From Prochlorococcus sp. AG-412-J13 (GTDB taxonomy: Bacteria; Cyanobacteriota; Cyanobacteriia; PCC-6307; Cyanobiaceae), in assembly GCA_003214815.1 (NCBI GenBank), contig QCLE01000002.1, positions 1 to 64,000 on the forward strand: a DNA stretch of 64,000 nucleotides. The letters are read 5' to 3'. The notes beneath the pieces are model-generated. The model was not told the origin of the DNA. It made no database searches and worked only from the letters and a program-made list of their open reading frames with translations. A program made the position numbers and the translations under genes. Position 1 is the stretch's first letter. Each line of letters opens with the position of its first letter. Of the stretch, positions 1 through 64,000 are shown one piece after another.

Positions 1-38
1 AAAATACAAATAAAATATATCAAGATTACCTTTTATTT

Positions 39-428
39 ATGACAAATTTTGGAGCAGATACCCCTTTTATTCTTTTAGCGAAAATCACGGTAAAAGAAGA
101 TAAAGTTTCTGAGTATTTAGAACTTGCTGATAAAACAGATAAAGCCGTTGAGGCTGCTGAGCCAGGAATGCTACATCATACTTTTGATCAGGATCCAGAA
201 AATCCTCTGATCTTTGTGTGGTCTGAGGCTTATAAGAACGATGAAGCATTTATCGCTCACTTGGCTAATCCAGCAATTGGTGAATATTTACAAGAGCATC
301 CAAAACTTGCGGATGATTTTACTGTTGAAGTATATGGAACAGTTGGGGATAAGTGTCTTGAAGTAATGAAAGGAACTGGTGTTCCCTTTAAGGTTTTTCA
401 GACAAAATTAGGTTACAGCAGACTCTAA
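39..428 (+). CDS. ABM-domain (antibiotic biosynthesis monooxygenase-like) protein
   Basis: A 129-residue protein. Residues about 9-100 look like a ferredoxin-like dimeric alpha/beta-barrel of the ABM/quinol-monooxygenase (YgiN) type: an N-terminal beta strand (FILLAKITVKED), an acidic helix, the segment PGMLHHTFDQDPENP and the segment FVWSEAYKNDEAF. Such proteins either oxidise quinone-like aromatics without cofactors or are structural relatives of unknown role. The C-terminal part (about 100-129, PFKVFQTKLGYSRL) extends past the usual domain. Translation begins at the ATG at 39 with only an AT-rich leader visible upstream. An intrinsic terminator follows at 458-481. The fold assignment is fairly good; the substrate is unknown. 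Confidence 0.7.
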   Translation: MTNFGADTPFILLAKITVKEDKVSEYLELADKTDKAVEAAEPGMLHHTFDQDPENPLIFVWSEAYKNDEAFIAHLANPAIGEYLQEHPKLADDFTVEVYGTVGDKCLEVMKGTGVPFKVFQTKLGYSRL

Positions 429-457
429 TGAAATATGTTTGACAGTCGATCTACAAT

Positions 458-481
458 AAGGAGCAATTAGCTCCTTTTTTT
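458..481 (+). terminator. Intrinsic terminator directly abutting the next start codon
   Basis: AAGGAGC (458-464), loop AATTA, GCTCCTT (470-476) and a run of seven T (475-481). The stem has seven base pairs including two A-T. The T tract runs straight into the ATG at 482. The 5' arm also contains an AGGAG Shine-Dalgarno-like core, too far upstream (about 18 nt) to be ideally spaced for the gene at 482. Confidence 0.75.
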
Positions 482-766
482 ATGTCAATTGAAACAACTG
501 TTTTAGATTTCAAATTAAGCAATACTTTTGAGGAATATGAGGCACATATGAATGCTCCTGAACAACAGGCCATGTTTAAAGAGATGGGAGTAAAAACCTT
601 TTATATTGGCAAATCATTGGAAGACCCCAAAAGAGCAACCGTTATGTTTCAAGGACCAGTAAATACTTGTTACGACATCTTCGTTAACCCGGAAACTAAA
701 CCAATAGTTGAGGCGTCCGGTCATATTTATGAAGGGACAATAATTAATCGCTGGATTTCTGAATAA
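482..766 (+). CDS. DUF3764 family small protein
   Basis: A 94-residue soluble protein that I recognise as the small DUF3764 family, common in marine picocyanobacteria. Visible features are LDFKLSNTFEEYEAHMN near the start, GVKTFYIGKS in the middle and TVMFQGPVN followed by a charged C-terminus. The layout suggests a dimeric alpha/beta-barrel like the ABM protein upstream, with which it may share ancestry. No catalytic motif can be named. The ATG at 482 follows a terminator hairpin with no spacer, so it has either its own transcript starting inside the hairpin region or readthrough from the upstream gene. Confidence 0.65.
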   Translation: MSIETTVLDFKLSNTFEEYEAHMNAPEQQAMFKEMGVKTFYIGKSLEDPKRATVMFQGPVNTCYDIFVNPETKPIVEASGHIYEGTIINRWISE

Positions 767-816
767 TTTCTTTGTGCGATAGTGGTAATCTCACTGATAC
801 CAAGCTATCCCGCGAG

Positions 817-888
<72 letters not shown>

Positions 889-898
889 AATTTTAAAG

Positions 899-980
899 TG
901 GGCCGGGTTGGATTTGAACCAACGTAGGCAGAGCCAGCGGATTTACAGTCCGCCCCCTTTAACCACTCGGGCACCGACCC
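899..980 (-). tRNA. trnY: tRNA-Tyr (anticodon GUA)
   Basis: An 82-nt class II tRNA on the minus strand. The acceptor stem is GGGUCGG/CCGGCCC with discriminator A at 899. The anticodon stem GCGGA/UCCGC encloses CUGUAAA, giving anticodon GUA. A long variable arm (about CUGGCUCUGCCUACG region) and the T-arm GUUGG-UUCAAAU-CCAAC follow. CCA is not encoded. It is divergent from aroQ. Confidence 0.95.
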
Positions 981-1082
981 CCACTATTTGAACTTATCAG
1001 TTAATGGACACTTTGTGTGAAATTGTTTTGGTTTTTTTGTTTCTTTCTAGATAGCATTTGTAAAGAAAAGACTTTATTGATG

Positions 1083-1523
1083 ATGAATATTTTATTGATA
1101 AATGGACCAAATCTAAATCTTTTGGGGACTAGAGAACCTGAAATATACGGTAATAAAACATTGAGTGATATAGAAAAAGATTTAATTAAAGTTGCTAAAG
1201 AAAAAAGTATTAATCTTGAATGTTTTCAAAGTAATCACGAAGGAGAAATTGTAGATAAAATTCAGGAGTCTGTAAAAAGTATCCAAGGTATTCTTATAAA
1301 TGCTGGCGCTTTTACTCATACCTCGATTTCTATTCGTGATGCTTTAATTGGATCAAAAATTCCTTTTGTAGAGTTACATATTTCAAATATTTTTAGTAGA
1401 GAAGATTTTCGTAAAGAATCTTTTCTTACAGATAAAGCCATAGGAATTATTAGTGGATTTGGTATATCAAGTTATTCCTTAGCTCTTGAAGGAATCATTG
1501 GATATTTAATTAGTAAGGATTAA
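1083..1523 (+). CDS. aroQ: 3-dehydroquinate dehydratase, type II
   Basis: Catalyses dehydration of 3-dehydroquinate to 3-dehydroshikimate in aromatic amino-acid synthesis. Counted from the ATG at 1083 the protein has 146 residues, the usual length. Family signatures are NGPNLNLLG (7-15), the catalytic Tyr22 in [16 protein letters not shown] (73-81) and ELHISN (97-102) with the catalytic His99, followed by Arg106. An in-frame GTG at 1017 would add a hydrophobic 22-residue extension unrelated to the family; ATG codons at 1080 and 1083 fit the family start better. The stop abuts the start of miaE at 1524, so translation is probably coupled. Confidence 0.93.
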
Positions 1524-2132
1524 ATGCTAGTCGATTTTAAAAGGCCCACTTCTCATATTAAATATTTATCGTCATTTACCTCAGATGAGTGGATCAAACT
1601 CGCATTATCTAATCCAATTGATATTCTTATTGACCATGCTCATTGTGAAAGAAAAGCAGCAGGAGTAGCTATTCAATTGATGTTTAGATATCCATCAGAA
1701 CCAAATCTGGCAGAAGTTCTAAGTCCAATAGCGAGAGAGGAATTAGAGCATTTTGAAAAAATACTTTATTTTTTAAAGGATCTTGGACATTCTCTTGAGT
1801 CCTTAAAACCGCCTCCATATGGAGCTGAATTGTCTAAGAATATAAGAAAGGAAGAGCCCAATAGAATGCTTGATAGTTTCTTAATAGCAGGACTTATTGA
1901 AGCAAGAAGTCATGAAAGATTAAGCTTGCTTGCGCTGAATTCTGAAGATAAATTGTTTAAATCCCTTTATGAGTCTCTGCTTGAGAGTGAGGCAAGACAT
2001 TTTGGAGTTTACTGGAAACTAGCGCAAACTAAATTCTCTAAAAATCAAACTTTCAAAAGGTTAGAGGAATTGTCTGAAATTGAGTCATCAATACTAGCTG
2101 AAACTTTTGTATTGCCAAGGGTACATAGCTAA
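1524..2132 (+). CDS. miaE: tRNA-(2-methylthio-N6-isopentenyladenosine-37) hydroxylase
   Basis: A ferritin-like diiron monooxygenase that hydroxylates the isopentenyl group of ms2i6A37 in tRNA. The 202-residue protein carries the expected carboxylate/histidine ligand pairs: Glu42 in HCERKA, E73xxH76 in EELEHF, Glu126 in IEARSHER and E156xxH159 in ESEARHF. Length is normal. It starts directly after the aroQ stop. The downstream cobI reading frame could extend back into it through a TTG, but that overlap is unlikely to be used. Confidence 0.88.
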   Translation: MLVDFKRPTSHIKYLSSFTSDEWIKLALSNPIDILIDHAHCERKAAGVAIQLMFRYPSEPNLAEVLSPIAREELEHFEKILYFLKDLGHSLESLKPPPYGAELSKNIRKEEPNRMLDSFLIAGLIEARSHERLSLLALNSEDKLFKSLYESLLESEARHFGVYWKLAQTKFSKNQTFKRLEELSEIESSILAETFVLPRVHS

Positions 2133-2148
2133 AGTTAATAAAATAAAA

Positions 2149-2904
2149 ATGATAATAAACAAGTTCTTAAGTTTACTTAATCGATATAAAACTCATGTAC
2201 CAACATTCACCATCGTTGGTGTAGGCCCTGGAGATCCTTCGCTTTTAACAATTGCTGCTGTGGATGCAATAAAAAAAGCGAAAGTTATAGTTTTTCCAAT
2301 ATCAGATGATAAAAAAAAGAGTTTCGCTTCAGAAATAGTCAAGAAATACACCAAATTTAAAAAAAATATACCTATCATCTTTCCAATGGCTAGGAAGGAT
2401 TTTGATCCTGATGAAATATGGTCTAACGCAGTAGAAAAAATTGTGAAATTTATAAAAAATGGTGAATCAGTTGTTTTACTTTGTCTAGGAGATACCTCAA
2501 TATTTGCAAGTTCTTCTAATATTTTGAGGATAATAAAGCATAATTATCCAGAAATTATGACCAAAACCATACCCGGTATTTCTTCTCTGTCAGCAACAGC
2601 AGCTTTGAATGATTTTGATTTAGTTAAAAAAGGTGAGACATTGATCATCAAAGAATGTCCTTCATCAGAATCTGAATTGACAACCCTAATTAGGGAAAGT
2701 AAGGCAAATAAAACGGTATTGGCCATTATGAAAGTTGGCAAAAGATGGAATCTAGTCAGGGAAATTTTAAAAAAAGAGGATATCATCAAAACAACATTAA
2801 TAGCTTTAAGTGTTGGGATGCCTGATCAAATTATTCAATATGCATCACAATATAAAAAGGAATTTATGCCTTATTTTTCTTTGATTTTGATTAGGTTCGA
2901 TTAA
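2149..2904 (+). CDS. cobI: Precorrin-2 C20-methyltransferase
   Basis: A tetrapyrrole methyltransferase acting early in corrin (B12-type cofactor) synthesis, using S-adenosylmethionine. Seen: the N-terminal signature GVGPGDPSLLTIAAVDAI, a GDTSIFASS segment equivalent to the SAM-binding GDP loop, and IPGISSLSA near the middle. I take the ATG at 2149 (251 residues); an upstream TTG at 2107 would overlap miaE by 26 bp and add an atypical segment. The stop overlaps the next ATG (TAATG at 2902-2906). A cobT-type gene lies at 49429 in this window, consistent with a cobamide-making cyanobacterium. Confidence 0.88.
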   Translation: MIINKFLSLLNRYKTHVPTFTIVGVGPGDPSLLTIAAVDAIKKAKVIVFPISDDKKKSFASEIVKKYTKFKKNIPIIFPMARKDFDPDEIWSNAVEKIVKFIKNGESVVLLCLGDTSIFASSSNILRIIKHNYPEIMTKTIPGISSLSATAALNDFDLVKKGETLIIKECPSSESELTTLIRESKANKTVLAIMKVGKRWNLVREILKKEDIIKTTLIALSVGMPDQIIQYASQYKKEFMPYFSLILIRFD

Positions 2905-3389
2905 TGTATAAAAAAGAAAATTTAGTTGAAAATCAATTTACATGGCCAATATGTAAGGATCTATTATTTCTTGTTCTCGAAGATAGGGTTAGTGATGTTT
3001 TTGTTTGTGAATTGGTTTGGGAAAGACTTTTTTATACTAGAGAAACAACTTTAAATAATTGGGTTTCTAGCGCATTAACTCCTTCTTATTGGTCTGAAAA
3101 ATTTGAAAAAGCTCCTCAAATCATTTCAGAGCGACCAGCCTCAGTACATTTGACTCGATCAATTCCAAAAGACTATAAACAGGGATTGAAAAATTTTCTT
3201 AATTTTAAAGGTTATAAGATTAATGAACTCTATCCAAGAAGAACTAGAAGAGCTACGGCAGTAAATTGGCTGATTTATTGGGCGATTGAAAATGATTGTT
3301 TTTCGAAAGATAATGGATTAATGCCAAGTCTTAGTTCACCACCTGTTAATCCAGTTAAAGGACATTTTGGCGATCCAGAAATTAAATAA
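2904..3389 (+). CDS. DUF1823 family protein
   Basis: A 161-residue soluble protein I recognise as the cyanobacterial/plastid-lineage DUF1823 family. Conserved-looking pieces are LVLEDRVSDVFVCELVWERL (about 24-43), a Trp-rich WVSSALTPSYWSEKF segment, and RRTRRATAVNWLIYW (about 112-126). No catalytic motif or membrane segment is visible. It overlaps the cobI stop codon, which suggests translational coupling, although no functional link to cobamides is known to me. Confidence 0.7.
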   Translation: MYKKENLVENQFTWPICKDLLFLVLEDRVSDVFVCELVWERLFYTRETTLNNWVSSALTPSYWSEKFEKAPQIISERPASVHLTRSIPKDYKQGLKNFLNFKGYKINELYPRRTRRATAVNWLIYWAIENDCFSKDNGLMPSLSSPPVNPVKGHFGDPEIK

Positions 3390-3463
3390 GTTTTTTTGAA
3401 TAAGGTAAATGATTCTATTAAAGGTATAGTTGTAATGGATACTACTTTCTTTGGAGAGAAGAA

Positions 3464-4837
3464 TTGATTCTTCCTACAATAGCAATTATCGGAAGACCTA
3501 ACGTTGGTAAATCCACCTTAGTTAATCGTCTTTGCCAAAGTAATGATGCAATAGTATTTGATAAACCTGGTGTTACAAGAGATAGAACTTATCAAAACGC
3601 TTCATGGGGAGGTAAGGAATTTCAAATAGTTGATACTGGGGGTTTAGTTTTTGATGATGATAGTGAATTTCTCCCAGAGATAAGGACACAAGTTTTCTTG
3701 GCTTTAGAAGAGGCTTCACTCGCATTACTGGTGGTAGATGGTAATCAAGGCATTACTGATGGTGATTTATCAATAGCAAAATGGTTAAGAAACTCAAGCT
3801 GCAAAACAATTGTTGCTGTTAATAAATGCGAATCGACTACTCTTGGAATATCCTTAGCTTCAGAGTTTTGGAAATTAGGATTGGGCGAACCTAACCCTGT
3901 TTCGGCTATTCATGGTTCAGGTACTGGAGATCTTTTAGATATCGTTATTGGCGAACTTCCTGAAAATAATATCCAGGATGATGAAGAAAAGATAATGATG
4001 TCAATAATTGGTAGGCCTAATGTTGGTAAATCAAGTTTGTTAAATTCAATCTGTGGAGAAGAAAGAGCAATAGTTAGTGATATTAGTGGTACGACAACTG
4101 ATTCAATAGATACGCTTATTAAAAAAGGTGCTAATCATTGGAAAATTATTGATACTGCAGGGATTAGAAGAAAGAAAAATGTTAAATATGGCACTGAGTT
4201 CTTTGGTATTAATAGGGCTTTTAAATCTATAGAGAGAAGTGATGTTTGTGTTTTAGTTATAGATGCTATAGATGGAGTAACTGATCAAGACCAGAAGCTG
4301 GCTGGGCGCATAGAAGAACAAGGCAGAGCTTGTATAATTGTTGTTAATAAATGGGATCTTGTAGAAAAAAATAGTTCAACAATTTATCAAGTAGAAAGAG
4401 AACTTAGATCTAAACTCTATTTTTTACATTGGTCAAAAATGATTTTTATTTCTGCCCTAACTGGTCAAAGGGTTGATAATATTTTTGAGCATGCTCTTAA
4501 TGCTGTAAATCAGCATAGAAGAAGAGTTACAACCTCTGTAGTTAATGAAGTGCTTAAAGAATCAATCAGTTGGAAAAGTCCTCCAACGAAGAGAAGCGGT
4601 AAGCAAGGTAGGCTTTATTACGGTACTCAAGTAAAGAACAAACCTCCCACTTTTACTCTTTTTGTAAATGACCCTAAATTATTCGGAATAACTTATAGAA
4701 GATATATTGAAAAACAAATTAGAGTAAATTTAGGCTTTGAAGGCACACCCCTCATTTTACTTTGGAGAGGAAAACAGCAAAGAGCTTTAAATAAAGAAGT
4801 AGAAAGGGAAAATATTGAGTTAATTCAAAAAGATTAA
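3464..4837 (+). CDS. der: Ribosome-assembly GTPase Der (EngA)
   Basis: An essential GTPase for 50S subunit maturation. Two G domains in tandem are visible: GRPNVGKS at 10-17 and at 183-190, DTGG at 57-60 and DTAG at 230-233. The G4 motif of the first domain reads NKCE rather than NKxD; the second is NKWD. A KH-like C-terminal domain follows (about 355-450). The length of 457 residues is normal. The start is a TTG at 3464 preceded by GGAG at 3453-3456. The stop overlaps the ATG of the EcfT-like gene at 4837. Confidence 0.95.
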
Positions 4838-5751
4838 TGAATTTACTAACCAAATTTTCTGTTGGTCAATACGTTTATGGCAATAGAAGTTGGCTTAGAA
4901 TTATAGATAGTAGATTAAAAATAATTATTGTAATGATATTTTTAATCACTCCAATTTGGGCAGGTCCAATATGGAGATTGAGTTTAGTTGGTTTTTTACT
5001 ATTAATTACTTTTTTAAGTTTATTGCCATCTAGAGTATGGTGGCGATCATTATTTTTCCTATCATGTTTATCGCTATTAATTGGATGTATATCAATACTT
5101 GCTTCTTCTGATATTCAATCTCTCGATGGTTACTTAAGAAATCCCAACGAGTTGCAAGTAGTACTGGAAAGCTATAAAGAATGGAATATTTTACAAATTC
5201 CTTCGCAAAAGATATGGTTTATAAATTTTGGTCCCTATAACTTATCAAGAAAAGCCTTTGAACTAGGAATAAAAACCTCCACTTTAATATTTACCGTTAT
5301 TCATAGTGTAAATTTGATGCTTTTAACCACATTGCAAGAAGACATTGTATGGGGATTAAGTTGGTTTATGTATCCATTACGAAAGATTGGATTGCCAATT
5401 AGTAAGTGGTTTTTTCAGTTATTAATTGCATTACGTTTTATTCCTCTAGTGCAGGAAGAATTTCAAAATATAATTAAATCAGTGTCAGTTAGATCAATAA
5501 ATTTTCGAAATTTAGGATTAAAGAAATCCTTTAATGTTTTTTTAATCTTAGTAGAAAGGTTATTTCAAAATATATTTCTGAGAATTGATCATGGCGCAGA
5601 TTCATTACTCTCAAAGAAAAAAATTATTATAAAAACCAATAGACTTAGAACTCTTCATCCTTCGAAATCTTGCAATGTAATTGTTAATACATTGTCGATT
5701 TGTTTTATTTGCATAGCAATTTTTCTTAGAAAACTGTATGGTGCATTATAA
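4837..5751 (+). CDS. EcfT/CbiQ-family energy-coupling membrane protein
   Basis: A 304-residue integral membrane protein with several hydrophobic helices (about 28-44, 49-64, 70-90, 145-165, 185-200 and 280-300). The cytoplasmic coupling region between the last helices (QNIIKSVSVRSINFRNLG and RIDHGADSLLSKKK) corresponds to the two X-Arg-X coupling motifs of EcfT, which contact ECF-type ABC ATPases. It is the transmembrane partner of vitamin/metal ECF transporters. No ATPase or S-component is adjacent, so partners are encoded elsewhere and the substrate is unknown. It is translationally coupled to der and followed closely by pipX. Confidence 0.78.
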   Translation: MNLLTKFSVGQYVYGNRSWLRIIDSRLKIIIVMIFLITPIWAGPIWRLSLVGFLLLITFLSLLPSRVWWRSLFFLSCLSLLIGCISILASSDIQSLDGYLRNPNELQVVLESYKEWNILQIPSQKIWFINFGPYNLSRKAFELGIKTSTLIFTVIHSVNLMLLTTLQEDIVWGLSWFMYPLRKIGLPISKWFFQLLIALRFIPLVQEEFQNIIKSVSVRSINFRNLGLKKSFNVFLILVERLFQNIFLRIDHGADSLLSKKKIIIKTNRLRTLHPSKSCNVIVNTLSICFICIAIFLRKLYGAL

Positions 5752-5769
5752 ATAATACAATATTTAAGT

Positions 5770-6036
5770 TTGAGTTCTGAGCGTTATTTAAACCATCCAA
5801 CATTTGGGATGTTGTACCAAGTTTCTCCTGGAAATGATGGGAGAGATATTTATGCGACTTTATATGCTCAAAAAATGTTTTTTTTGGTAGAAGTTAGACA
5901 GAGGGAAGTTTTTTTTGAAGTTATACCTTATTTAGATGCCCGTAATCAGGCGGAATTAAACCTTCAAAAAGCTAGAAGAAAAGGCTCTGAAGAGCTGTCT
6001 AAATGGGAGAATTTATTTAAGCAAACATTCTTATAA
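5770..6036 (+). CDS. pipX: PII-interacting protein X
   Basis: A small co-activator of the nitrogen regulator NtcA that is sequestered by PII when 2-oxoglutarate is low. The 88-residue length and the N-terminal Tudor-like domain (ERYLNHPTFGMLYQV through LYAQKMFFLVEV) followed by two C-terminal helices (about 55-88) match the family. It starts at a TTG. It is followed 3 bp later by pipY, the conserved cyanobacterial pipXY pair, which strengthens the call. Confidence 0.92.
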   Translation: MSSERYLNHPTFGMLYQVSPGNDGRDIYATLYAQKMFFLVEVRQREVFFEVIPYLDARNQAELNLQKARRKGSEELSKWENLFKQTFL

Positions 6037-6039
6037 AAG

Positions 6040-6675
6040 GTGAACCCTGAAAATTATTTAAAAATTAAAAATAAAATCCCATCAAATGTAAATATTCTTG
6101 CGGTAAGTAAAGGATTTAAAAGTCAAGAAATCAAGACTATTCAAAATATAGGTCAGAATGATTTTGGTGAAAGTAAATTTCAAGAGGCGTTTGAAAAACA
6201 ATTAATCTTAAAAGACTTTAAACAATTAAATTGGCACTTTATTGGAAGAATACAAAGTAATAAAATAAGAAAGATAGTACAAAATTTTAAATACATTCAT
6301 TCAGTAGATTCATTTGAAAAGTTGCAAAAGATTTCTAATATTTCACGTGAAGAGAAGAAAAATCCAGTAATAATGTTGCAGGTTAAGTTGAGTGATGACC
6401 CTTCAAAAGGAGGCTTTAATCCTGAATTTTTAATATTTAAATGGAGAGAAATTCAAAAGTTGCAAAATATTTCATTAATTGGTTTGATGACTATCAATCC
6501 TAAAGGACTTAGCTCTAAAGAAAATTCAGGATTGTTCAAAAAATGTCGTGCTCTCGCTGATTCACTGCAACTACCAGATTGTTCCATGGGGATGTCAGGT
6601 GATTGGAAGGAAGCTATTGACTCTGGATCAACTTGGTTAAGATTAGGATCATTGATTTTTGGAGGCAGATCCTAA
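6040..6675 (+). CDS. pipY: PLP homeostasis protein PipY (YggS family)
   Basis: A fold-type III PLP-binding protein without known catalytic activity, involved in vitamin B6 and amino/keto-acid balance. Signatures: AVSKGF with the PLP lysine at position 24, FGESKFQEA, HFIGRIQSNK, GLMTI and the phosphate-binding end MGMSGDWKEAIDSGST followed by RLGSLIFG. The 211 residues are slightly short for the family. The start is a GTG at 6040, 3 bp after pipX, with which it is known to be cotranscribed and functionally linked. Confidence 0.92.
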   Translation: MNPENYLKIKNKIPSNVNILAVSKGFKSQEIKTIQNIGQNDFGESKFQEAFEKQLILKDFKQLNWHFIGRIQSNKIRKIVQNFKYIHSVDSFEKLQKISNISREEKKNPVIMLQVKLSDDPSKGGFNPEFLIFKWREIQKLQNISLIGLMTINPKGLSSKENSGLFKKCRALADSLQLPDCSMGMSGDWKEAIDSGSTWLRLGSLIFGGRS

Positions 6676-6752
6676 TTAGTTATTTTTTATAAAAATCTTA
6701 TATATAAACTTGCAGTAAAGTTCAACTAACGTTATTTAAGTATAGGTAGTTT

Positions 6753-6801
6753 ATTCATTTAAAAATGAATCTATTACTTAAGGTTCTTAAACCTTAGTAA
6801 T
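6753..6801 (+). repeat. Two adjacent palindromes in the sepF 5' region
   Basis: First palindrome 6753-6770: ATTCATTT, two-base spacer, AAATGAAT, eight perfect pairs. Second palindrome 6774-6800: TTACTTAAGGTT, short spacer, AACCTTAGTAA, eleven pairs with one unpaired T. They lie between pipY and sepF, 23 to 71 bp upstream of the GTG start. Neither is followed by a real T run, so plain termination of pipXY is only one possibility; operator sites or an mRNA leader structure are others. Confidence 0.6.
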
Positions 6802-6823
6802 CAATTTTAAGAGGATTTAAAAG

Positions 6824-7399
6824 GTGTCACTTATTTCTAGATTAAAGGCAGTAGTTGCAGGGGATGAGTATCTCGATGATGATTTTGATGAGTTAGATTA
6901 TGCGTCAGAGGATGAATTAAATGATATTAATACTTTCAAACAAAATCCAAGGAATGCAAATGCTCTTGCGAATTCAAACCCATTCGATTTTATGAATAAC
7001 AACAGATCATCAAAAGTGGTAGGTATGCCTGGAATTTCAAATTCATCCTCAGAAGTAAGCTTAATGGAACCAAGAAGTTTTGATGAGATGCCTCAAGCTA
7101 TACAAGCATTAAGAGAGAGAAAAACCGTAATTCTTAATTTAACTATGATGGATCCTGACCAAGCTCAAAGAGCGGTTGATTTTATTGCTGGGGGTACATA
7201 TGCAATTGATGGACATCAAGAGAGAGTCGGTGAAAGTATTTTTCTTTTTGCGCCAAGTTGTGTAAATGTAACTAGTTCTTCACCTGAAGAAGCTTCTCCT
7301 TCTTCTGTTCCGACAGAAAACACACCACAATATAGTTTGGGCAAAAATACTACTCCTGAACCAGCATGGGGTAATTCTAAATTAAGTGCTTATTCATGA
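6824..7399 (+). CDS. sepF: Cell division protein SepF
   Basis: An FtsZ-binding, membrane-anchoring division protein (Cdv2 in cyanobacteria). The N-terminal [13 protein letters not shown] is the amphipathic membrane helix, followed by an acidic linker ([11 protein letters not shown]) and a poorly conserved low-complexity stretch. The SepF core is at about 83-150 ([20 protein letters not shown], then [13 protein letters not shown]). The C-terminal tail is Ser/Pro-rich. It starts at a GTG with GAGG at 6811-6814. It follows pipXY and precedes proC, the usual cyanobacterial order. A pair of palindromes occupies its leader. Confidence 0.92.
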
Positions 7400-7406
7400 T
7401 TAATCT

Positions 7407-8219
7407 GTGACTGATAAAATTGCGATTATTGGTTTTGGAAATATTGCACGTGCTATAGTAAATCCTCTATTAGATAACAAATTAATTCTGCCAGAGAATG
7501 TTTTTTGTCTTGTAAATTCAGAAAAAAGTTTAGAAAATATAAAAAAAAATTATAAATATAATATAAACGTTTATAAATCAGGTTCTAAAGAGTCAAAAAT
7601 AATTGCGGATTGTCAATATAAACTTCTTTCGATAAAACCCCAACAATTTAATGAGATAAGTGAGGCCTATCATATAAAAAACAAGGACAATTTAATAGTT
7701 TCAATTCTTGCGGGGGTTTCAATAAGTAGACTTACTCAAAAGTTCCCCAATCATAAATGTGTGAGGGTGGTTACAAATATTCCAATAACTATTGGAAAAG
7801 GTTTAACAGGAATTTCTTGGGGAGAAGAAATTACAGAAGATCAGAAAAAATTTACAAAAAAATTATTTGAAAATACTAGTAAAATTTATGAATTTACTGA
7901 AGATTACCTTGATATATTTTTAGCCTTAACTTCATCAGGGCCTGCAATTATTGCTTTAATTATAGAGGCATTAAGTGATGGAGGATTGAGCGGTGGATTA
8001 TCAAAAATACTTTCAGAGGAACTCGTTATGGAAATGATAATAGGGACTACTAGTCTAATAAAAGAAAATAAACTAACTACTTCTGAGCTTAAAAATTTAG
8101 TAACTTCTCCAGGTGGAACAACTATTTCTGCTTTAAGAGTTTTAGAAAAAAAGAGTGTAAGGTCAGCATTAATTGAATCAATAGTTTCAGCCAGTAATAG
8201 AAGTAAAGAGTTTCGTTAG
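7407..8219 (+). CDS. proC: Pyrroline-5-carboxylate reductase
   Basis: Last step of proline synthesis, reducing pyrroline-5-carboxylate with NAD(P)H. The N-terminus has the Rossmann loop IIGFGNIARAIV. The C-terminal dimer domain carries TSSGPAIIALIIEALSDGG and SPGGTTISALRVLE, the family signature. The 270-residue length is normal. It starts at a GTG 7 bp after the sepF stop. Its stop codon overlaps the stop codon of the converging glycosyltransferase gene (8216-8219). Confidence 0.92.
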   Translation: MTDKIAIIGFGNIARAIVNPLLDNKLILPENVFCLVNSEKSLENIKKNYKYNINVYKSGSKESKIIADCQYKLLSIKPQQFNEISEAYHIKNKDNLIVSILAGVSISRLTQKFPNHKCVRVVTNIPITIGKGLTGISWGEEITEDQKKFTKKLFENTSKIYEFTEDYLDIFLALTSSGPAIIALIIEALSDGGLSGGLSKILSEELVMEMIIGTTSLIKENKLTTSELKNLVTSPGGTTISALRVLEKKSVRSALIESIVSASNRSKEFR

Positions 8220-9382
8220 TTTATGAAATTACTTTTTAGGTTCATATAAACTTTCTCAAGTGAATTTATATTTTTAGTAATTGTATATCTCTCAAGTACG
8301 CGTTCTCTAGCTTTTCCACCAAGATCTTTTGTAAATGAAGGATGTTCCACAAGAATTGGGATTATAGTTTTCAATTGTGCAGCCACATTTTCTGTTGAAA
8401 TCACTATTCCTGCTCCGTTATCTAAAACTTCACCATCAGCGCCGGCATCTGTGGCTACACATGCTGTACCAGTAGACATTGCCTCTAAAAGTGATAATGA
8501 CAAACCCTCTACTAAACTTGGTAGGAAAAATACCTCTGCTATTTGCATTATCGCTACCCTAGTTTCTAAATCTAACTCTGCACCCCACCAAATTAATTTC
8601 TCATTACTAAGATTAGAAAAACTATTTTCAAGAGTGGGCTTCATTGGGCCATCACCAACAATAACTAATTTGCAATTATTGTTTTTTGTTTGGCGCCAAG
8701 AACGTAAAAGTGCCTCGATATTTTTCTCATTGGCAATCCTTCCCATATACAAGAAGATTCTTTCATTTCCAAGTTTGTTTTTAACCTGATTATATTTTTT
8801 ATTTTTTTCGCAAAAAGGTTTCCAAATATTCTCATCAACGCCGTTTGGAATAATTATTTGTTTTTCTTTAGGTACGCCTAATTTCTCAAGAACATTTTTT
8901 TGAAGTTCAGAAAAAATGATTATTTTGTCAAACTTTGCTAAAGAGGGAGCATAAAGTTGATAAGTTAATTGTTGAGTACTAGCAGTTAAATTTCTATTTT
9001 TTTCATCAAATGGTGGGTGAAATGTTCCTATAAGTGGAACATTAATTTTATTGCAAAGCTCTGGAAGTCTAAAGTCTAAAGGAGATAAAGTTAGGCTTGC
9101 ATGTACTATGTCAGGTTTTAATCTTTCCAACGATAGCCTTAGCTCTTTTTCTGCTCTAGGCGAGGGTATTGTGTAAACTTGAGACTTAATTAAATATGGG
9201 AGACTTACATCAGGATCATTTGCAAGAAATAATGGTTTTGATAAATTTGAATTAGAGGGATTGTCGAAATGAATAAAACTAATTTTATGTCCTCTGGCCT
9301 TTAATTCCTCAGTAGTTGAATTACCATAAGTTACATTTCCACAAAAAGGGGATTTTTTACCCAACCATGCAATATGAACCAC
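8216..9382 (-). CDS. GT4-family glycosyltransferase
   Basis: A retaining GT-B glycosyltransferase of 388 residues. Acceptor-side N-terminal domain begins HIAWLGKKSPFCGNVTYG; the donor domain has IIPNGVDENIW (177-187), FLYMGRIANEKN, VGDGPM (242-247) and the catalytic EX7E with Glu292 and Glu300. No membrane helix or signal peptide is evident, so it is cytosolic or membrane-peripheral. The nucleotide-sugar donor and the acceptor (lipid or polysaccharide) cannot be read from the sequence. It starts at a GTG, 85 bp downstream of recO on the same strand. Confidence 0.82.
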   Translation of the reverse strand: MVHIAWLGKKSPFCGNVTYGNSTTEELKARGHKISFIHFDNPSNSNLSKPLFLANDPDVSLPYLIKSQVYTIPSPRAEKELRLSLERLKPDIVHASLTLSPLDFRLPELCNKINVPLIGTFHPPFDEKNRNLTASTQQLTYQLYAPSLAKFDKIIIFSELQKNVLEKLGVPKEKQIIIPNGVDENIWKPFCEKNKKYNQVKNKLGNERIFLYMGRIANEKNIEALLRSWRQTKNNNCKLVIVGDGPMKPTLENSFSNLSNEKLIWWGAELDLETRVAIMQIAEVFFLPSLVEGLSLSLLEAMSTGTACVATDAGADGEVLDNGAGIVISTENVAAQLKTIIPILVEHPSFTKDLGGKARERVLERYTITKNINSLEKVYMNLKSNFIN

Positions 9383-9467
9383 ACTAATTGAATTAACTAT
9401 TTATAAAGTTAACAGCCAAAGTCTCCATAATCATAATTTTAAAATTTATTAATGGTTAATAAAAATG

Positions 9468-10253
9468 CTAATTGTATATTTCTCTCAAGATTTTTAATGA
9501 ATATAAATCTTTCTCTAGTTGAGTAGAGATCCAAGTTTCAACAATAAATAATATTTTAAGCCAGACTTTTTTAGGTCCTAATAACTCTCCATTAGATTTT
9601 ATTGGTAATTCGGGGAAAAGAAGTCTCTGCAATAGAGCAACTTCAGATGCATTCATTTTTAGATTACTTTGAGAATCTTCTATTGATGAAAACCCTTCAC
9701 TTGGCAAATAATAACAACTCCATTCCCAATTTCCTAAAGGCGGAATAATAGGTGCTCCCGTTTTACAACAATGATGAATTGGTAAATTAATACCCCCGAT
9801 AGCTAATAGATGAATTAAAGATTGAATACTCATTGAGAGCATTTTAATATCTTCTTCTTTAGACTCTTTATATAAATTAATCCTATCAAGATGTGCAAGA
9901 ACGCAAGATAAATAGTTTTGTTGCTTGTCATTATTACCTACTAATAAAAATGTTAATTCAGTTATTGCTTGTGCGGCCGCAAGACATTCAATATTTTTTC
10001 CTAGACCAGAATAGCTTTTTAATATTTTAATTTGTCGTACAGATTTAAGATTACTTTTCCCGAAAATCTGCAGACTTAAATATGTTAATGGAGATGATGC
10101 AGCAAGACTACTTTTTGGACGCCTAGCCCCAGGTACCGCTAATCGAACAATCCCTTGCTCATCGGTAAGAATAGTAATTAATCTATCATTTTCGCCTAAT
10201 GGAGAAGCTTTAATACAGAGACCTTCTAGCCTGCACTCACCAGTACCAGACAT
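9468..10253 (-). CDS. recO: DNA repair protein RecO
   Basis: Recombination mediator that helps load RecA onto SSB-coated single-stranded DNA with RecR. The N-terminal OB fold is visible (RLEGLCIKASPLGENDRLITI, then VRLAVPGARRPKSSL), followed by a helical domain with His/Cys-containing segment (HHCCKTGAP, about 165-173). Length 261 residues is normal. Its ATG begins immediately after the deoC stop codon, so it is cotranscribed and probably translationally coupled in an hpf-deoC-recO unit. Confidence 0.9.
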   Translation of the reverse strand: MSGTGECRLEGLCIKASPLGENDRLITILTDEQGIVRLAVPGARRPKSSLAASSPLTYLSLQIFGKSNLKSVRQIKILKSYSGLGKNIECLAAAQAITELTFLLVGNNDKQQNYLSCVLAHLDRINLYKESKEEDIKMLSMSIQSLIHLLAIGGINLPIHHCCKTGAPIIPPLGNWEWSCYYLPSEGFSSIEDSQSNLKMNASEVALLQRLLFPELPIKSNGELLGPKKVWLKILFIVETWISTQLEKDLYSLKILREIYN

Positions 10254-10913
10254 TTAAATAACTTTTACTTCTTGAAAAATCTCACTAAAATTAGAAGTTC
10301 CCACGCAACTAATTCCATTATCAAACAAATCAATAACTTGTGTCAGTTTTTTTATACCACCTACAACTTTGATTTGATTTTGGGAGCCTGTTATTTTTAG
10401 GATTTCATCCACATCGTTCAATGTAATAGTAGGACCTAATCCATCTCCGAGTTGGAAATTTTTTATTCCTAGTTCCAAACATATTTCTATAGCATTATAC
10501 AAAACTTCTGCTTGTAGTTTTGATTTATTTATGATTATTGAAATTGGTAATCCAGATAACTTAACTTGCTCAATTTCAGCAGCGAAAGTTTCTAAATTTT
10601 TTTTGGATAAATTTATAAAGTTGGGGACATATTCAATTCCTTTTGCACCCTTATCTTTTGCGAAACAAACTAATTCTTCAATAAATGAAACTGGTAAATC
10701 TGCTAAAGGGTAAGAAATGAGTGCATTTATGTTTGCGTTGTACTTACCTAAACGGTTTTTAAAATCATCTAAATAATTCAGTGAAGTAGAAATATTCTTG
10801 ATATTGTACTTTTTTATTAAATCGCAATTCATACAGAAATCTTCCCAGGTTAGATAGGGGTTAATAATAATCGCATGAATCTTATTGTTTAATTCATATT
10901 CAATATTGGGCAT
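10254..10913 (-). CDS. deoC: DeoC-family protein lacking the Schiff-base lysine
   Basis: Resembles deoxyribose-phosphate aldolase in length (219) and order of motifs, but key residues differ. The family GADEIDMVIN segment reads GAKGIEYVPN (89-98), replacing the catalytic Asp by Glu94. The KTSTG loop that carries the Schiff-base lysine reads FQLGDGLG (153-160), with Leu155 in the lysine position. The second lysine is kept (Lys182 in KVVGGI). By established DeoC chemistry this protein should not cleave deoxyribose-5-phosphate. It sits between hpf and recO with 0-7 bp spacing, so it is expressed. Its true role is unknown; the family assignment is good, the enzyme name is not. Confidence 0.75.
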   Translation of the reverse strand: MPNIEYELNNKIHAIIINPYLTWEDFCMNCDLIKKYNIKNISTSLNYLDDFKNRLGKYNANINALISYPLADLPVSFIEELVCFAKDKGAKGIEYVPNFINLSKKNLETFAAEIEQVKLSGLPISIIINKSKLQAEVLYNAIEICLELGIKNFQLGDGLGPTITLNDVDEILKITGSQNQIKVVGGIKKLTQVIDLFDNGISCVGTSNFSEIFQEVKVI

Positions 10914-10920
10914 TTAAAAG

Positions 10921-11505
10921 TTATTTAGATTGAATCAGTCCATAACCTCCATGATTCCTCTTATATATGACTTGAAGTTCATTATTTTTCTTATTTCGAA
11001 AAACATAAAAATCATGATCAATTAGATCTAATTGTTTTCTTGCTTCTTCTGATGAAATTGGGTTCATTTTAAAGTATTTATTTTTTATAGATGGCTCAGG
11101 CAGACTTGCTTCCATGCCTTCTTTAAATAAAGCTTTATCTAAAAAGCTTGATTCCATACTTTCAATTGGTAAAGACTCTTTATTTTTAAATTGATTATTA
11201 TGAATTGTTTTACTATTTCTCTCTTTGTATTTACGTAATTTTCTACAAAGTTTGTTTGAAACTAAATCAATGCTTGAGTATAGATTTTCAGTTTTTTCTT
11301 CAGCGCGTATTACAGTACCATTTGCAAAAATAGTAACTTCTGCAGTTTGGAAAGAGACTTTTGGGTTCTTTTCTATTGAAAGATGTATGTCTGCTTCTTT
11401 AACGATATCTTTATAGTGATGAGTTGCTTTTTCTATCTTTGCTTCAGTGTACTCTTTTAATGCTCCAGTGAGGTTAAGATTCTTTCCATGGATTAAAATT
11501 TTCAT
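10921..11505 (-). CDS. hpf: Long-form ribosome hibernation promoting factor (LrtA)
   Basis: Dimerises 70S ribosomes into inactive 100S particles in darkness or stationary phase; the cyanobacterial form is the light-repressed LrtA. The 194-residue protein has the N-terminal S30AE ribosome-binding domain (1-100, MKILIHGKNLNLTGALKEY and a FFANGTV-like strand) and the C-terminal dimerisation domain (about 138-192, MNPISSEEARKQLDLI through VIYKRNHGGYGLI). The start lies only 44 bp from the divergent lipB start, so its promoter must be in that gap or inside lipB. Confidence 0.92.
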   Translation of the reverse strand: MKILIHGKNLNLTGALKEYTEAKIEKATHHYKDIVKEADIHLSIEKNPKVSFQTAEVTIFANGTVIRAEEKTENLYSSIDLVSNKLCRKLRKYKERNSKTIHNNQFKNKESLPIESMESSFLDKALFKEGMEASLPEPSIKNKYFKMNPISSEEARKQLDLIDHDFYVFRNKKNNELQVIYKRNHGGYGLIQSK

Positions 11506-11549
11506 AACAAATCTAAAAATATTTACTTACTTTCTAAATCTACTTAAAT

Positions 11550-12200
11550 ATGGTTAATAGGACAGCAATAATTAAACAACCTGATAAAATTTCTTTTTTA
11601 AATGATGTTTATAAGTTACAAAAAGAATATCAAGAGGCATTGATTTTAGATAACTCTAACCCTGATTTTATTTGGATAGGGGAGCATCAACTCTGTTATA
11701 CGTTAGGTAGAGGATCTAATTACGATAATTTACTATTTTCTCTACATAATGATAATTATGATGTTTTTAAGATTGATAGAGGTGGTGAGGTTACTTGTCA
11801 TATGCCAGGACAATTAGTAATTTACTTGGTTCTAGATTTGAAAAATTTTAATAAAGATTTAAACTGGTATTTAAGAAAAATTGAACAAATTATTATAAAA
11901 ATTCTTGGAACTTTTAATATAGATTCTAATTCTAGAAAGGGTTTTACTGGAGTTTGGATAGGAAATAAGAAAATTGCTTCAATTGGAATTGGGTGTAAAA
12001 GATGGATTACGATAAATGGATTTTCAATAAATATTAACTGCGAACTAGAAAACTTTAATAAAATTGTTCCTTGCGGAATAGAGGATTGTCTTATGGCAAA
12101 TATGATTGATTACAACAAAAATTTAAATATTCAAGAAGTCAAGAGAATTGTTAAAAAAATCATTCAGGAAGAATTTAACTTTGATTTTGTATCAAAATAG
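11550..12200 (+). CDS. lipB: Octanoyl-[ACP]:protein octanoyltransferase
   Basis: Transfers octanoate from ACP to lipoyl domains, the first step of protein lipoylation; the PdhC lipoyl domain encoded at 14873 is a likely client. Motifs: TLGRGSNY (51-58), [12 protein letters not shown] (77-88), the catalytic Lys141 in NKKIASIG and the catalytic Cys175 in KIVPCGIED. Two positions are unusual: VTYHGPGQ is VTCHMPGQ, and the His before Gly in the HGxALN motif is Asn156 (TINGFSINI). Length 216 is normal. Confidence 0.9.
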
Positions 12201-12227
12201 AAATTAAAATTTCAAAATCAATTTAAT

Positions 12228-14171
12228 ATGGATGATTTAGCGTATTGGCCTTCAGTTAAACCTCTTTTTAAAAAGAATAAATTTGCTAAAAATAGAGATT
12301 TTATTGAGAACCTTAATCATATAGATCAAATTTGGGAAAATTTAAAAAATAAGTGTGGTGATACTTTAGCTGTTTGCGACTTAAGGGGTAAATATAAAGA
12401 AAAATTCTCTTATTCTGAGCTAGCTGATTTGATAACAAAAGTCTCTTTTTCTTTTGAAAATTATGGTTTAATAAAGGGGGATGTAGTTACTGTAATATCT
12501 GAAAATTCTCCAAGATGGCTATTAGCAGATCAAGGCTTAATGCGTTTAGGAGCTATAAATGCAGTGAGAGGTATTAATTCTCCTTCAGTAGAGTTAGATT
12601 ATATTATTGAGCACTCTAATTCAGTAGGACTAATAGTTCAATCTAAGGAAATTTGGTTAAAGTTAAACAACAAAGAAGAATTAAAAAAAAGACTGAAATT
12701 TATAATCAATTTGGAAGATGAACAATTTGAAAGTTTAATAAGTTGGAGTCAATTTATAAGTGCAGAAGAAAAAGAAAATTCAAAAAATAATAATCCTGAA
12801 AAATTTAATCCAAAAATTGATGATGTTGCTACTATTCTTTACACCTCAGGTACAACAGGAAAACCCAAAGGTGTGCCCTTGACTCATGCAAATTTTTTAC
12901 ATCAAATAATTAATTTAGCCTATATAGCTGATCCAGAACCTGGAACTTCTGTCTTAAGCGTGTTACCTATCTGGCATTCTTATGAGAGGAGTGCTGAATA
13001 CTTCTTTTTTTCATGTGGTTGTTCTCAGTACTATACAATTCCAAAATTTCTGAAAGATGATATTACACAAATAAAACCTGTTGTAATGGCCACTGTACCA
13101 AGACTATGGGAGGCAATACATGATGGTTTTTTTCAGGCGTTGAAAAAAATGCCTTCCAAGAAGCAAAAACTTATTAAGTTTTTGATAAGAAATAGTTCGG
13201 TTTTTAAAAGAAGTCTAAGAAAGATAAGAAATTTAGATATCAATCAAATAACTTTTAAATCAAAAATCCCCTTACTGGGTTCTGTTATTGGCCGATATCC
13301 TCTACATAAATTGTCGACTATTTTTTTATGGCCGAATATTCTTAGACAATTATGTGGAGAAAAACTGCAATTTCCTATTAACGGCGGAGGTGCGTTGCCA
13401 GAACATGTGGATCTTTTTTTTGAATCTTTAGGTGTAGATGTTTTGGTGGGATATGGACTGACAGAAACTAGTCCAGTATTAACTTGTAGAAGAAGAGAAT
13501 TAAATGTTAGAGGATCATCTGGTCAGCCTTTAGCATTTACAGAAATCAAAATAGTGAATAATAATAAAAAGAAGATTCTGAAGTTCAGAGAAGTCGGAAA
13601 AATTCTTGTTAAGGGACCACAAGTAATGAAAGGTTATCTTAATAATGAATTAGCTACAAAAGATGTTTTATCCAAAGATGGTTGGTTTGATACTGGTGAT
13701 TTAGGTTTTATAATTCCAAATGGTTCTCTTTTTATAACAGGAAGAGCCAAGGATACAATAGTGCTATCAAGTGGTGAAAATATAGAACCAAACCCGCTAG
13801 AGACTGAAATCCTTAGTTCTGAATTTATTAATCAGATCCAACTAGTAGGACAAGATAAGAAATGTTTAACAGCTCTTGTAGTACCTAATATCGAATTGGT
13901 TAAAAACAAGTTCTTGGAAGAAGACCTTTCAAAATTAAACCTGAATAATAATATTGGTACATTTTTTAAATCGCAAATTAATAATTTGCTTAAAAATCGA
14001 TTAGGAGCAAGATCAGAAGAACAAATATTAGATTGTTATTTTGTTGATGCCTTTACTTTAGAAAATGGTTTGTTAACGCAAACTCTTAAACAAAAAAGAA
14101 AAGAAATAGAAAAAAAGTATTCATTACAAATAGAAAATATGTATGAAAACAAATTTAGTAAGAAAATTTGA
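12228..14171 (+). CDS. Long-chain acyl-ACP/acyl-CoA synthetase (AMP-binding)
   Basis: ANL-superfamily enzyme of 647 residues that activates fatty acids through an acyl-adenylate. Seen: the P-loop TILYTSGTTGKPKG (about 200-213), PLTHANF, GYGLTETSP (about 409-417), WFDTGDLG (about 488-495) and the C-terminal TLKQKRKEI with the late adenylation lysine. In cyanobacteria the close family is the acyl-ACP synthetase (Aas), which recycles free fatty acids from membranes; which carrier this one uses cannot be decided from sequence. It sits 27 bp after lipB on the same strand. Confidence 0.85.
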   Translation: MDDLAYWPSVKPLFKKNKFAKNRDFIENLNHIDQIWENLKNKCGDTLAVCDLRGKYKEKFSYSELADLITKVSFSFENYGLIKGDVVTVISENSPRWLLADQGLMRLGAINAVRGINSPSVELDYIIEHSNSVGLIVQSKEIWLKLNNKEELKKRLKFIINLEDEQFESLISWSQFISAEEKENSKNNNPEKFNPKIDDVATILYTSGTTGKPKGVPLTHANFLHQIINLAYIADPEPGTSVLSVLPIWHSYERSAEYFFFSCGCSQYYTIPKFLKDDITQIKPVVMATVPRLWEAIHDGFFQALKKMPSKKQKLIKFLIRNSSVFKRSLRKIRNLDINQITFKSKIPLLGSVIGRYPLHKLSTIFLWPNILRQLCGEKLQFPINGGGALPEHVDLFFESLGVDVLVGYGLTETSPVLTCRRRELNVRGSSGQPLAFTEIKIVNNNKKKILKFREVGKILVKGPQVMKGYLNNELATKDVLSKDGWFDTGDLGFIIPNGSLFITGRAKDTIVLSSGENIEPNPLETEILSSEFINQIQLVGQDKKCLTALVVPNIELVKNKFLEEDLSKLNLNNNIGTFFKSQINNLLKNRLGARSEEQILDCYFVDAFTLENGLLTQTLKQKRKEIEKKYSLQIENMYENKFSKKI

Positions 14172-14209
14172 TTTGTTCTATCTATATTGAAAAGGTAATT
14201 TAATTTTTT

Positions 14210-14653
14210 ATGGAAACAAAAAACTCAATATCTATAAAGCGTTCAATAGCTATTAAGGCTGTAGTTACACCAATTTGGAAGGAAGATGCTGAAAAAGAAT
14301 TAAGTAAAGCAATTTCAAACATTGACCAGCAATTATCTCAACTAGAGCAGGAGGGCCAGCAAATAGTCAATAATATTAGATCCCAGTCGATTAATCCTTT
14401 AGATCCAAGGGTTCAAGAACAGGTTAGTCAGGTGCAACAACAAGTTGCAGCAAAACGAAATGAAATTGAAGAACAAAAGAGAAATCTACTTCAACAACAG
14501 AGTCAAGTTCGCGAATTAAAAATGGACGAAATTGTTGATCAAGGGCAAGTGGATAGTTTCTGTGATGTCACTGTAGGCGACAATCTTGTTGAAAAAATGC
14601 AAGTCTCGATTACTGTTAAAGATGGAGTTATTCAATCTATAGATAATAATTAA
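14210..14653 (+). CDS. YlqD-family protein
   Basis: A 147-residue protein with an N-terminal beta segment (SIAIKAVVTPIWKEDAEKEL), a long Gln/Glu-rich coiled coil (about 30-105, heptad-like QQLSQLEQEGQQI and NEIEEQKRNLLQQQ), and a C-terminal beta segment (VTVGDNLVEKMQVSITVKDG). This arrangement is the YlqD family. No enzymatic role is known. It is 38 bp downstream of the acyl synthetase gene and may share its transcript. Confidence 0.75.
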   Translation: METKNSISIKRSIAIKAVVTPIWKEDAEKELSKAISNIDQQLSQLEQEGQQIVNNIRSQSINPLDPRVQEQVSQVQQQVAAKRNEIEEQKRNLLQQQSQVRELKMDEIVDQGQVDSFCDVTVGDNLVEKMQVSITVKDGVIQSIDNN

Positions 14654-14777
14654 AGAAAAAAATTTAGTATTTTTGATAAAAAAAAGTTAATCTTAATTGA
14701 GAAAATTTTAAATTATATATCGGTTTCAATTATTACTTTCTTAAGTTTTAAGAGTTTTCACTGTGAACATGATTTCG

Positions 14778-14783
14778 TATAAT
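14778..14783 (+). promoter_or_regulatory. Candidate -10 element of pdhC
   Basis: A perfect TATAAT at 14778-14783 in the 219-bp gap upstream of pdhC, 89 bp before the start codon. A weak TTTTCA lies 17 bp upstream. The rest of the gap (14654-14872) is AT-rich and holds no ORF or strong hairpin that I can see. Confidence 0.4.
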
Positions 14784-14872
14784 TAGATCAAGAGTTAAAA
14801 GGGTTCTTAATCATAAAAACTTTTGAAAGTTTGGTAAAAATCCTTTGAAACTTATGCAATAACAATTTTCTT

Positions 14873-16240
14873 ATGTCTCACGAAATATTCATGCCTGCCT
14901 TGAGTTCTACTATGACGGAGGGCAAGATTGTGGAATGGTTGAAAAATCCGGGAGATAAGGTTGAAAGAGGCGAATCTGTCTTGGTTGTTGAATCTGACAA
15001 GGCAGATATGGATGTTGAATCTTTTCAAGATGGATATCTTGCAGCAGTTTTAATGCCTGCCGGCAGTACTGCACCTGTTGGAGAAACTATTGGTCTCATT
15101 GTAGAAAATGAGGATGAGATAGCTTCTGTTCAAGAACTAAATAAAGGAAATCAAACCGAAGTCTCTACTTCAGACCAACTTGAATTGGTAAGCAATAAAA
15201 CTGAAGAAAAACCAGTAGTCCAGACTGAAAATATCAAAAAAGAAGCACAAGAAGTCGTCTTAAATAGTGAAAAGCCAGTACCATCTTTTAATAGAGTGCA
15301 AATTAATGCCGCTACAAGTAATGTTTCTTCGAGGATAATTGCATCTCCAAGAGCTAAAAAATTAGCCTCTCAAATGGGTGTTGATTTAGCAAAGGTTCAT
15401 GGATCTGGCCCCAACGGAAGGATTCAAGCTGATGATATTTTAAAAGCTAATGGCCAACCTGTCTCTATACCATGGATAGGAGAAGGTGGTTCTCCTGCAA
15501 GTATTTCTGGTTCAAATTTGGGAGTTGAAAGTAAACCAGAGACTTCAGGAAATAGTTTTGGTAATCCTGGAGAAACAGTTCAATTTAATACTCTCCAAAA
15601 AGCGGTAAATAAAAATATGGAATCTAGTTTAGATGTTCCATGTTTTAGAGTGGGTTACTCTATCAACACAGATAAATTAGATAATTTCTACAAAAAGGTA
15701 AAACAGAACGGAGTGACTATGACTGCCTTACTCGTAAAGGCAGTTGCAAAGACACTAAAGAAACATCCTCAAGTTAACTCAAGTTTTTCAGAAAATGGAA
15801 TTTCTTATCCAGAAAATATAAATATTGCTGTTGCTGTCGCGATGGAAGATGGTGGACTAATAACTCCAGTATTAAAAGAACCATGCAATACTGATTTATT
15901 TGAATTATCTAGGGAATGGAAAGATCTCGTGAAAAGATCAAGATCAAAACAATTAGAACCTGATGAATACTCAACGGGAACATTTACCTTATCCAACCTT
16001 GGTATGTTTGGTGTTGATAGATTTGACGCAATACTACCCCCAGGGACCGGGGCGATCTTAGCGATAGCATCATCGAAACCAACTGTTGTCGCTAATAGTG
16101 ATGGTTCAATATCTGTTCAAAAAATAATGCAAGTAAATCTAACAGCTGATCACAGAGTGATCTATGGAGCTGATTGTGCTTCATTCTTAAAAGAGTTGGC
16201 TTACCTAATTGAAAATGAGCCAGAGACACTTGTATCTTAA
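14873..16240 (+). CDS. pdhC: Pyruvate dehydrogenase E2, dihydrolipoamide acetyltransferase
   Basis: Transfers acetyl groups from lipoyl arms to CoA in the pyruvate dehydrogenase complex. One lipoyl domain spans 1-77 with the lipoylated Lys43 in ESDKADM. An Ala/Glu-rich linker follows, then the peripheral-subunit-binding domain (about 158-192, IASPRAKKLASQMGVDL), a second linker rich in Gly/Ser, and the catalytic domain with His427 in DHRVIYGAD. The Tyr in place of the family Asp is typical of plastid/cyanobacterial E2. The 455-residue length is normal. queA starts 6 bp downstream. Confidence 0.95.
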   Translation: MSHEIFMPALSSTMTEGKIVEWLKNPGDKVERGESVLVVESDKADMDVESFQDGYLAAVLMPAGSTAPVGETIGLIVENEDEIASVQELNKGNQTEVSTSDQLELVSNKTEEKPVVQTENIKKEAQEVVLNSEKPVPSFNRVQINAATSNVSSRIIASPRAKKLASQMGVDLAKVHGSGPNGRIQADDILKANGQPVSIPWIGEGGSPASISGSNLGVESKPETSGNSFGNPGETVQFNTLQKAVNKNMESSLDVPCFRVGYSINTDKLDNFYKKVKQNGVTMTALLVKAVAKTLKKHPQVNSSFSENGISYPENINIAVAVAMEDGGLITPVLKEPCNTDLFELSREWKDLVKRSRSKQLEPDEYSTGTFTLSNLGMFGVDRFDAILPPGTGAILAIASSKPTVVANSDGSISVQKIMQVNLTADHRVIYGADCASFLKELAYLIENEPETLVS

Positions 16241-16246
16241 ATTGAA

Positions 16247-17371
16247 TTGATTTCTCAAATTTATAATGAAGAAAGAGATTATAAGCTTGAAGCATATGAT
16301 TACTTACTTGATCCTTCATTAATTGCTAGTAAACCTTCTGCCGTAAGGCATGAATCAAGATTGATGATAGTTAGAGATAGTGATTTAGAAGAAGACTGCT
16401 TAACTAACAAATTTACCAAGAATCTTTTAGATGAATTTAGAGAAGGCGACCTTGTAGTTGTAAACAATACTAAAGTAATGAAGGCAAGGTTAAAGGTTGA
16501 ATTAGCAAATAGGACATTAGTCGAATTATTAGTTTTAGAAAGGTCCCATGAATGTATTTGGTTATGTTTGGCAAAGCCAGCGAAAAAGTTAAAAATAAAT
16601 AGGAAATTAAAATTAAAATCTCCTTCCTCACAAGATATTAATTTGATGGTTGATGGGGTTGATGAAGAAACTGGAGGCAGATTTATTAAATTTCCGGAAA
16701 ATATAATTGATCTCAATTCAATGAACGATCTTCTTGATAAATACGGGGAAATCCCTCTCCCTCCTTATATAAAAAATTCCGAAGAAGAATCTTTTCATGA
16801 GAACAGTTATCAAACTGAGTATGCAACTAATCCAGGGGCAGTTGCCGCGCCAACTGCTGGTTTACACTTAAGCAAAAGTCTTATTTCCAAGCTAAAAAAA
16901 AAAGGAGTAATTATCTTACCGATAACTTTGCACGTGGGTTATGGAACATTCAAACCAATTGATCAAGAAGATTTAAGTAACTTAAAACTTCATAAAGAAT
17001 GGGTAAGCGTTAATAAGGAAGTAGTGGAGAAAATAAAAAGAATAAAGAAAACAGATAGAAGAATAATTGCTATTGGGACAACTAGCGTAAGAGCTCTTGA
17101 AAGTTGTTTTTCTCATGAAATGAATGACTTTATTCCCATATCAAAGTACGTGGATTTAGTAATTAAGCCAGGTTATAAATTTAAGGTAGTTGATGGATTA
17201 TTAACTAATTTTCATCTTCCTAAAAGTTCATTATTACTATTAGTAAGTGCAATGATTGGTAGAGAAAGATTATTAGATTTGTATAAAAAAGCCATAAAAG
17301 AAAAATTTAGATTTTTCTCTTATGGCGATGCTATGTATATTTCACCGGATTCATTACTGGAGAAAAAATAG
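16247..17371 (+). CDS. queA: SAM:tRNA ribosyltransferase-isomerase
   Basis: Converts preQ1 in tRNA to epoxyqueuosine using the ribosyl part of SAM. The 374-residue sequence has the family blocks LEAYDYLLDPSLIA near the start, DLVVVNNTKVMKARL, TEYATNPGAVAAPTAGLH and TSVRALES, and FHLPKSSLLLLVSA near the end. It starts at a TTG; a nearby ATG at 16266 is out of frame. Its stop is 2 bp from the stop of the converging cysK gene. Confidence 0.93.
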   Translation: MISQIYNEERDYKLEAYDYLLDPSLIASKPSAVRHESRLMIVRDSDLEEDCLTNKFTKNLLDEFREGDLVVVNNTKVMKARLKVELANRTLVELLVLERSHECIWLCLAKPAKKLKINRKLKLKSPSSQDINLMVDGVDEETGGRFIKFPENIIDLNSMNDLLDKYGEIPLPPYIKNSEEESFHENSYQTEYATNPGAVAAPTAGLHLSKSLISKLKKKGVIILPITLHVGYGTFKPIDQEDLSNLKLHKEWVSVNKEVVEKIKRIKKTDRRIIAIGTTSVRALESCFSHEMNDFIPISKYVDLVIKPGYKFKVVDGLLTNFHLPKSSLLLLVSAMIGRERLLDLYKKAIKEKFRFFSYGDAMYISPDSLLEKK

Positions 17372-17373
17372 AT

Positions 17374-18360
17374 TTAGGCTTTGACTGGTTCTTGAATGAT
17401 TCCGCTTGGAACTTCAGTAAACATAATTGATGATAAATATCTCTCTGCTAAATCAGGTAGAACAACTACGATTGTTTTCCCCGCATATGCATCTTGCTCA
17501 GCTAATCTAACTGCAGCAGCAGCAGCAGCTCCACAAGATATTCCAACTAATAGACCTTCTTCTTTTGCTAATCTAAGAGCCATCTCAATCGACTCGTCAT
17601 TTGTTACCTGTTCAACTTTATCAACGATTGACAAGTCAAGATTCTTAGGAATAAATCCTGCTCCAATTCCTTGAATTTTATGTGGTCCAGATTTAACCTC
17701 TTCTCCATTCATTGTCTGTGTAATAACAGGACTGTGTGAGGGTTCTACAGCTACAGAAGTAATATTTTTGCCCTTCTCTTGCTTAATGTATCTTGAAACT
17801 CCTGTAATTGTGCCGCCAGTTCCAACCCCTGCAACTAAAACATCAATTTCACCATCGCAATCATCCCAGATTTCTGGTCCAGTAGTTTTGAAATGAATTT
17901 CAGGGTTTGCTGGATTATCAAATTGACCTGGCATGAAATATTGAGAAGGATTACTTTCTGCAATTTCTTTAGCCTTAGCTATTGCTCCAGGCATACCTTT
18001 AGATGCCTCTGTTAAAACAATTTCAGCACCCAACACTGCCATAACCCTTCTTCTTTCAATTGACATGGATTCTGGCATTGTAAGGATGAGTTTATAACCT
18101 CTTGCTGAAGCAGTAAAAGCTAGAGCAATCCCTGTATTTCCAGATGTTGGCTCAACAATAGTTTTGTCTTTTGTAAGCTTCCCACTTTTCTCTGCATCCC
18201 AGATCATGTTTGCGCCAATCCTACATTTGACACTATAAGCAGGGTTTCTACCTTCAATTTTTGCAAGAACTGTAGCTTTCGCGTTTTTAGTAACTGATTT
18301 TAATTTTACTAATGGAGTGTTTCCAATAGAAAAACTGTTGTCCTCATAAATTTTTGCCAT
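17374..18360 (-). CDS. cysK: Cysteine synthase (O-acetylserine sulfhydrylase)
   Basis: Forms cysteine from O-acetylserine and sulfide. PLP Lys45 is in AYSVKCR, the substrate loop TSGNTGIAL is at about 68-76, and the PLP-phosphate loop [10 protein letters not shown] at about 177-186. The C-terminal [10 protein letters not shown] helix is typical. 328 residues, normal length. It follows the STR2-like synthase gene on the same strand with an 84-bp gap that is AT-rich. Confidence 0.94.
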
Positions 18361-18444
18361 TTATATTTTGAGAAAATATATTTTAATACTAACTATTATT
18401 CAGAAAAAGAGTATATAAGTTTCTATACGGTAAATACTAGGAAT

Positions 18445-19914
18445 TTAGAAATTATTTAGTGCTTCAGAAAATTTTTTCCATAATTGATCATGCTCTTCTA
18501 ATCCAACTGATACTCTAATAAGGTGCGGAGGTATACCAAAACTTTCAGCCCAATCCAACTCGTCATAATGAGCTAGTAAAACATAAGGACAAACTAGAGT
18601 AAATTTTGTACCTAAACTAGGACCTTTAGATACTTGCAGAGAGTCATAAAATTTTTTAGCTTTGTTCAATCCTCCATTTAATTCAAACGATAATAAGCAG
18701 CCGTATCCTCCATCAGAAATAAGTAAAGAATTAAAATTTGGACAATTTTCAGGATGGAAAATATTTTTAATCTCGCGATGGGTCTCTAATCTTTTTTTTA
18801 ATTCTAAACATGCTTTATTTTGTTCAAAAACTCTTTGATTTACATCTCTACTAACTTTTTCTAGATAAACTATATCTCCATCGGAAAGTATTGGAAGATT
18901 AATCTCGTTTAAGGCATTTCTAAATTGATCAATCCATTTGCTTTTTGGATTTAGTATTAGTGATCCTGCAAGAATATCACCACTACCTGAAAAAATTTTT
19001 GTAAGTGAAGTAAAAACTATATCTGCATGTTCTAGGGAATTTATATTTAAATTCGAACCAATTGTATCGTCAACAATTAAGGGAATATTTAACTTTTTTG
19101 CTATTTTTGAAATTTTTTTAATGTTTACACATTTGAGCATTGGATTACTTGGTAGTTCAATAATTAATGCTGATGGATTTATTCTTTTGATTTCTAATTC
19201 AATATCCGCGCAATTTTCTTCTGTAATTAACTGGGCTCCATGAAAGATATTCATTGGTAATTTAAGTACATCTACATATGGAAAACCAATTTGGAGTGTT
19301 GGTTTAGCTGGAAATAATTTATAAATGATTTCTAATGATGTATGCAATGCAGACATTCCAGATGAAGTTAAGTGAATATCATTAGAGTTAATTTGTGTAG
19401 ATTTAGAAATTCTATTTTTTATTCTTTGAGAACATTCATTTACGTAAGATTTTGGAGGGCAATCTTCAAGACCTAGTTCTATAGCAGCAACTCTTGAAGA
19501 TATACCAAGACCAGTATGTTGCCAAAAATATTTTGCATAAATACTTCCTTCTTTTTCAGTTATTAAGAAAGCTAAATTATCTCTTTTTTTTATTAATGAG
19601 AATTTTTCACAAGTATTTCTATCAATGTATTTTTTAGCTTTAAAAGCTATGCTTTCATTCGGATATGGCCAAATACTTTTATTGTTGTAGTAATTTTCCT
19701 TTTTTACTTTTTCGCATAATCTTTTCACTATGGGGTTTAGCCCGAACCGTGGGTAAATGGACTTCAATAATTTCATACATTCTTGATTTTTTTCCTCGTA
19801 ATTTATTACATCATTCCAAGTTGGTAATGCTACAGAAACGGCATGAATACTATCAGGAATTGCATATCCCAACTCTAAATTTTTCCATATAGGGTTTTTA
19901 AGTAAATCTCTCAA
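18445..19914 (-). CDS. Long cystathionine gamma-synthase-like PLP enzyme (STR2-like)
   Basis: A 489-residue member of the Cys/Met-metabolism PLP family. The catalytic domain begins near 175 and has TSSGMSALHTS (183-193), VDDTIGS (281-287), the PLP Lys306 in SLTKIFSGSGD and RVSVGLEEHDQL close to the end. About 170 extra residues precede it, including PDSIHAVSVALPTWNDVINY and YPRFGLNP, which resemble the N-terminal region of fungal STR2/met-7 cystathionine gamma-synthases as I remember them. Likely reaction: joining cysteine to an activated homoserine. A conventional homologue is immediately upstream (4 bp between the genes), so the two are cotranscribed. Confidence 0.78.
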   Translation of the reverse strand: MRDLLKNPIWKNLELGYAIPDSIHAVSVALPTWNDVINYEEKNQECMKLLKSIYPRFGLNPIVKRLCEKVKKENYYNNKSIWPYPNESIAFKAKKYIDRNTCEKFSLIKKRDNLAFLITEKEGSIYAKYFWQHTGLGISSRVAAIELGLEDCPPKSYVNECSQRIKNRISKSTQINSNDIHLTSSGMSALHTSLEIIYKLFPAKPTLQIGFPYVDVLKLPMNIFHGAQLITEENCADIELEIKRINPSALIIELPSNPMLKCVNIKKISKIAKKLNIPLIVDDTIGSNLNINSLEHADIVFTSLTKIFSGSGDILAGSLILNPKSKWIDQFRNALNEINLPILSDGDIVYLEKVSRDVNQRVFEQNKACLELKKRLETHREIKNIFHPENCPNFNSLLISDGGYGCLLSFELNGGLNKAKKFYDSLQVSKGPSLGTKFTLVCPYVLLAHYDELDWAESFGIPPHLIRVSVGLEEHDQLWKKFSEALNNF

Positions 19915-19917
19915 TTT

Positions 19918-21084
19918 TCAGAATTTGTTCAAAGCAAATAAAATGTCCGAGATTAAATCGTCTGTATCTTCACATCCAATTGATAATCTGACAAGAGAAT
20001 CATCTATCCCTAGTAGATTTTTTGTCTTTTCATCAACAGAAGCATGAGTCATTGTTGCGGGGTGACAAATTAAACTTTCAACTCCTCCAAGGCTTTCTGC
20101 TAGCGAGAAATATTTGAGAGATTTGCAAAATTTAAAAGTATCCTCTTTATTTAAATTTAATTTTAGGGTGATCATCGAACCTCCAGATTTCATTTGCGAT
20201 TTTGCTAATTTAAATTGCGGATGTCTTTGATTAAAAGGGTAAATTACTTTACTAATTATTTTTTTATGATTCTCTAATTCTTCAGAAATAAATTCTGCAC
20301 TTTGAGTTTGTTGTTCGATTCTTAGAGGAAGAGTTTTTACTCCTCTGGTAATTAGCCAACTATCAAAAGGAGATGGTTGAAGCCCGAGAGCTTTTTGAGA
20401 GAAAAGCATCTTACTATTCCATACCTCATTATTTGTCAGTACTGCTCCACCAAGTGCGTCACTATGTCCATTAATGAATTTTGTTGTGCTTACAAGCGAT
20501 AGTGTTGCACCAAGGTCCAATGGTTTTTGAATAAGTGCTGTAGAAAAGGTGTTGTCTACAACTACTGCTATTTGGAGTTTATTCGCTTCATCACAAATCG
20601 CCTTAATATCAAGTACTTTCAAAAGTGGATTAGTTGGACTTTCTAGCCATATCAAGGTTGGCTCGAAGTTTGCAATCTTTTTGATGTTATTTTTGTTTGT
20701 AAAATCTGTGTATAAAACTTCTAGTCCAAATTTCTTGAAAATTTTTTCGAACATCCTCACTGTACAACCATAGAGATTTGACTCGCAGAGTATCTTGTCG
20801 CCTGATTTTAGTGTTGATGTAATTGCAGTTACCGCGCTAATTCCTGATCCAAAAACTGTACAATATTTAGAATCTTCTATTGATTTAAGTATATTTTCTA
20901 GAATTCTAAAGTTTGGATTGCCTGATCTGGTGTAGTCGAAATTATCTTTATTTCCATGTTTGAAAGTAGATGTAGAAAAAATAGGAGGCATAACGCATCC
21001 AGTGTCTTTTGCAAAAGTTTCTCCATGGTGAATAGATAGGGTCTTAACACCAGGTCTTTTAATATTATTTTTCTTATTTCCCAT
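19918..21084 (-). CDS. metB: Cystathionine gamma-synthase/lyase family enzyme
   Basis: A 388-residue PLP enzyme of normal length for cystathionine gamma-synthase, beta-lyase or gamma-lyase. Seen: SIHHGETFAKDTG near the start, YTRSGNPNFRILE (51-63), the PLP Lys202 in STTKFINGHSD, and LAESLGGVESLICHPATMTH in the C-terminal domain. Discrimination between synthase and lyase is not possible by motif alone. Position upstream of the STR2-like gene and cysK on one strand indicates a methionine/cysteine operon. It begins after a strong palindrome that separates it from rpsD. Confidence 0.85.
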   Translation of the reverse strand: MGNKKNNIKRPGVKTLSIHHGETFAKDTGCVMPPIFSTSTFKHGNKDNFDYTRSGNPNFRILENILKSIEDSKYCTVFGSGISAVTAITSTLKSGDKILCESNLYGCTVRMFEKIFKKFGLEVLYTDFTNKNNIKKIANFEPTLIWLESPTNPLLKVLDIKAICDEANKLQIAVVVDNTFSTALIQKPLDLGATLSLVSTTKFINGHSDALGGAVLTNNEVWNSKMLFSQKALGLQPSPFDSWLITRGVKTLPLRIEQQTQSAEFISEELENHKKIISKVIYPFNQRHPQFKLAKSQMKSGGSMITLKLNLNKEDTFKFCKSLKYFSLAESLGGVESLICHPATMTHASVDEKTKNLLGIDDSLVRLSIGCEDTDDLISDILFALNKF

Positions 21085-21109
21085 TATTTTTAAAAATAAG
21101 AATTAAGTA

Positions 21110-21138
21110 AAATCTCTCATTTAAAAAATGAGAGATTT
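21110..21138 (-). terminator. Perfect 13-bp inverted repeat between rpsD and metB
   Basis: AAATCTCTCATTT (21110-21122), three-base spacer, AAATGAGAGATTT (21126-21138). On the minus strand the second arm ends in ATTTTACTT, so it can act as an intrinsic terminator of rpsD, with the U tract partly inside the stem. It could equally be an operator for metB, whose start is 26 bp further on. Confidence 0.6.
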
Positions 21139-21147
21139 AGTAATCCA

Positions 21148-21173
21148 AAGAAAAGTTTTATTAAACTTTTCTT
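21148..21173 (-). repeat. Perfect 11-bp inverted repeat across the rpsD stop codon
   Basis: AAGAAAAGTTT (21148-21158), TATT, AAACTTTTCTT (21163-21173). The right arm covers the last codons and stop of rpsD. Together with the palindrome at 21110-21138 it makes two consecutive hairpins in the 3' end of the rpsD transcript. Confidence 0.6.
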
Positions 21174-21769
21174 GAATAATATTCAACAACTAGTAGTTCG
21201 TTTATTTCAAGAGCAACCCACTCTCTATCGCATTTACCATTTATTTTACCAGTTAATTTGGGTTTGTCTAAATCAAGATGTGGGGGGACATTTGCTAATC
21301 CAGGGAATTCTATATTGCCTTCTACAAGTTTTTTGCTTGCTTTGTTTTCTTTAATTCCGATTACATCTCCAGATTTGCATTGATAACCAGCAATATCAAG
21401 AACCTTTCCATTAACAGTTACATGGCCATGATTTACTAATTGTCTTGAGCCTGGAATGGTACCTCCAAAACCTAATCTAAAACAAACATTATCTAGCCTG
21501 TTTTCTAAAAGTCTTAGTAGGTTAGTTCCTGTAGATCCTTCTTGAGCTCTGGCTTTTTTTACATAACGTACTAGTTGTTTTTCAGAAACACCATAATTAA
21601 ACCTAAGTTTCTGCTTTTCTTCTAGACGAATTGCATATTCTGATCGCTTGCGACGGGCTTGGCCGTGCTGACCTGGAGGATTAGACTTCTTTGAAGCTTT
21701 CCTGGTGAGACCTGGTAGTTCTCCCAAGCGACGCGTAACCCTTAATCTAGGGCCGCGGTATCTTGACAT
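21161..21769 (-). CDS. rpsD: 30S ribosomal protein S4
   Basis: Primary 16S rRNA-binding protein of the small subunit. The 202-residue sequence is canonical: [34 protein letters not shown], then the S4 RNA-binding domain at about 90-155 ([20 protein letters not shown] and [11 protein letters not shown]). It is a stand-alone gene divergent from yidD, with a 95-bp intergenic region, and is followed by two palindromes. Confidence 0.98.
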
Positions 21770-21864
21770 AATTTTAAATTAAATAGAAAATTGCAATAAA
21801 TTGAATAATTGATTAAATTCAATTAAACTAAATTACTACTGACATACTATTTTACATCATTAAA

Positions 21865-22101
21865 GTGTTCAAAACTATTAATAAATCAATTACTTCTATA
21901 CTTCTTTTTTTGATTTCGTTCTATCAAAAGTGGTTTTCTCCTTTTTTTGGACCAAGATGTAGATTTATTCCAAGTTGCAGCTCTTATGGATACGTGGCAA
22001 TTAGTAGACATGGTCCTTGGAAGGGAGGGTGGTTAACTTTAAGAAGATTAAGTAGATGTCATCCTTTAACTCCCTGTGGATGCGACCCAGTGCCTGATTA
22101 A
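21865..22101 (+). CDS. yidD: Membrane protein insertion efficiency factor YidD
   Basis: A 78-residue protein of the YidD (DUF37) family that assists YidC/Sec-dependent insertion of membrane proteins. Signatures are FYQKWFSPFFGPRCRF, PSCSSYGYVAI and RLSRCHPLTPCGCDPVP, with an N-terminal amphipathic/hydrophobic helix. Starts at a GTG. The next gene starts 4 bp after its stop. Confidence 0.92.
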   Translation: MFKTINKSITSILLFLISFYQKWFSPFFGPRCRFIPSCSSYGYVAISRHGPWKGGWLTLRRLSRCHPLTPCGCDPVPD

Positions 22102-22105
22102 ATGA

Positions 22106-22408
22106 ATGAAAATATTTATTTTTGTTAGGCAGGGATGTTGCCTTTGTGATTCATTAAAAAACAAACTGGCAAAAATAAATCTCAATGAGTTATTTCCAAA
22201 TCTAGAGGAGCTAAAAGAAATTGATATTGATAGGGTCGATTTATATAAAAATAAATATAAAAAATATGATTATGAAGTACCTGTTATTGCTGTTGAAGGA
22301 ATTAGGTCCAAGGAAATTATAGAATTGCCACGTATTTCTCCAAGATTAAAAGATGATCAATTAAAGAATTGGTTTCAAAAAAATATTAATACCATTCTGA
22401 AGAAATAA
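22106..22408 (+). CDS. Glutaredoxin-like (DUF836-type) protein
   Basis: A 100-residue thioredoxin-fold protein. The N-terminus FIFVRQGCCLCDSLKNKL carries a CxxC-type motif (CCLC) followed by a helix, and the segment YEVPVIAVEG holds the cis-proline typical of the fold. The C-terminal half is a charged helix with LKDDQLKNWFQK. Its redox partner is unknown. It lies between yidD and murE with spacings of 4 and 9 bp, so it is part of that transcript. Confidence 0.75.
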   Translation: MKIFIFVRQGCCLCDSLKNKLAKINLNELFPNLEELKEIDIDRVDLYKNKYKKYDYEVPVIAVEGIRSKEIIELPRISPRLKDDQLKNWFQKNINTILKK

Positions 22409-22417
22409 TTTTTTTAA

Positions 22418-23953
22418 ATGAGATCTATAAAATTACATAAACTTTTAGATTTGGTAGGAATTATTCCTTCATTAGATTTCATCGATCATGAAATCAATAA
22501 TATTTCTTTTAACTCGAAAGAAGTACAAAAAGGAACTTTATTTTTAGGTATGCCTGGTTTAAATGTTGATGGAGGAAAATATTGTATTGAGGCAATTGAA
22601 AATGGTGCAGAGGCTGCCATTATTGGGACTGCTGCAAAACAGAAAATTGGCTCTATTGATCGAGAAAGGATTTTGGTTATAGAGGATAATTTAGATTATA
22701 TTTTTGGTCAAATAGTCGCTGAGTTTTGGAATAGGCCTTCAAGAAAACTTAAACTTATTGGTGTTACGGGTACAAATGGAAAAACGACAATTACTTTTTT
22801 ACTGGAATATCTTTTAAAAAGATTAGGTAAAAAGACTGCATTATTTGGGACCTTGTTCAATAGATGGCCTGGCTTCTCTGAAGTGGCTTCTCATACAACT
22901 GATTTCGCTGATAAACTTCAAAAGAAATTAAATGCTGCTGTTGAGGCAGAATCTGAATTCGCGATATTAGAGGTAAGTTCTCATTCTATTGCTCAAAACA
23001 GGATATCAGGCTGCGAATTTGAGGCGGCTATTTTTACTAATTTAACTCAAGATCATCTTGATTATCACTCCGATATGGAATCTTATTTTCAAACAAAAAG
23101 AAAATTATTTTTCCCACCTTACTTAATAGAAAAGGATGGGATTTCTGTATTAAATCATGATGACCCTTGGATTTCTAAATTATCATCTGATCTTGAAAAA
23201 GAATCTTCATTAGTCTCGACAAAGATTACTGCCAGTGAATTCGAAAATGATGATTTTTTTTTCGTAACAGATAAAAAATTTAATGAAAGTGGCTCCACCT
23301 GTATTTTTCATACACCTAAGGAAAAAATTAAACTTTTTGTTCCACTTGTTGGTGAATTTAATTTAATGAATGCGATTCAAGCAATAACAATTTTATATAA
23401 ACTTAATTTCTCTTTGAAAGATTTATCAAAGTTAATACAATCTTTCCCTGGTGCTCCTGGGAGAATGGAGAAAATAGAAATTGATAATGATTATTTTTCA
23501 AGATCACTTCCAACAGTAATTATTGATTATGCACACACGCCTGATGGATTAAAAAAAGTTTTGCAATCAATTAAAAAACTTTGTAAAGGGAAACTCATTA
23601 CTGTTTTTGGTTGTGGAGGAGATCGAGATCGTAGTAAAAGGCCTTTAATGGGATCAATAGCTGAAGAGTTTTCTGATCACTTGTTTATAACTTCAGATAA
23701 TCCAAGATCAGAAGAACCGAAAAGGATAGTAAATGATATTTTGATGGGTATAGAAAAAAGAGAAAAAATAACAATTGATATTGATAGATTTAAAGCAATA
23801 AATGAATCTATCAAATTTGCTAATAAAGAAGATATTGTTTTAATTGCAGGAAAAGGACATGAAGACTATCAAATTCTCAATGATAAAGTGATTGATTTTG
23901 ATGATAGAAAAATAGCTCAAAAATTATTACAAGAAAAAAGTAAATCTAAATAA
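22418..23953 (+). CDS. murE: UDP-MurNAc-tripeptide synthetase
   Basis: Adds the third amino acid to the peptidoglycan precursor. Seen: N-terminal domain with NISFNSKEVQKGTLFLGMPG, the ATP loop GVTGTNGKTT (about 110-119), TQDHLDYHSDMESYF, the carbamylated-lysine region QTKRKLFF, and DNPRSEEPKRIV. The DNPR motif is the established signature of meso-diaminopimelate specificity, so the wall is mDAP type. 511 residues, normal. An imperfect terminator-like hairpin follows at 23957-23975. Confidence 0.95.
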   Translation: MRSIKLHKLLDLVGIIPSLDFIDHEINNISFNSKEVQKGTLFLGMPGLNVDGGKYCIEAIENGAEAAIIGTAAKQKIGSIDRERILVIEDNLDYIFGQIVAEFWNRPSRKLKLIGVTGTNGKTTITFLLEYLLKRLGKKTALFGTLFNRWPGFSEVASHTTDFADKLQKKLNAAVEAESEFAILEVSSHSIAQNRISGCEFEAAIFTNLTQDHLDYHSDMESYFQTKRKLFFPPYLIEKDGISVLNHDDPWISKLSSDLEKESSLVSTKITASEFENDDFFFVTDKKFNESGSTCIFHTPKEKIKLFVPLVGEFNLMNAIQAITILYKLNFSLKDLSKLIQSFPGAPGRMEKIEIDNDYFSRSLPTVIIDYAHTPDGLKKVLQSIKKLCKGKLITVFGCGGDRDRSKRPLMGSIAEEFSDHLFITSDNPRSEEPKRIVNDILMGIEKREKITIDIDRFKAINESIKFANKEDIVLIAGKGHEDYQILNDKVIDFDDRKIAQKLLQEKSKSK

Positions 23954-23956
23954 AAT

Positions 23957-23975
23957 TTTCTAATCAAATTAGAAA
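23957..23975 (+). terminator. Hairpin downstream of murE
   Basis: TTTCTAAT (23957-23964), CAA loop, ATTAGAAA (23968-23975), eight perfect A/T-rich pairs starting 4 bp after the murE stop. It is followed by GATCTTTA rather than a clean T run, so as a terminator it would be weak. Confidence 0.4.
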
Positions 23976-24034
23976 GATCTTTACGCAAACCACAAGAATA
24001 CTTTCTTAGAATCGAGTAAGTAATTTTTAATAAA

Positions 24035-24739
24035 ATGAAAGGGTTAGCCTTAATCGTAGGCGCAGGAGGAATTGGAACGCAAATAGCTAAAGATTTGATT
24101 GAAAGTGAAAAAGACTTAGATGTTGTTTTATGTGGAAGAAAAAGCGAATTAAATTCTTTTTGGGAATTAGATATAGAGAATTCTCATTCACTTTTGCAGT
24201 TGAAAAATAAAATAGCAAATCATCCTTCGAAATTAAGACTAGTCATTAACGCCACAGGAAGACTTCATAGTGATTCTCTTCAGCCAGAAAAAAGATTACA
24301 ACATCTTGATAAAAAAAATATGATGGAAAGTTTTTCAATAAATGCCTTTTCTCCTATTTTATTAGCTAAAACTATTGAAGAATTTATACCAAAAGATATT
24401 GATTTTAATTTTGCAAGTATAAGTGCAAGAGTGGGAAGCATTGGAGATAATCAAACTGGAGGTTGGTATTCATATAGAGCTGCAAAATCTGCCCAAAATC
24501 AGTTTTTTAAATCTTTAAGTATTGAATGGGCTAGACGTTTCCCAAATGCTACTATTACATTGCTTCATCCAGGAACAGTAGATACTGATTTATCTAGACC
24601 TTTTCATAAATTTGTTCCAGAACATAAATTATTTAGTAAAGAAAAATCATCCCAATTTTTGATCAATATTATTAAAAATCAAACTCCAGCATCTACTGGA
24701 AAATTTATTGCATGGGACAGCTCGGAGATACCTTGGTAA
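24035..24739 (+). CDS. Short-chain dehydrogenase/reductase
   Basis: A classical SDR of 234 residues resembling the CsgA/C-factor branch. NAD(P)-binding loop VGAGGIGTQIAK (8-19), NATG (72-75) in the place of NNAG, a serine in FASISARVG (127-135), the catalytic Tyr147 and Lys151 in YSYRAAKSA, and HPGTVDTDLSRPF typical of the family C-terminal loop. Substrate unknown. It is 81 bp after murE and converges on the PLP enzyme gene at 24770. Confidence 0.82.
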   Translation: MKGLALIVGAGGIGTQIAKDLIESEKDLDVVLCGRKSELNSFWELDIENSHSLLQLKNKIANHPSKLRLVINATGRLHSDSLQPEKRLQHLDKKNMMESFSINAFSPILLAKTIEEFIPKDIDFNFASISARVGSIGDNQTGGWYSYRAAKSAQNQFFKSLSIEWARRFPNATITLLHPGTVDTDLSRPFHKFVPEHKLFSKEKSSQFLINIIKNQTPASTGKFIAWDSSEIPW

Positions 24740-24769
24740 ACGAAATTTTTTCTTTATATCAATAGATCT

Positions 24770-25945
24770 TTAAGTCAATAGTTTTTTTATTTCTTTAGAA
24801 AGTAAATCAAGCTCAGCTTCTGTTGTCATTTGATGTACGCATGCTCTAAACCATTTTGGATCTTCTAAAACTCTAATCCAGATTTTTTTTTCTCCAAGTT
24901 TCCTAACAAATTTTTCCTTATCTTCGATATTTTTAATATTAAAACTAACTATCCCATTTAAGTATTTTTTTTCTAAAACTAATTCAATGCCTTTTAATTG
25001 ATTTAATTCATCCCAAAGTTTCTCACTTAATCTTTTTATATGTTTTCTTTTTTCTTTTTCATTGCAGTCTTTATCTAAAAGATCTAAAGAATTACGCAGC
25101 CCTGCAAGTAAAGGAATACAAGAGGTAGCTACTTCAAACTTCCTTGCATCATCATGAAAAAGATTATCTGAAGGTTCATAGATACCTTGTTCTTTTTTTA
25201 ATGATTTCCAACCAATTATTGTTGGATCTGTTTCATGAATAAATCTATCTGAGACATAAATGGCTCCAAGTCCTTCTGGACCACAGGCCCATTTATGAGA
25301 AGTTATTGAATATAAATCGGAAAAAAAAACTTCTTCTTCAATTTTTATGTGCCCAAAGGTTTGAGCACCATCAACAAGTAGATAAGAGTTTTCTCGAATA
25401 TTTTTTAATTCGATGGAAATTTGTTTTAAAGGGATTTTATATCCAAAGTTCCATAAAATATGAGAAATAATCAGGATCTTAGTCTTACTATTTAGATTTT
25501 TTAAAATCTCTAAAATTATATTTTCGTCGTTTAGAGTTTTAATTTTTTGGATTGGCAAGATTTTCAATATTAATTTATTTCTTTTGCAAAATTCTCGACT
25601 TGCAGCCACTACTCCAGGATGTTCACAGTCACTGATTAACAACTCTTCTCCCTCATCTACTTTTATTCCCCAAAAGGGCAAAATCATACCGGAAGAGATA
25701 TTTTCGGTTAAAGCTAAATTCTTTGAATTGACTCCTAATTTTTGTGCAATGATTCTTTTTGTGGTCAATATTTCTTTGTAAATAAAAGGCCACATATCAT
25801 TAGTAAATGGTCCTAAATCTTGGATAATTTCCCAAGTTTTAAATATTGCTTCTAGAGAAGATTCTGGTAATGGTCCTTGACCACCATAGTTGAAATAATA
25901 CTTATTTTTTAATGCTGGTATTTGATCTCTTAGATTATTTCTCAT
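24770..25945 (-). CDS. Class V aminotransferase-fold PLP enzyme, C-DES-like
   Basis: A 391-residue fold-type I PLP enzyme of the NifS/class V group. PLP contacts are VDGAQTFGHI (191-200) and Lys218 in TSHKWACGPEG. The HKWxCGPEG sequence resembles cyanobacterial L-cysteine/cystine C-S lyase (C-DES) more than IscS/SufS, and no flexible loop with the desulfurase cysteine is obvious. It may release sulfur from cyst(e)ine. The ArsM-like gene lies 38 bp upstream on the same strand. Confidence 0.7.
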   Translation of the reverse strand: MRNNLRDQIPALKNKYYFNYGGQGPLPESSLEAIFKTWEIIQDLGPFTNDMWPFIYKEILTTKRIIAQKLGVNSKNLALTENISSGMILPFWGIKVDEGEELLISDCEHPGVVAASREFCKRNKLILKILPIQKIKTLNDENIILEILKNLNSKTKILIISHILWNFGYKIPLKQISIELKNIRENSYLLVDGAQTFGHIKIEEEVFFSDLYSITSHKWACGPEGLGAIYVSDRFIHETDPTIIGWKSLKKEQGIYEPSDNLFHDDARKFEVATSCIPLLAGLRNSLDLLDKDCNEKEKRKHIKRLSEKLWDELNQLKGIELVLEKKYLNGIVSFNIKNIEDKEKFVRKLGEKKIWIRVLEDPKWFRACVHQMTTEAELDLLSKEIKKLLT

Positions 25946-25983
25946 GGAAATTTAAATTATATTTCTAAACTCTTGAATTTTTT

Positions 25984-26778
25984 TTAAATATTACCTACTA
26001 AAGTTACTGTTCTAAATTCAATATCCTCAATTACTTTCCAAGGTTCAGAACTCCTTTCTGCAAATTCTAAATTTTTAAAACCAAGTTCTTTAAAATCACT
26101 TATAAACTCTGGCTCATACCAAGCTCCACTAATACATCCTGTCCATAGATCATGATCATTTTGCAATTTTAAAGGAACTTTTTTGTTAGAGACAATATCG
26201 CTTATAGCAATTCTTCCATTATCGTCTAAAACTCTTCTTATATTTCTTAGAAGTTTATTTCTAGATTCTGGACTTACCAAGTTTAAAACGCAATTACTTA
26301 AAATAATATCAACTGATTTGTCTGCGATTAATGGATTTAAATCTTTATCTAATTCATCAAGTTTTTCAATTGACCCTTCAAGAAATTCTGTATTGTTGAA
26401 ACCTATATTTTTTGTAACTTCTTTAGAGGCTGATCTAGATAAAGAAAGCATGTCAGGATTCTGATCAACTCCAATAACTTTCCCTTCTTTCCCAACAATT
26501 TGGGCACAAATAAAAGCATTTTTGCCGCTACCACTTCCAAGGTCTAAGACAATATCATTTTTTTGAACATATTTTGTTGGCTCACCACATCCATAGTCTC
26601 TTTCTATAACCTCTTTAGGAATCGCTTCAAGTAAAACGGGATTAAACCCAACTGGTGTACAAAGACAATTTTCTTTTTCTAGTGCGGCTGACCCATATCT
26701 TTCTTGAATCGCATCTTTATGATCGAATTGATTAGGAGCTTTATTCGAGGTGTTTGTATTACAGCAACTTTCAGACAT
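25984..26778 (-). CDS. arsM: ArsM-type arsenite S-adenosylmethionine methyltransferase
   Basis: A class I SAM methyltransferase of 264 residues counted from the ATG at 26778. The SAM loop is VLDLGSGSGKN (77-87) and VIGVDQNPDML. Cysteines matching the As(III)-binding set of ArsM enzymes are present: Cys38/Cys40 (ENCLC), Cys64 (DYGCGEPT), Cys163 (SNCVLNL) and Cys215 (TGCISGA), plus an N-terminal CC pair (5-6). ArsM methylates arsenite to volatile or excreted methylarsenicals. A TTG at 26811 would add 11 residues and start within a terminator hairpin region, so I prefer 26778. No arsR/acr3 is adjacent. Confidence 0.78.
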   Translation of the reverse strand: MSESCCNTNTSNKAPNQFDHKDAIQERYGSAALEKENCLCTPVGFNPVLLEAIPKEVIERDYGCGEPTKYVQKNDIVLDLGSGSGKNAFICAQIVGKEGKVIGVDQNPDMLSLSRSASKEVTKNIGFNNTEFLEGSIEKLDELDKDLNPLIADKSVDIILSNCVLNLVSPESRNKLLRNIRRVLDDNGRIAISDIVSNKKVPLKLQNDHDLWTGCISGAWYEPEFISDFKELGFKNLEFAERSSEPWKVIEDIEFRTVTLVGNI

Positions 26779-26809
26779 ATTTTTCAAAGGGCTATAAATA
26801 AATATAGCC

Positions 26810-26834
26810 AAAAAAAAGCCCCTGAAAAAGGGGC
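26810..26834 (-). terminator. Intrinsic terminator of the DUF4278 gene
   Basis: Read on the minus strand: GCCCC (26834-26830), loop TTTTTCA, GGGGC (26822-26818), then eight T (26817-26810). A textbook G/C stem with U tract, 19 bp after the DUF4278 stop and 32 bp before the arsM start. Confidence 0.9.
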
Positions 26835-26853
26835 ATGTTCTTTATAAGTTAAA

Positions 26854-27027
26854 TTATTTAGTGTAAATTACACCTCTGTAATTTAATTTTGCTTTTTCAT
26901 TACTTGAAGAAGCGTCATCCATTCTATTGGTGTATACGTTTCTTCTGTAGGTAAGTTCAATAAATTGCTTTTTAGCAACTTCTTTGTTTTGAACGTAGTT
27001 TTTACCTCTGTAAGTTAAAGTAGTCAT
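26854..27027 (-). CDS. DUF4278 small protein with three L-x-Y-R repeats
   Basis: A 57-residue protein counted from the ATG at 27027. It is almost entirely three copies of the pattern L-[TN]-Y-R-x3-Y: LTYRGKNY (4-11), LTYRRNVY (25-32) and LNYRGVIY (48-55). This is the DUF4278 signature. Function is unknown. It has its own promoter-like element, a structured leader that I read as a glutamine-II riboswitch, and a strong terminator, so it is an independently regulated monocistronic unit. Upstream in-frame ATGs at 27051 and 27063 overlap the leader structure and would add an atypical N-terminus. Confidence 0.8.
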   Translation of the reverse strand: MTTLTYRGKNYVQNKEVAKKQFIELTYRRNVYTNRMDDASSSNEKAKLNYRGVIYTK

Positions 27028-27047
27028 GTTTCGATGTGACAAGACGG

Positions 27048-27101
27048 CCATCCCCCGTTCCATGGTATGACTCGAACTGCGCCCTCAAATGAGGGTGAAC
27101 G
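27048..27101 (-). promoter_or_regulatory. Probable glutamine-II riboswitch (Downstream-peptide motif)
   Basis: Minus-strand RNA reads CGUUC (27101-27097) pairing with GAACG (27060-27056) as P1, and CCCUC (27095-27091) with GAGGG (27086-27082) around AUUU as P2. CCAU (27065-27062), inside P1, can pair with AUGG (27051-27048) outside it, forming an H-type pseudoknot. The sequence blocks GUUCACCC, GGGCGCAGUUC and ACCAUGGAACG recall the Downstream-peptide RNA motif of Synechococcus/Prochlorococcus, which binds L-glutamine and precedes short ORFs. Here it lies just upstream of a 57-residue DUF4278 ORF. The pairings are seen; the identification is from memory of the motif. Confidence 0.72.
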
Positions 27102-27125
27102 AAAAGTAGCTATTGCTACAAAATT

Positions 27126-27155
27126 ATTATAAGCGTATTTCTCTAGTGATGTCTA
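27126..27155 (-). promoter_or_regulatory. Candidate promoter of the DUF4278 unit
   Basis: Minus strand: TAGACA (27155-27150), 18-bp spacer, TATAAT (27131-27126). Transcription would start near 27119, giving a leader of about 90 nt that contains the riboswitch-like structure. The remaining gap to 27284 is AT-rich with no other feature that I can support. Confidence 0.5.
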
Positions 27156-27283
27156 GCTTTTACAAGTAGTAACGAAGACTTAATGTTTTTTTAATCATTA
27201 TCTTAGGTAAATTTTTTTATAAATCGTCTCTAAAAAGGATTATGTTTATATTAGGTTTAATCTTCATGTAACTATTTTTTTTT

Positions 27284-27541
27284 ATGACAGGTTTTTTATA
27301 TTTCTTGGGAAATACTTTAAGGTGGCCAGTTCTAAAGCCAAAAGAATTTTTTTCCCTACATGCGTATTTTTCAATTATTTATTTGATAACTTTTACTTTA
27401 AGTAAATATGATGTAAGCCAATCAAATTTAGTTTTTACTCTAGGAATTCTTGCACCTCTTTTAATCGCTATTGGCCAAGGACTTCCAATTGATTGCCTTG
27501 ATATGGAATCATCTTTGTTGAAGGAATTAAAAACTAAGTAA
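27284..27541 (+). CDS. Small cyanobacterial membrane protein, unknown function
   Basis: An 85-residue protein I do not recognise by name. Two hydrophobic segments are visible, about 27-44 (AYFSIIYLITFTL) and 49-66 (LVFTLGILAPLLIAIGQG), so it is probably an integral membrane protein with both ends on one side. The N-terminus FLYFLGNTLRWPVLKPKEFF looks amphipathic. It begins at an ATG after a T-rich stretch and converges on nfu. Confidence 0.65.
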   Translation: MTGFLYFLGNTLRWPVLKPKEFFSLHAYFSIIYLITFTLSKYDVSQSNLVFTLGILAPLLIAIGQGLPIDCLDMESSLLKELKTK

Positions 27542-27564
27542 TATATTTTTTCAGTTAAAAATTT

Positions 27565-27810
27565 TTATAAAACCTGGACAACTTCGCTTATTTCAGGAAT
27601 CATTTCTTTTAACTTTCTTTCAATACCCATTTTTAGAGTCATAGTACTACTTGGGCAACTACCACACGCCCCTTGAAGTCTGACTTTGACAATTGGACCA
27701 TCTATTTCTGCAATTTCTACATTACCTCCATCAGATATTAAAAAAGGTCTAAGCTCGTCAAGGACTTTTTCTACATTTTCATTTGTCAGCGAAAGTGTTT
27801 CAGTACTCAT
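27565..27810 (-). CDS. nfu: NifU-like Fe-S scaffold protein (Nfu)
   Basis: An 81-residue protein consisting only of the NifU C-terminal domain. It carries the cluster-binding CxxC in [14 protein letters not shown] (about 50-63), preceded by [16 protein letters not shown], a typical match. It assembles and delivers [4Fe-4S] clusters, in cyanobacteria notably to photosystem I. Divergent from mqo. Confidence 0.93.
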
Positions 27811-27880
27811 AATTTTGAATTAACTTTATAATAAGCCTAGAAAGAAATTTGATTAATTGCAAAAAAGATAATTTTCTGTT

Positions 27881-29377
27881 GTGACTTCATTTAAAAATCC
27901 TACTAATGACAATAGCTACTTTGATGCAGTTTTAGTAGGAGCAGGGATAATGAGCAGTACTCTAGCTCTCCTGATTTCAGAAGTTTTACCAGATATAAAA
28001 TTTCTTATTATAGAAAAATTAAATGCTCCAGGGAGTGAAAGTACTGGCGCTTTTAATAATGCAGGTACAGGACATGCGGCTAATTGCGAATTAAACTATA
28101 CCCCTTTAGATGAAAAAGGAAATATAAAAATAGATAAAGCGCTCTCAATAAATCGTTCTTTTGAAAGATCCATGTCTTTATGGGCCTCATTGTATGAAGC
28201 AGGGAAAATTGATATTAAAAAGTTTTTAAAATTTATTCCTCATATTAGCTTTGTGTCTGGTCAGGATAATATTTATTTTTTAAAAAAAAGATTTCAGAAA
28301 ATGATCGAAAATCCTGAATTTATAGATATGGAATTTTCTACATCTTTTGATGAAATTTCATCATGGGCTCCTCTAATAACAAAAGATAGGAATCCATTTA
28401 CTAAAATTGCTGCTACTAGAATAGGTAGAGGAACAGATATTAATTTTGAGGCTCTCACAAAAGAGTATTTGTCATTAGTTTCTTTAAATAATAATGTTGA
28501 AATTAGATACAAAACAGAATTAGTAGATTTAAAGAAAATTGATAATAAAAAATGGGAACTAGAAATTAGTTCAGAAGGTAGAAAAACTTCAGTTAGAACT
28601 GGCTATGTTTTTCTTGGTGCGGGTGGAAAAACAATTAATTATTTGCAAAAATCAAAAATTCCAGAAGCAAAGAGTTATGGTGGATTTCCTGTGAGTGGGA
28701 AATGGCTTATTTGCGAGGAAAAAGATCTAACAGAAAAACATAACTCAAAAGTTTATGGTAAGGCTGATATTGGATCGCCACCAATGTCTGTGCCTCATTT
28801 AGATACTAGATGGATTGATAATAAAAAACTTCTTTTATATGGACCTTTTGCCGGATTTACAACAAAATTTCTAAAGAAAAGTTCATATTTTGACTTATTT
28901 AGTTCAATTAAAAAGAATAATATTTTTTCTATTTTAGACGTTGGTTTCAAGAACAACGATTTAATTAATTACCTAATATCACAATCATTAAAGAACCATA
29001 ACTCAAGAGTTGAAAATTTAAAGAATATGATGCCATCAGCTAATCCCTCTGATTGGTATTTAAAGAATGCTGGTCAAAGAGTCCAAATAATTAAAAAAAC
29101 TGAAGGTGGTGGTTCTTTGAAATTCGGAACGGAGATTGTGAATTCATCTGATGGATCATTATCTGCTTTGTTAGGAGCATCTCCGGGAGCAAGTACTGCG
29201 GTTTCAATTATGGTTGAGGTTCTAGAAAAATCTGTTTTATTTTTAAACGACAAGCATAATCTTCAGAAAAAAATAAATGACTTAATTTATCCAGAACTAT
29301 CTGACTCTGAAAATAACAGTGCCTTCATAAAAGACATCAAAAAAAGAAATAATTCCATTTTTGGTTTCCATCCATAA
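27881..29377 (+). CDS. mqo: Malate:quinone oxidoreductase
   Basis: A membrane-peripheral FAD enzyme oxidising malate to oxaloacetate and reducing quinone. The FAD-binding fold is at the N-terminus ([18 protein letters not shown], 16-33), then [17 protein letters not shown], and [16 protein letters not shown] in the middle. The C-terminus has [13 protein letters not shown], typical of Mqo. 498 residues, normal. It starts at a GTG. It replaces or complements malate dehydrogenase and feeds electrons to the respiratory chain encoded further on. Confidence 0.92.
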
Positions 29378-29432
29378 TTCTAATTAGCTAATATTAATCA
29401 AGATGTAATAAGAGGAGAATTTTTCTTTCTAT

Positions 29433-31241
29433 ATGACTGATATATCGGTTTCAAAAATTAGAAATTTCTGCATAATCGCTCATATTGACCATGGTAAATC
29501 TACCCTTGCGGATAGGTTGCTTCAAGATACTGGTACTGTGCAGCAAAGGGATATGCAAGAACAATTTTTGGACAGTATGGATCTTGAAAGAGAAAGAGGA
29601 ATTACTATCAAGTTACAGGCCGCTAGGATGAAATATAAAGCTGACGATTCTCAAGAATATGTTTTGAACTTAATTGATACACCAGGGCATGTTGATTTCT
29701 CTTATGAGGTTAGTAGATCTCTTCAGGCTTGTGAAGGCGCTTTACTCGTTGTTGATGCAAGTCAAGGAGTAGAAGCTCAAACCTTAGCTAATGTTTATCT
29801 TGCCTTAGAAAATAATCTTGAAATAATTCCTGTTTTAAATAAAGTTGATTTACCAGGTGCTGATGCTGAAAAAATAAAACAAGAAATCGAGGAAATTATT
29901 GGACTTGATACATCTAATGCAATAAATTGTTCAGCAAAAACTGGAGTTGGTATTAAAGATATTTTGGAAGCAATTGTAAGAAGAGTACCTCCTCCTCAAG
30001 ATGAAATCAAACTTCCTACAAAGGCACTCATTTTTGATTCTTATTACGATCCCTATAGAGGAGTTATTGTTTATTTCAGGGTGATATCTGGGGCTCTTAA
30101 TAAAAGAGAAAAGATATTATTAATGGCGAGTAAAAAAAATTATGAACTGGATGAGATAGGAATAATGGCACCTGATCAGCAGCAAGTTGATGAATTACAT
30201 GCAGGAGAAGTTGGTTATTTAGCTGCTTCTATAAAATCAGTTGCTGATGCGAGAGTGGGAGATACGATTACTCTATTAAATTCACCTGCAAATCATCCTT
30301 TGCCTGGTTATAAGACAGCAAATCCTATGGTTTTTTGTGGCTTATTCCCTACTGATGCTGATCAATTTCCAGATTTAAGAGTATCTCTTGAAAAATTACA
30401 ATTATCTGATGCAGCTTTAAAATATGAGCCCGAAACCAGTAGCGCAATGGGCTTCGGATTTAGGTGCGGATTCCTAGGACTTCTTCATATGGAGATTGTT
30501 CAAGAAAGATTAGAAAGAGAATATGATTTAGATCTAATCGTTACTGCACCATCAGTTATCTATAAAGTTAATTTAAATCAGCAGGAACACATCTTTATTG
30601 ATAATCCCTCTACAATTCCTGATCCACAACTTAGAGAATCAATAGAAGAGCCTTATGTGAAAATGGAAATTTATGCTCCCAATGAATTTAATGGAACATT
30701 AATGGGTTTATGTCAGGAAAGAAGGGGAATATTTATAGATATGAGATACATAACTACAGATCGAGTCACTTTGATTTATGAAATTCCATTAGCAGAAGTA
30801 GTTACAGATTTCTTTGATCAAATGAAAAGTAGGACCCAAGGTTATGCATCAATGGAATATCATTTGATTGGTTATAGAAAGAATGATCTTGTTAGATTAG
30901 ATGTTCTAATAAATTCAGAAAGAGCAGATCCATTAACTTCTATTGTACATAAAGATAAGGCTTATGGAATTGGCAGAAGTTTAGTTGAAAAATTAAAAGA
31001 ACTTATTCCAAAACAACAATTTAAAATACCTATTCAAGCATCAATCGGTAGCAGGATTATTGCAAGTGAAAGTATAAGTGCTTTACGAAAAGATGTTTTA
31101 TCTAAATGTTATGGAGGAGATATTTCTAGGAAAAAGAAACTTTTAAAGAAACAAGCCAAAGGTAAAAAGAGGATGAAGGCAATGGGTAAAGTTGAAGTCC
31201 CTCAAGAAGCTTTTATGGCAGTCCTAAAATTAAACCAGTAA
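29433..31241 (+). CDS. lepA: Elongation factor 4 (LepA)
   Basis: Ribosome-associated translational GTPase involved in initiation/back-translocation quality control. The G1 loop AHIDHGKST (17-25), [14 protein letters not shown] with the switch I region, [15 protein letters not shown] and NKVDLPGA are seen. The C-terminal LepA-specific domain ends with [18 protein letters not shown]. 602 residues, normal. AGGAG lies at 29412-29416, rather far (16 nt) from the ATG. Confidence 0.97.
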
Positions 31242-31317
31242 TTTTTTAAATTTAAAATTAATAGCTATTTTTTTTTAAAGAATTGGGTATATTTCAGTCA
31301 TATCTGTAAAAAAGATT

Positions 31318-32163
31318 TTGGACATTAACTCATTTAGTCGCGTCGGCGCAAATATCAGAAAAGCTGGATTTATAATTGTACTTTTTTATCTTCTTGTTGT
31401 TTTAATAATGAAATTTTTAGAGGCCAATAATTTTTTTGGTTATTCATTTTCAATTTTAAGCAATGATATCTTTGCTCCTCCTTCGCTTAATCATTTCTGT
31501 GGCACAGATAGATTAGGAAGAGATGTTTGCTTAAGAACTTTGCAAGGATCATCTTTAGCCATAGAAGTTGTTTTCTTAGCTATTCTTTTTTCATTAAGTT
31601 TGGGTTTACCATTAGGATTATTGAGTGGATATTTTGGTGGTTTTTTTGATAAATGCTTATCACTAATAATGGATACTATTTTTTCAATACCTGTAATTTT
31701 GCTTTCAGTTGTTGTGGCTTTTGTCTTGGGTAAGGGTATCCTTAACGCAGCTTTGGCATTGTGTATTGTTTACTCGCCTCAATATTTTAGATTAATCAGA
31801 AATCAGACAATATTGGTTAAATCCGAAACTTATGTTGAGGCAGCTCAAGTTTCAGGAGCTGGTGTTAAAACAATTATTTTTAAATATATTCTCCCAAATG
31901 TAATTACACCTTTGCCTATTCTGCTTACCTTAAATGCTGCGGATGCTGTTTTGGTATTAGGAAGTTTAGGATTTTTAGGTCTTGGTGTTCCTGCAGATGT
32001 CCCAGAATGGGGAAGTGATTTAAATCTTGCTCTTGCCGCTTTACCTACAGGTATATGGTGGACGGCTTTGTTCCCAGGTTTGGCAATGTTTTTTTTAGTT
32101 TTAGGTCTTTCTTTTATAGGAGAGGATCTTGAAGAAATTTTTGATAGTCAAAATTCTGAATAA
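31318..32163 (+). CDS. DppC/OppC-type ABC transporter permease
   Basis: A 281-residue inner-membrane permease of the peptide/nickel transporter class. Six hydrophobic helices are evident, after an N-terminal region with HFCGTDRLGRDVCLR, the usual DppC motif following helix 1. The EAA loop that docks the ATPase is YVEAAQVSGAGVKTIIFKYILPN-like (about 177-199; conserved G at the end of the motif). Starts at a TTG. No DppB, ATPase or binding protein is adjacent, so it works with subunits encoded elsewhere; the substrate is unknown. Confidence 0.85.
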   Translation: MDINSFSRVGANIRKAGFIIVLFYLLVVLIMKFLEANNFFGYSFSILSNDIFAPPSLNHFCGTDRLGRDVCLRTLQGSSLAIEVVFLAILFSLSLGLPLGLLSGYFGGFFDKCLSLIMDTIFSIPVILLSVVVAFVLGKGILNAALALCIVYSPQYFRLIRNQTILVKSETYVEAAQVSGAGVKTIIFKYILPNVITPLPILLTLNAADAVLVLGSLGFLGLGVPADVPEWGSDLNLALAALPTGIWWTALFPGLAMFFLVLGLSFIGEDLEEIFDSQNSE

Positions 32164-32165
32164 AT

Positions 32166-32837
32166 TTAGTTATCAGTAATAGGATCGAGCTCTCCTTGAT
32201 CATTCAACTTTGGATATTCTTTAGCTGATTTTTTATACATTGCAGCTAATTCTGGGTAACACCATTCAAACAGTGTTTTTTGATATTCATCTATATTTAA
32301 ACCTTCTCCATTAGCAGGCAATATACCTTTATTTTTTCTCTGGCGAATAGCTTCAAATAATAATATTGAAGCAGCAACTGAAACATTCAGGGATTGAACC
32401 ATACCTCTCATAGGTATGAAAATTGATTGATCAACCATTGATATAAGTTCATTACTTAATCCCCATTTTTCTGCTCCTAAAACAAAACATGTATTTTGAG
32501 AATAATCAAAATTTCTATAATCTACTGATTCACTATTAAGAGTCGTTCCATATAATTTAAAACCCTTATTCTTTAAATCAGATATTGCACTGATAGTGTT
32601 TTCATGATTAATTAGTTTGACCCATTTTTGACTCCCTTGAGCAGTACTATTAAAAGTCTTAACGGCATTCGTTTTGCTAATAAAATTTGCTTCGAAAACT
32701 CCAGCTGCATCACAAGTTCTTAATATAGCTGATAGATTATGTGGTTTATTAACATCTTCAACTAAAACAGTCAAGTTTTTCATTCTGCAATCTAAAACAC
32801 TTTTGATTCGCTCAAATCTTCTAGGCAAAATTGACAT
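32166..32837 (-). CDS. trmH: tRNA (guanosine-18-2'-O)-methyltransferase
   Basis: SPOUT-class enzyme that 2'-O-methylates G18 of tRNA. Conserved Asn/Arg are in DVNKPHNLSAILRTCDAAG (about 28-46), the first knot strand FVLGAEKWGLSNE and the C-terminal knot SLNVSVAASILLFEA. The C-terminal extension to 223 residues with FEWCYPELA is typical of TrmH. Its stop is 2 bp from the converging permease stop. Confidence 0.88.
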   Translation of the reverse strand: MSILPRRFERIKSVLDCRMKNLTVLVEDVNKPHNLSAILRTCDAAGVFEANFISKTNAVKTFNSTAQGSQKWVKLINHENTISAISDLKNKGFKLYGTTLNSESVDYRNFDYSQNTCFVLGAEKWGLSNELISMVDQSIFIPMRGMVQSLNVSVAASILLFEAIRQRKNKGILPANGEGLNIDEYQKTLFEWCYPELAAMYKKSAKEYPKLNDQGELDPITDN

Positions 32838-32905
32838 TTATAATTTTTTCACACTTTTTTAAATTATATTCAAAAAATATTAATTACCTATTAAATCTCT
32901 TGGTT

Positions 32906-32911
32906 TATAAT
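32906..32911 (+). promoter_or_regulatory. Candidate -10 element upstream of the 67-residue ORF
   Basis: TATAAT at 32906-32911, 25 bp before the ATG at 32936, implying a very short leader. The -35 region is not convincing. Confidence 0.35.
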
Positions 32912-32935
32912 ATTTGGGTAGTATGAATTAACTTA

Positions 32936-33139
32936 ATGGCATACATAGAATGGGACTATACAGTTATCACTAGCATGGTAGAAAAACAAGGATGGAATTT
33001 GCCTGAGCGAGAATCTGAAGAATGGAATAAATTTAAAGATGAATTAGGAGAAAAAATGAGGGGAGTTGGACTGGTTTTTGAAAAATATTGTAAATTTACT
33101 CCGGACGTAGGAGAAGGAGTACATCTTTTAGATGAATAA
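32936..33139 (+). CDS. Small conserved-looking protein, unknown function
   Basis: A 67-residue soluble acidic protein (MAYIEWDYTVITSMVEKQGW at the N-terminus, then SEEWNKFKDELGEKMRGVGL). I do not recognise a family. Helices around 10-20 and 28-45 are likely. Codon use is like its neighbours and a -10-like TATAAT precedes it, so it is likely a real gene. A 26-bp inverted repeat follows its stop (33157-33182). Confidence 0.6.
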   Translation: MAYIEWDYTVITSMVEKQGWNLPERESEEWNKFKDELGEKMRGVGLVFEKYCKFTPDVGEGVHLLDE

Positions 33140-33156
33140 GCAAAAGTAGTTTTAAA

Positions 33157-33182
33157 CCATTGATGTATCCCTTAATCAATGG
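33157..33182 (+). repeat. Inverted repeat after the 67-residue ORF
   Basis: CCATTGAT (33157-33164), ten-base loop, ATCAATGG (33175-33182), eight perfect pairs. No T run follows, so it is at best a weak terminator; it may act as an mRNA 3'-end stabiliser or operator for the downstream photolyase cluster. The rest of 33140-33338 is AT-rich without another feature I can support. Confidence 0.45.
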
Positions 33183-33338
33183 CTTGTTCATTATCAAGAT
33201 AATACAATTTTATACAATTAGAACTGTTAATTATTAAGGCTTTATAAAGCTTGTGTTGCAAAAAACTTATTCGTTTTAGATAAATTTTACTTTACTCCCA
33301 CAAAAAAGTTATTTAAATTCTATATTTTGTATAAAAAT

Positions 33339-33731
33339 ATGAAAAATAAATTAACTTTTTTGTTCGATGGTGGTTGTCCACTTTGCCTAAGAGAAACAAA
33401 TTTTTTAAAAAAAAGAGATTTATTAAATAAAATTTCATTTGTAGATATCAACAGTAAAGATTATTATCAAAATCTTTTTAAAGACATCTCATATTCAGAA
33501 GCCATGTCAAACCTGCATGGGATTATGGAAAATGGTGAAATTATTAGAGGATTAGATGTGCTTGCATATTCTTATGAATTAATTGGTTTAGGTTGGGTAT
33601 ATTATCCTTTAAAAATTAAGCTCTTATCTCCATTATTAAGGCTTGTTTACAGATATTGGGCAAAATATAGACTTCAAATTACAGGTCGATCCAATATTGG
33701 AAAACTTTGTACTTCTAAATGTGAACAATAA
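33339..33731 (+). CDS. DCC-family thiol-disulfide oxidoreductase (DUF393)
   Basis: A 130-residue protein with the family-defining DGGCPLC near the N-terminus (about 9-15), where the CxxC is the presumed redox site. A thioredoxin-like helix follows (LRETNFLKKRDLL). The C-terminal part has a hydrophobic segment (about 80-105) and TGRSNIGKLCTSKCEQ with two more cysteines. I start at the ATG at 33339; a TTG at 33327 adds four residues. It is 2 bp upstream of the TIGR03643 gene and so belongs to the photolyase cluster. Confidence 0.8.
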   Translation: MKNKLTFLFDGGCPLCLRETNFLKKRDLLNKISFVDINSKDYYQNLFKDISYSEAMSNLHGIMENGEIIRGLDVLAYSYELIGLGWVYYPLKIKLLSPLLRLVYRYWAKYRLQITGRSNIGKLCTSKCEQ

Positions 33732-33733
33732 AT

Positions 33734-33970
33734 ATGGAAAATATTGACATAGACCGAATAATAGAAATGTGTTGGGAAGATAGAACACCCTTTGAAGCCA
33801 TTGAGTATCAATTTGGTTTAAAAGAGGAAGATGCGATAAAAATTATGCGTCAAAATCTAAAATCTAAATCCTTCAAAGTTTGGAGAAAGAGAGTTTCGGG
33901 AAGAAATACTAAACATATGGCGCTTAAAGATTCAACCAGATTTAAATCTACTCATAAGAGAGAATTATAA
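33734..33970 (+). CDS. TIGR03643 family protein
   Basis: A 78-residue protein matching, as I recall it, TIGR03643: IDRIIEMCWEDRTPFEAIEY, FGLKEEDAIKIMR and SFKVWRKRVSGRNTKH are characteristic. The first half looks like a helix-turn-helix and the second half is basic, which suggests nucleic-acid binding, but this is inference. These proteins are typically found next to cryptochrome/photolyase genes, as here. Confidence 0.75.
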   Translation: MENIDIDRIIEMCWEDRTPFEAIEYQFGLKEEDAIKIMRQNLKSKSFKVWRKRVSGRNTKHMALKDSTRFKSTHKREL

Positions 33971-33973
33971 ATT

Positions 33974-34105
33974 TTGAAGAATCTTTCTACAAAAACTTGT
34001 CCTGTTTGCAATAGGCCATTCGAGTGGCGTAAAAAATGGAAAAACTGTTGGAATGATGTTATCTACTGTTCAAAAAGATGCAGTAACAGGAAGTCGCAAA
34101 GATGA
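33974..34105 (+). CDS. DUF2256 zinc-ribbon-like protein
   Basis: A 43-residue ORF read directly from the sequence, starting at TTG 33974, 3 bp after the previous stop. It reads [16 protein letters not shown], then [17 protein letters not shown]. The CPxC and YCSKRC pairs are likely metal ligands, and the WRKKW/W-D-V-x-YCS pattern is the DUF2256 family. Its TGA overlaps the photolyase ATG (ATGA at 34102-34105), so the two are translationally coupled. Function unknown; the family's standard association is with photolyases. Confidence 0.82.
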
Positions 34106-35592
34106 AACAAATATCAATTATCTTCCCGAATCAACTTTTTAGAGAAAGCTCAATTTTAAAAATAAATTGTGAAATTTTAATTTTGGAAGACTCATTATTT
34201 TTTGGGAATGATAAATTTCATAAATTAATTAACCATAAAAACAAGTTAGTTTTTCATAGAGCATCCATGCTCGCTTACAAAAAATATTTAGAAAAATCTG
34301 GCTTTAAAGTTTTATATATTGAAAACAAGAATAATATTTCTACAGTTGACTATTTATCAGAATCTATCAAAGATAAATATCAGAAAATAAATCTTATAGA
34401 CCCTCATGATTTCTTAATAATGAAGAGGATCAATAATTTTGTTGAAAGTCATAATTTAGCTTTAAATGTCTTGCCATCTCCTATGTTTATGAGTAGTGAA
34501 GAGTTAAAAGAGTTATTTGAATCAAATACAAAAAAACCCCTTATGGGCAGATTTTATGAGAATCAAAGAAAGAGCCAAAAGATATTAGTTAATTCGGATG
34601 ACACACCTGAAGGAGGTAAGTGGAGTTTCGATGAAATGAATAGAAAAAAATTACCAAAAAAAATAAGCATACCTGATACACCCAAATTACCAAAAAATAA
34701 CTTTGTAGTTCATACTGAAAAGTCATTAGTTAATCTTGATTTTGAGTTTTTTGGAGAAAGTAATGACTTTTTATTTCCAACTAATTTTGATGAGGCAGAT
34801 GAATGGTTAGATGATTTTTTTAAACATAGATTTTTCTTGTTTGGAGATTATGAAGATGCTATTTCTAAAGAAAATTCTTTTTTATGGCACAGTTTACTTT
34901 CTCCCCTTTTAAATAGCGGCTTATTAACACCAGGTCAGGTAGTAAATAAAGCATTACTTTATGCCAAAAATAATAGTGTTCCAATTAACTCTTTAGAGGG
35001 TTTTATTCGTCAAATTATTGGATGGCGAGAATTTATTTGCCTTGTCTATAAGAAGTATGGAACAAAGATGCGAAATAGTAATTTTTGGAATTTTGAAAAT
35101 AAGCCAATTCCCGAATCTTTTTATAAAGGAAATACAGGAATTGAACCGGTAGACATTGTTATAAAAAAAATTATTAAATTTGGTTATTGTCATCATATTG
35201 AGAGGCTAATGATTATTGGCAACTTTATGCTTCTATGTAGAATTCACCCCAACCAAGTTTATAAATGGTTTATGGAAATGTTTATTGATTCTTATGATTG
35301 GGTGATGGTTCCAAATGTTTATGGAATGAGTCAGTTTAGTGATGGAGGTATTTTCGCAACTAAACCATATATATCAAGCTCTAATTATGTAAAAAAAATG
35401 TCAAATTTTAAAAGTGGTCCCTGGTGTGCAATATGGGATGGCTTATTTTGGAAATTTATTAAAGATAACGAAATCTTTTTTAGAAAGCAATATCGACTGG
35501 CGATGTTAACCAGAAATCTTGACAAAATGTCAGAGGAAAAATTAAATAATCACATAAGAACGGCCGATAAATTTTTAAAAGATATTCAATAA
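34102..35592 (+). CDS. Cryptochrome/photolyase-related flavoprotein (FeS-BCP/CryPro superfamily)
   Basis: A 496-residue member of the prokaryotic (6-4) photolyase-like group. N-terminal Rossmann antenna domain begins [10 protein letters not shown]; the FAD-binding helical domain has [53 protein letters not shown] and [17 protein letters not shown]. In the classical members the last segment is followed by a CxxC pair that binds a [4Fe-4S] cluster; here the region reads [18 protein letters not shown], with no CxxC. Likely repairs UV photoproducts using blue light. It ends the DCC/TIGR03643/DUF2256 cluster. Confidence 0.85.
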
Positions 35593-35697
35593 TTTAAGAC
35601 TAATAATCTTTAATTACTTTTGAAAAATTAAAAGAATATTATATTATTACGAAATATTACAAGCTCATGCTAACTTAACCATACATTAAACACAAAT

Positions 35698-35877
35698 ATG
35701 AATATTGGAACCCTTTTTTTGAAAAGTAATTTGACTGGTATTATCACTTTTTCTGAATTAGATTGGATAACTACTCATCAAGCTAATTTCAACAGGTTAG
35801 AGGAATCTTTAGCCGTTAGGTTAGGAAGAATGCTTGACGCAGGATTTATAAATATAGGTTGCCGTTTAAATTCCTGA
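35698..35877 (+). CDS. Small hypothetical protein, 59 residues
   Basis: An ATG-initiated ORF in the largest gap of the window (35593-36089). The product begins MNIGTLFLKSNLTGIITFSE and continues with WITTHQANFNRLEESLAVRLGRML, ending GCRLNS. It looks like a folded alpha/beta mini-protein rather than random translation, with an amphipathic helix in the second half. No known family. No strong Shine-Dalgarno is seen (AAACACAA upstream). Confidence 0.6.
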   Translation: MNIGTLFLKSNLTGIITFSELDWITTHQANFNRLEESLAVRLGRMLDAGFINIGCRLNS

Positions 35878-35895
35878 TTAAGTTTTATTTTATTA

Positions 35896-36039
35896 ATGAA
35901 GTATCAAGAAGAGAAAAAATTATTTTTTCGGGAAAGAATTCATTCTTTAAATATCTTTCTTTTTTTAGGATTTAATCTGACACTAATCTCTATTTTAGGT
36001 TTTATTTGGCTCAATTCTTCAATTGAAAAAGTAGTTTAA
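35896..36039 (+). CDS. Small single-pass membrane protein, 47 residues
   Basis: An ATG-initiated ORF 18 bp after the previous one. The product has a charged N-terminus (KYQEEKKLFFRERIHSL), one hydrophobic helix (about 19-39, NIFLFLGFNLTLISILGFIW) and a short tail SSIEKVV. Basic residues before the helix predict the N-terminus in the cytoplasm. It resembles the small one-helix proteins common in cyanobacteria but has no chlorophyll-binding motif. Family unknown. Confidence 0.55.
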   Translation: MKYQEEKKLFFRERIHSLNIFLFLGFNLTLISILGFIWLNSSIEKVV

Positions 36040-36089
36040 ATTTTTAAATTTTTTGTATATTAAAGTTATCTTTAAAAATAAATTATATT

Positions 36090-37406
36090 TTGAGCATAGG
36101 ATATTTACAAAGAAAAGCAGCTTGGGAAATTTTATTAAAAGTTAATTATGGTTATTTTTCTGATCATGCCCTAGAAAAGGTTTTAAGAAATTATCAATTT
36201 AATCCACTTGATATAGCTTTTATTACAGAATTATCTTTTGGATGTATAAGGTATAGAAAATTTCTTGATCTTTGGACGGATCATACATCAAAAATTAATC
36301 ATAAAAAGCAGCCTCCAAAATTAAGATGGCTTCTTCATATAGGTTTATATCAACTATTGAAAATGGATAAAATTCCATTTCCTGCAGCTATTTCTACCAC
36401 TGTAGAAGTAGCAAAAAAAACAGACTTAAATGGTTTAGCAGGAACTGTAAATGCGATATTGAGAAATGCATCAAGAAAATTAGAACAAGAAATTTTTCCG
36501 AAATTATCTTCTGATAGAAAAGAAAGAATTTCATATCTTGAATCATTTCCATTGTGGCTTGTGAACGATCTTTATAAATGGGTAGGCAATAGCGAGGGTG
36601 AAAATATCGTTAAGGCATTTAATAAAAAACCTTCAATTGATTTGAGAATTAACCAACTAAAAACTGATTTAGATGAATTTTTGAAAGTACTTCATGAAAA
36701 TAAAATTGATGCTGAAATTATTAAAGAATTAAATAATGGAATTACTTTAAAATCTAATCCAAGATCTATTAAAAATTTGCCAGGATATAGTGATGGACTT
36801 TGGACAATTCAAGATAGATCTTCTCAGTGGATAGCACCTCTTTTAAATCCAAAACAAGGTGAAAAGATTTTAGATGCTTGTGCAGCTCCAGGAATTAAGT
36901 CTAGCCACCTAGCAGAATTAGCAAATGATAGTGCTGAAATCCTGGCTGTAGATAGATCTGCAAAAAGATTGAAAATACTGCAATCAAATTTAGAAAGGTT
37001 AAATTTGAAATCAGTAAATACCCTCAAGGCTGATGCTACGAGTTTGATTGAATTGAATCCTAAGTTTATATCTTATTTTGATAAAATTTTATTAGATGCT
37101 CCCTGCTCTGGGATTGGAACTCTGTCCAGGAATCCAGATTCAAGATGGTCTTTAAGTAAAGAAAAAATAAAATCTTTAACTTTATTACAGGAAAAACTAT
37201 TAGAGAGTATTTTTCCGCTTTTAAAAAAAGATGGAACTCTAGTTTATTCAACTTGTACTATCTGTCCTGACGAAAATAATTTATTAATTGAACGTTTTAT
37301 TGAAAAAAACAAAGCTTTAAAATTAGTTAGCCAAAAGCAAATCTTACCTACTTTAAACTATCCTGGTGATGGATTTTATTCTGCAATAATTTCTTATAAA
37401 TCTTAA
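36090..37406 (+). CDS. rsmB: 16S rRNA m5C967 methyltransferase
   Basis: Methylates C967 of 16S rRNA. The N-terminal NusB-like domain spans about 1-140 (AAWEILLKVNYGYFSDHALE). The Rossmann SAM site is LDACAAPGIKSSHLAEL (about 257-273). The two catalytic cysteines are in DAPCSGIGTLSRNPD and VYSTCTICPDEN. 438 residues, normal. Starts at a TTG. Converges with the PBP gene, 9 bp between stops. Confidence 0.92.
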   Translation: MSIGYLQRKAAWEILLKVNYGYFSDHALEKVLRNYQFNPLDIAFITELSFGCIRYRKFLDLWTDHTSKINHKKQPPKLRWLLHIGLYQLLKMDKIPFPAAISTTVEVAKKTDLNGLAGTVNAILRNASRKLEQEIFPKLSSDRKERISYLESFPLWLVNDLYKWVGNSEGENIVKAFNKKPSIDLRINQLKTDLDEFLKVLHENKIDAEIIKELNNGITLKSNPRSIKNLPGYSDGLWTIQDRSSQWIAPLLNPKQGEKILDACAAPGIKSSHLAELANDSAEILAVDRSAKRLKILQSNLERLNLKSVNTLKADATSLIELNPKFISYFDKILLDAPCSGIGTLSRNPDSRWSLSKEKIKSLTLLQEKLLESIFPLLKKDGTLVYSTCTICPDENNLLIERFIEKNKALKLVSQKQILPTLNYPGDGFYSAIISYKS

Positions 37407-37415
37407 AAATATAAT

Positions 37416-39194
37416 TTATTTTTTAATTGGGATTTTATAAATTTCAGCTATAAATTTCTTCCATAAATAAGCTGCATTTCCACTGGATAAATCAGATTCT
37501 TTGTTATTGTCGTAACCTATCCAGATCCCCGTTGTAAGGTTATCAATGGAACCAATAAACCAAAGATCTTTATTACCATCAGATGTTCCTGTTTTCCCAT
37601 AAATTTTCTTTCCTTTTATAGAGGCTGCTTTCGAAGTTCCTTCTTTTACAGATTTTTCAAGAAGTTTATTTATTTTTTTATTTACTTTTAAATCTAATAT
37701 TTTCTTGGAAATAAATTTGTTTTCCCAAATAGATTTGTTATTAAGTGATTCTATTTTTTCTAAGATGCTAGGGCTTTGAATTTCCCCATTATTGTTGATT
37801 GCAGAATATGCATTTGTAATATTTAAAAGATTATCTCCGTAGGAGCCAATAGCTAATGATGGGAATTCCTCAAATTCTTGCTCATAACCTAGACCAAATG
37901 AATTTGCTAAATTAATAATATTTTTTAACCCGATATTTTTTGTTATTGATATTGGAACCATATTGGATGAACTTTTAAATGATTCAATCAAAGATATTGA
38001 ACCTCTGTAGTCTTCTGAAAAATTTTTTGGACAATAACTTTCCCAGCATCTTGGTAAGTCTTCAAATTTATCGCTTAATTTTACTCCTTCTATTAATGCA
38101 GCAGCATAGGGAATTATTTTAAAAGTAGAACCTAAAGGTCTTATCGATGAAATTACTCTATTGTATTCATTAACTGATGGATTTTTGCTGGTTATCATTG
38201 TTCTGATTAGTCCTGTGCTTGATTCGATTGATAAAAGAGCAAACTCAAGTTCTTTAGGCCCAGCATATCTTGATATTATTTGGGCTTTTTCTTGCCAATC
38301 TTTGTTCAAAGAGGATTTAATTCTTAAAAACTTATAATCATTTTTATTTTCAATCCTTATATCTGTTTCTTCAAGAATAAAATTTATAAGTAATTTATCA
38401 TCTAAAAAATTATCTTCTGTTTGATAATTTAAGTTTATTCTCTCTTTAATAGCCTTATTCTTATTTGCAAGAGAAATATATCCATCAAGATACATTGATT
38501 CAAGAACTTTATTTCTATTTTTAATAGCTATTTCTATATTTTGATAAGGTGAATAAATTGATGGTGCTGGAGCCAATCCTGCAATTAATGCGATCTCTGA
38601 TAAGGTCAATTCTTCGATAAGTTTTCCAAAATAAACTTGAGAAGCCTCGTTTACCCCGTATGCGCCTGAACCTAAATAAATATTATTTAAATATAATTTT
38701 AATATTTGAATTTTGTCATATCTAAATTCCAGTATGAGTGATATAAATACTTCTATGATTTTTCTTTGAAAACTTAAATCATTATTTAGAAAAAGTATTC
38801 TGGCAACTTGTTGAGTAATTGTACTTCCTCCCTCTTTTACATAACCACTTCTAATATTTTGATAAAGGGCTCGTGAAATACTTTTTAAATCTATTCCATT
38901 ATGTTTATAAAATCTTTTATCCTCCGCAGATATAAATGCATGTTTAAGAAAAAATGGAATTTTATGTTTACTGTTATTTATTTCAAATTTTCGACTTAAT
39001 TTACTTAGTACCTTATTGTCAGAAGATGATATTATGAAAGAATATTTGGTTGCGCGAGATCTTTTATTTTTAGATATGTCAAAATTTAATGTAGTAAATA
39101 TTAGACTATGAATATAAACAGATATTCCAGAAAAAATTAATATTGGAATTATTAAAACAAAAGATTTTGATTTAATCTTTTGCACCTTAAGCAA
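37416..39194 (-). CDS. Class A penicillin-binding protein (GT51 + transpeptidase)
   Basis: A bifunctional murein polymerase of 592 residues. One N-terminal membrane anchor (about 12-34). The GT51 domain has the catalytic Glu91 in AEDKRFYKHNG, EGGSTITQQVAR (121-132) and LNNIYLGSGAYG. The transpeptidase domain has the SxxK serine Ser356 (GSTFK), SSSN (408-411) and KTGTSDGNKDLW near 534. The start overlaps the chlG 3' end by 8 bp, so it is probably cotranscribed with petP and chlG, an unexpected pairing of wall and chlorophyll genes. Confidence 0.92.
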   Translation of the reverse strand: MLKVQKIKSKSFVLIIPILIFSGISVYIHSLIFTTLNFDISKNKRSRATKYSFIISSSDNKVLSKLSRKFEINNSKHKIPFFLKHAFISAEDKRFYKHNGIDLKSISRALYQNIRSGYVKEGGSTITQQVARILFLNNDLSFQRKIIEVFISLILEFRYDKIQILKLYLNNIYLGSGAYGVNEASQVYFGKLIEELTLSEIALIAGLAPAPSIYSPYQNIEIAIKNRNKVLESMYLDGYISLANKNKAIKERINLNYQTEDNFLDDKLLINFILEETDIRIENKNDYKFLRIKSSLNKDWQEKAQIISRYAGPKELEFALLSIESSTGLIRTMITSKNPSVNEYNRVISSIRPLGSTFKIIPYAAALIEGVKLSDKFEDLPRCWESYCPKNFSEDYRGSISLIESFKSSSNMVPISITKNIGLKNIINLANSFGLGYEQEFEEFPSLAIGSYGDNLLNITNAYSAINNNGEIQSPSILEKIESLNNKSIWENKFISKKILDLKVNKKINKLLEKSVKEGTSKAASIKGKKIYGKTGTSDGNKDLWFIGSIDNLTTGIWIGYDNNKESDLSSGNAAYLWKKFIAEIYKIPIKK

Positions 39195-40134
39195 TTAAAA
39201 AACTATGTCCTATTGCTAAAGCTGTAACTAACATTCCAGTTATAAGAAACGGTTGGGCACTTGCTTGATATTTGACGTCAAACTTTAGAGGATCTCTTAG
39301 TAACCACATATCTTGAAATGTAATTTGTGGAATTACCAATAAAACCAAAATTACAGATGCTAAATGTTGGCCAATAATGACTAATACTACGACCATTGCT
39401 AGTTGAAAAATGTCAATCAGTCCTGCACTTATTCTACTTGCATTTTTAATTCCAAATACTACTGGTAAAGAATTCAAACCTAGCTTTGAGTCGCCTTCAA
39501 CGCTTTTGAAATCATTAATAACAGCAATACCAAGTCCAGAGAGGCTGTAAGCAAGTGTTAGTAATGCCGTAACAATAGTTAATTTCCCAAACAAGGCTTG
39601 TCCTGCCCACCAAGGTAAAGCTATATATGATGCACCTAATGCATAATTCCCAAGCCAACCATTTTGTTTTAATTTTAGAGGTGGAGCAGAATATATATAA
39701 CTAACAAATGATCCACCTAATGCTAAAAATAACACTGAGGGAAAGTTGTGTTTAGCATATAAATCTAATAGAAAAGCAACGATTAAACCTGCGATCAGTA
39801 ATACCCAGATTTGAATTTTTACATCTTTAATTGATATCTTCCCAGAAGGAATTGGTCTATTTGGTTCGTTAATTGCATCAATTTCTTTATCAAAAAAATC
39901 ATTTATGGTTTGTGTATAACCTGCCAGAAGTGGACCACTCATTAACATGCATGCTAGTGACGCTAAAACATTACTAAATGTCCATTCAAAATTTCCACTT
40001 GCAGCTGCTCCACATATAACTCCCCATATTAAAGGAATCCATGTTATGGGTTTCATTAACTGTATACGAAGTTTCCATATACTTGAAGTTTCAGAGGCAC
40101 CCTTAATTCCTAATAGTTGTTTCGGATCATTCAC
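39187..40134 (-). CDS. chlG: Chlorophyll synthase
   Basis: UbiA-superfamily prenyltransferase that attaches the phytyl/geranylgeranyl tail to (divinyl-)chlorophyllide in the thylakoid membrane. The two Asp-rich sites are NDFFDKEIDAINEPNRPIPS (about 93-112) and NDFKSVEGDSKLG (about 207-219); about eight hydrophobic helices separate them. 315 residues, normal. petP lies 8 bp upstream and the PBP gene overlaps its end. Confidence 0.95.
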   Translation of the reverse strand: MNDPKQLLGIKGASETSSIWKLRIQLMKPITWIPLIWGVICGAAASGNFEWTFSNVLASLACMLMSGPLLAGYTQTINDFFDKEIDAINEPNRPIPSGKISIKDVKIQIWVLLIAGLIVAFLLDLYAKHNFPSVLFLALGGSFVSYIYSAPPLKLKQNGWLGNYALGASYIALPWWAGQALFGKLTIVTALLTLAYSLSGLGIAVINDFKSVEGDSKLGLNSLPVVFGIKNASRISAGLIDIFQLAMVVVLVIIGQHLASVILVLLVIPQITFQDMWLLRDPLKFDVKYQASAQPFLITGMLVTALAIGHSFLIA

Positions 40135-40142
40135 TTTACTCT

Positions 40143-40367
40143 TTAACCTTTCTCAATTTCTTCTGGAAAAAACCAGTTTTGCTCCCCATTCTGAAATTTT
40201 GCGGTGATCCCAATACTCCTTCCGTCGGTCATTTTATAGCCTGTTATTACGGCTTTAGGATTAGAGGATATTTGATCAATTAATTTCGCAGGCAGTCTAT
40301 CTTTTACTTTGTTAATGTTGATTTTGATTTTACTACCGATTTTGGGTAATAATTTTGTTTCAGCCAT
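40143..40367 (-). CDS. petP: DUF2862/PetP-like cytochrome b6f-associated protein
   Basis: A 74-residue SH3-like protein. GSKIKININKVKDRLP and the strongly conserved YKMTDGRSIGI followed by QNWFFPEEIEKG match the Ssr2998/PetP (DUF2862) family as I remember it; PetP is a peripheral subunit of the cyanobacterial cytochrome b6f complex. The query is about ten residues longer in the first loop. It lies 8 bp upstream of chlG and is divergent from hisF with 59 bp between starts. Confidence 0.75.
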   Translation of the reverse strand: MAETKLLPKIGSKIKININKVKDRLPAKLIDQISSNPKAVITGYKMTDGRSIGITAKFQNGEQNWFFPEEIEKG

Positions 40368-40426
40368 AAGAGGTAAAATGGAAGCTATTATGCAAGATTA
40401 ACAGTATTTGGACAATTTTTACTAAA

Positions 40427-41197
40427 ATGGTTGCTCTTCGTTTAATTCCTTGTTTAGATGTCGCCTATGGCAGAGTCGTTAAAGGTGTAAATTTTGTTAA
40501 CTTGAGAGACTCAGGTGATCCTGTTGAATTGGCTTGTAGGTATTCTGATGAAGGCGCAGATGAATTAGTATTTTTAGATATTAGAGCAAGTTTGGAAAAT
40601 AGGAATACATTGGTTGACCTTGTTTCTAGGACAGCAAAATCAGTAAAAATACCTTTTACAGTTGGAGGAGGAATAGATTCTGTTTCTTCTATTAATGATC
40701 TTTTAAGAGCAGGTGCGGATAAAGTTAGTTTGAATTCATCGGCCGTTAGAAATCCTGATTTAATTTCTGAAAGTTCTAGAGAATTTGGTACTCAATGCAT
40801 TGTGATAGCAATCGATGCTAGAAGAAAAGTTAATAAGGTTGGTGAATGGGAGGTATATATTAAAGGAGGGCGAGAAAATACTGGAATAGATGTATTAAGT
40901 TGGGCAAAGAAAGTTGAGGAATTAGGTGCAGGGGAAATATTGCTAACTTCTATGGATGGTGATGGAACGCAGAATGGATATGATTTACATTTAACAGAAT
41001 CTGTTGCAAATATTGTTGATATACCGGTAATTGCTTCCGGAGGAGCAGGCTCTCTTGAAGATATCTATGATGTTTTCAAAGAAGGCAGGGCATCCGCAGC
41101 ACTTTTAGCATCATTACTTCATGATAAGAAACTCACTTTACAAGAAATAAAAACTTTCCTCCTAGAAAAAAAACTTCTAATTAGACCAAATGAATAA
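40427..41197 (+). CDS. hisF: Imidazole glycerol phosphate synthase, cyclase subunit
   Basis: Cyclises PRFAR with ammonia from HisH to IGP and AICAR, linking histidine and purine synthesis. TIM barrel with [15 protein letters not shown] (the catalytic Asp11), [22 protein letters not shown], the second catalytic Asp in IAIDARRK, and [14 protein letters not shown]. 256 residues, normal length. Confidence 0.97.
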
Positions 41198-41241
41198 AAA
41201 TTTAAATTAATCCCAAAAAGAAATTATTTTAAAATTTAAAA

Positions 41242-41943
41242 ATGAAATTCACAAAAACTATCGAAGTCAAAAATATTTTTAATAAAATTTCCTATAAATA
41301 TGACTTTTTAAATAATCTATTAAGTTTTGGACTGCACAAATTATGGAAAAGGAAATTAGTTAATTTATTAGACCCCTTGAATGGTGAAGATTGGGCTGAT
41401 TTGTGCTGTGGAACTGGAGATTTGGCATTCCTAATTTTTAAGAGAGTAAGTCCAAGTGGCTCAATTACTGGGATTGACAGTGCAGAGGATATTTTAAATA
41501 TTGCAAAGAAAAAATCAGAGCTTAGAAAAAATAAATTTATTAATTGGGAAATTAAAGATGTTTTAGAGATTAATGATTATTCGCACAATTTTGACGGAAT
41601 TTGTATGTCCTATGGATTAAGAAACTTGAATAATGTAGAAGAAGGGATAAAAAAAGTTTTTTATCTATTGAAGGATCAAGGAAGGGCAGGATTCCTAGAT
41701 TTTAATCACTCAACAAAAAATTCTTTTTCCAATATTTTTCAGAAAATTTATTTGAGACTTATTGTAGTGCCCATTTCGCGTCTTTTTAATTTAAGTCCAG
41801 AGTACGCATATATTGAAAAAAGTATTAGAAATTTTCCAAATAAAAATGAGCTTATAAAAATTGCTAAGCAAGTTGGATTTAAAAAGGCTGAATACATAAA
41901 TATTTTTTGGGGGCAAATGGGAATACTTATTTTAACTAAATAA
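41242..41943 (+). CDS. menG: Demethylphylloquinone/demethylmenaquinone methyltransferase
   Basis: SAM-dependent C-methyltransferase of the UbiE/MenG family, in cyanobacteria the last step of phylloquinone (photosystem I A1 acceptor) synthesis. Seen: FNKISYKYDFLNNLLSFGLH, the SAM motif ADLCCGTGDLAFLI, SYGLRNLNNVEEG and GFLDFNH. 233 residues, normal. It is 44 bp after hisF on the same strand. Confidence 0.92.
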   Translation: MKFTKTIEVKNIFNKISYKYDFLNNLLSFGLHKLWKRKLVNLLDPLNGEDWADLCCGTGDLAFLIFKRVSPSGSITGIDSAEDILNIAKKKSELRKNKFINWEIKDVLEINDYSHNFDGICMSYGLRNLNNVEEGIKKVFYLLKDQGRAGFLDFNHSTKNSFSNIFQKIYLRLIVVPISRLFNLSPEYAYIEKSIRNFPNKNELIKIAKQVGFKKAEYINIFWGQMGILILTK

Positions 41944-41956
41944 ATAATTTAGTTAT

Positions 41957-42478
41957 TTATTTTCTCCAACAAAAAGAACATTTCCCCCATCTTTTGATTT
42001 CTCCCTCAGGAGTTGGGCAATTACAGATAGTACAAATGCACATATTATTTTGATAGATTCTGCTTGGATGATTTGCCCAAACTATCTTTGCGTTAGTAGC
42101 TTTAATATTTTTATTTTTAATTTCATAATTTTGTATTATTTTTATTTCATTCAAAGTTATTCCAGTTTTCTCGATTCTCTCTTTCAATTTATGCTTGTTA
42201 TAGATTAAAGCTTGGCGCCACTGTGGATGATTTACTGCAATAGTAAGTATTTTTTTTTCAATATTTAATGGTTTGCATTCTTGAAATAGTTCCAAACCGA
42301 TTAAATCCTTCCAGCTTTCGTTGATTTTAGAAAGTTTATCTAAGTCCCCCCATGATTTTTTGAAATTATCAAGACAATTTTTTAATGGATGTGGATTTCT
42401 TTTATTCACTATTGGCAAATACTTTTTATCCAATTTGAAAAATTTACTTATTAAGACTAAAGTTAATCTAATCTTCAA
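41957..42478 (-). CDS. DUF721/DciA-like protein with C-terminal zinc ribbon
   Basis: A 173-residue protein. The central region (about 45-120, INESWKDLIGLELFQECKPL and LTIAVNHPQWRQAL) fits the DUF721 fold, which in bacteria lacking DnaC includes DciA, the replicative-helicase loader. The C-terminus carries two cysteine pairs (CICTIC and CSFC) typical of a zinc ribbon. DciA function is inferred by family; the zinc ribbon is not part of canonical DciA. It is divergent from birA with 30 bp between starts. Confidence 0.7.
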   Translation of the reverse strand: MKIRLTLVLISKFFKLDKKYLPIVNKRNPHPLKNCLDNFKKSWGDLDKLSKINESWKDLIGLELFQECKPLNIEKKILTIAVNHPQWRQALIYNKHKLKERIEKTGITLNEIKIIQNYEIKNKNIKATNAKIVWANHPSRIYQNNMCICTICNCPTPEGEIKRWGKCSFCWRK

Positions 42479-42508
42479 AAAGATGCTTGTTGTTTTAATA
42501 AAAAATTT

Positions 42509-43258
42509 GTGAAAGTTATTGGATCTGCAGCTAAGACAGTTTTTTATTTAAAAAAAATTCAGTGTCAATATCCAAGTTGGAGAATTTATTACAAAATAAA
42601 ATGTAAAAGTACCGAAAATGAGTTAACAAACTGGCTTGGATATTCTGAAATAAAGAGCAACCAACCAGTAGCGATAATTGCAAGAGAACAGTCCTCAGGG
42701 TTCGGTCAAAACTCAAAAACTTGGGTTTCCCCAAAAGGAGGGATTTGGTTAAGTGCAGCTTACCCAATATTTTCTAAAGAATTTACAAGTCAAATATTTA
42801 ATTTGTCTTTAGGGATTAAGATATGCGAAATGCTTAGACAAGAGAATATAAATGTTTGTTTGAAATGGCCAAATGATATTTTTTTTGGTTCAAAAAAGTT
42901 GATTGGATTTTTACCAAGGGTCATAACAAGAGGCAAGGAAATTATCTATGTAAGAATAGGTCTTGGCATGAATGTTTTAAATTTCACTCCATCAGAAGGT
43001 ATTTCATTATCAAAAGTACTTCAAACTAAGAATATTAATCAATATTATTGGACAGCCAAAGTTCTTAAAGCTTTTCATGATTCAATTGAATGTAATAATA
43101 AAAAAGAATATGTGATCAGATCGGCAAATAAGTTCCTCACTAAAAGATTTTTACCTAGTGGTTTTTGTCCTCATACTTGGAAAATTAAAGATATTGATTC
43201 GAATGGGGATTTAAGAATTGAAAATGAAACTCAAATTAAGGTAATTAGAAGGTTCTGA
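42509..43258 (+). CDS. birA: Biotin--[acetyl-CoA-carboxylase] ligase
   Basis: Attaches biotin to the AccB carrier protein. Only the catalytic and C-terminal domains are present (249 residues); the N-terminal helix-turn-helix of regulatory BirA is missing, so it is a monofunctional ligase. Motifs are REQSSGFGQNSKTWVSPKGG (about 53-72) and LKWPNDIFFGSKKLIGF. Starts at a GTG. Its stop is 2 bp from the converging ABC gene. Confidence 0.9.
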   Translation: MKVIGSAAKTVFYLKKIQCQYPSWRIYYKIKCKSTENELTNWLGYSEIKSNQPVAIIAREQSSGFGQNSKTWVSPKGGIWLSAAYPIFSKEFTSQIFNLSLGIKICEMLRQENINVCLKWPNDIFFGSKKLIGFLPRVITRGKEIIYVRIGLGMNVLNFTPSEGISLSKVLQTKNINQYYWTAKVLKAFHDSIECNNKKEYVIRSANKFLTKRFLPSGFCPHTWKIKDIDSNGDLRIENETQIKVIRRF

Positions 43259-43260
43259 AT

Positions 43261-43947
43261 TTAATTAACTTTTAATTCAACTATTCTTCCATCCTTAAAT
43301 TTTGCTATTTTTTTTGCGCGATTTGCAACTTCATCTTCGTGAGTTACTAAAACTATAGTTATTCCAGATTCATGCAGTTTGTCAAAAAGATCTAGTACAT
43401 CTTCAGTTGTTTTTGAATCTAATGCTCCAGTAGGTTCGTCTGCCAACAATATTGCAGGGTTATTGATAATCGCCCTTGCAATAGCTACTCGTTGTTGTTG
43501 ACCTCCGGATAATTGGTTTGGGCGATTATTCATTCTTTCTGAAAGACCAACTTTTTTTAGGGCATTTTTACCTCGCACTAATCTTTGCTCAGGCTCAATA
43601 CCAGCATAAATCATCGGCAAAATTACGTTTTCAAGTGCAGTTGCGTCTGAAAGAAGATGAAATTGTTGAAAAACGAAGCCTAATTTTTGGTTACGTATTT
43701 CCGCTAGTTCATCATCAGATAAATTCTCTACAGGGATACCATTTAACCTATAAACACCTTCAGATGGTCTATCTAGACATCCAATAATATTCATAGCTGT
43801 ACTTTTGCCTGAGCCACTAGCTCCCATTACAGCTAAATAATCACCTTTATAAATTTCTAAATTTATGCTGTCTAATGCCTTAACAGTTAGATCATCTTTT
43901 CCATATATTTTAGATATGCTTTCTAAAATTGCGACTTTCTTAGACAT
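43261..43947 (-). CDS. MacB/DevA-type ABC transporter ATP-binding protein
   Basis: A 228-residue ATPase. Walker A GASGSGKST (about 40-48), Q-loop VFQQFHLL, signature LSGGQQQRVA and Walker B LLADEPTGALD are intact. The sequence is of the LolD/MacB/DevA branch, whose members power exporters or lipoprotein release. No permease is adjacent. It lies 16 bp downstream of ndhB on the same strand, so it may be cotranscribed with it although no functional link is evident. Confidence 0.87.
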   Translation of the reverse strand: MSKKVAILESISKIYGKDDLTVKALDSINLEIYKGDYLAVMGASGSGKSTAMNIIGCLDRPSEGVYRLNGIPVENLSDDELAEIRNQKLGFVFQQFHLLSDATALENVILPMIYAGIEPEQRLVRGKNALKKVGLSERMNNRPNQLSGGQQQRVAIARAIINNPAILLADEPTGALDSKTTEDVLDLFDKLHESGITIVLVTHEDEVANRAKKIAKFKDGRIVELKVN

Positions 43948-43963
43948 TTATTGAAAAATTCTT

Positions 43964-45484
43964 CTAGGAAATATTATTTGCTATAGCAATAACATCTTTT
44001 AAGAAAGGAGTTTCTGAAACTGCTGTGTTAGCTAATTTAAAAAGAGGATTAGATAGGATTCCTCCAAGAGCAGTTACCGCCACACAAGTATAAAGTGCAA
44101 TTCTCAAGGGAGGCAATCCTACAATTTCCCAATTAATTGCAGGATATGATTTGACTATTTCAGAAGCTTCCTGTGGTTCTTTAACTACCATCATTTTTAT
44201 CACTGAAATGTAGTAATAAATAGATATAACTGAAGTTACTAATCCAACAATTACTAATAGATATTGATGATTTGCCCAACCTGCAAAGAACAAATATATC
44301 TTTCCAAAAAACCCTAACATTGGAGGTAAACCTCCAAGTGATAGAAGACAAAGGCTTAAGCCTAATGTAATGAGAGGATCTTTTTGGTAAAGTCCTGAGT
44401 AATCAAGAATCCTGTCAGAACCAGTTCTTAGTGAGAAAAGTATTACACATGAAAATGCACCCAAATTCATAAACAGATATGCAGCCAAATATAAAACAGC
44501 AGCTGATAAACCATCTTGTGTACCAGATACTATTCCAATCATTACAAATCCAGCTTGACCAATAGAACTGTAAGCTAGCATCCTTTTCATTGAGGTTTGA
44601 GCTAGAGCTACAACGTTTCCTAGAGCCATACTCAATATGGCCAAAATAGTAAATAAAAGTTTCCATTCCTCATCGAAAGAGGAGAAAGTAGTGCTTAATA
44701 TTCTTATTGCAAATGCAAACCCTGCTGTTTTTGAACCAACAGATAAAAAAGCTACTACAGGTGTAGGTGATCCCTCATATACATCAGGAGTCCATTGATG
44801 AAAAGGAACTGCAGCTATTTTAAATGCAACAGTTGATAAAACAAATACAAGAGCTAAAGAAGTAATGAATGATGGCTTGTTGATAATCTCTAAACCAATT
44901 GTTGCTAAGTTTGTTGAACCACTTAATCCATAAAGAAAAGAGGAGCCATACAAATAGACTGCAGCAGCAGCTGACCCAACAAGTAAGTATTTTAAAGCTG
45001 CTTCTGAACTTCTTGGATCTCTCTTGAGATAACCAGAAAGTAAATAGCTCGCTACCGATAGAGTCTCAAGAGAGATAAATACACTAATAAGGTCAGTAGA
45101 TCCACACAGAAGCATTGCCCCAAGAGTCGCCGAAAGAACTATCGCTGCGAACTCTCCAATAGGGCTTCCACTTTGTTCTGTGTAACGCCAGCTTATTAGT
45201 AAAGAAACTAATGTTGATAAAGCTATTATTGCTCTAAATGCGATTGCTAAATTATCTGCATTAAAGGAACCAAGAAATGCACTATTTACAGGATTACTCC
45301 ATTGCAAGGCTAAAGTTAAAAGAGAGCTGCCAATTGATACATAGCAAATTATAGGTGCCCACTTTGATGCGGTTTTTTCTCCTGCTAAATCAACAAGAAG
45401 AGTTCCAACAATACCTAATAAGATAAAAGCCTCTGGAATGATAGCTTGAGCATTTAAATTAATTGTAAAGATTTCGTTGGGCAC
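43964..45484 (-). CDS. ndhB: NAD(P)H-quinone oxidoreductase subunit 2 (NDH-1)
   Basis: Proton-pumping membrane subunit of the photosynthetic NDH-1 complex, used in respiration and cyclic electron flow. 506 residues with about fourteen hydrophobic helices. Characteristic pieces are [37 protein letters not shown] and [14 protein letters not shown]. The divergent topA is 175 bp away, with an ATTATAAT and two TTGAAA palindromes between them. Confidence 0.96.
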
Positions 45485-45548
45485 TTTATTAAATAGGATT
45501 AAATTAAATGATTGATTGTAATAGTCAAGGAGTTAATCTTAACTTAAT

Positions 45549-45554
45549 TATAAT
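45549..45554. promoter_or_regulatory. Candidate -10 element(s) between ndhB and topA
   Basis: The self-complementary ATTATAAT at 45547-45554 supplies TATAAT on both strands, 65 bp from the ndhB start and 106 bp from the topA start. No convincing -35 is seen on either strand, so the assignment is tentative. Confidence 0.35.
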
Positions 45555-45568
45555 TTGTAGGTATGATT

Positions 45569-45608
45569 TTTGAAATTTTCAAGAGAAATTACTTGAAAAA
45601 GTTTCAAA
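45569..45608. repeat. Tandem TTGAAA/TTTCAA palindromes upstream of topA
   Basis: Left site TTGAAA-T-TTTCAA (45570-45582) and right site TTGAAA-AAG-TTTCAA (45593-45607), centre to centre about 24 bp. The two sites are also inverted copies of each other, giving one imperfect 40-bp inverted repeat. It lies 52-91 bp upstream of the topA start and could bind a dimeric regulator or form an mRNA leader hairpin. Confidence 0.55.
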
Positions 45609-45659
45609 TAATCATAATATGCCCTAACTGAACAAAAACACCAATTTTTGAAATAAACC

Positions 45660-48266
45660 TTGGATCACACACTAGTTATTGTTGAAAGTCCTACCAAAGC
45701 AAAAACTATAAGAAAGTTTTTGCCTTCTAATTATGAAGTTCTTGCTTCAATGGGACACGTAAGAGATCTTCCAAAAGGGGCGGCTGAAATCCCTGCTGCA
45801 GTCAAAAAGGAAAAATGGTCAAGGATAGGAGTAAATACAACGGAAGATTTTGAACCACTATACATAGTTCCAAAAGATAAGAAAAAAGTTGTTAAAGAGC
45901 TGAAAGATGCATTGAAAGGTGCGACTCAACTATTACTGGCTACTGATGAAGATAGAGAGGGAGAGAGTATTAGCTGGCATCTGCTGCAAATACTTAAGCC
46001 TAAAATACCAACTAAGAGAATGGTTTTTCATGAAATTACAAAAAAGGCAATTAATAAAGCTTTAGATCAAACCAGAGAAATTGACATGGAACTTGTTCAG
46101 GCTCAAGAAACCAGAAGAATCTTGGACAGGCTTTTTGGATATGAATTATCTCCTTTACTTTGGAAGAAGGTAGCACCCCGATTATCTGCTGGTCGTGTTC
46201 AATCAGTTTCTGTAAGACTTCTTGTTAGAAGAGAGAGAGAAAGAAGATCCTTTAAAAAAGCTAGTTACTGGGGGATTAAAGCTTCCCTAGTAAAAGATAA
46301 TGTTACTTTCGAAACTAAATTATTTAGTTTAAACGGTCAAAGAATTTCTAATGGTTCCGATTTCGATGAACAAACCGGCAAATTAAAAAAAGGCAATAAA
46401 TCTTTAATAATTGGAGAAGAAAAAGTAAATGACTTATTGAAGATTTTTTCCTCTGAAGATTGGTTAGTCTCAAAAATAGAAAAAAAACCATCCACTCGTA
46501 AGCCAGTTCCTCCATTTACAACTAGTACATTGCAACAAGAAGCAAACAGGAAGCTTCGCTTGTCTGCAAGAGAAACTATGAGATGTGCACAAGGGCTATA
46601 TGAGAGAGGTTTCATAACATATATGAGGACTGATTCAGTTCATCTTTCCGAACAAGCCATTAGAGCTGCTAGAGAATGTGTCAGTTCTATGTATGGAAAA
46701 GAATATTTATCTAACGCACCAAGACAATTTAATTCAAACGCAAGAAATGCTCAAGAAGCACACGAAGCAATTAGGCCGGCAGGTGAGATATTTAAAACAC
46801 CAAAGGAAACTAATCTAACTGGTAGAGACTTATCTCTTTACGATTTAATTTGGAAAAGAACTGTAGCTAGTCAAATGGCGGAGGCTAGGCTAACAATGAT
46901 TAATGCTGAAATTAGTGTAGGAGATGGCTTATTTAAATCCAGCGGGAAAAGTATTGATTTCGCAGGATTCTTCAGAGCTTATGTCGAGGGAAGTGATGAC
47001 CCAAGTTCATCCCTTGAACAACAAGAAATTATTCTCCCAAACTTAACAACTGGAACATGTCTTGAAGTTACTAATAAGGAATCTACTTTTCATGAAACTA
47101 AACCGCCTGCAAGATATACAGAGGCTGCATTAGTTAAAGTTCTTGAAAAAGAAGGGATTGGAAGACCTTCTACCTATGCAAGTATTATTGGGACAATTGT
47201 TGATAGAGGTTATGCAAATATATCTTCAAATACTTTGGCTCCAACGTTTACAGCTTTTGCTGTTACCGCTCTATTAGAAGAACATTTTCCTGATCTGGTT
47301 GATACTACTTTTACTGCAAAAATGGAATCTTCATTGGATGAGATATCTTCAGGCAATCTTGAGTGGTTACCATACCTCGAGACTTTCTATAAAGGTAAAA
47401 ATGGTCTAGAGATAAAAGTTCAGAAAACAGAGGGTGATATTGATGGTAAAGCTTATAGACAAGTTGATTTCGAAGACCTTCCTTGTGTAGTCAGAATAGG
47501 CTCTAACGGGCCTTGGCTAGAGGGTATAAAAATTGATGAATCTGGTAATGAAATTCAAGCGAAAGGTAATCTTCCAATGGATATTACTCCTGGAGATTTA
47601 GACATAAAGCAAGTTGATCAAATTTTAAGTGGCCCATCAGATCTTGGCACTGATCCAAAAACTGGGGAAAAAGTCTTTTTAAGATTTGGCCCTTATGGAC
47701 CTTATGTACAATTGGGAAATAATGATCAAGATAAAGCTAAACCAAGAAGAGCTTCATTACCCAAAGAGTTAAAAACTGATGATCTAACACTAGATGAGGC
47801 TCTTGTCCTTTTAAGTTTGCCTAGATTGTTAGGCGTTCATCCAGAAGGAGGCATTGTTGAGGCTGATAGAGGAAGATTTGGACCTTATATTAAATGGATT
47901 AAAAATGAAAATGAATCTGAAAATAGATCATTAAAGAAAGAGGATGATGTTTTTAAAGTTGATATAAAACGAGCATTAGAAATTCTTGCGATGCCAAAAA
48001 TGGGTAGAGGCGGTCAAGAAGTACTTAAAGACTTTGGAAAACCGAAAGAATTTCAAGAAAAAATACAAATATTAAATGGAAGATATGGGGTCTATTTAAA
48101 ATGTGGCAAAACTAATGTTTCGATTGCCAAGGATACTGATTTAGAAAAATTCTCTATAGATGATGCTATATTTCTTTTAGAAGAAAAACTAAAAGATAAA
48201 AAAGGATCTATTTTAAAAAAAACAAAAATGAGTAATAAAAAAACTACAAGGAAAAAGAAAATTTAG
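45660..48266 (+). CDS. topA: DNA topoisomerase I
   Basis: Type IA topoisomerase relaxing negative supercoils. Toprim domain at the N-terminus with IVESPTKAKTI (7-17) and TDEDREGE (95-102), catalytic Tyr321 in FITYMRTDS, and EAHEAIRPA. Instead of zinc fingers the C-terminal part (about 600-850) has repeated modules of the type GxFGPYGPYVQLG/GRFGPYIKW/GRYGVYLKC, and a very Lys-rich tail. 868 residues. Starts at a TTG. The small lipoprotein gene begins 8 bp after it. Confidence 0.95.
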   Translation: MDHTLVIVESPTKAKTIRKFLPSNYEVLASMGHVRDLPKGAAEIPAAVKKEKWSRIGVNTTEDFEPLYIVPKDKKKVVKELKDALKGATQLLLATDEDREGESISWHLLQILKPKIPTKRMVFHEITKKAINKALDQTREIDMELVQAQETRRILDRLFGYELSPLLWKKVAPRLSAGRVQSVSVRLLVRRERERRSFKKASYWGIKASLVKDNVTFETKLFSLNGQRISNGSDFDEQTGKLKKGNKSLIIGEEKVNDLLKIFSSEDWLVSKIEKKPSTRKPVPPFTTSTLQQEANRKLRLSARETMRCAQGLYERGFITYMRTDSVHLSEQAIRAARECVSSMYGKEYLSNAPRQFNSNARNAQEAHEAIRPAGEIFKTPKETNLTGRDLSLYDLIWKRTVASQMAEARLTMINAEISVGDGLFKSSGKSIDFAGFFRAYVEGSDDPSSSLEQQEIILPNLTTGTCLEVTNKESTFHETKPPARYTEAALVKVLEKEGIGRPSTYASIIGTIVDRGYANISSNTLAPTFTAFAVTALLEEHFPDLVDTTFTAKMESSLDEISSGNLEWLPYLETFYKGKNGLEIKVQKTEGDIDGKAYRQVDFEDLPCVVRIGSNGPWLEGIKIDESGNEIQAKGNLPMDITPGDLDIKQVDQILSGPSDLGTDPKTGEKVFLRFGPYGPYVQLGNNDQDKAKPRRASLPKELKTDDLTLDEALVLLSLPRLLGVHPEGGIVEADRGRFGPYIKWIKNENESENRSLKKEDDVFKVDIKRALEILAMPKMGRGGQEVLKDFGKPKEFQEKIQILNGRYGVYLKCGKTNVSIAKDTDLEKFSIDDAIFLLEEKLKDKKGSILKKTKMSNKKTTRKKKI

Positions 48267-48274
48267 AAAAAAAT

Positions 48275-48760
48275 ATGATTTTTAAAAAAAAAGAATTTTT
48301 TTTATTAATTTTATTAATTTTATTGCAATCATGTTCTGGAGGGAGGATTGGAAATTTTCTTGAAAGTAGTTTTAATGATTTAGAAAAAATAAGCCAAGAT
48401 GAAGATTTACAAAATAAATCAGTTAATAAAAAAATTGTCGTAAAAGAAAACAAAGAAATTGATGATAAAAAAAACAAAAAAATAAAAAAACTAGAAAAGC
48501 CAAAAAATGTTCTAGAAAATAAAAAGAATATAAATTTAGAAAAGATACCAAAACAAATTAATTATAAAACTCAGAATTTTTTAAAGAAAAGAAAAATAGA
48601 GCTTCAATCTTACAAAATAATATTCATCTTAAAAGATGTAGATCCAAAAGATCCTACGGAAAAGTTAAGTTCCATATTAAGTAATTCTGAGGTAAATTTT
48701 GAAATAGAAAAGATTGAACGTATCTTAGATTCAAAAAATAAAAGTATGAATCAAAATTAA
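48275..48760 (+). CDS. Lys-rich lipoprotein, unknown function
   Basis: A 161-residue protein with a lipoprotein signal: basic start MIFKKKEFF, hydrophobic LLILLILL, and lipobox LQSC with Cys20 as the lipidation site. The mature part is extremely Lys/Asn/Glu-rich (KKNKKIKKLEKPK region, about 60-105) and low in complexity, followed by a more ordered C-terminus (IIFILKDVDPKDPTEKLSSIL). No family recognised. It lies between topA and the DUF2232 gene in one plus-strand run. Confidence 0.65.
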   Translation: MIFKKKEFFLLILLILLQSCSGGRIGNFLESSFNDLEKISQDEDLQNKSVNKKIVVKENKEIDDKKNKKIKKLEKPKNVLENKKNINLEKIPKQINYKTQNFLKKRKIELQSYKIIFILKDVDPKDPTEKLSSILSNSEVNFEIEKIERILDSKNKSMNQN

Positions 48761-48779
48761 TTAAAATATTCAACAAAAA

Positions 48780-49418
48780 ATGAAAATAACAACAAAAACT
48801 GAAGCATTAAATATTGTCGAGACCTCATACTTAGCATCTCTTTCGTCTTTATTATGGGTTGCACTTTATTATTTGCCAATTGGGGGGTCTTTATTAAGGT
48901 TGATTTTACCCCTCCCAATCATCCTGTTGCACTTAAGAAGAGGAACTAAAATTGCATTGGAAGGTCTCCTAATACAATTTCTACTTTTATTCATAATTAT
49001 GGGTCCTGTTAGAGGAACTTTATTTTTATTTCCTTATGGGATCTTGGCTTTTTGGTTGGGTTGGTGTTGGTTTAAAGAAAAGAGTTGGAAACTTAGTTTA
49101 ACTGTTGGAGTTTTTATTGGAACCCTTGGATTCTTTCTAAGAGTAATAGCCTTATCTACGTTGGTTAGAGATAATCTTTGGGTATTAATTACTAGAGCGA
49201 GTTATGGTCTAATAGAAAATTTCATTGGATTATTTAATTTACCTTTATCCCCCTCAATTTTGAGTATCCAATTAGTTGCAATTTTATTAATAATTTTTCA
49301 AGAAATAGTTTATGTTTTAACGGTTCATGTAGTTGCCTATTCGCTGTTTCCGAGATTTAAATTAACTATCCCAGATCCTCCTAGATTATTAAATAGTTTA
49401 GTTGATTTTAATAATTGA
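48780..49418 (+). CDS. DUF2232 family membrane protein
   Basis: A 212-residue integral membrane protein with about six hydrophobic helices, resembling substrate-binding (S-component-like) membrane proteins. Typical stretches are VETSYLASLSSLLW, LPLPIILLHLRRGTKIAL and ILAFWLGWCWFKE. This matches DUF2232 as I recall it. Such folds sometimes partner with ECF modules; an EcfT-like gene is present at 4837, but no direct link is shown. cobT follows 10 bp later. Confidence 0.72.
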   Translation: MKITTKTEALNIVETSYLASLSSLLWVALYYLPIGGSLLRLILPLPIILLHLRRGTKIALEGLLIQFLLLFIIMGPVRGTLFLFPYGILAFWLGWCWFKEKSWKLSLTVGVFIGTLGFFLRVIALSTLVRDNLWVLITRASYGLIENFIGLFNLPLSPSILSIQLVAILLIIFQEIVYVLTVHVVAYSLFPRFKLTIPDPPRLLNSLVDFNN

Positions 49419-49428
49419 AAAAGTAAGA

Positions 49429-50586
49429 ATGTATAGTAAAGAATTAGGTATAAATTTTTTTGGTAATGAATCCAATAAAAAAAGACAACTTAATAAGATA
49501 GAAAGACTGAAAAAGAATATAAATAATTTCAAAATATTTCTTGTAATTGCAGGCACTAATACATCTCAAATTCCAGGAATTTCCGCTGCAGGTATTAATG
49601 CAAAATCAAGGAGAATAACTGCGCTAGCAGATGCCGAATTTTTGCTTAAGGGTGCTTCAAAAGATAATAAATATAAATTGCCTCTCCTCAATGCAGGAGT
49701 TACTCCTGCCCTAATAAGTCATGTTTGTTCAAAGCTTATTAATATTTATCCAGTTATTGTTCCTTTGGGAATAGGAGTAAAGCCTTATTTTAATCATTTG
49801 GTTGTAGAAGATAGAGATTTGGAGCCATCAAATTGTCTTACTACTGGTAAATCTATGACCAAAGATAGAGTTATAAATCTCTATGAAAGAGGTCTTGCTA
49901 TAGGAAAATCCTCAAAACAACCCATCTTAATTTCTGAATCTGTACCAGGAGGCACCACAACTGCCCAGGCGGTAATGGAAGCTTTTGGCTTGCGGGTTTC
50001 TAATTTAGTAGGGAGTAGTTTATTTAAAGCTCCACGAGAACTAAGAAGAAAAGTAGTTCAAAAAGGACTTTCAAATGCAAATCTCAAGACTGATTTTGAC
50101 TCTTTTGATGTTGTCGCATCAGTGGGAGATCCTTTCCAAGCTTTCTCAATGGGTTTATTAATTGGTGCTAGATTAGCAAAGCAACCTGTAATATTGGCAG
50201 GTGGAAGTCAAATGCTTGCTGTCATTTTGCTTGTATTAGAATTCTTAGGTAAAAAAAATAAAGATGATTTTATTGAGGATGTTTTCATTGCCACAACTGG
50301 TTGGCTTTTAAAAGATAATTCTTTAAAAGATCTATTAAATTTAATTAATGAGAAATATGATATCAACTTATTAGGTTTAGCAAGCCCCTTAAATTTTAAA
50401 TTATCAACATACAAAGAATTGAAAGATTATGAAATAGGACATGTAAAAGAAGGAGTAGGTGCTGGTGGAATATCAATACTTGCTTTTTTGAACGGTTTTA
50501 CAAATCACAAAATAGTTTCATTGTGTCAACAAAATCTGGAAATGATGAAGGGTTTAGGTCAAATTTCTTTAGAGCAGGATTGCTGA
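49429..50586 (+). CDS. cobT: CobT-like nicotinate-nucleotide phosphoribosyltransferase (TIGR00303 type)
   Basis: Belongs to the nicotinate-nucleotide:base phosphoribosyltransferase family that activates the lower-ligand base of cobamides. Seen: AGTNTSQIPGISAAGIN, PLLNAGVTPALISHV, SESVPGGTTTAQAVMEAFG and ILAGGSQMLAV. Start set at the ATG at 49429 (385 residues); the longer frame to TTG 49402 overlaps the DUF2232 gene. The next gene starts directly after the TGA. With cobI at 2149 it indicates cobamide synthesis; which base is used is not visible. Confidence 0.8.
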   Translation: MYSKELGINFFGNESNKKRQLNKIERLKKNINNFKIFLVIAGTNTSQIPGISAAGINAKSRRITALADAEFLLKGASKDNKYKLPLLNAGVTPALISHVCSKLINIYPVIVPLGIGVKPYFNHLVVEDRDLEPSNCLTTGKSMTKDRVINLYERGLAIGKSSKQPILISESVPGGTTTAQAVMEAFGLRVSNLVGSSLFKAPRELRRKVVQKGLSNANLKTDFDSFDVVASVGDPFQAFSMGLLIGARLAKQPVILAGGSQMLAVILLVLEFLGKKNKDDFIEDVFIATTGWLLKDNSLKDLLNLINEKYDINLLGLASPLNFKLSTYKELKDYEIGHVKEGVGAGGISILAFLNGFTNHKIVSLCQQNLEMMKGLGQISLEQDC

Positions 50587-51585
50587 ATGTTTTCAAAATT
50601 TGCAACCAGAAGAGAATTTTTAAATTATGGTAAGCTTTCGCTTTTATTTCTCTTAAACTCTTGCAGTAATATTCCTAATAAAGTAAAAATTGCACTACAA
50701 AATTCTTTTTATCCACAATCTTTTAAAGATACGATTCCAAAAGATTGGAAGCAGGAAAAAATTAATTTTGAAAGTATTCAGCTAGAAAAAAATAGAAACT
50801 CAATTTTCAATTCTGACTTTACTTTAATAAATGATGGATGGATTACTAGTATAGATTTTGCGGAATTTGAAAAAATAAATGAATATCCACTGATCGAAAA
50901 TTTGGATAAGAGATCGATAGATTATTTAGGAAGTTTTAATCAAAATCAAAGAAGTAAATTATTTCCTATGGGCGTAGTACCTTATACAATTATCATTAAA
51001 AATAATAAAGAATTAATAAATTCAGCCAGAAATTCTTGGGATTTCCTTCTTTCTAAAAAATTAACTGGGAAAATTATTTTCCCACAAAGTCCCAGAATAA
51101 TATTGTCAATTGCTAAAAAAATCAATTTATCTAATTCTTTAAAAAAACTCAACAGCCAAGCAATGTTATTTGATGATAGAAATATGCTCAATTGGTTGAT
51201 TAATTCTGATGCTTGTGTCGCAATAGTTCCTTATAGTCTCTGCTCAAAATATTTAAAAATAGATCCAAGGCTTTCTTTAGTTTTCCCAAGCCAAGGTGTA
51301 CCTTTGATGTGGCATTTTCTACTTAGTCGATCAAAGCTAAATCATACAATATTAATTGAATGGATTAAATCTTTAGAAAATAAATCAATAGTAGATAAAT
51401 TAGTAAGCCAAGGTTGGTATCTGCCATTCAATATTGATTATTTACAAAGTAAATATAAATCTGAGATGTTACCAATCTCAGGACCTTCTGAGAAATGTTG
51501 GAAAAATAGTTGGTCTTTCCCTGTTCTAACAACTGAACAAAAAATTAATCTTAAAAATTTCTGGAATGAGTCTTTAACCCCATAA
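50587..51585 (+). CDS. Solute-binding-protein-like lipoprotein with Tat-type signal
   Basis: A 332-residue protein. Its N-terminus has a twin-arginine motif (TRREFL, 7-12) followed by a hydrophobic LSLLFLLNSC, where the last Cys (about 26) fits a lipobox, so it may be a Tat-exported lipoprotein. The body resembles type II periplasmic binding proteins (FPMGVVPYTIIIKN, KLTGKIIFPQSPR, VAIVPYSLCSKYL), similar to spermidine/iron-binding proteins. No transporter subunits are adjacent. Its last 12 bp overlap the converging aldo/keto reductase gene. Confidence 0.65.
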   Translation: MFSKFATRREFLNYGKLSLLFLLNSCSNIPNKVKIALQNSFYPQSFKDTIPKDWKQEKINFESIQLEKNRNSIFNSDFTLINDGWITSIDFAEFEKINEYPLIENLDKRSIDYLGSFNQNQRSKLFPMGVVPYTIIIKNNKELINSARNSWDFLLSKKLTGKIIFPQSPRIILSIAKKINLSNSLKKLNSQAMLFDDRNMLNWLINSDACVAIVPYSLCSKYLKIDPRLSLVFPSQGVPLMWHFLLSRSKLNHTILIEWIKSLENKSIVDKLVSQGWYLPFNIDYLQSKYKSEMLPISGPSEKCWKNSWSFPVLTTEQKINLKNFWNESLTP

Positions 51586-52716
51586 TCTTTTTGTCGGAGT
51601 TTCAATTAATGAGTTGTGGGTTTGCTTTAATAAATTCGGTATATCTAATTTACTAGGACATTTAGGAACACATTCATTGCATTCTTGACAAAATGAGGAA
51701 TTTTTTTCTTCCCACCAGTGGCCAGCTTTTCCTATTAAGTTGTATCTTTCTTTTGAAAATTCTGATTGGCCATAACCAATAGATATATTCCTTAAACGAA
51801 GTATTTCTGGAATAGGTATTTCATTTGGGCATGGAAGACAACATCTGCATTGTTCACACTTCGTTGAGTTTAATCTTTTATTAGCAACTTCCTCAATTTT
51901 ATTTAGAGCGCTTTTTTCAAGTTTTGTAAGCTTCTCAAAGGAGTTTTTAAGTTTATTCGCAAATTCAAAATCTTTTTTTCTGGTCGCCCCTAAGGACAAA
52001 GTTGTAATGCCTTTTGCTAATAGAAATCGATACGCTAATTCTAATGGATGAAAAGGCTTAGAGGCCTCTAACAAAATATCACTTGGAGAATATAATCTTC
52101 CACCTTTATCAGCAGGCGATATTGCTAATACTCCCATACCTTTTTTTATTGCTTGCTCTGCCAAAGTAATTTTAGATTGATCTAAATAATGTAAATGTAG
52201 ACTGCAAAAACTAAAGACTTCAAAGTTAATTGCTTCTCTAATAAGTGAGTAACTTCCATGGGAACTAAAACCAACTTGATCAACTAGTTCCTTCTCAAGT
52301 ATCCATGATATAAATTTCTTACCCTCTCCAGATATAACCCAATCTAGATGTTGTTTTAAATTCAGTCCATGAATTGCAAGATTATTAATTTTCTTGCGAT
52401 TTAAATTTTTAAGAGAATTTTTAAAATTATTTTTTAAAAATTCAAAATCACCCTTTGGTAAAACTTTGGTAGTAATCACCCAATTTTTTTCTTTTATATT
52501 TTCTTCAATTTCTAGTTTTTTTATTGAATTTCCAATAAGTGATTCAGCATCACCATAAGAAGGTGCTGTTTCTATGTGGTTAATTCCTACATGATATGCA
52601 TTTTTGATTATGCTATACATTTTTTCGAGACTTTCAGTTGCTCGCATTGTCCCTAAAGTGAATAAGCTAACTTTCGCCCCTCTTCCAAATGATCTTTTTT
52701 TTGAATTAATAATCAT
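51574..52716 (-). CDS. Aldo/keto reductase with C-terminal 2x[4Fe-4S] domain
   Basis: A 380-residue fusion-type AKR. The barrel has TAPSYGDAESLIG (the Tyr of the tetrad), ITTKVLPKG (Lys) and LAIHGLN (His). The C-terminus (about 290-370) carries CEQCRCCLPCPNEI and CQECNECVPKCP, two ferredoxin-like cysteine sets, so it probably uses or passes electrons through Fe-S clusters. Substrate unknown. Divergent from ribE (112 bp). Confidence 0.85.
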   Translation of the reverse strand: MIINSKKRSFGRGAKVSLFTLGTMRATESLEKMYSIIKNAYHVGINHIETAPSYGDAESLIGNSIKKLEIEENIKEKNWVITTKVLPKGDFEFLKNNFKNSLKNLNRKKINNLAIHGLNLKQHLDWVISGEGKKFISWILEKELVDQVGFSSHGSYSLIREAINFEVFSFCSLHLHYLDQSKITLAEQAIKKGMGVLAISPADKGGRLYSPSDILLEASKPFHPLELAYRFLLAKGITTLSLGATRKKDFEFANKLKNSFEKLTKLEKSALNKIEEVANKRLNSTKCEQCRCCLPCPNEIPIPEILRLRNISIGYGQSEFSKERYNLIGKAGHWWEEKNSSFCQECNECVPKCPSKLDIPNLLKQTHNSLIETPTKRLWG

Positions 52717-52774
52717 CTAAATATGATCAATTTCTTTTTATTTACTCTTTAATTTATTTATAGTTGAAAATGAC

Positions 52775-52794
52775 TTAAAGTAAATTAAAGTAAA
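52775..52794 (+). repeat. Tandem 10-bp repeat upstream of ribE
   Basis: Two perfect copies of TTAAAGTAAA (52775-52784, 52785-52794), one DNA helical turn apart, ending 34 bp before the ribE ATG. A possible factor-binding site in the AKR/ribE divergent region. Confidence 0.45.
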
Positions 52795-52828
52795 TACAAA
52801 ATTTTGCAAAAATATTTTTATTGAATCT

Positions 52829-53482
52829 ATGTTCACAGGAATAATTCAATCAATTGGAAAACTAAAACAAGAAAAAAATATTTTAGAAATTGAAATTCTA
52901 GATAACTTTTTTGATATGGCAATCGGTGACAGTATTGCTGTTGATGGAATTTGTTTGACAGTTAAAGAGATTTTTCAAAATACATTTACCGTTGATGTTA
53001 GTGAGGAAACATTAAAAAAAACAACTTTAGGATTAAAGTCGAACCCGAATAAGATTGTTAATTTGGAGCCAGCTCTTAGGGTGTCTGACCGTCTAGGAGG
53101 GCATATAGTCAGTGGTCATGTTGATGGCCTTGGAATAGTTGAGAATGTAGAAAAATTAGAGAAATCTTGGCTATTATCTATAAAGTGGAAAAATAAAAAT
53201 TTTTCAAAATATGTAGTTAATAAAGGCAGTATTTGTTTAAATGGTATAAGTCTTACAATTGCAAAATATGAGAAGGAAGGAGAAATATTTACTATTGCGA
53301 TAATTCCTCATACTTGGCATAACACAAATCTGAATAAATTAAATGTCGGTGATATCGTAAACCTCGAGGCGGATGCACTAATTAAATATGTAGAAAAATT
53401 ACTTTTGTTTAATAGTAATAATAAAGAAGATTTTTCTGGAAAAAATATTTCTCCGGAGTGGCTTAAAGAAAACGGTTGGTAA
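52829..53482 (+). CDS. ribE: Riboflavin synthase, alpha chain
   Basis: Dismutates two 6,7-dimethyl-8-ribityllumazines to riboflavin. Two lumazine-binding domains are seen: residues 1-97 (MFTGIIQSIGKL, DSIAVDGICLTV) and 98-200 (GHIVSGHVDGLG, KGSICLNGISLTI). 217 residues, normal. Its stop is 10 bp from the stop of the converging abrB. Confidence 0.95.
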   Translation: MFTGIIQSIGKLKQEKNILEIEILDNFFDMAIGDSIAVDGICLTVKEIFQNTFTVDVSEETLKKTTLGLKSNPNKIVNLEPALRVSDRLGGHIVSGHVDGLGIVENVEKLEKSWLLSIKWKNKNFSKYVVNKGSICLNGISLTIAKYEKEGEIFTIAIIPHTWHNTNLNKLNVGDIVNLEADALIKYVEKLLLFNSNNKEDFSGKNISPEWLKENGW

Positions 53483-53492
53483 AATATATTTT

Positions 53493-53846
53493 TTAATTTA
53501 ATGGAATAAGATAAATTATTTTTGACTCTTTTTTTAGATCTATTTTAAATTCCTGACCGGGTTCTAGACCTAATTTTTTAGTGTAGGCATGACCAATTAA
53601 TAGGTTACCATTGCCGTGAACCTTAGTTTTAAATTCTATCTGTCTGCCCCTTGAAGCTTTACTACCATTTTTCCCCTGACGACCATTTCCTGTTTTGTAA
53701 CCCTTAGCTTCGATAAGCGCCCTATAAAAACTTTTTCTTAAGACTCTTCCGCTAGGACCTACATACCCACAACCTTTTGCTATCTCATCTTCGGATTTTT
53801 TACTTAATAATTTTGCTTTTTCAAGAAGATCTTTTCCCTCTAGCAT
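53493..53846 (-). CDS. cyAbrB-family transcriptional regulator
   Basis: A 117-residue member of the cyanobacterial AbrB-like family, whose DNA-binding swapped-hairpin domain is C-terminal. Seen: SEDEIAKGCGYVG, LRKSFYRALIEAKG, and IEFKTKVHGNGNLLIGHAYTK-like strand pattern near the end (about 72-92). These regulators act on carbon/nitrogen balance and cell cycle genes. It follows ctaE on the same strand after a 97-bp gap that contains an AT-only palindrome. Confidence 0.85.
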   Translation of the reverse strand: MLEGKDLLEKAKLLSKKSEDEIAKGCGYVGPSGRVLRKSFYRALIEAKGYKTGNGRQGKNGSKASRGRQIEFKTKVHGNGNLLIGHAYTKKLGLEPGQEFKIDLKKESKIIYLIPLN

Positions 53847-53913
53847 TATCTGACAAATTTATAATTATATATTCTTACTAAAAAGGAGAACTGTGGCAAT
53901 ATAAATTAATAAA

Positions 53914-53941
53914 AAATATATTTAATTCTTTAAATATATTT
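53914..53941 (-). terminator. AT-only 12-bp inverted repeat after ctaE
   Basis: AAATATATTTAA (53914-53925), TTCT, TTAAATATATTT (53930-53941). On the minus strand it starts 2 bp after the ctaE stop and its 3' arm runs into TTTATT, so it can act as a weak terminator. It is also 68 bp upstream of the abrB start and could be an operator. Confidence 0.5.
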
Positions 53942-53943
53942 AT

Positions 53944-54546
53944 TCATAAAAGATACAAAATAATAAATAATATAACCCATATTCCATCTACAAAATGCCA
54001 GTACAATTCAACAGCTTCTAATGGAAACATATTGTCACTAGTTAATCTTCCGCCATTTATTCTCGATTGCCAAGTAATAATTAAAATCATTAAAGTGCCT
54101 AAAGTGACATGTAATCCATGAAAACCAGTAAGAGCATAAAAAGTACTTGCAAATAAATTGTCGGTTAATCCAAAAGGTAAATGAAAATATTCAAATAATT
54201 GACATATTAAAAAAATTATTCCAAGAAAAGCAGTAAAAAATAACCATTTTTGGGCATTAAGGTTTTTATCTTTCAAAAGTGCTTTACCCGCTTTATGGAA
54301 AGTTGCACTACTCACAAGTAATAAGATTGTATTGAGTGTAGGTATTGGAAGCTCTAATTCATAGATAGCACCATCGGGTAATGGATTTACTGCTTTATAA
54401 GTTAGATAAGCAGCGAAGAATCCAGCAAAAGTCATCCCGTCCGCAATCAAGAAAGTTATAAGGCCAAACAATCTGAAATCTTCATGTGTTTCATTAACTT
54501 CAGAATTATTTTTTTGAATTTCTTTTGAGCTATCTAGAGTTGTCAT
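53944..54546 (-). CDS. ctaE: Cytochrome c oxidase subunit III
   Basis: A 200-residue integral membrane subunit of the aa3 oxidase with five hydrophobic helices, as in the short bacterial form. Typical: RLFGLITFLIADGMTFAGFF, FYALTGFHGLHVTLGTLM and AVELYWHFVDGIWVILF. Third gene of ctaCDE, 24 bp after ctaD. Confidence 0.96.
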   Translation of the reverse strand: MTTLDSSKEIQKNNSEVNETHEDFRLFGLITFLIADGMTFAGFFAAYLTYKAVNPLPDGAIYELELPIPTLNTILLLVSSATFHKAGKALLKDKNLNAQKWLFFTAFLGIIFLICQLFEYFHLPFGLTDNLFASTFYALTGFHGLHVTLGTLMILIITWQSRINGGRLTSDNMFPLEAVELYWHFVDGIWVILFIILYLL

Positions 54547-54570
54547 ATGTTTTTATTTTTGTTCAGAAAT

Positions 54571-56178
54571 TTATTTACCATAACCATAAGGTTCTTCAAC
54601 TAATGGAGCTTCTCCTTCCCAATTTTCAATTGGAGGTGGAGAAGATGTTAACCATTCAGGTGTAAGAGCATTCCAAGGGTTATCTCCAGAATCTTTTCCA
54701 TTTCTCACACTAAGGAAAACATTAATTAAAAAAGGAATTGTGCTTATAGCCATCAAAAGAGCCCCAAGGCTACTAATTTGATTAACGAACTGGAATTGAG
54801 GATCATATTCAGCGACTCTTCTCGGCATTCCATTTAAACCGAGCCAATGTTGAGGAGCAAAGCACAAGTTAAATCCAATAAAGGTAATGATAAAATGTAA
54901 AATTCCCAATTTTTCATTTAGCATTTTCCCAGTTACTTTGGGGAACCAATGATATATCGATGAGAAAATAATAAAAACAGTCCCGCCATAAACTATGTAA
55001 TGAAAATGGGCTACAACGAAATAGGTATCATGTACGTGAATATCAAAAGGGACCTGTGCCAAAGCAACTCCTGTAATACCTCCAAAAACAAAATTTATAA
55101 TAAATCCGCAAGAGAATAACATTGCACTATTGATTGAAATTTTACCTCCCCATAATGTTGCAACCCAATTGAAAAATTTTATCCCTGTGGGAACAGCAAT
55201 AAATGCTGTCGCGATAGTAAAGAACAATCTCATCCAAGGAGGCGTTCCACTAGTAAACATGTGATGAGCCCAAACAACTAAACCTAAAACAACTATCCCC
55301 ATTATTGAAAAAACCATTGTTGTATATCCAAAAAGTGGTTTTCTAGCATGTACAGGAAGTATTTCACTTACTAAACCAAAGGCAGGAAGTACCATAATGT
55401 ATACAGCTGGATGAGAATAAAACCAAAATAAATGCTGATAAACTACGACATTGCCACCTAAAACAGGATTGAAAAAACCTGTTTTAGCGATGATATCGAA
55501 GCTAAGTAGAATTAAAGTGCCTGCTAAAACAGGAGTTGACAAAACAACTAATAGACTTGTCCCAAGCATTGCCCAACAATACATTGGCAATTGCATAAGT
55601 TTTAATCCTGGCCTTCTTAATTTGATAATGGTCGCGATAAAGTTTATTCCACCAAATATAGAACTGCCTCCAAGTAATAGAACGCTAAGAATCCAAATAA
55701 TTTGTCCCGATTGAGGAGTAGTTATGCTCAAAGGAGGATAAGCCGTCCATCCAGCCTGAGCAGCACCCTCAACAAAATAGCTTGCTACCAGCATCAAACC
55801 TGAAGGAGGAATTAACCAAAAAGCTACGGCATTTAATCTTGGGAATGCCATATCTCTCGCACCTACATAAAAAGGAATTAAATAATTTCCAAAAGCACCG
55901 TTTACTACAGGCACTATCCAAAGGAATATCATTATTGTTCCATGCAGGGTTAAAACTTGGTTATAAACATCTCTTGGCATAAAATCAGACATTGGACTAG
56001 CTAGTTCAATTCTTATAGCGCTCGCTAAGGTTCCTCCTATTAAATAGAAAAGAAAACCGCAGACTAAATATTGTATCCCAATTACTTTATGATCAAGGCT
56101 AAAACTAAAGTATCTAAGCCAGCCTTTAGGTTGAAGGCTTTCATTATTAGTTTTTTGTGGATCAATTGATATTGTCAT
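54571..56178 (-). CDS. ctaD: Cytochrome c oxidase subunit I (A2 type)
   Basis: Catalytic heme a/a3-CuB subunit, 535 residues, twelve helices. Heme/CuB ligands: His in LTLHGTIMIF, the His of YSHPAVYI with its cross-linked Tyr, the HH pair in VWAHHMFTSG, and HVHDTYFVVAHFHYIV with two more. Helix VI reads YSHPAVY: the D-channel Glu of A1 oxidases is replaced and a Tyr-Ser pair precedes the His, the established A2-type signature. It overlaps ctaC by 4 bp. Confidence 0.97.
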   Translation of the reverse strand: MTISIDPQKTNNESLQPKGWLRYFSFSLDHKVIGIQYLVCGFLFYLIGGTLASAIRIELASPMSDFMPRDVYNQVLTLHGTIMIFLWIVPVVNGAFGNYLIPFYVGARDMAFPRLNAVAFWLIPPSGLMLVASYFVEGAAQAGWTAYPPLSITTPQSGQIIWILSVLLLGGSSIFGGINFIATIIKLRRPGLKLMQLPMYCWAMLGTSLLVVLSTPVLAGTLILLSFDIIAKTGFFNPVLGGNVVVYQHLFWFYSHPAVYIMVLPAFGLVSEILPVHARKPLFGYTTMVFSIMGIVVLGLVVWAHHMFTSGTPPWMRLFFTIATAFIAVPTGIKFFNWVATLWGGKISINSAMLFSCGFIINFVFGGITGVALAQVPFDIHVHDTYFVVAHFHYIVYGGTVFIIFSSIYHWFPKVTGKMLNEKLGILHFIITFIGFNLCFAPQHWLGLNGMPRRVAEYDPQFQFVNQISSLGALLMAISTIPFLINVFLSVRNGKDSGDNPWNALTPEWLTSSPPPIENWEGEAPLVEEPYGYGK

Positions 56179-56978
56179 AAATTCACCTCTGGTTTTTTAT
56201 TTTTGTTAAACCATTCTTTGTAATCAGATTCTTCTTCAACAATTATGGAGGCTCTCATTCCTCCATGATATGGACCACATAATTCTGCGCAAATTATCGG
56301 ATATTTTCCTACTTTTGTAGGAGTGAAGTTTAGAATAGTCGGTTGTCCAGGAATAATATCCTGTTTAATTCTGAACTCTGGTACCCAAAAAGCATGAATT
56401 ACATCTTTGGATTCCATTTTCATTGATACTTTTTGATCAACAGGAACATGTAGTTCTCCTGAAATAAAATTGCCTTTGGGATAATTGAATAGAAATGCAA
56501 ATTGCATAGCTGAAACTTCAATTGATAAATTATTTATTGCTATTTCATTATCAGAAGTTTGACTTATTCCAGCCCATATTTTTTCAGTGTTAGAACTCAT
56601 CATTTCGTGGTTATGATTTAGTTCTTTCATCCCTCCCATTCGGTCGTAGATGTTGTAGCTATATAAACCTATTAATAAAACAATTATTGAAGGGATAATT
56701 GTCCATACAATTTCTAAGCTTAAATTTCCCTCTAAAGCTATACCATCGCCTATCTGATCATTTCTTTTCCTAAACTTAAATAAGCTATAAATAACTGCTA
56801 TTGTTATTCCTATAAAAATAATTAATCCAATGATGAAAAGAATTTTAAAAAGTTCATCGTAAATCGGTGCATTAATACTTGCTTCAGCTGGGAGTAAATT
56901 TACATTAAAACCAATCCAAAAAGATATAGCAAAAACGAGGAAAATAATTAGTATTAAATAAATGTTTTTATTTAACAA
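56175..56978 (-). CDS. ctaC: Cytochrome c oxidase subunit II
   Basis: CuA-bearing subunit that accepts electrons from cytochrome c/plastocyanin. Two membrane helices (about 5-25 and 45-67), then a cupredoxin domain with HAFWVPEFRIKQD (CuA His) and ICAELCGPYHGGM (CuA Cys, Cys, His, Met). 267 residues, somewhat short. First gene of ctaCDE; 215 bp separate it from the divergent ctaA. Confidence 0.96.
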   Translation of the reverse strand: MLNKNIYLILIIFLVFAISFWIGFNVNLLPAEASINAPIYDELFKILFIIGLIIFIGITIAVIYSLFKFRKRNDQIGDGIALEGNLSLEIVWTIIPSIIVLLIGLYSYNIYDRMGGMKELNHNHEMMSSNTEKIWAGISQTSDNEIAINNLSIEVSAMQFAFLFNYPKGNFISGELHVPVDQKVSMKMESKDVIHAFWVPEFRIKQDIIPGQPTILNFTPTKVGKYPIICAELCGPYHGGMRASIIVEEESDYKEWFNKNKKPEVNL

Positions 56979-57193
56979 TTGATTTCTAAAAGTTTGTATT
57001 TATATCCTCAAGATATTCAATTTTTTTAATCCTGCATCCTTTGTTAAAAGAAAAACATTTAAATTCACAACTTCTTAAGATTTATGAAATAAAAGGCGTA
57101 TTATTCATAACTTTTTAGTTTTAATTGTCAGGGAAAAAAGATTAAATTAGTAAATTATTTTTTAAATTAAACATATTAATTTTTAATTAATGT

Positions 57194-58168
57194 TTGGTTT
57201 TTGAATCTAATTTATTATGCAAAATAATAGGTTTTATCCATTTGATTAATAACCAATTATATAAATCAAAATATCTGACAATTTTTAAAAGGTTGGGAAG
57301 TCATAGTGTACTCGCACTTATCGCACTAATCGTAATTGGAGGTGCTACGAGAGTCATGGATGCGGGACTTGCCTGTCCAGATTGGCCATTATGTTATGGA
57401 TCTTTTTTGCCATTTAATCATATGAACCTAAGAGTTTTTCTAGAGTGGTTTCATCGTTTAGATGCTTTTCTGATTGGAATATTAATTCTTTTTAAATTTG
57501 CCCTTTCAATTATTTGGAAAAATGAAATTCCAAATTGGTTACCTAAAACTTATTCATTATTACTTTTTCTCGTTATTGTTCAAGGATCTTTTGGAGCTTT
57601 AACAGTAATAAACCTGCTTGATTCATATACTGTTACTGCCCATCTTTTAATAGCTTTTCTACTTCTCATCACAACAATTTCAATAAATCAAAATTTAGAA
57701 AATGACGACATAGAAGAGCCATTAATTTGGTGGAGATTATTATTGTTTTTTCCTCTTTTACTTACTCTGATTCAATCTTTTATTGGAGTAAGGCTTTCAT
57801 CAACCTGGTCAGCACATATTTGCTTATCTTTTAATAAACAATGTCTAATTCTAAATACTCATAAATTATTTGCTTTTCCAATTGCTTTTTCAATTCTATT
57901 GATTATTGCTACTGCAATTTATAAGAAAAGTTTGCTTAATGAAAATTGGAAATATTTCTCAGCACTTATTTTTCTCTTTTTTTCCCAAATTGCTTTGGGT
58001 GTTTTAAGTCTTAAAACAAATTTGAATGAACCTATTTTTATTATCGGTCATGAACTTAACGCCTCTTTATTTATTGCGATATTAACAAAATTAATTTTTA
58101 GAAATCCTTTTACCAAAAAAGGTCTAAACCACTCCCTAAATTCTCAAATGGTTGGTATCAATTCATGA
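57194..58168 (+). CDS. ctaA: Heme A synthase
   Basis: Oxidises heme O to heme A for the aa3 oxidase encoded divergently. Eight hydrophobic helices; conserved [19 protein letters not shown] with the cysteine loop, EWFHRLDAF with a heme ligand His, TAHLLIA and THKLFAF. Start uncertain: TTG at 57194 gives 324 residues, while a TTG at 57242 would give 308 and fits the family N-terminus about as well. Its stop overlaps the ctaB ATG (ATGA at 58165). Confidence 0.93.
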
Positions 58169-59166
58169 ACAGTAGTAACTTAGAAAACTTGAACTATAAA
58201 TCTCCAATTAGGGATGAAGTTGTACCTTCAAGAAAAAGATTAACTTTGCCGCCTTGGCTTGAAGTAGCAAAACCTAGATTAATCCCACTTTTATTGGCAA
58301 CAACTTTGGGAGGAATGGCTTTAACAGAAGAATGGCCTTTGTCTTCGCCGAAACTTATCTGTACTTTAGGAGGAGGCGCTTTAGCAGCAGCAGCAGCAGG
58401 GGCTCTTAATTGCGTGTGGGAAATGGAATTAGATAAGAGGATGATAAGAACTAGCAAAAGAGCCTTGCCAGCAGGAAAGTTATCATCTGAGACTGTATTT
58501 TTAGCTGCTGTATCATGTACTTTGGCAGCTTCGATGCTTTTAGTAAGTGGTGTAAATTATTTGGCTGCGGGTTTAACTCTTCTTGGTTTATTTAGCTACG
58601 TAATTTTATATACAGTTATTTTGAAACCTCGTACAACAAAAAACATTGTTTTCGGAGGAGTTGCTGGTGCAATACCACCCTTGGTTGGTGCATCTGCAGC
58701 CACAGGGCATGTAGGTCTTAGTGGTTGGTGGTTGTTTGGTTTAGTAATGTTATGGACCCCAGCTCATTTTTGGGCACTTGCAATTTTGTTGAAGGATGAT
58801 TACGCATCTGTTGGTATTCCTATGCTCCCTTCTGTTAAAGGATCTGTTTTTACTGCTAAAGCTATTTCTCGTTACGGATGGGCAACAGTTTTAATGAGTA
58901 TTATGGGAGTCTTTGCTTTGCCTGAAGGGGGTCTCTTATACGGAATTATGTTATTGCCATTTAATGGAAGACTTTTGCAATTAATAAATGAATTAAAGAA
59001 ATCTCCTGATGATCTTTCAAGAGCAAAGTCTCTTTTTAGGTGGTCTATTCTCTATATGTTTGGCATTTGTCTTTTGTTATTAATTTCCAGAACCCAACTA
59101 TCCGTAGAATTTGAGCAGCAATCTATGCAAATATTTTTATCTATAGTATCCCTGCTTAGTAATTAA
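58165..59166 (+). CDS. ctaB: Protoheme IX farnesyltransferase (heme O synthase)
   Basis: UbiA-superfamily enzyme attaching a farnesyl chain to heme b. Asp-rich site in [21 protein letters not shown] (conserved N-x3-D-x2-D-type pattern with flanking KRALP), [13 protein letters not shown], and [13 protein letters not shown] in the second loop. 333 residues with multiple membrane helices. Translationally coupled to ctaA. Confidence 0.94.
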
Positions 59167-59202
59167 ATTAGATGTAAAATGTTTTTTAAGTAAATAGTAA
59201 GT

Positions 59203-60222
59203 TTGATGAATTATATAAAAGTTAAAGGGCTCTCAAAATCTTATTCAGATATCAATGCATTAAAAAATTTATCGATGGAAATTGAAGCTGGCAAATTATT
59301 CGGAATACTAGGTCCAAATGGTGCTGGCAAATCAACACTAATAAAAATACTCGCTACTTTAATAGAGCCTGATAGTGGAGAAGTTTTTATAAATAATATT
59401 AATCTCATAAAAAATTCAAGGAAAATTAGAGAATTAATTGGTTATGTTGCCCAAGACATTTCACTTGATAAAATATTAACTGGACGAGAGCTTTTGGATT
59501 TTCAATCAGATTTATATCACATCAACAAAAACAAAAAATTTGAAAGGATAAAGAAATTAATAGATCAATTAGAAATGAATGATTGGATTGATCGTAAGTG
59601 CGGAACTTATTCAGGGGGAATGAAAAGAAGAATAGATCTGGCAGCTGGACTTTTACATTTGCCCCAAGTATTAATTTTGGATGAACCTACAGTTGGTTTA
59701 GATATTGAAAGTAGAAATATTATATGGCAACTTTTGAAAGATTTGAGAAATAATGGAATGACCATTATTTTAAGCAGTCACTATCTTGACGAAATAGATA
59801 AATTGGCAGACAGATTAGTGATAATTGATGATGGAAGAGTAATAGCACAAGGGACTCCTGCAGAGCTCAAAAATAAATTAGGAGGAGATAGAGTAACTTT
59901 GAAAGTAAGAGAATTTAGTAATCAGGAAGAAGCAAAAAATATATGTCAAATTTTATCTTCAATAGATGGAATTAGTCAGATTATCATAAATGAAGCTCAA
60001 GGTTTCTCGATAAATTTTGTAGCAGATAAGGAAAAAGATTTACTTACGAAGCTAAAAGTGGAATTGTCCTTCTCAAAATTTGAAATTTTTTCTCTTACCC
60101 AAAGTCAGCCAAGCTTGGATGATGTATATCTTCAGGCAACTGGGAAAACATTATTGGATGCTGAAATTTCTATGGCAGGGAAAAGAGACTTAAAAAAAGA
60201 ATCAAAGCAATCCATGCGATAA
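59203..60222 (+). CDS. DrrA-type ABC transporter ATP-binding protein
   Basis: A 339-residue ATPase. Walker A GPNGAGKST (about 38-46), Q-loop YVAQD, signature YSGGMKRRIDLA, Walker B LILDEPTVGLD and H-loop SSHYLDE are complete. The C-terminal regulatory extension is typical of drug/lipid exporters (DrrA). The permease follows after 48 bp. It is 36 bp after ctaB on the same strand, so the pair probably shares that transcript. Confidence 0.9.
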   Translation: MMNYIKVKGLSKSYSDINALKNLSMEIEAGKLFGILGPNGAGKSTLIKILATLIEPDSGEVFINNINLIKNSRKIRELIGYVAQDISLDKILTGRELLDFQSDLYHINKNKKFERIKKLIDQLEMNDWIDRKCGTYSGGMKRRIDLAAGLLHLPQVLILDEPTVGLDIESRNIIWQLLKDLRNNGMTIILSSHYLDEIDKLADRLVIIDDGRVIAQGTPAELKNKLGGDRVTLKVREFSNQEEAKNICQILSSIDGISQIIINEAQGFSINFVADKEKDLLTKLKVELSFSKFEIFSLTQSQPSLDDVYLQATGKTLLDAEISMAGKRDLKKESKQSMR

Positions 60223-60270
60223 AAAAACTTTTGGTTAACTAACTATAATGAATAATAATTACTGCTAATT

Positions 60271-61095
60271 ATGGAATTACAACAGTATAATTTATTTTTT
60301 TTATATCAAGAAACATTTGCCTTGACAAAGAGATTATTTATTCAATTAAAAAGAAGACCATCAACTCTTTTAGCAGGAATATTACAACCCATAATTTGGC
60401 TTTTTTTATTTGGGGCATTATTCTCTAAAGCTCCTGAAGGTTTTTTACCAGGAGTTGATTCTTATGGGAATTTTTTAGGAGCAGGACTTATTGTTTTTAC
60501 TGCTTTTAGCGGAGCTCTAAACTCTGGTCTTCCTTTAATGTTTGATAGAGAGTTTGGATTTCTTAATAGATTACTTGTGGCTCCTTTAACCAGTAGATTA
60601 TCTATAGTTTTATCTTCTTTTTTTTACATAACAATCTTGAGCTTTGTTCAGAGTATTGTAATAATGGTTGTTTCATACATTTTGGGTTATGGATGGCCCA
60701 ACTTATATGGTTTAGGAATTGTGTTTACAACACTAATTTTATTAGTTCTTTTTGTGACATCAATAAGTTTATGTTTAGCGTTTGTTTTGCCAGGACATAT
60801 TGAATTAATCGCTCTTATATTTGTAATAAATTTACCTCTTCTCTTTGCAAGTACTGCTTTAGCTCCAATCTCTTTTATGCCAAATTGGCTGGGATGGTTA
60901 GCTTCATTAAATCCATTAACTTTTGCTATTGAACCTATTAGGACTGCCTATACACAAACTATGGATTTAGAATTAGTGGCTTTACATGCCCCATATGGTG
61001 ATTTAACTTGTAAGAGTTGTATTTCAATTTTATTTTCTTTAACAGTTTTTTCCTTGATTATTATAAGGCCTCTGTTAAATAGAAAGTTAAATTAG
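60271..61095 (+). CDS. ABC-2 type permease (DrrB-like)
   Basis: A 274-residue membrane protein with six hydrophobic helices. PSTLLAGILQPIIWLFLFG near the start and NPLTFAIEPIRTAY near the end are the ABC-2 (DrrB) signature. It pairs with the ATPase immediately upstream. Substrate unknown; such exporters move lipids, polysaccharide or drugs. The next small gene starts 7 bp after its stop. Confidence 0.88.
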   Translation: MELQQYNLFFLYQETFALTKRLFIQLKRRPSTLLAGILQPIIWLFLFGALFSKAPEGFLPGVDSYGNFLGAGLIVFTAFSGALNSGLPLMFDREFGFLNRLLVAPLTSRLSIVLSSFFYITILSFVQSIVIMVVSYILGYGWPNLYGLGIVFTTLILLVLFVTSISLCLAFVLPGHIELIALIFVINLPLLFASTALAPISFMPNWLGWLASLNPLTFAIEPIRTAYTQTMDLELVALHAPYGDLTCKSCISILFSLTVFSLIIIRPLLNRKLN

Positions 61096-61102
61096 AAATT
61101 TT

Positions 61103-61525
61103 ATGCTTTTAAAAAATCATTTAATAGAAGTTTTTAAACAAGCCTCTTTAGAAAATAATTTTTTGCTTAAAGAAAATGTTGTTCTTAAGTGGGTCCATAG
61201 ATTTGGGATTGATTCATTAAATGATTTATTAATCCATAGTTCACTACAAAAAGAAAATCAGCGTCAAGAAGAAAATCAAGAACAGATATATTTAATTGAT
61301 GAAATGCATCAAGAACAGATTAAACTTGAATTATTAAAAACTTTTGAAAATATTGAAGAAACAAAGTGGGAATCAAATGGTATGGAAACTGCTAGCAGTA
61401 ATGGAATATCTAGCAAAAATAAAAATTCTAATAAAATAAATCAATTTACTGAAACCCCAAAATTACCCCTACCTTATATTAAAAATTTAAGAAAGTGGAT
61501 TAACAACAATAAAAAAGCTAGTTAG
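61103..61525 (+). CDS. Hypothetical protein, 140 residues
   Basis: A soluble, Gln/Glu/Asn-rich protein I do not recognise by name. The first 45 residues look ordered and helical (EVFKQASLENNFLLKENVVL, WVHRFGIDSLNDLL); the middle (KENQRQEENQEQIYLIDEM) is predicted coiled; about 90-120 is low complexity (Ser/Asn); the end LPYIKNLRKWINNNKKAS is conserved-looking. It follows the exporter pair by 7 bp and ends inside a hairpin shared with groEL. Confidence 0.6.
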   Translation: MLLKNHLIEVFKQASLENNFLLKENVVLKWVHRFGIDSLNDLLIHSSLQKENQRQEENQEQIYLIDEMHQEQIKLELLKTFENIEETKWESNGMETASSNGISSKNKNSNKINQFTETPKLPLPYIKNLRKWINNNKKAS

Positions 61526-61530
61526 CTTTT
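61513..61530. terminator. Weak bidirectional hairpin over two converging stop codons
   Basis: AAAAGCT (61513-61519), AGTT loop, AGCTTTT (61524-61530): seven pairs, four terminal T on either strand. It covers the stop of the plus-strand gene and reaches the first bases of the groEL stop. It is the only terminator-like structure between the two converging genes. Confidence 0.5.
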
Positions 61531-63250
61531 ACATCATACCAGGCATTCCCATGCCACCCATTCCTGGCATTCCCATGCCACCCATTCCTGGCATTCCCAT
61601 GCCACCCATTCCAGGCATTCCCATGCCACCCATTCCTCCCATTGGATCTCCACCTGGTCCTCCAGGAGATGCAGCTTCAGGTTCTGGAATGTCGGCCATC
61701 GCAACTTCTGTTGTTAGGAGCATAGCTGCAATAGATACTGAATCTTGAAGAGCTAATCTTATTACTTTGGTTGGATCTAATATTCCTGAATCTTTTAAAT
61801 CCTCATATTTTCCTGAATTAGCATTAAAGCCTTTGTTAAGTCTTTTAATTTCAGCGACAACTACATCTCCATTAAAACCAGCATTTTTTGCTATTTGTTT
61901 GGTAGGTTCCAAAAGGGCTTCTTTAACTATATTTATTCCTGTTTTTAAATCATCTGAAGATGTTTCACTTAAATTTAAAAGGTCATCAGATATTTCAATT
62001 AAAGTTTGTCCTCCTCCAGAAACAACACCCTCTTCAATAGCAGCTTTTGTAGCATTAAGGGAATCTTCGATTCTCAACTTTTTATACTTCATCTCTGTTT
62101 CTGTAGCAGCTCCTACTTTGATAAGAGCTACTCCTCCGGCTAGTTTAGCTATCCTTTCATTGATTTTATCCTGATCATACTCAGATTCAGTTATATTTAC
62201 TTCTCTCTTTAATTTCTCTACTCGCGCTTTAACTAAATCTTTAGTGTCTTCGAAGGCAACAATTGTAGTTTTGTCCTTTGTGATAGTTATTTTTTTTGCT
62301 TTGCCTAAATCATTAATCGATACTTTATCAAGTGTCATAGATTTATCTTCGCTAATTAACTTAGCCCCTGTAAGAATTGCAATATCTTCAAGGGCAGCTT
62401 TTCTTCTTTCACCAAATAATGGAGCTCTTACGGAAGCTACATTTAAAACCCCACTATTCTTATTCAAAACCAGAGTGGTTAAAGCCTCTCCTTCGATATC
62501 TTCAGCAAGAATTAGAAAAGGTGAGCCTGACTTCTGAATTTCTTCAAGTATTGGAACTAGATCAACTAAATTTGAGATTTTTTGATCAGTTATTAATATT
62601 TTAGGGTTTTCAAGTTCACAAACTTGTCTTTCTTGGTCTGTTACGAAATATGGAGAACTATAACCTCTATCAAAAGACATTCCTTCGGTTATATCTAATT
62701 CTGTTTCTAGTGATTGAGATTCTTCAACAGTTATTACACCATCTGAAGTAACAATATCCATTGCTTTAGAAATTATAGATCCAATTTCTTCATCACCTCC
62801 AGCACTAACTGTTGAAACTTTTTGGATATCAGACCCACTTAATGAAATACTTTTGGAACTTAATTTTTCTAAGACAAAAGCTAGGCCTGCCTCCATGCCT
62901 TTTTTTAACTCCATAGGGTTGGCGCCAGAAGCAATATTTTTTAATCCCTCCTGAACCATCTTCTGAGTCAAAATGGTTGCTGTTGTTGTTCCATCACCAG
63001 CAGTCTCTTTTGTCTTGGATGCAACTTGTTCTATTAATTTCGCACCTAAATTAGAAATAGGGTTTTCAATCTCGATCTCTTTAGCAACTGTAGATCCATC
63101 TCTTACTATATCTGGCGAACCAAATTTCTTTTCTATTACAACGTTTTTTGCTTTTGGCCCAATAGTAACCTTTACTGCATTAGCAACGAAATTTACACCT
63201 TTTTCTAACGCTTCTCTTGATTCATTAGAAAAACTTAACTGTTTAGCCAT
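61529..63250 (-). CDS. groEL: Chaperonin GroEL (copy without groES)
   Basis: 60-kDa chaperonin subunit, 573 residues. Seen: [17 protein letters not shown], the ATP-site [11 protein letters not shown] (about 86-96), GDEEIG, and [13 protein letters not shown] in the apical region. The C-terminal tail is a Gly-Met-rich GGMGMPGM repeat, encoded by four identical 24-bp units. No groES is adjacent and no CIRCE (TTAGCACTC-N9-GAGTGCTAA) is visible in the 131 bp upstream. Cyanobacteria usually carry two groEL genes, one with groES; this is presumably the solitary paralogue. Confidence 0.96.
61541..61636 (-). repeat. Four tandem 24-bp repeats encoding the GroEL tail
   Basis: Units 61541-61564, 61565-61588, 61589-61612 and 61613-61636 are identical except for the first base (A or T). 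Each encodes eight residues of the GGMGMPGM pattern. An in-frame repeat prone to slippage, so copy number may vary among strains. Confidence 0.9.
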
Positions 63251-63381
63251 GTTTATTTGATCTTTAATCTTATTCTAATCTCCCATAGAATCATTTTTAA
63301 GGGATATTTAATTAAGTGGGGAAAGCCGAATTTCTTTTAATGAGACATACAAATTAACTCAAATAAGAGTATCTTTAAGTT

Positions 63382-63561
63382 ATGGAAGAAACAAATAATC
63401 TTATTTTTACTCTTACCGCAATCCTCGCGATTGCTATGACACTAATATACTTTCCTTTAAGATTTTTCTTGACATTAACTGCTAGGAGTCGAAGACTAAA
63501 ACTTTTACAAAAAATTAGAAGGTTAAGAGATGAATTGGGTCAGCCTTATGAAAGTACATAA
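63382..63561 (+). CDS. Small single-pass membrane protein, 59 residues
   Basis: An ATG-initiated ORF between groEL and fabG. It has an acidic N-terminus (MEETNN), one hydrophobic helix (about 7-32, LIFTLTAILAIAMTLIYFPL) and a strongly basic amphipathic C-terminus (ARSRRLKLLQKIRRL, then RDELGQPYEST). The pattern predicts the basic tail on the cytoplasmic side. Family unknown. Its TAA is followed without any gap by the fabG stop on the other strand. Confidence 0.65.
   Translation: MEETNNLIFTLTAILAIAMTLIYFPLRFFLTLTARSRRLKLLQKIRRLRDELGQPYEST

Positions 63562-64000
<439 letters not shown>

Follow-up and report, generated by a model that had tools for sequence, protein, structure and literature searches.

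The window is the whole stretch of DNA analysed, 64,000 nucleotides from Prochlorococcus sp. AG-412-J13. As judged by covariance-model and protein-family matches, it is confirmed to carry a type 2 glutamine riboswitch aptamer upstream of a DUF4278 gene. The features of the locus all lie on the minus strand and are listed here in the direction of transcription.

27155-27126, minus strand: promoter-like element of the sigma-70 type, TAGACA-18-TATAAT, with 11 of 12 consensus matches (consensus match only)
27119-27106, minus strand: putative NtcA-type operator GTAGCAATAGCTAC, an exact match to the consensus GTA-N8-TAC
27104-27047, minus strand: Glutamine-II aptamer (also called type 2 glutamine or Downstream-peptide), full-length match to RF01704
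27101-27097, minus strand: 5' strand of the pseudoknot helix PK, CGUUC, partner of 27060-27056
27095-27082, minus strand: hairpin P1, CCCUC/GAGGG, 27095-27091 with 27086-27082
27079 and 27055, minus strand: long-range pair C19:G41 (G at 27055), mapped by homology only
27071-27047, minus strand: helix P2, GUCAU.CC/GG.AUGGC, 27071-27064 with 27054-27047, enclosing the 3' strand of PK
27060-27056, minus strand: 3' strand of PK, GAACG
27046-27028, minus strand: 19-nt linker from aptamer to start codon, a candidate expression platform by predicted fold only, not above shuffles
27027-26854, minus strand: open reading frame with a Pfam match, encoding a 57-residue DUF4278 protein, start ATG at 27027
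26834-26810, minus strand: terminator-like hairpin GCCCC-N7-GGGGC (26834-26818) followed by a T run, found by scan

The Rfam model for Glutamine-II, RF01704, matches 27104-27047 with 67.5 bits and an E-value of 3.7e-14 in a search of the 64 kb. The score is about twice the gathering cut-off of 33, and the match spans model positions 1-60 of 60. Two tRNAs are the only other matches in the window above the gathering score. The present aptamer, aligned to the Rfam consensus, shows a single gap in each of the P1 loop and P2. It shares with the class its sequence, its P1-PK-P2 topology, its place in the 5' leader of a short reading frame and its picocyanobacterial host, with no essential difference. 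A preliminary description had placed a glutamine-II riboswitch at 27048-27101 and named a covariance-model search as a check; that search gave the significant match above, which differs from that placing by at most 3 nt. A search of the same genome for the type 1 glutamine riboswitch (RF01739) gave zero matches. From class membership, this aptamer would be expected to bind L-glutamine and to activate expression.

The arrangement of the helices can be taken from the crystal structure of the class. In the excerpted text of PMC6698751, CGUUC/GAACG forms the pseudoknot helix PK, the next hairpin is P1, and P2 flanks the 3' strand of PK. The sequence blocks of the preliminary description, such as CGUUC/GAACG and CCCUC/GAGGG, are indeed found in the minus-strand leader, but two labels were wrong by this topology: its P1 is PK, and its P2 is P1. 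What it took for the pseudoknot, CCAU/AUGG, is the true P2 paired in the wrong register. Over 36 aptamers that register yields 110 standard pairs in 144 cells, compared with 266 in 273 for P2; among 15 distinct orthologs within the genus, the figures are 55 of 60 and 105 of 105.

Covariation, the second check that had been proposed, is seen in all three helices. Among 36 distinct aptamers of the 57-residue family, P1 shows standard pairs in 173 of 180 cells with two-sided changes in all five pairs, and P2, with its 266 of 273, has two-sided changes in five of eight pairs. PK pairs in 180 of 180 cells but is invariant in this set. Compensatory changes in PK appear across families: the 137 distinct aptamers compared comprise 110 with CGUUC/GAACG, 14 with CGUCC/GGACG and 13 in which CAACG partners CGUUG, with two-sided changes in pairs 4 and 5 and zero mismatches, a count biased toward pairing because the 3' strand was found by a pattern that permits G or C and then A or G at the variable positions. 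Sliding one strand by one or two columns as a control lowers the counts to 72-108 of 180 for PK, 82-111 of 180 for P1 and 37-54% for P2. One gap was shifted in 15 rows before the cells were counted. The C and G of the long-range C19:G41 pair are invariant in 36 of 36, yet three of its four slid controls likewise pair in 36 of 36.

The reading frame behind the aptamer encodes a protein of 6.8 kDa with a pI of 9.9, carrying three YRG/YRR units. It matches PF14105 (DUF4278) over residues 2-55 with 38.1 bits against a gathering score of 25.3 (E 2e-9), in agreement with the 57-residue DUF4278 gene described earlier. An own promoter-like element and a terminator had also been described, and both were found again as listed. 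A scan of 901 bases gave six promoter-like and four terminator-like sites, where shuffles average 3.5 and 0.4, respectively. The gene is probably transcribed alone, with a 5' leader of about 92 nt. On inspection, no clear Shine-Dalgarno sequence precedes the ATG at 27027. Past the terminator, the same strand holds a methyltransferase gene (Methyltransf_31, 26775-25984) and a class V aminotransferase gene (25945-24770).

The protein itself probably serves nitrogen assimilation as a small regulatory partner. Its AlphaFold model is weak (mean pLDDT 72.1, pTM 0.30). Matches in the PDB to the Gloeobacter proteins Glr1262 (E 0.0032) and Glr2806 (E 0.01), which papers describe as phycobilisome proteins, consist of three repeats each with i-Evalues of at least 100, and were treated as chance sums. 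Among 50,697 phage records, the DNA of 27125-26854 was unmatched at E 0.01 and the protein at E 0.1.

The arrangement of a riboswitch before a DUF4278 gene is already known in picocyanobacteria. Glutamine aptamers are reported to be associated mainly with DUF4278 genes, and type 2 to be restricted to marine picocyanobacteria (PMC6316151). The same source describes PMM1846 of strain MED4, a 7-kDa DUF4278 protein whose glutamine riboswitch boosts expression in nitrogen excess and whose promoter has an NtcA motif. Since this association, PMM1846 included, is in print, the combination seen here is not new. PMM1846 resembles the present gene in size (7 kDa compared with 6.8 kDa), in the riboswitch in its 5' UTR and in the NtcA motif of its promoter. 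From size and description, it is probably the ortholog.

Another relative is the yfr6 RNA of MED4 and SS120, a short transcript reported to carry a Downstream-peptide leader and a 33-residue frame (PMC1242208, PMC2518516, PMC2864571). Peptides of this type, namely that of locus L001 and its relatives, have two YRG units, whereas the 57-residue protein has three YRG/YRR units. L001 encodes a 33-residue YRG peptide and looks like the counterpart of yfr6 in this genome. A more distant comparison is gifB of Synechocystis, which encodes the glutamine synthetase inactivating factor IF17. It is described as having a glutamine riboswitch, repression by NtcA and a DUF4278 region in common with the present gene (PMC6316151, PMC7760959). 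According to these descriptions, the aptamer of gifB is of type 1, and IF17, with 149 residues, extends beyond its DUF4278 part; in the present protein DUF4278 covers residues 2-55 of 57, leaving no such part, a comparison in which IF17 is known from its description.

The genome contains six copies of RF01704, numbered L001 to L006, of which L002 is the locus at 27104-27047. L001, L002 and L004 precede YRG peptides, L003 a GFLGAF protein of 101 residues, and L005 and L006 MNxLxLIR peptides of 54-56 residues. Two genes of the genome reach the Pfam cut-off for DUF4278, those of L002 and L001; a Pfam search with the L004-type peptide gave no match, nor did one with the representative of the family labelled AMV.

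Outside this genome the element is widespread. RF01704 occurs in 118 of 121 genomes of the genus, in 41 of the 41 that are at least 90% complete, and in all of 25 hand-picked near-complete ones. A sample of 41 genomes from the family, among them the present one and two others of the genus, has it in 28. The 57-residue gene with its leader is present in one copy in each of the 25 picked genomes. A search of named genomes found 189 relatives of its protein, and the 80 loci kept, at 89-95% identity, belong to Prochlorococcus or to uncultured Synechococcaceae.

For comparison, 201 matches were fetched: 105 from the 25 chosen genomes, 75 from the part of the family sample outside the genus, and 21 more from the genus. 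Start codons were sought 12-33 nt past the aptamer, with ATG preferred and frames of at least 17 residues. The start lies 14-22 nt past the aptamer in 193 of 201, a number that includes two mis-picks (L156 and L200); six, all of class C, have it at 30-31 nt, and two have none. By motif, the 201 divide into 137 YRG (class A, where the motif label is Y[RFC]G), 52 MNxL, seven GFLGAF, three other and two without a peptide.

The families that share the riboswitch are varied. In L005 and L006, on contigs 20 and 37 of this genome, and in most of L127-L152, the aptamer precedes peptides of 51-56 residues that are rich in arginine and lysine and carry the MNxLxLIR motif; their representative has no Pfam match. 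Hybrid proteins with an MNxL N-terminus and YRG units follow the same riboswitch in other genera (L076, L078, L080, L181 and the second match of L164). They link both peptide families, and two representatives match DUF4278 below the cut-off. The GFLGAF protein, of 101-104 residues, follows Glutamine-II in L003, L093, L096, L099-L101 and L166; its representative has no Pfam match, and by inspection it is possibly a membrane protein.

A second regulatory element lies immediately before the aptamer. The putative NtcA operator at 27119-27106 begins 18 nt before the first aptamer base, C1, and the -10 hexamer ends shortly upstream of it (27131-27126). An ntcA gene is present in the genome, with 366.6 bits. 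The exact GTA-N8-TAC box stands in 25 of 25 distinct upstream regions of the 57-residue family (A57) within the genus. Across the wider collection, the box begins 17-23 nt upstream of the initial base of PK in 44 of 46 A57 upstreams, 58 of 61 A33, 24 of 25 AMV, five of five class C and one of two other YRG. Together this is 132 of 139 distinct YRG and class C upstreams, compared with 1.8-3.2% when the letters of these 73-nt stretches are shuffled, although the counts are not independent because the genomes are related. Repeats of identical 73-nt upstreams were merged, and five records outside classes A, B and C were left out: L120 (YMG replacing YRG), L156 (wrong frame picked by the start rule), L200, L153 and L197. 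Leaders of the MNxL type have the exact box in none of 24 distinct upstreams within the genus and in 21 of 51 overall, two of them at -17, the others at -24 or between -34 and -38. The stricter pattern GTAG-N6-CTAC occurs 24 times in the genome, compared with 13 for the reversed control pattern. Four of the 24 are the boxes of L001-L004, and the other 20 lie elsewhere.

The position of the box relative to transcription can be estimated from yfr6. In MED4, the start of this RNA is reported to map to a G, with the 33-residue frame beginning at nt 97 (PMC1242208). Numbered from the box's first G, the ATG of A33 leaders falls at nt 97-98 in 42 of 61 records. If A33 is taken to be yfr6, as its 33-residue peptide suggests, this spacing puts the transcription start at the box's initial base or directly beside it. 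At the present locus, transcription would then most likely start at 27119, the first G of the box, or at an adjacent base. The operator would thus cover about +1 to +14, which is the position of a repressor. Because of this placing, and because gifA and gifB are reported to be repressed by NtcA (PMC6316151, PMC7760959), we infer that NtcA would repress from this box.

Three further observations concern these upstream regions. If transcribed, the operator palindrome at 27119-27106 would fold at the 5' end into the hairpin GUAGC/GCUAC with UUUU behind it, conceivably with a role in RNA stability. The palindrome GTAGCAACCGCTAC, which is that of the L001 box, is found at G000:C4:106875-106888 of this genome, away from any Glutamine-II match. 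In the A57 leaders L058, L061, L063, L064, L083 and L167 from outside the genus, an element GTATC...(G/A)AAC recurs about 68 nt before C1; it may be a second NtcA-like site or a -35 region.

Taken together, the locus very probably represents a glutamine-II leader combined with an NtcA gate, acting as a translational ON switch on the 57-residue gene in a Prochlorococcus-like cell. When nitrogen is poor and 2-oxoglutarate is high, NtcA on the box at 27119-27106 would block initiation. With plentiful nitrogen, NtcA would leave and the mRNA would be made. L-glutamine would then stabilise the P1-PK-P2 pseudoknot, opening the adjacent downstream start region for translation, as published for the class. 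The placing of box and aptamer thus suggests a control with two inputs, in which low 2-oxoglutarate permits transcription and high glutamine permits translation. Nitrogen abundance is probably the condition under which the DUF4278 gene is expressed.

The direction of the switch is taken from the literature. The type 2 riboswitch is reported to activate expression with glutamine in Prochlorococcus (PMC6316151), and Huang 2019 describes it as an ON switch, likely translational, arguing from the closeness to the initiator codon (PMC6698751). In the preliminary description, binding of the ligand was instead suggested to hide translation signals. Such an OFF switch would work by burying an in-frame ATG at 27051 inside the folded aptamer, and this ATG does lie within the 3' strand of P2, in frame with the DUF4278 gene. 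For a class reported as ON (PMC6316151, PMC6698751), however, the ligand should expose the start, not hide it. The ATG at 27051 is present in the genus orthologs and in none of the listed A57 leaders outside the genus, which likewise have no counterpart of the N-terminal extension it would give. The YRG and MNxL families have their starts 14-22 nt past the aptamer, so that the ATG at 27027, about 19 nt on, is the common one, and the Pfam match already starts at residue 2 of the shorter protein. An OFF switch is thus extremely improbable here.

Another reading places the control at transcription, with the leader acting by attenuation. The leader does contain one terminator-like hairpin and U run, namely the operator palindrome GTAGCAATAGCTAC followed by TTTT. 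That hairpin, however, precedes the aptamer, at the inferred 5' end of the RNA; the scan finds no terminator-like hairpin in the 19 nt between aptamer and start, and Huang 2019 favours translation, the initiator codon being near (PMC6698751). Attenuation is therefore very unlikely, and a translational ON switch is the preferred reading.

A specific form of this ON switch is direct masking of the start. In a predicted fold, GUCAU (27071-27067) would pair with AUGAC (27027-27023) when glutamine is missing, and formation of P2 would free the start codon. In RNAfold, the mean probability of this helix is 0.38-0.82 and varies with the ends that are chosen; the minimum free energy is -28.5 kcal/mol, compared with -25.8 kcal/mol when P1 and P2 are forced and the PK strands left unpaired. 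On the other side, 38% of dinucleotide shuffles for this locus do equally well. By inspection the helix is particular to this ortholog, and in L052, from the same genus, one of the pairs is lost. In 49 representatives of 167 distinct leaders, pairing between start and aptamer scores 5.57, compared with 5.52 in dinucleotide shuffles (p = 0.24). Masking in this form is a tentative proposal, with the chances somewhat against it.

Start masking was also considered as a general platform and set aside. Pairing of the start seemed raised against plain letter shuffles (mean z 0.57-0.74), a rise that involves the linking strand in A57 and A33 and the 5' strand of PK in A57 and B; against dinucleotide shuffles it was not raised. 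Real and dinucleotide-shuffled values by family are 6.93 and 5.46 for A57, 5.46 and 5.26 for A33, 6.37 and 4.52 for AMV, 2.02 and 1.65 for C, and 4.55 and 6.26 for B.

The locus agrees with a mode of regulation already published for Prochlorococcus. What is useful about it is how little the distances between NtcA box, aptamer and start codon vary among paralogs and from genus to genus. In the literature searched, no statement of a constant spacing between box and aptamer was found; Klahn 2018 may describe it. The fixed spacing makes a two-signal gate, sensing 2-oxoglutarate and glutamine, directly testable. It also yields a list of other small proteins that would belong to this circuit.

A wider reading would extend the circuit to all of these families. 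Here, a conserved cassette, with the NtcA operator at +1, the aptamer usually 4-5 nt on and the ATG usually about 19 nt further, would drive miniproteins of the YRG/DUF4278 and GFLGAF types across the genus. In the genus, the aptamer without the box also precedes MNxLxLIR peptides, and MNxL-YRG hybrids occur in other genera. All together would replace the inactivating factors of glutamine synthetase, which picocyanobacteria are said to lack. This reading is speculative and rather unlikely.

Finally, some copies of these loci are repeated within a genome. In G050, two copies of the GFLGAF locus are identical across all 1,565 nt compared. In G158, four dispersed identical cassettes (L170-L173) each consist of the riboswitch and a 35-residue YRG peptide. 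Relative to L170, the identity of the other copies extends 118, 322 and 691 nt upstream of the aptamer start, the last being all that was compared, and 234 nt downstream of it.
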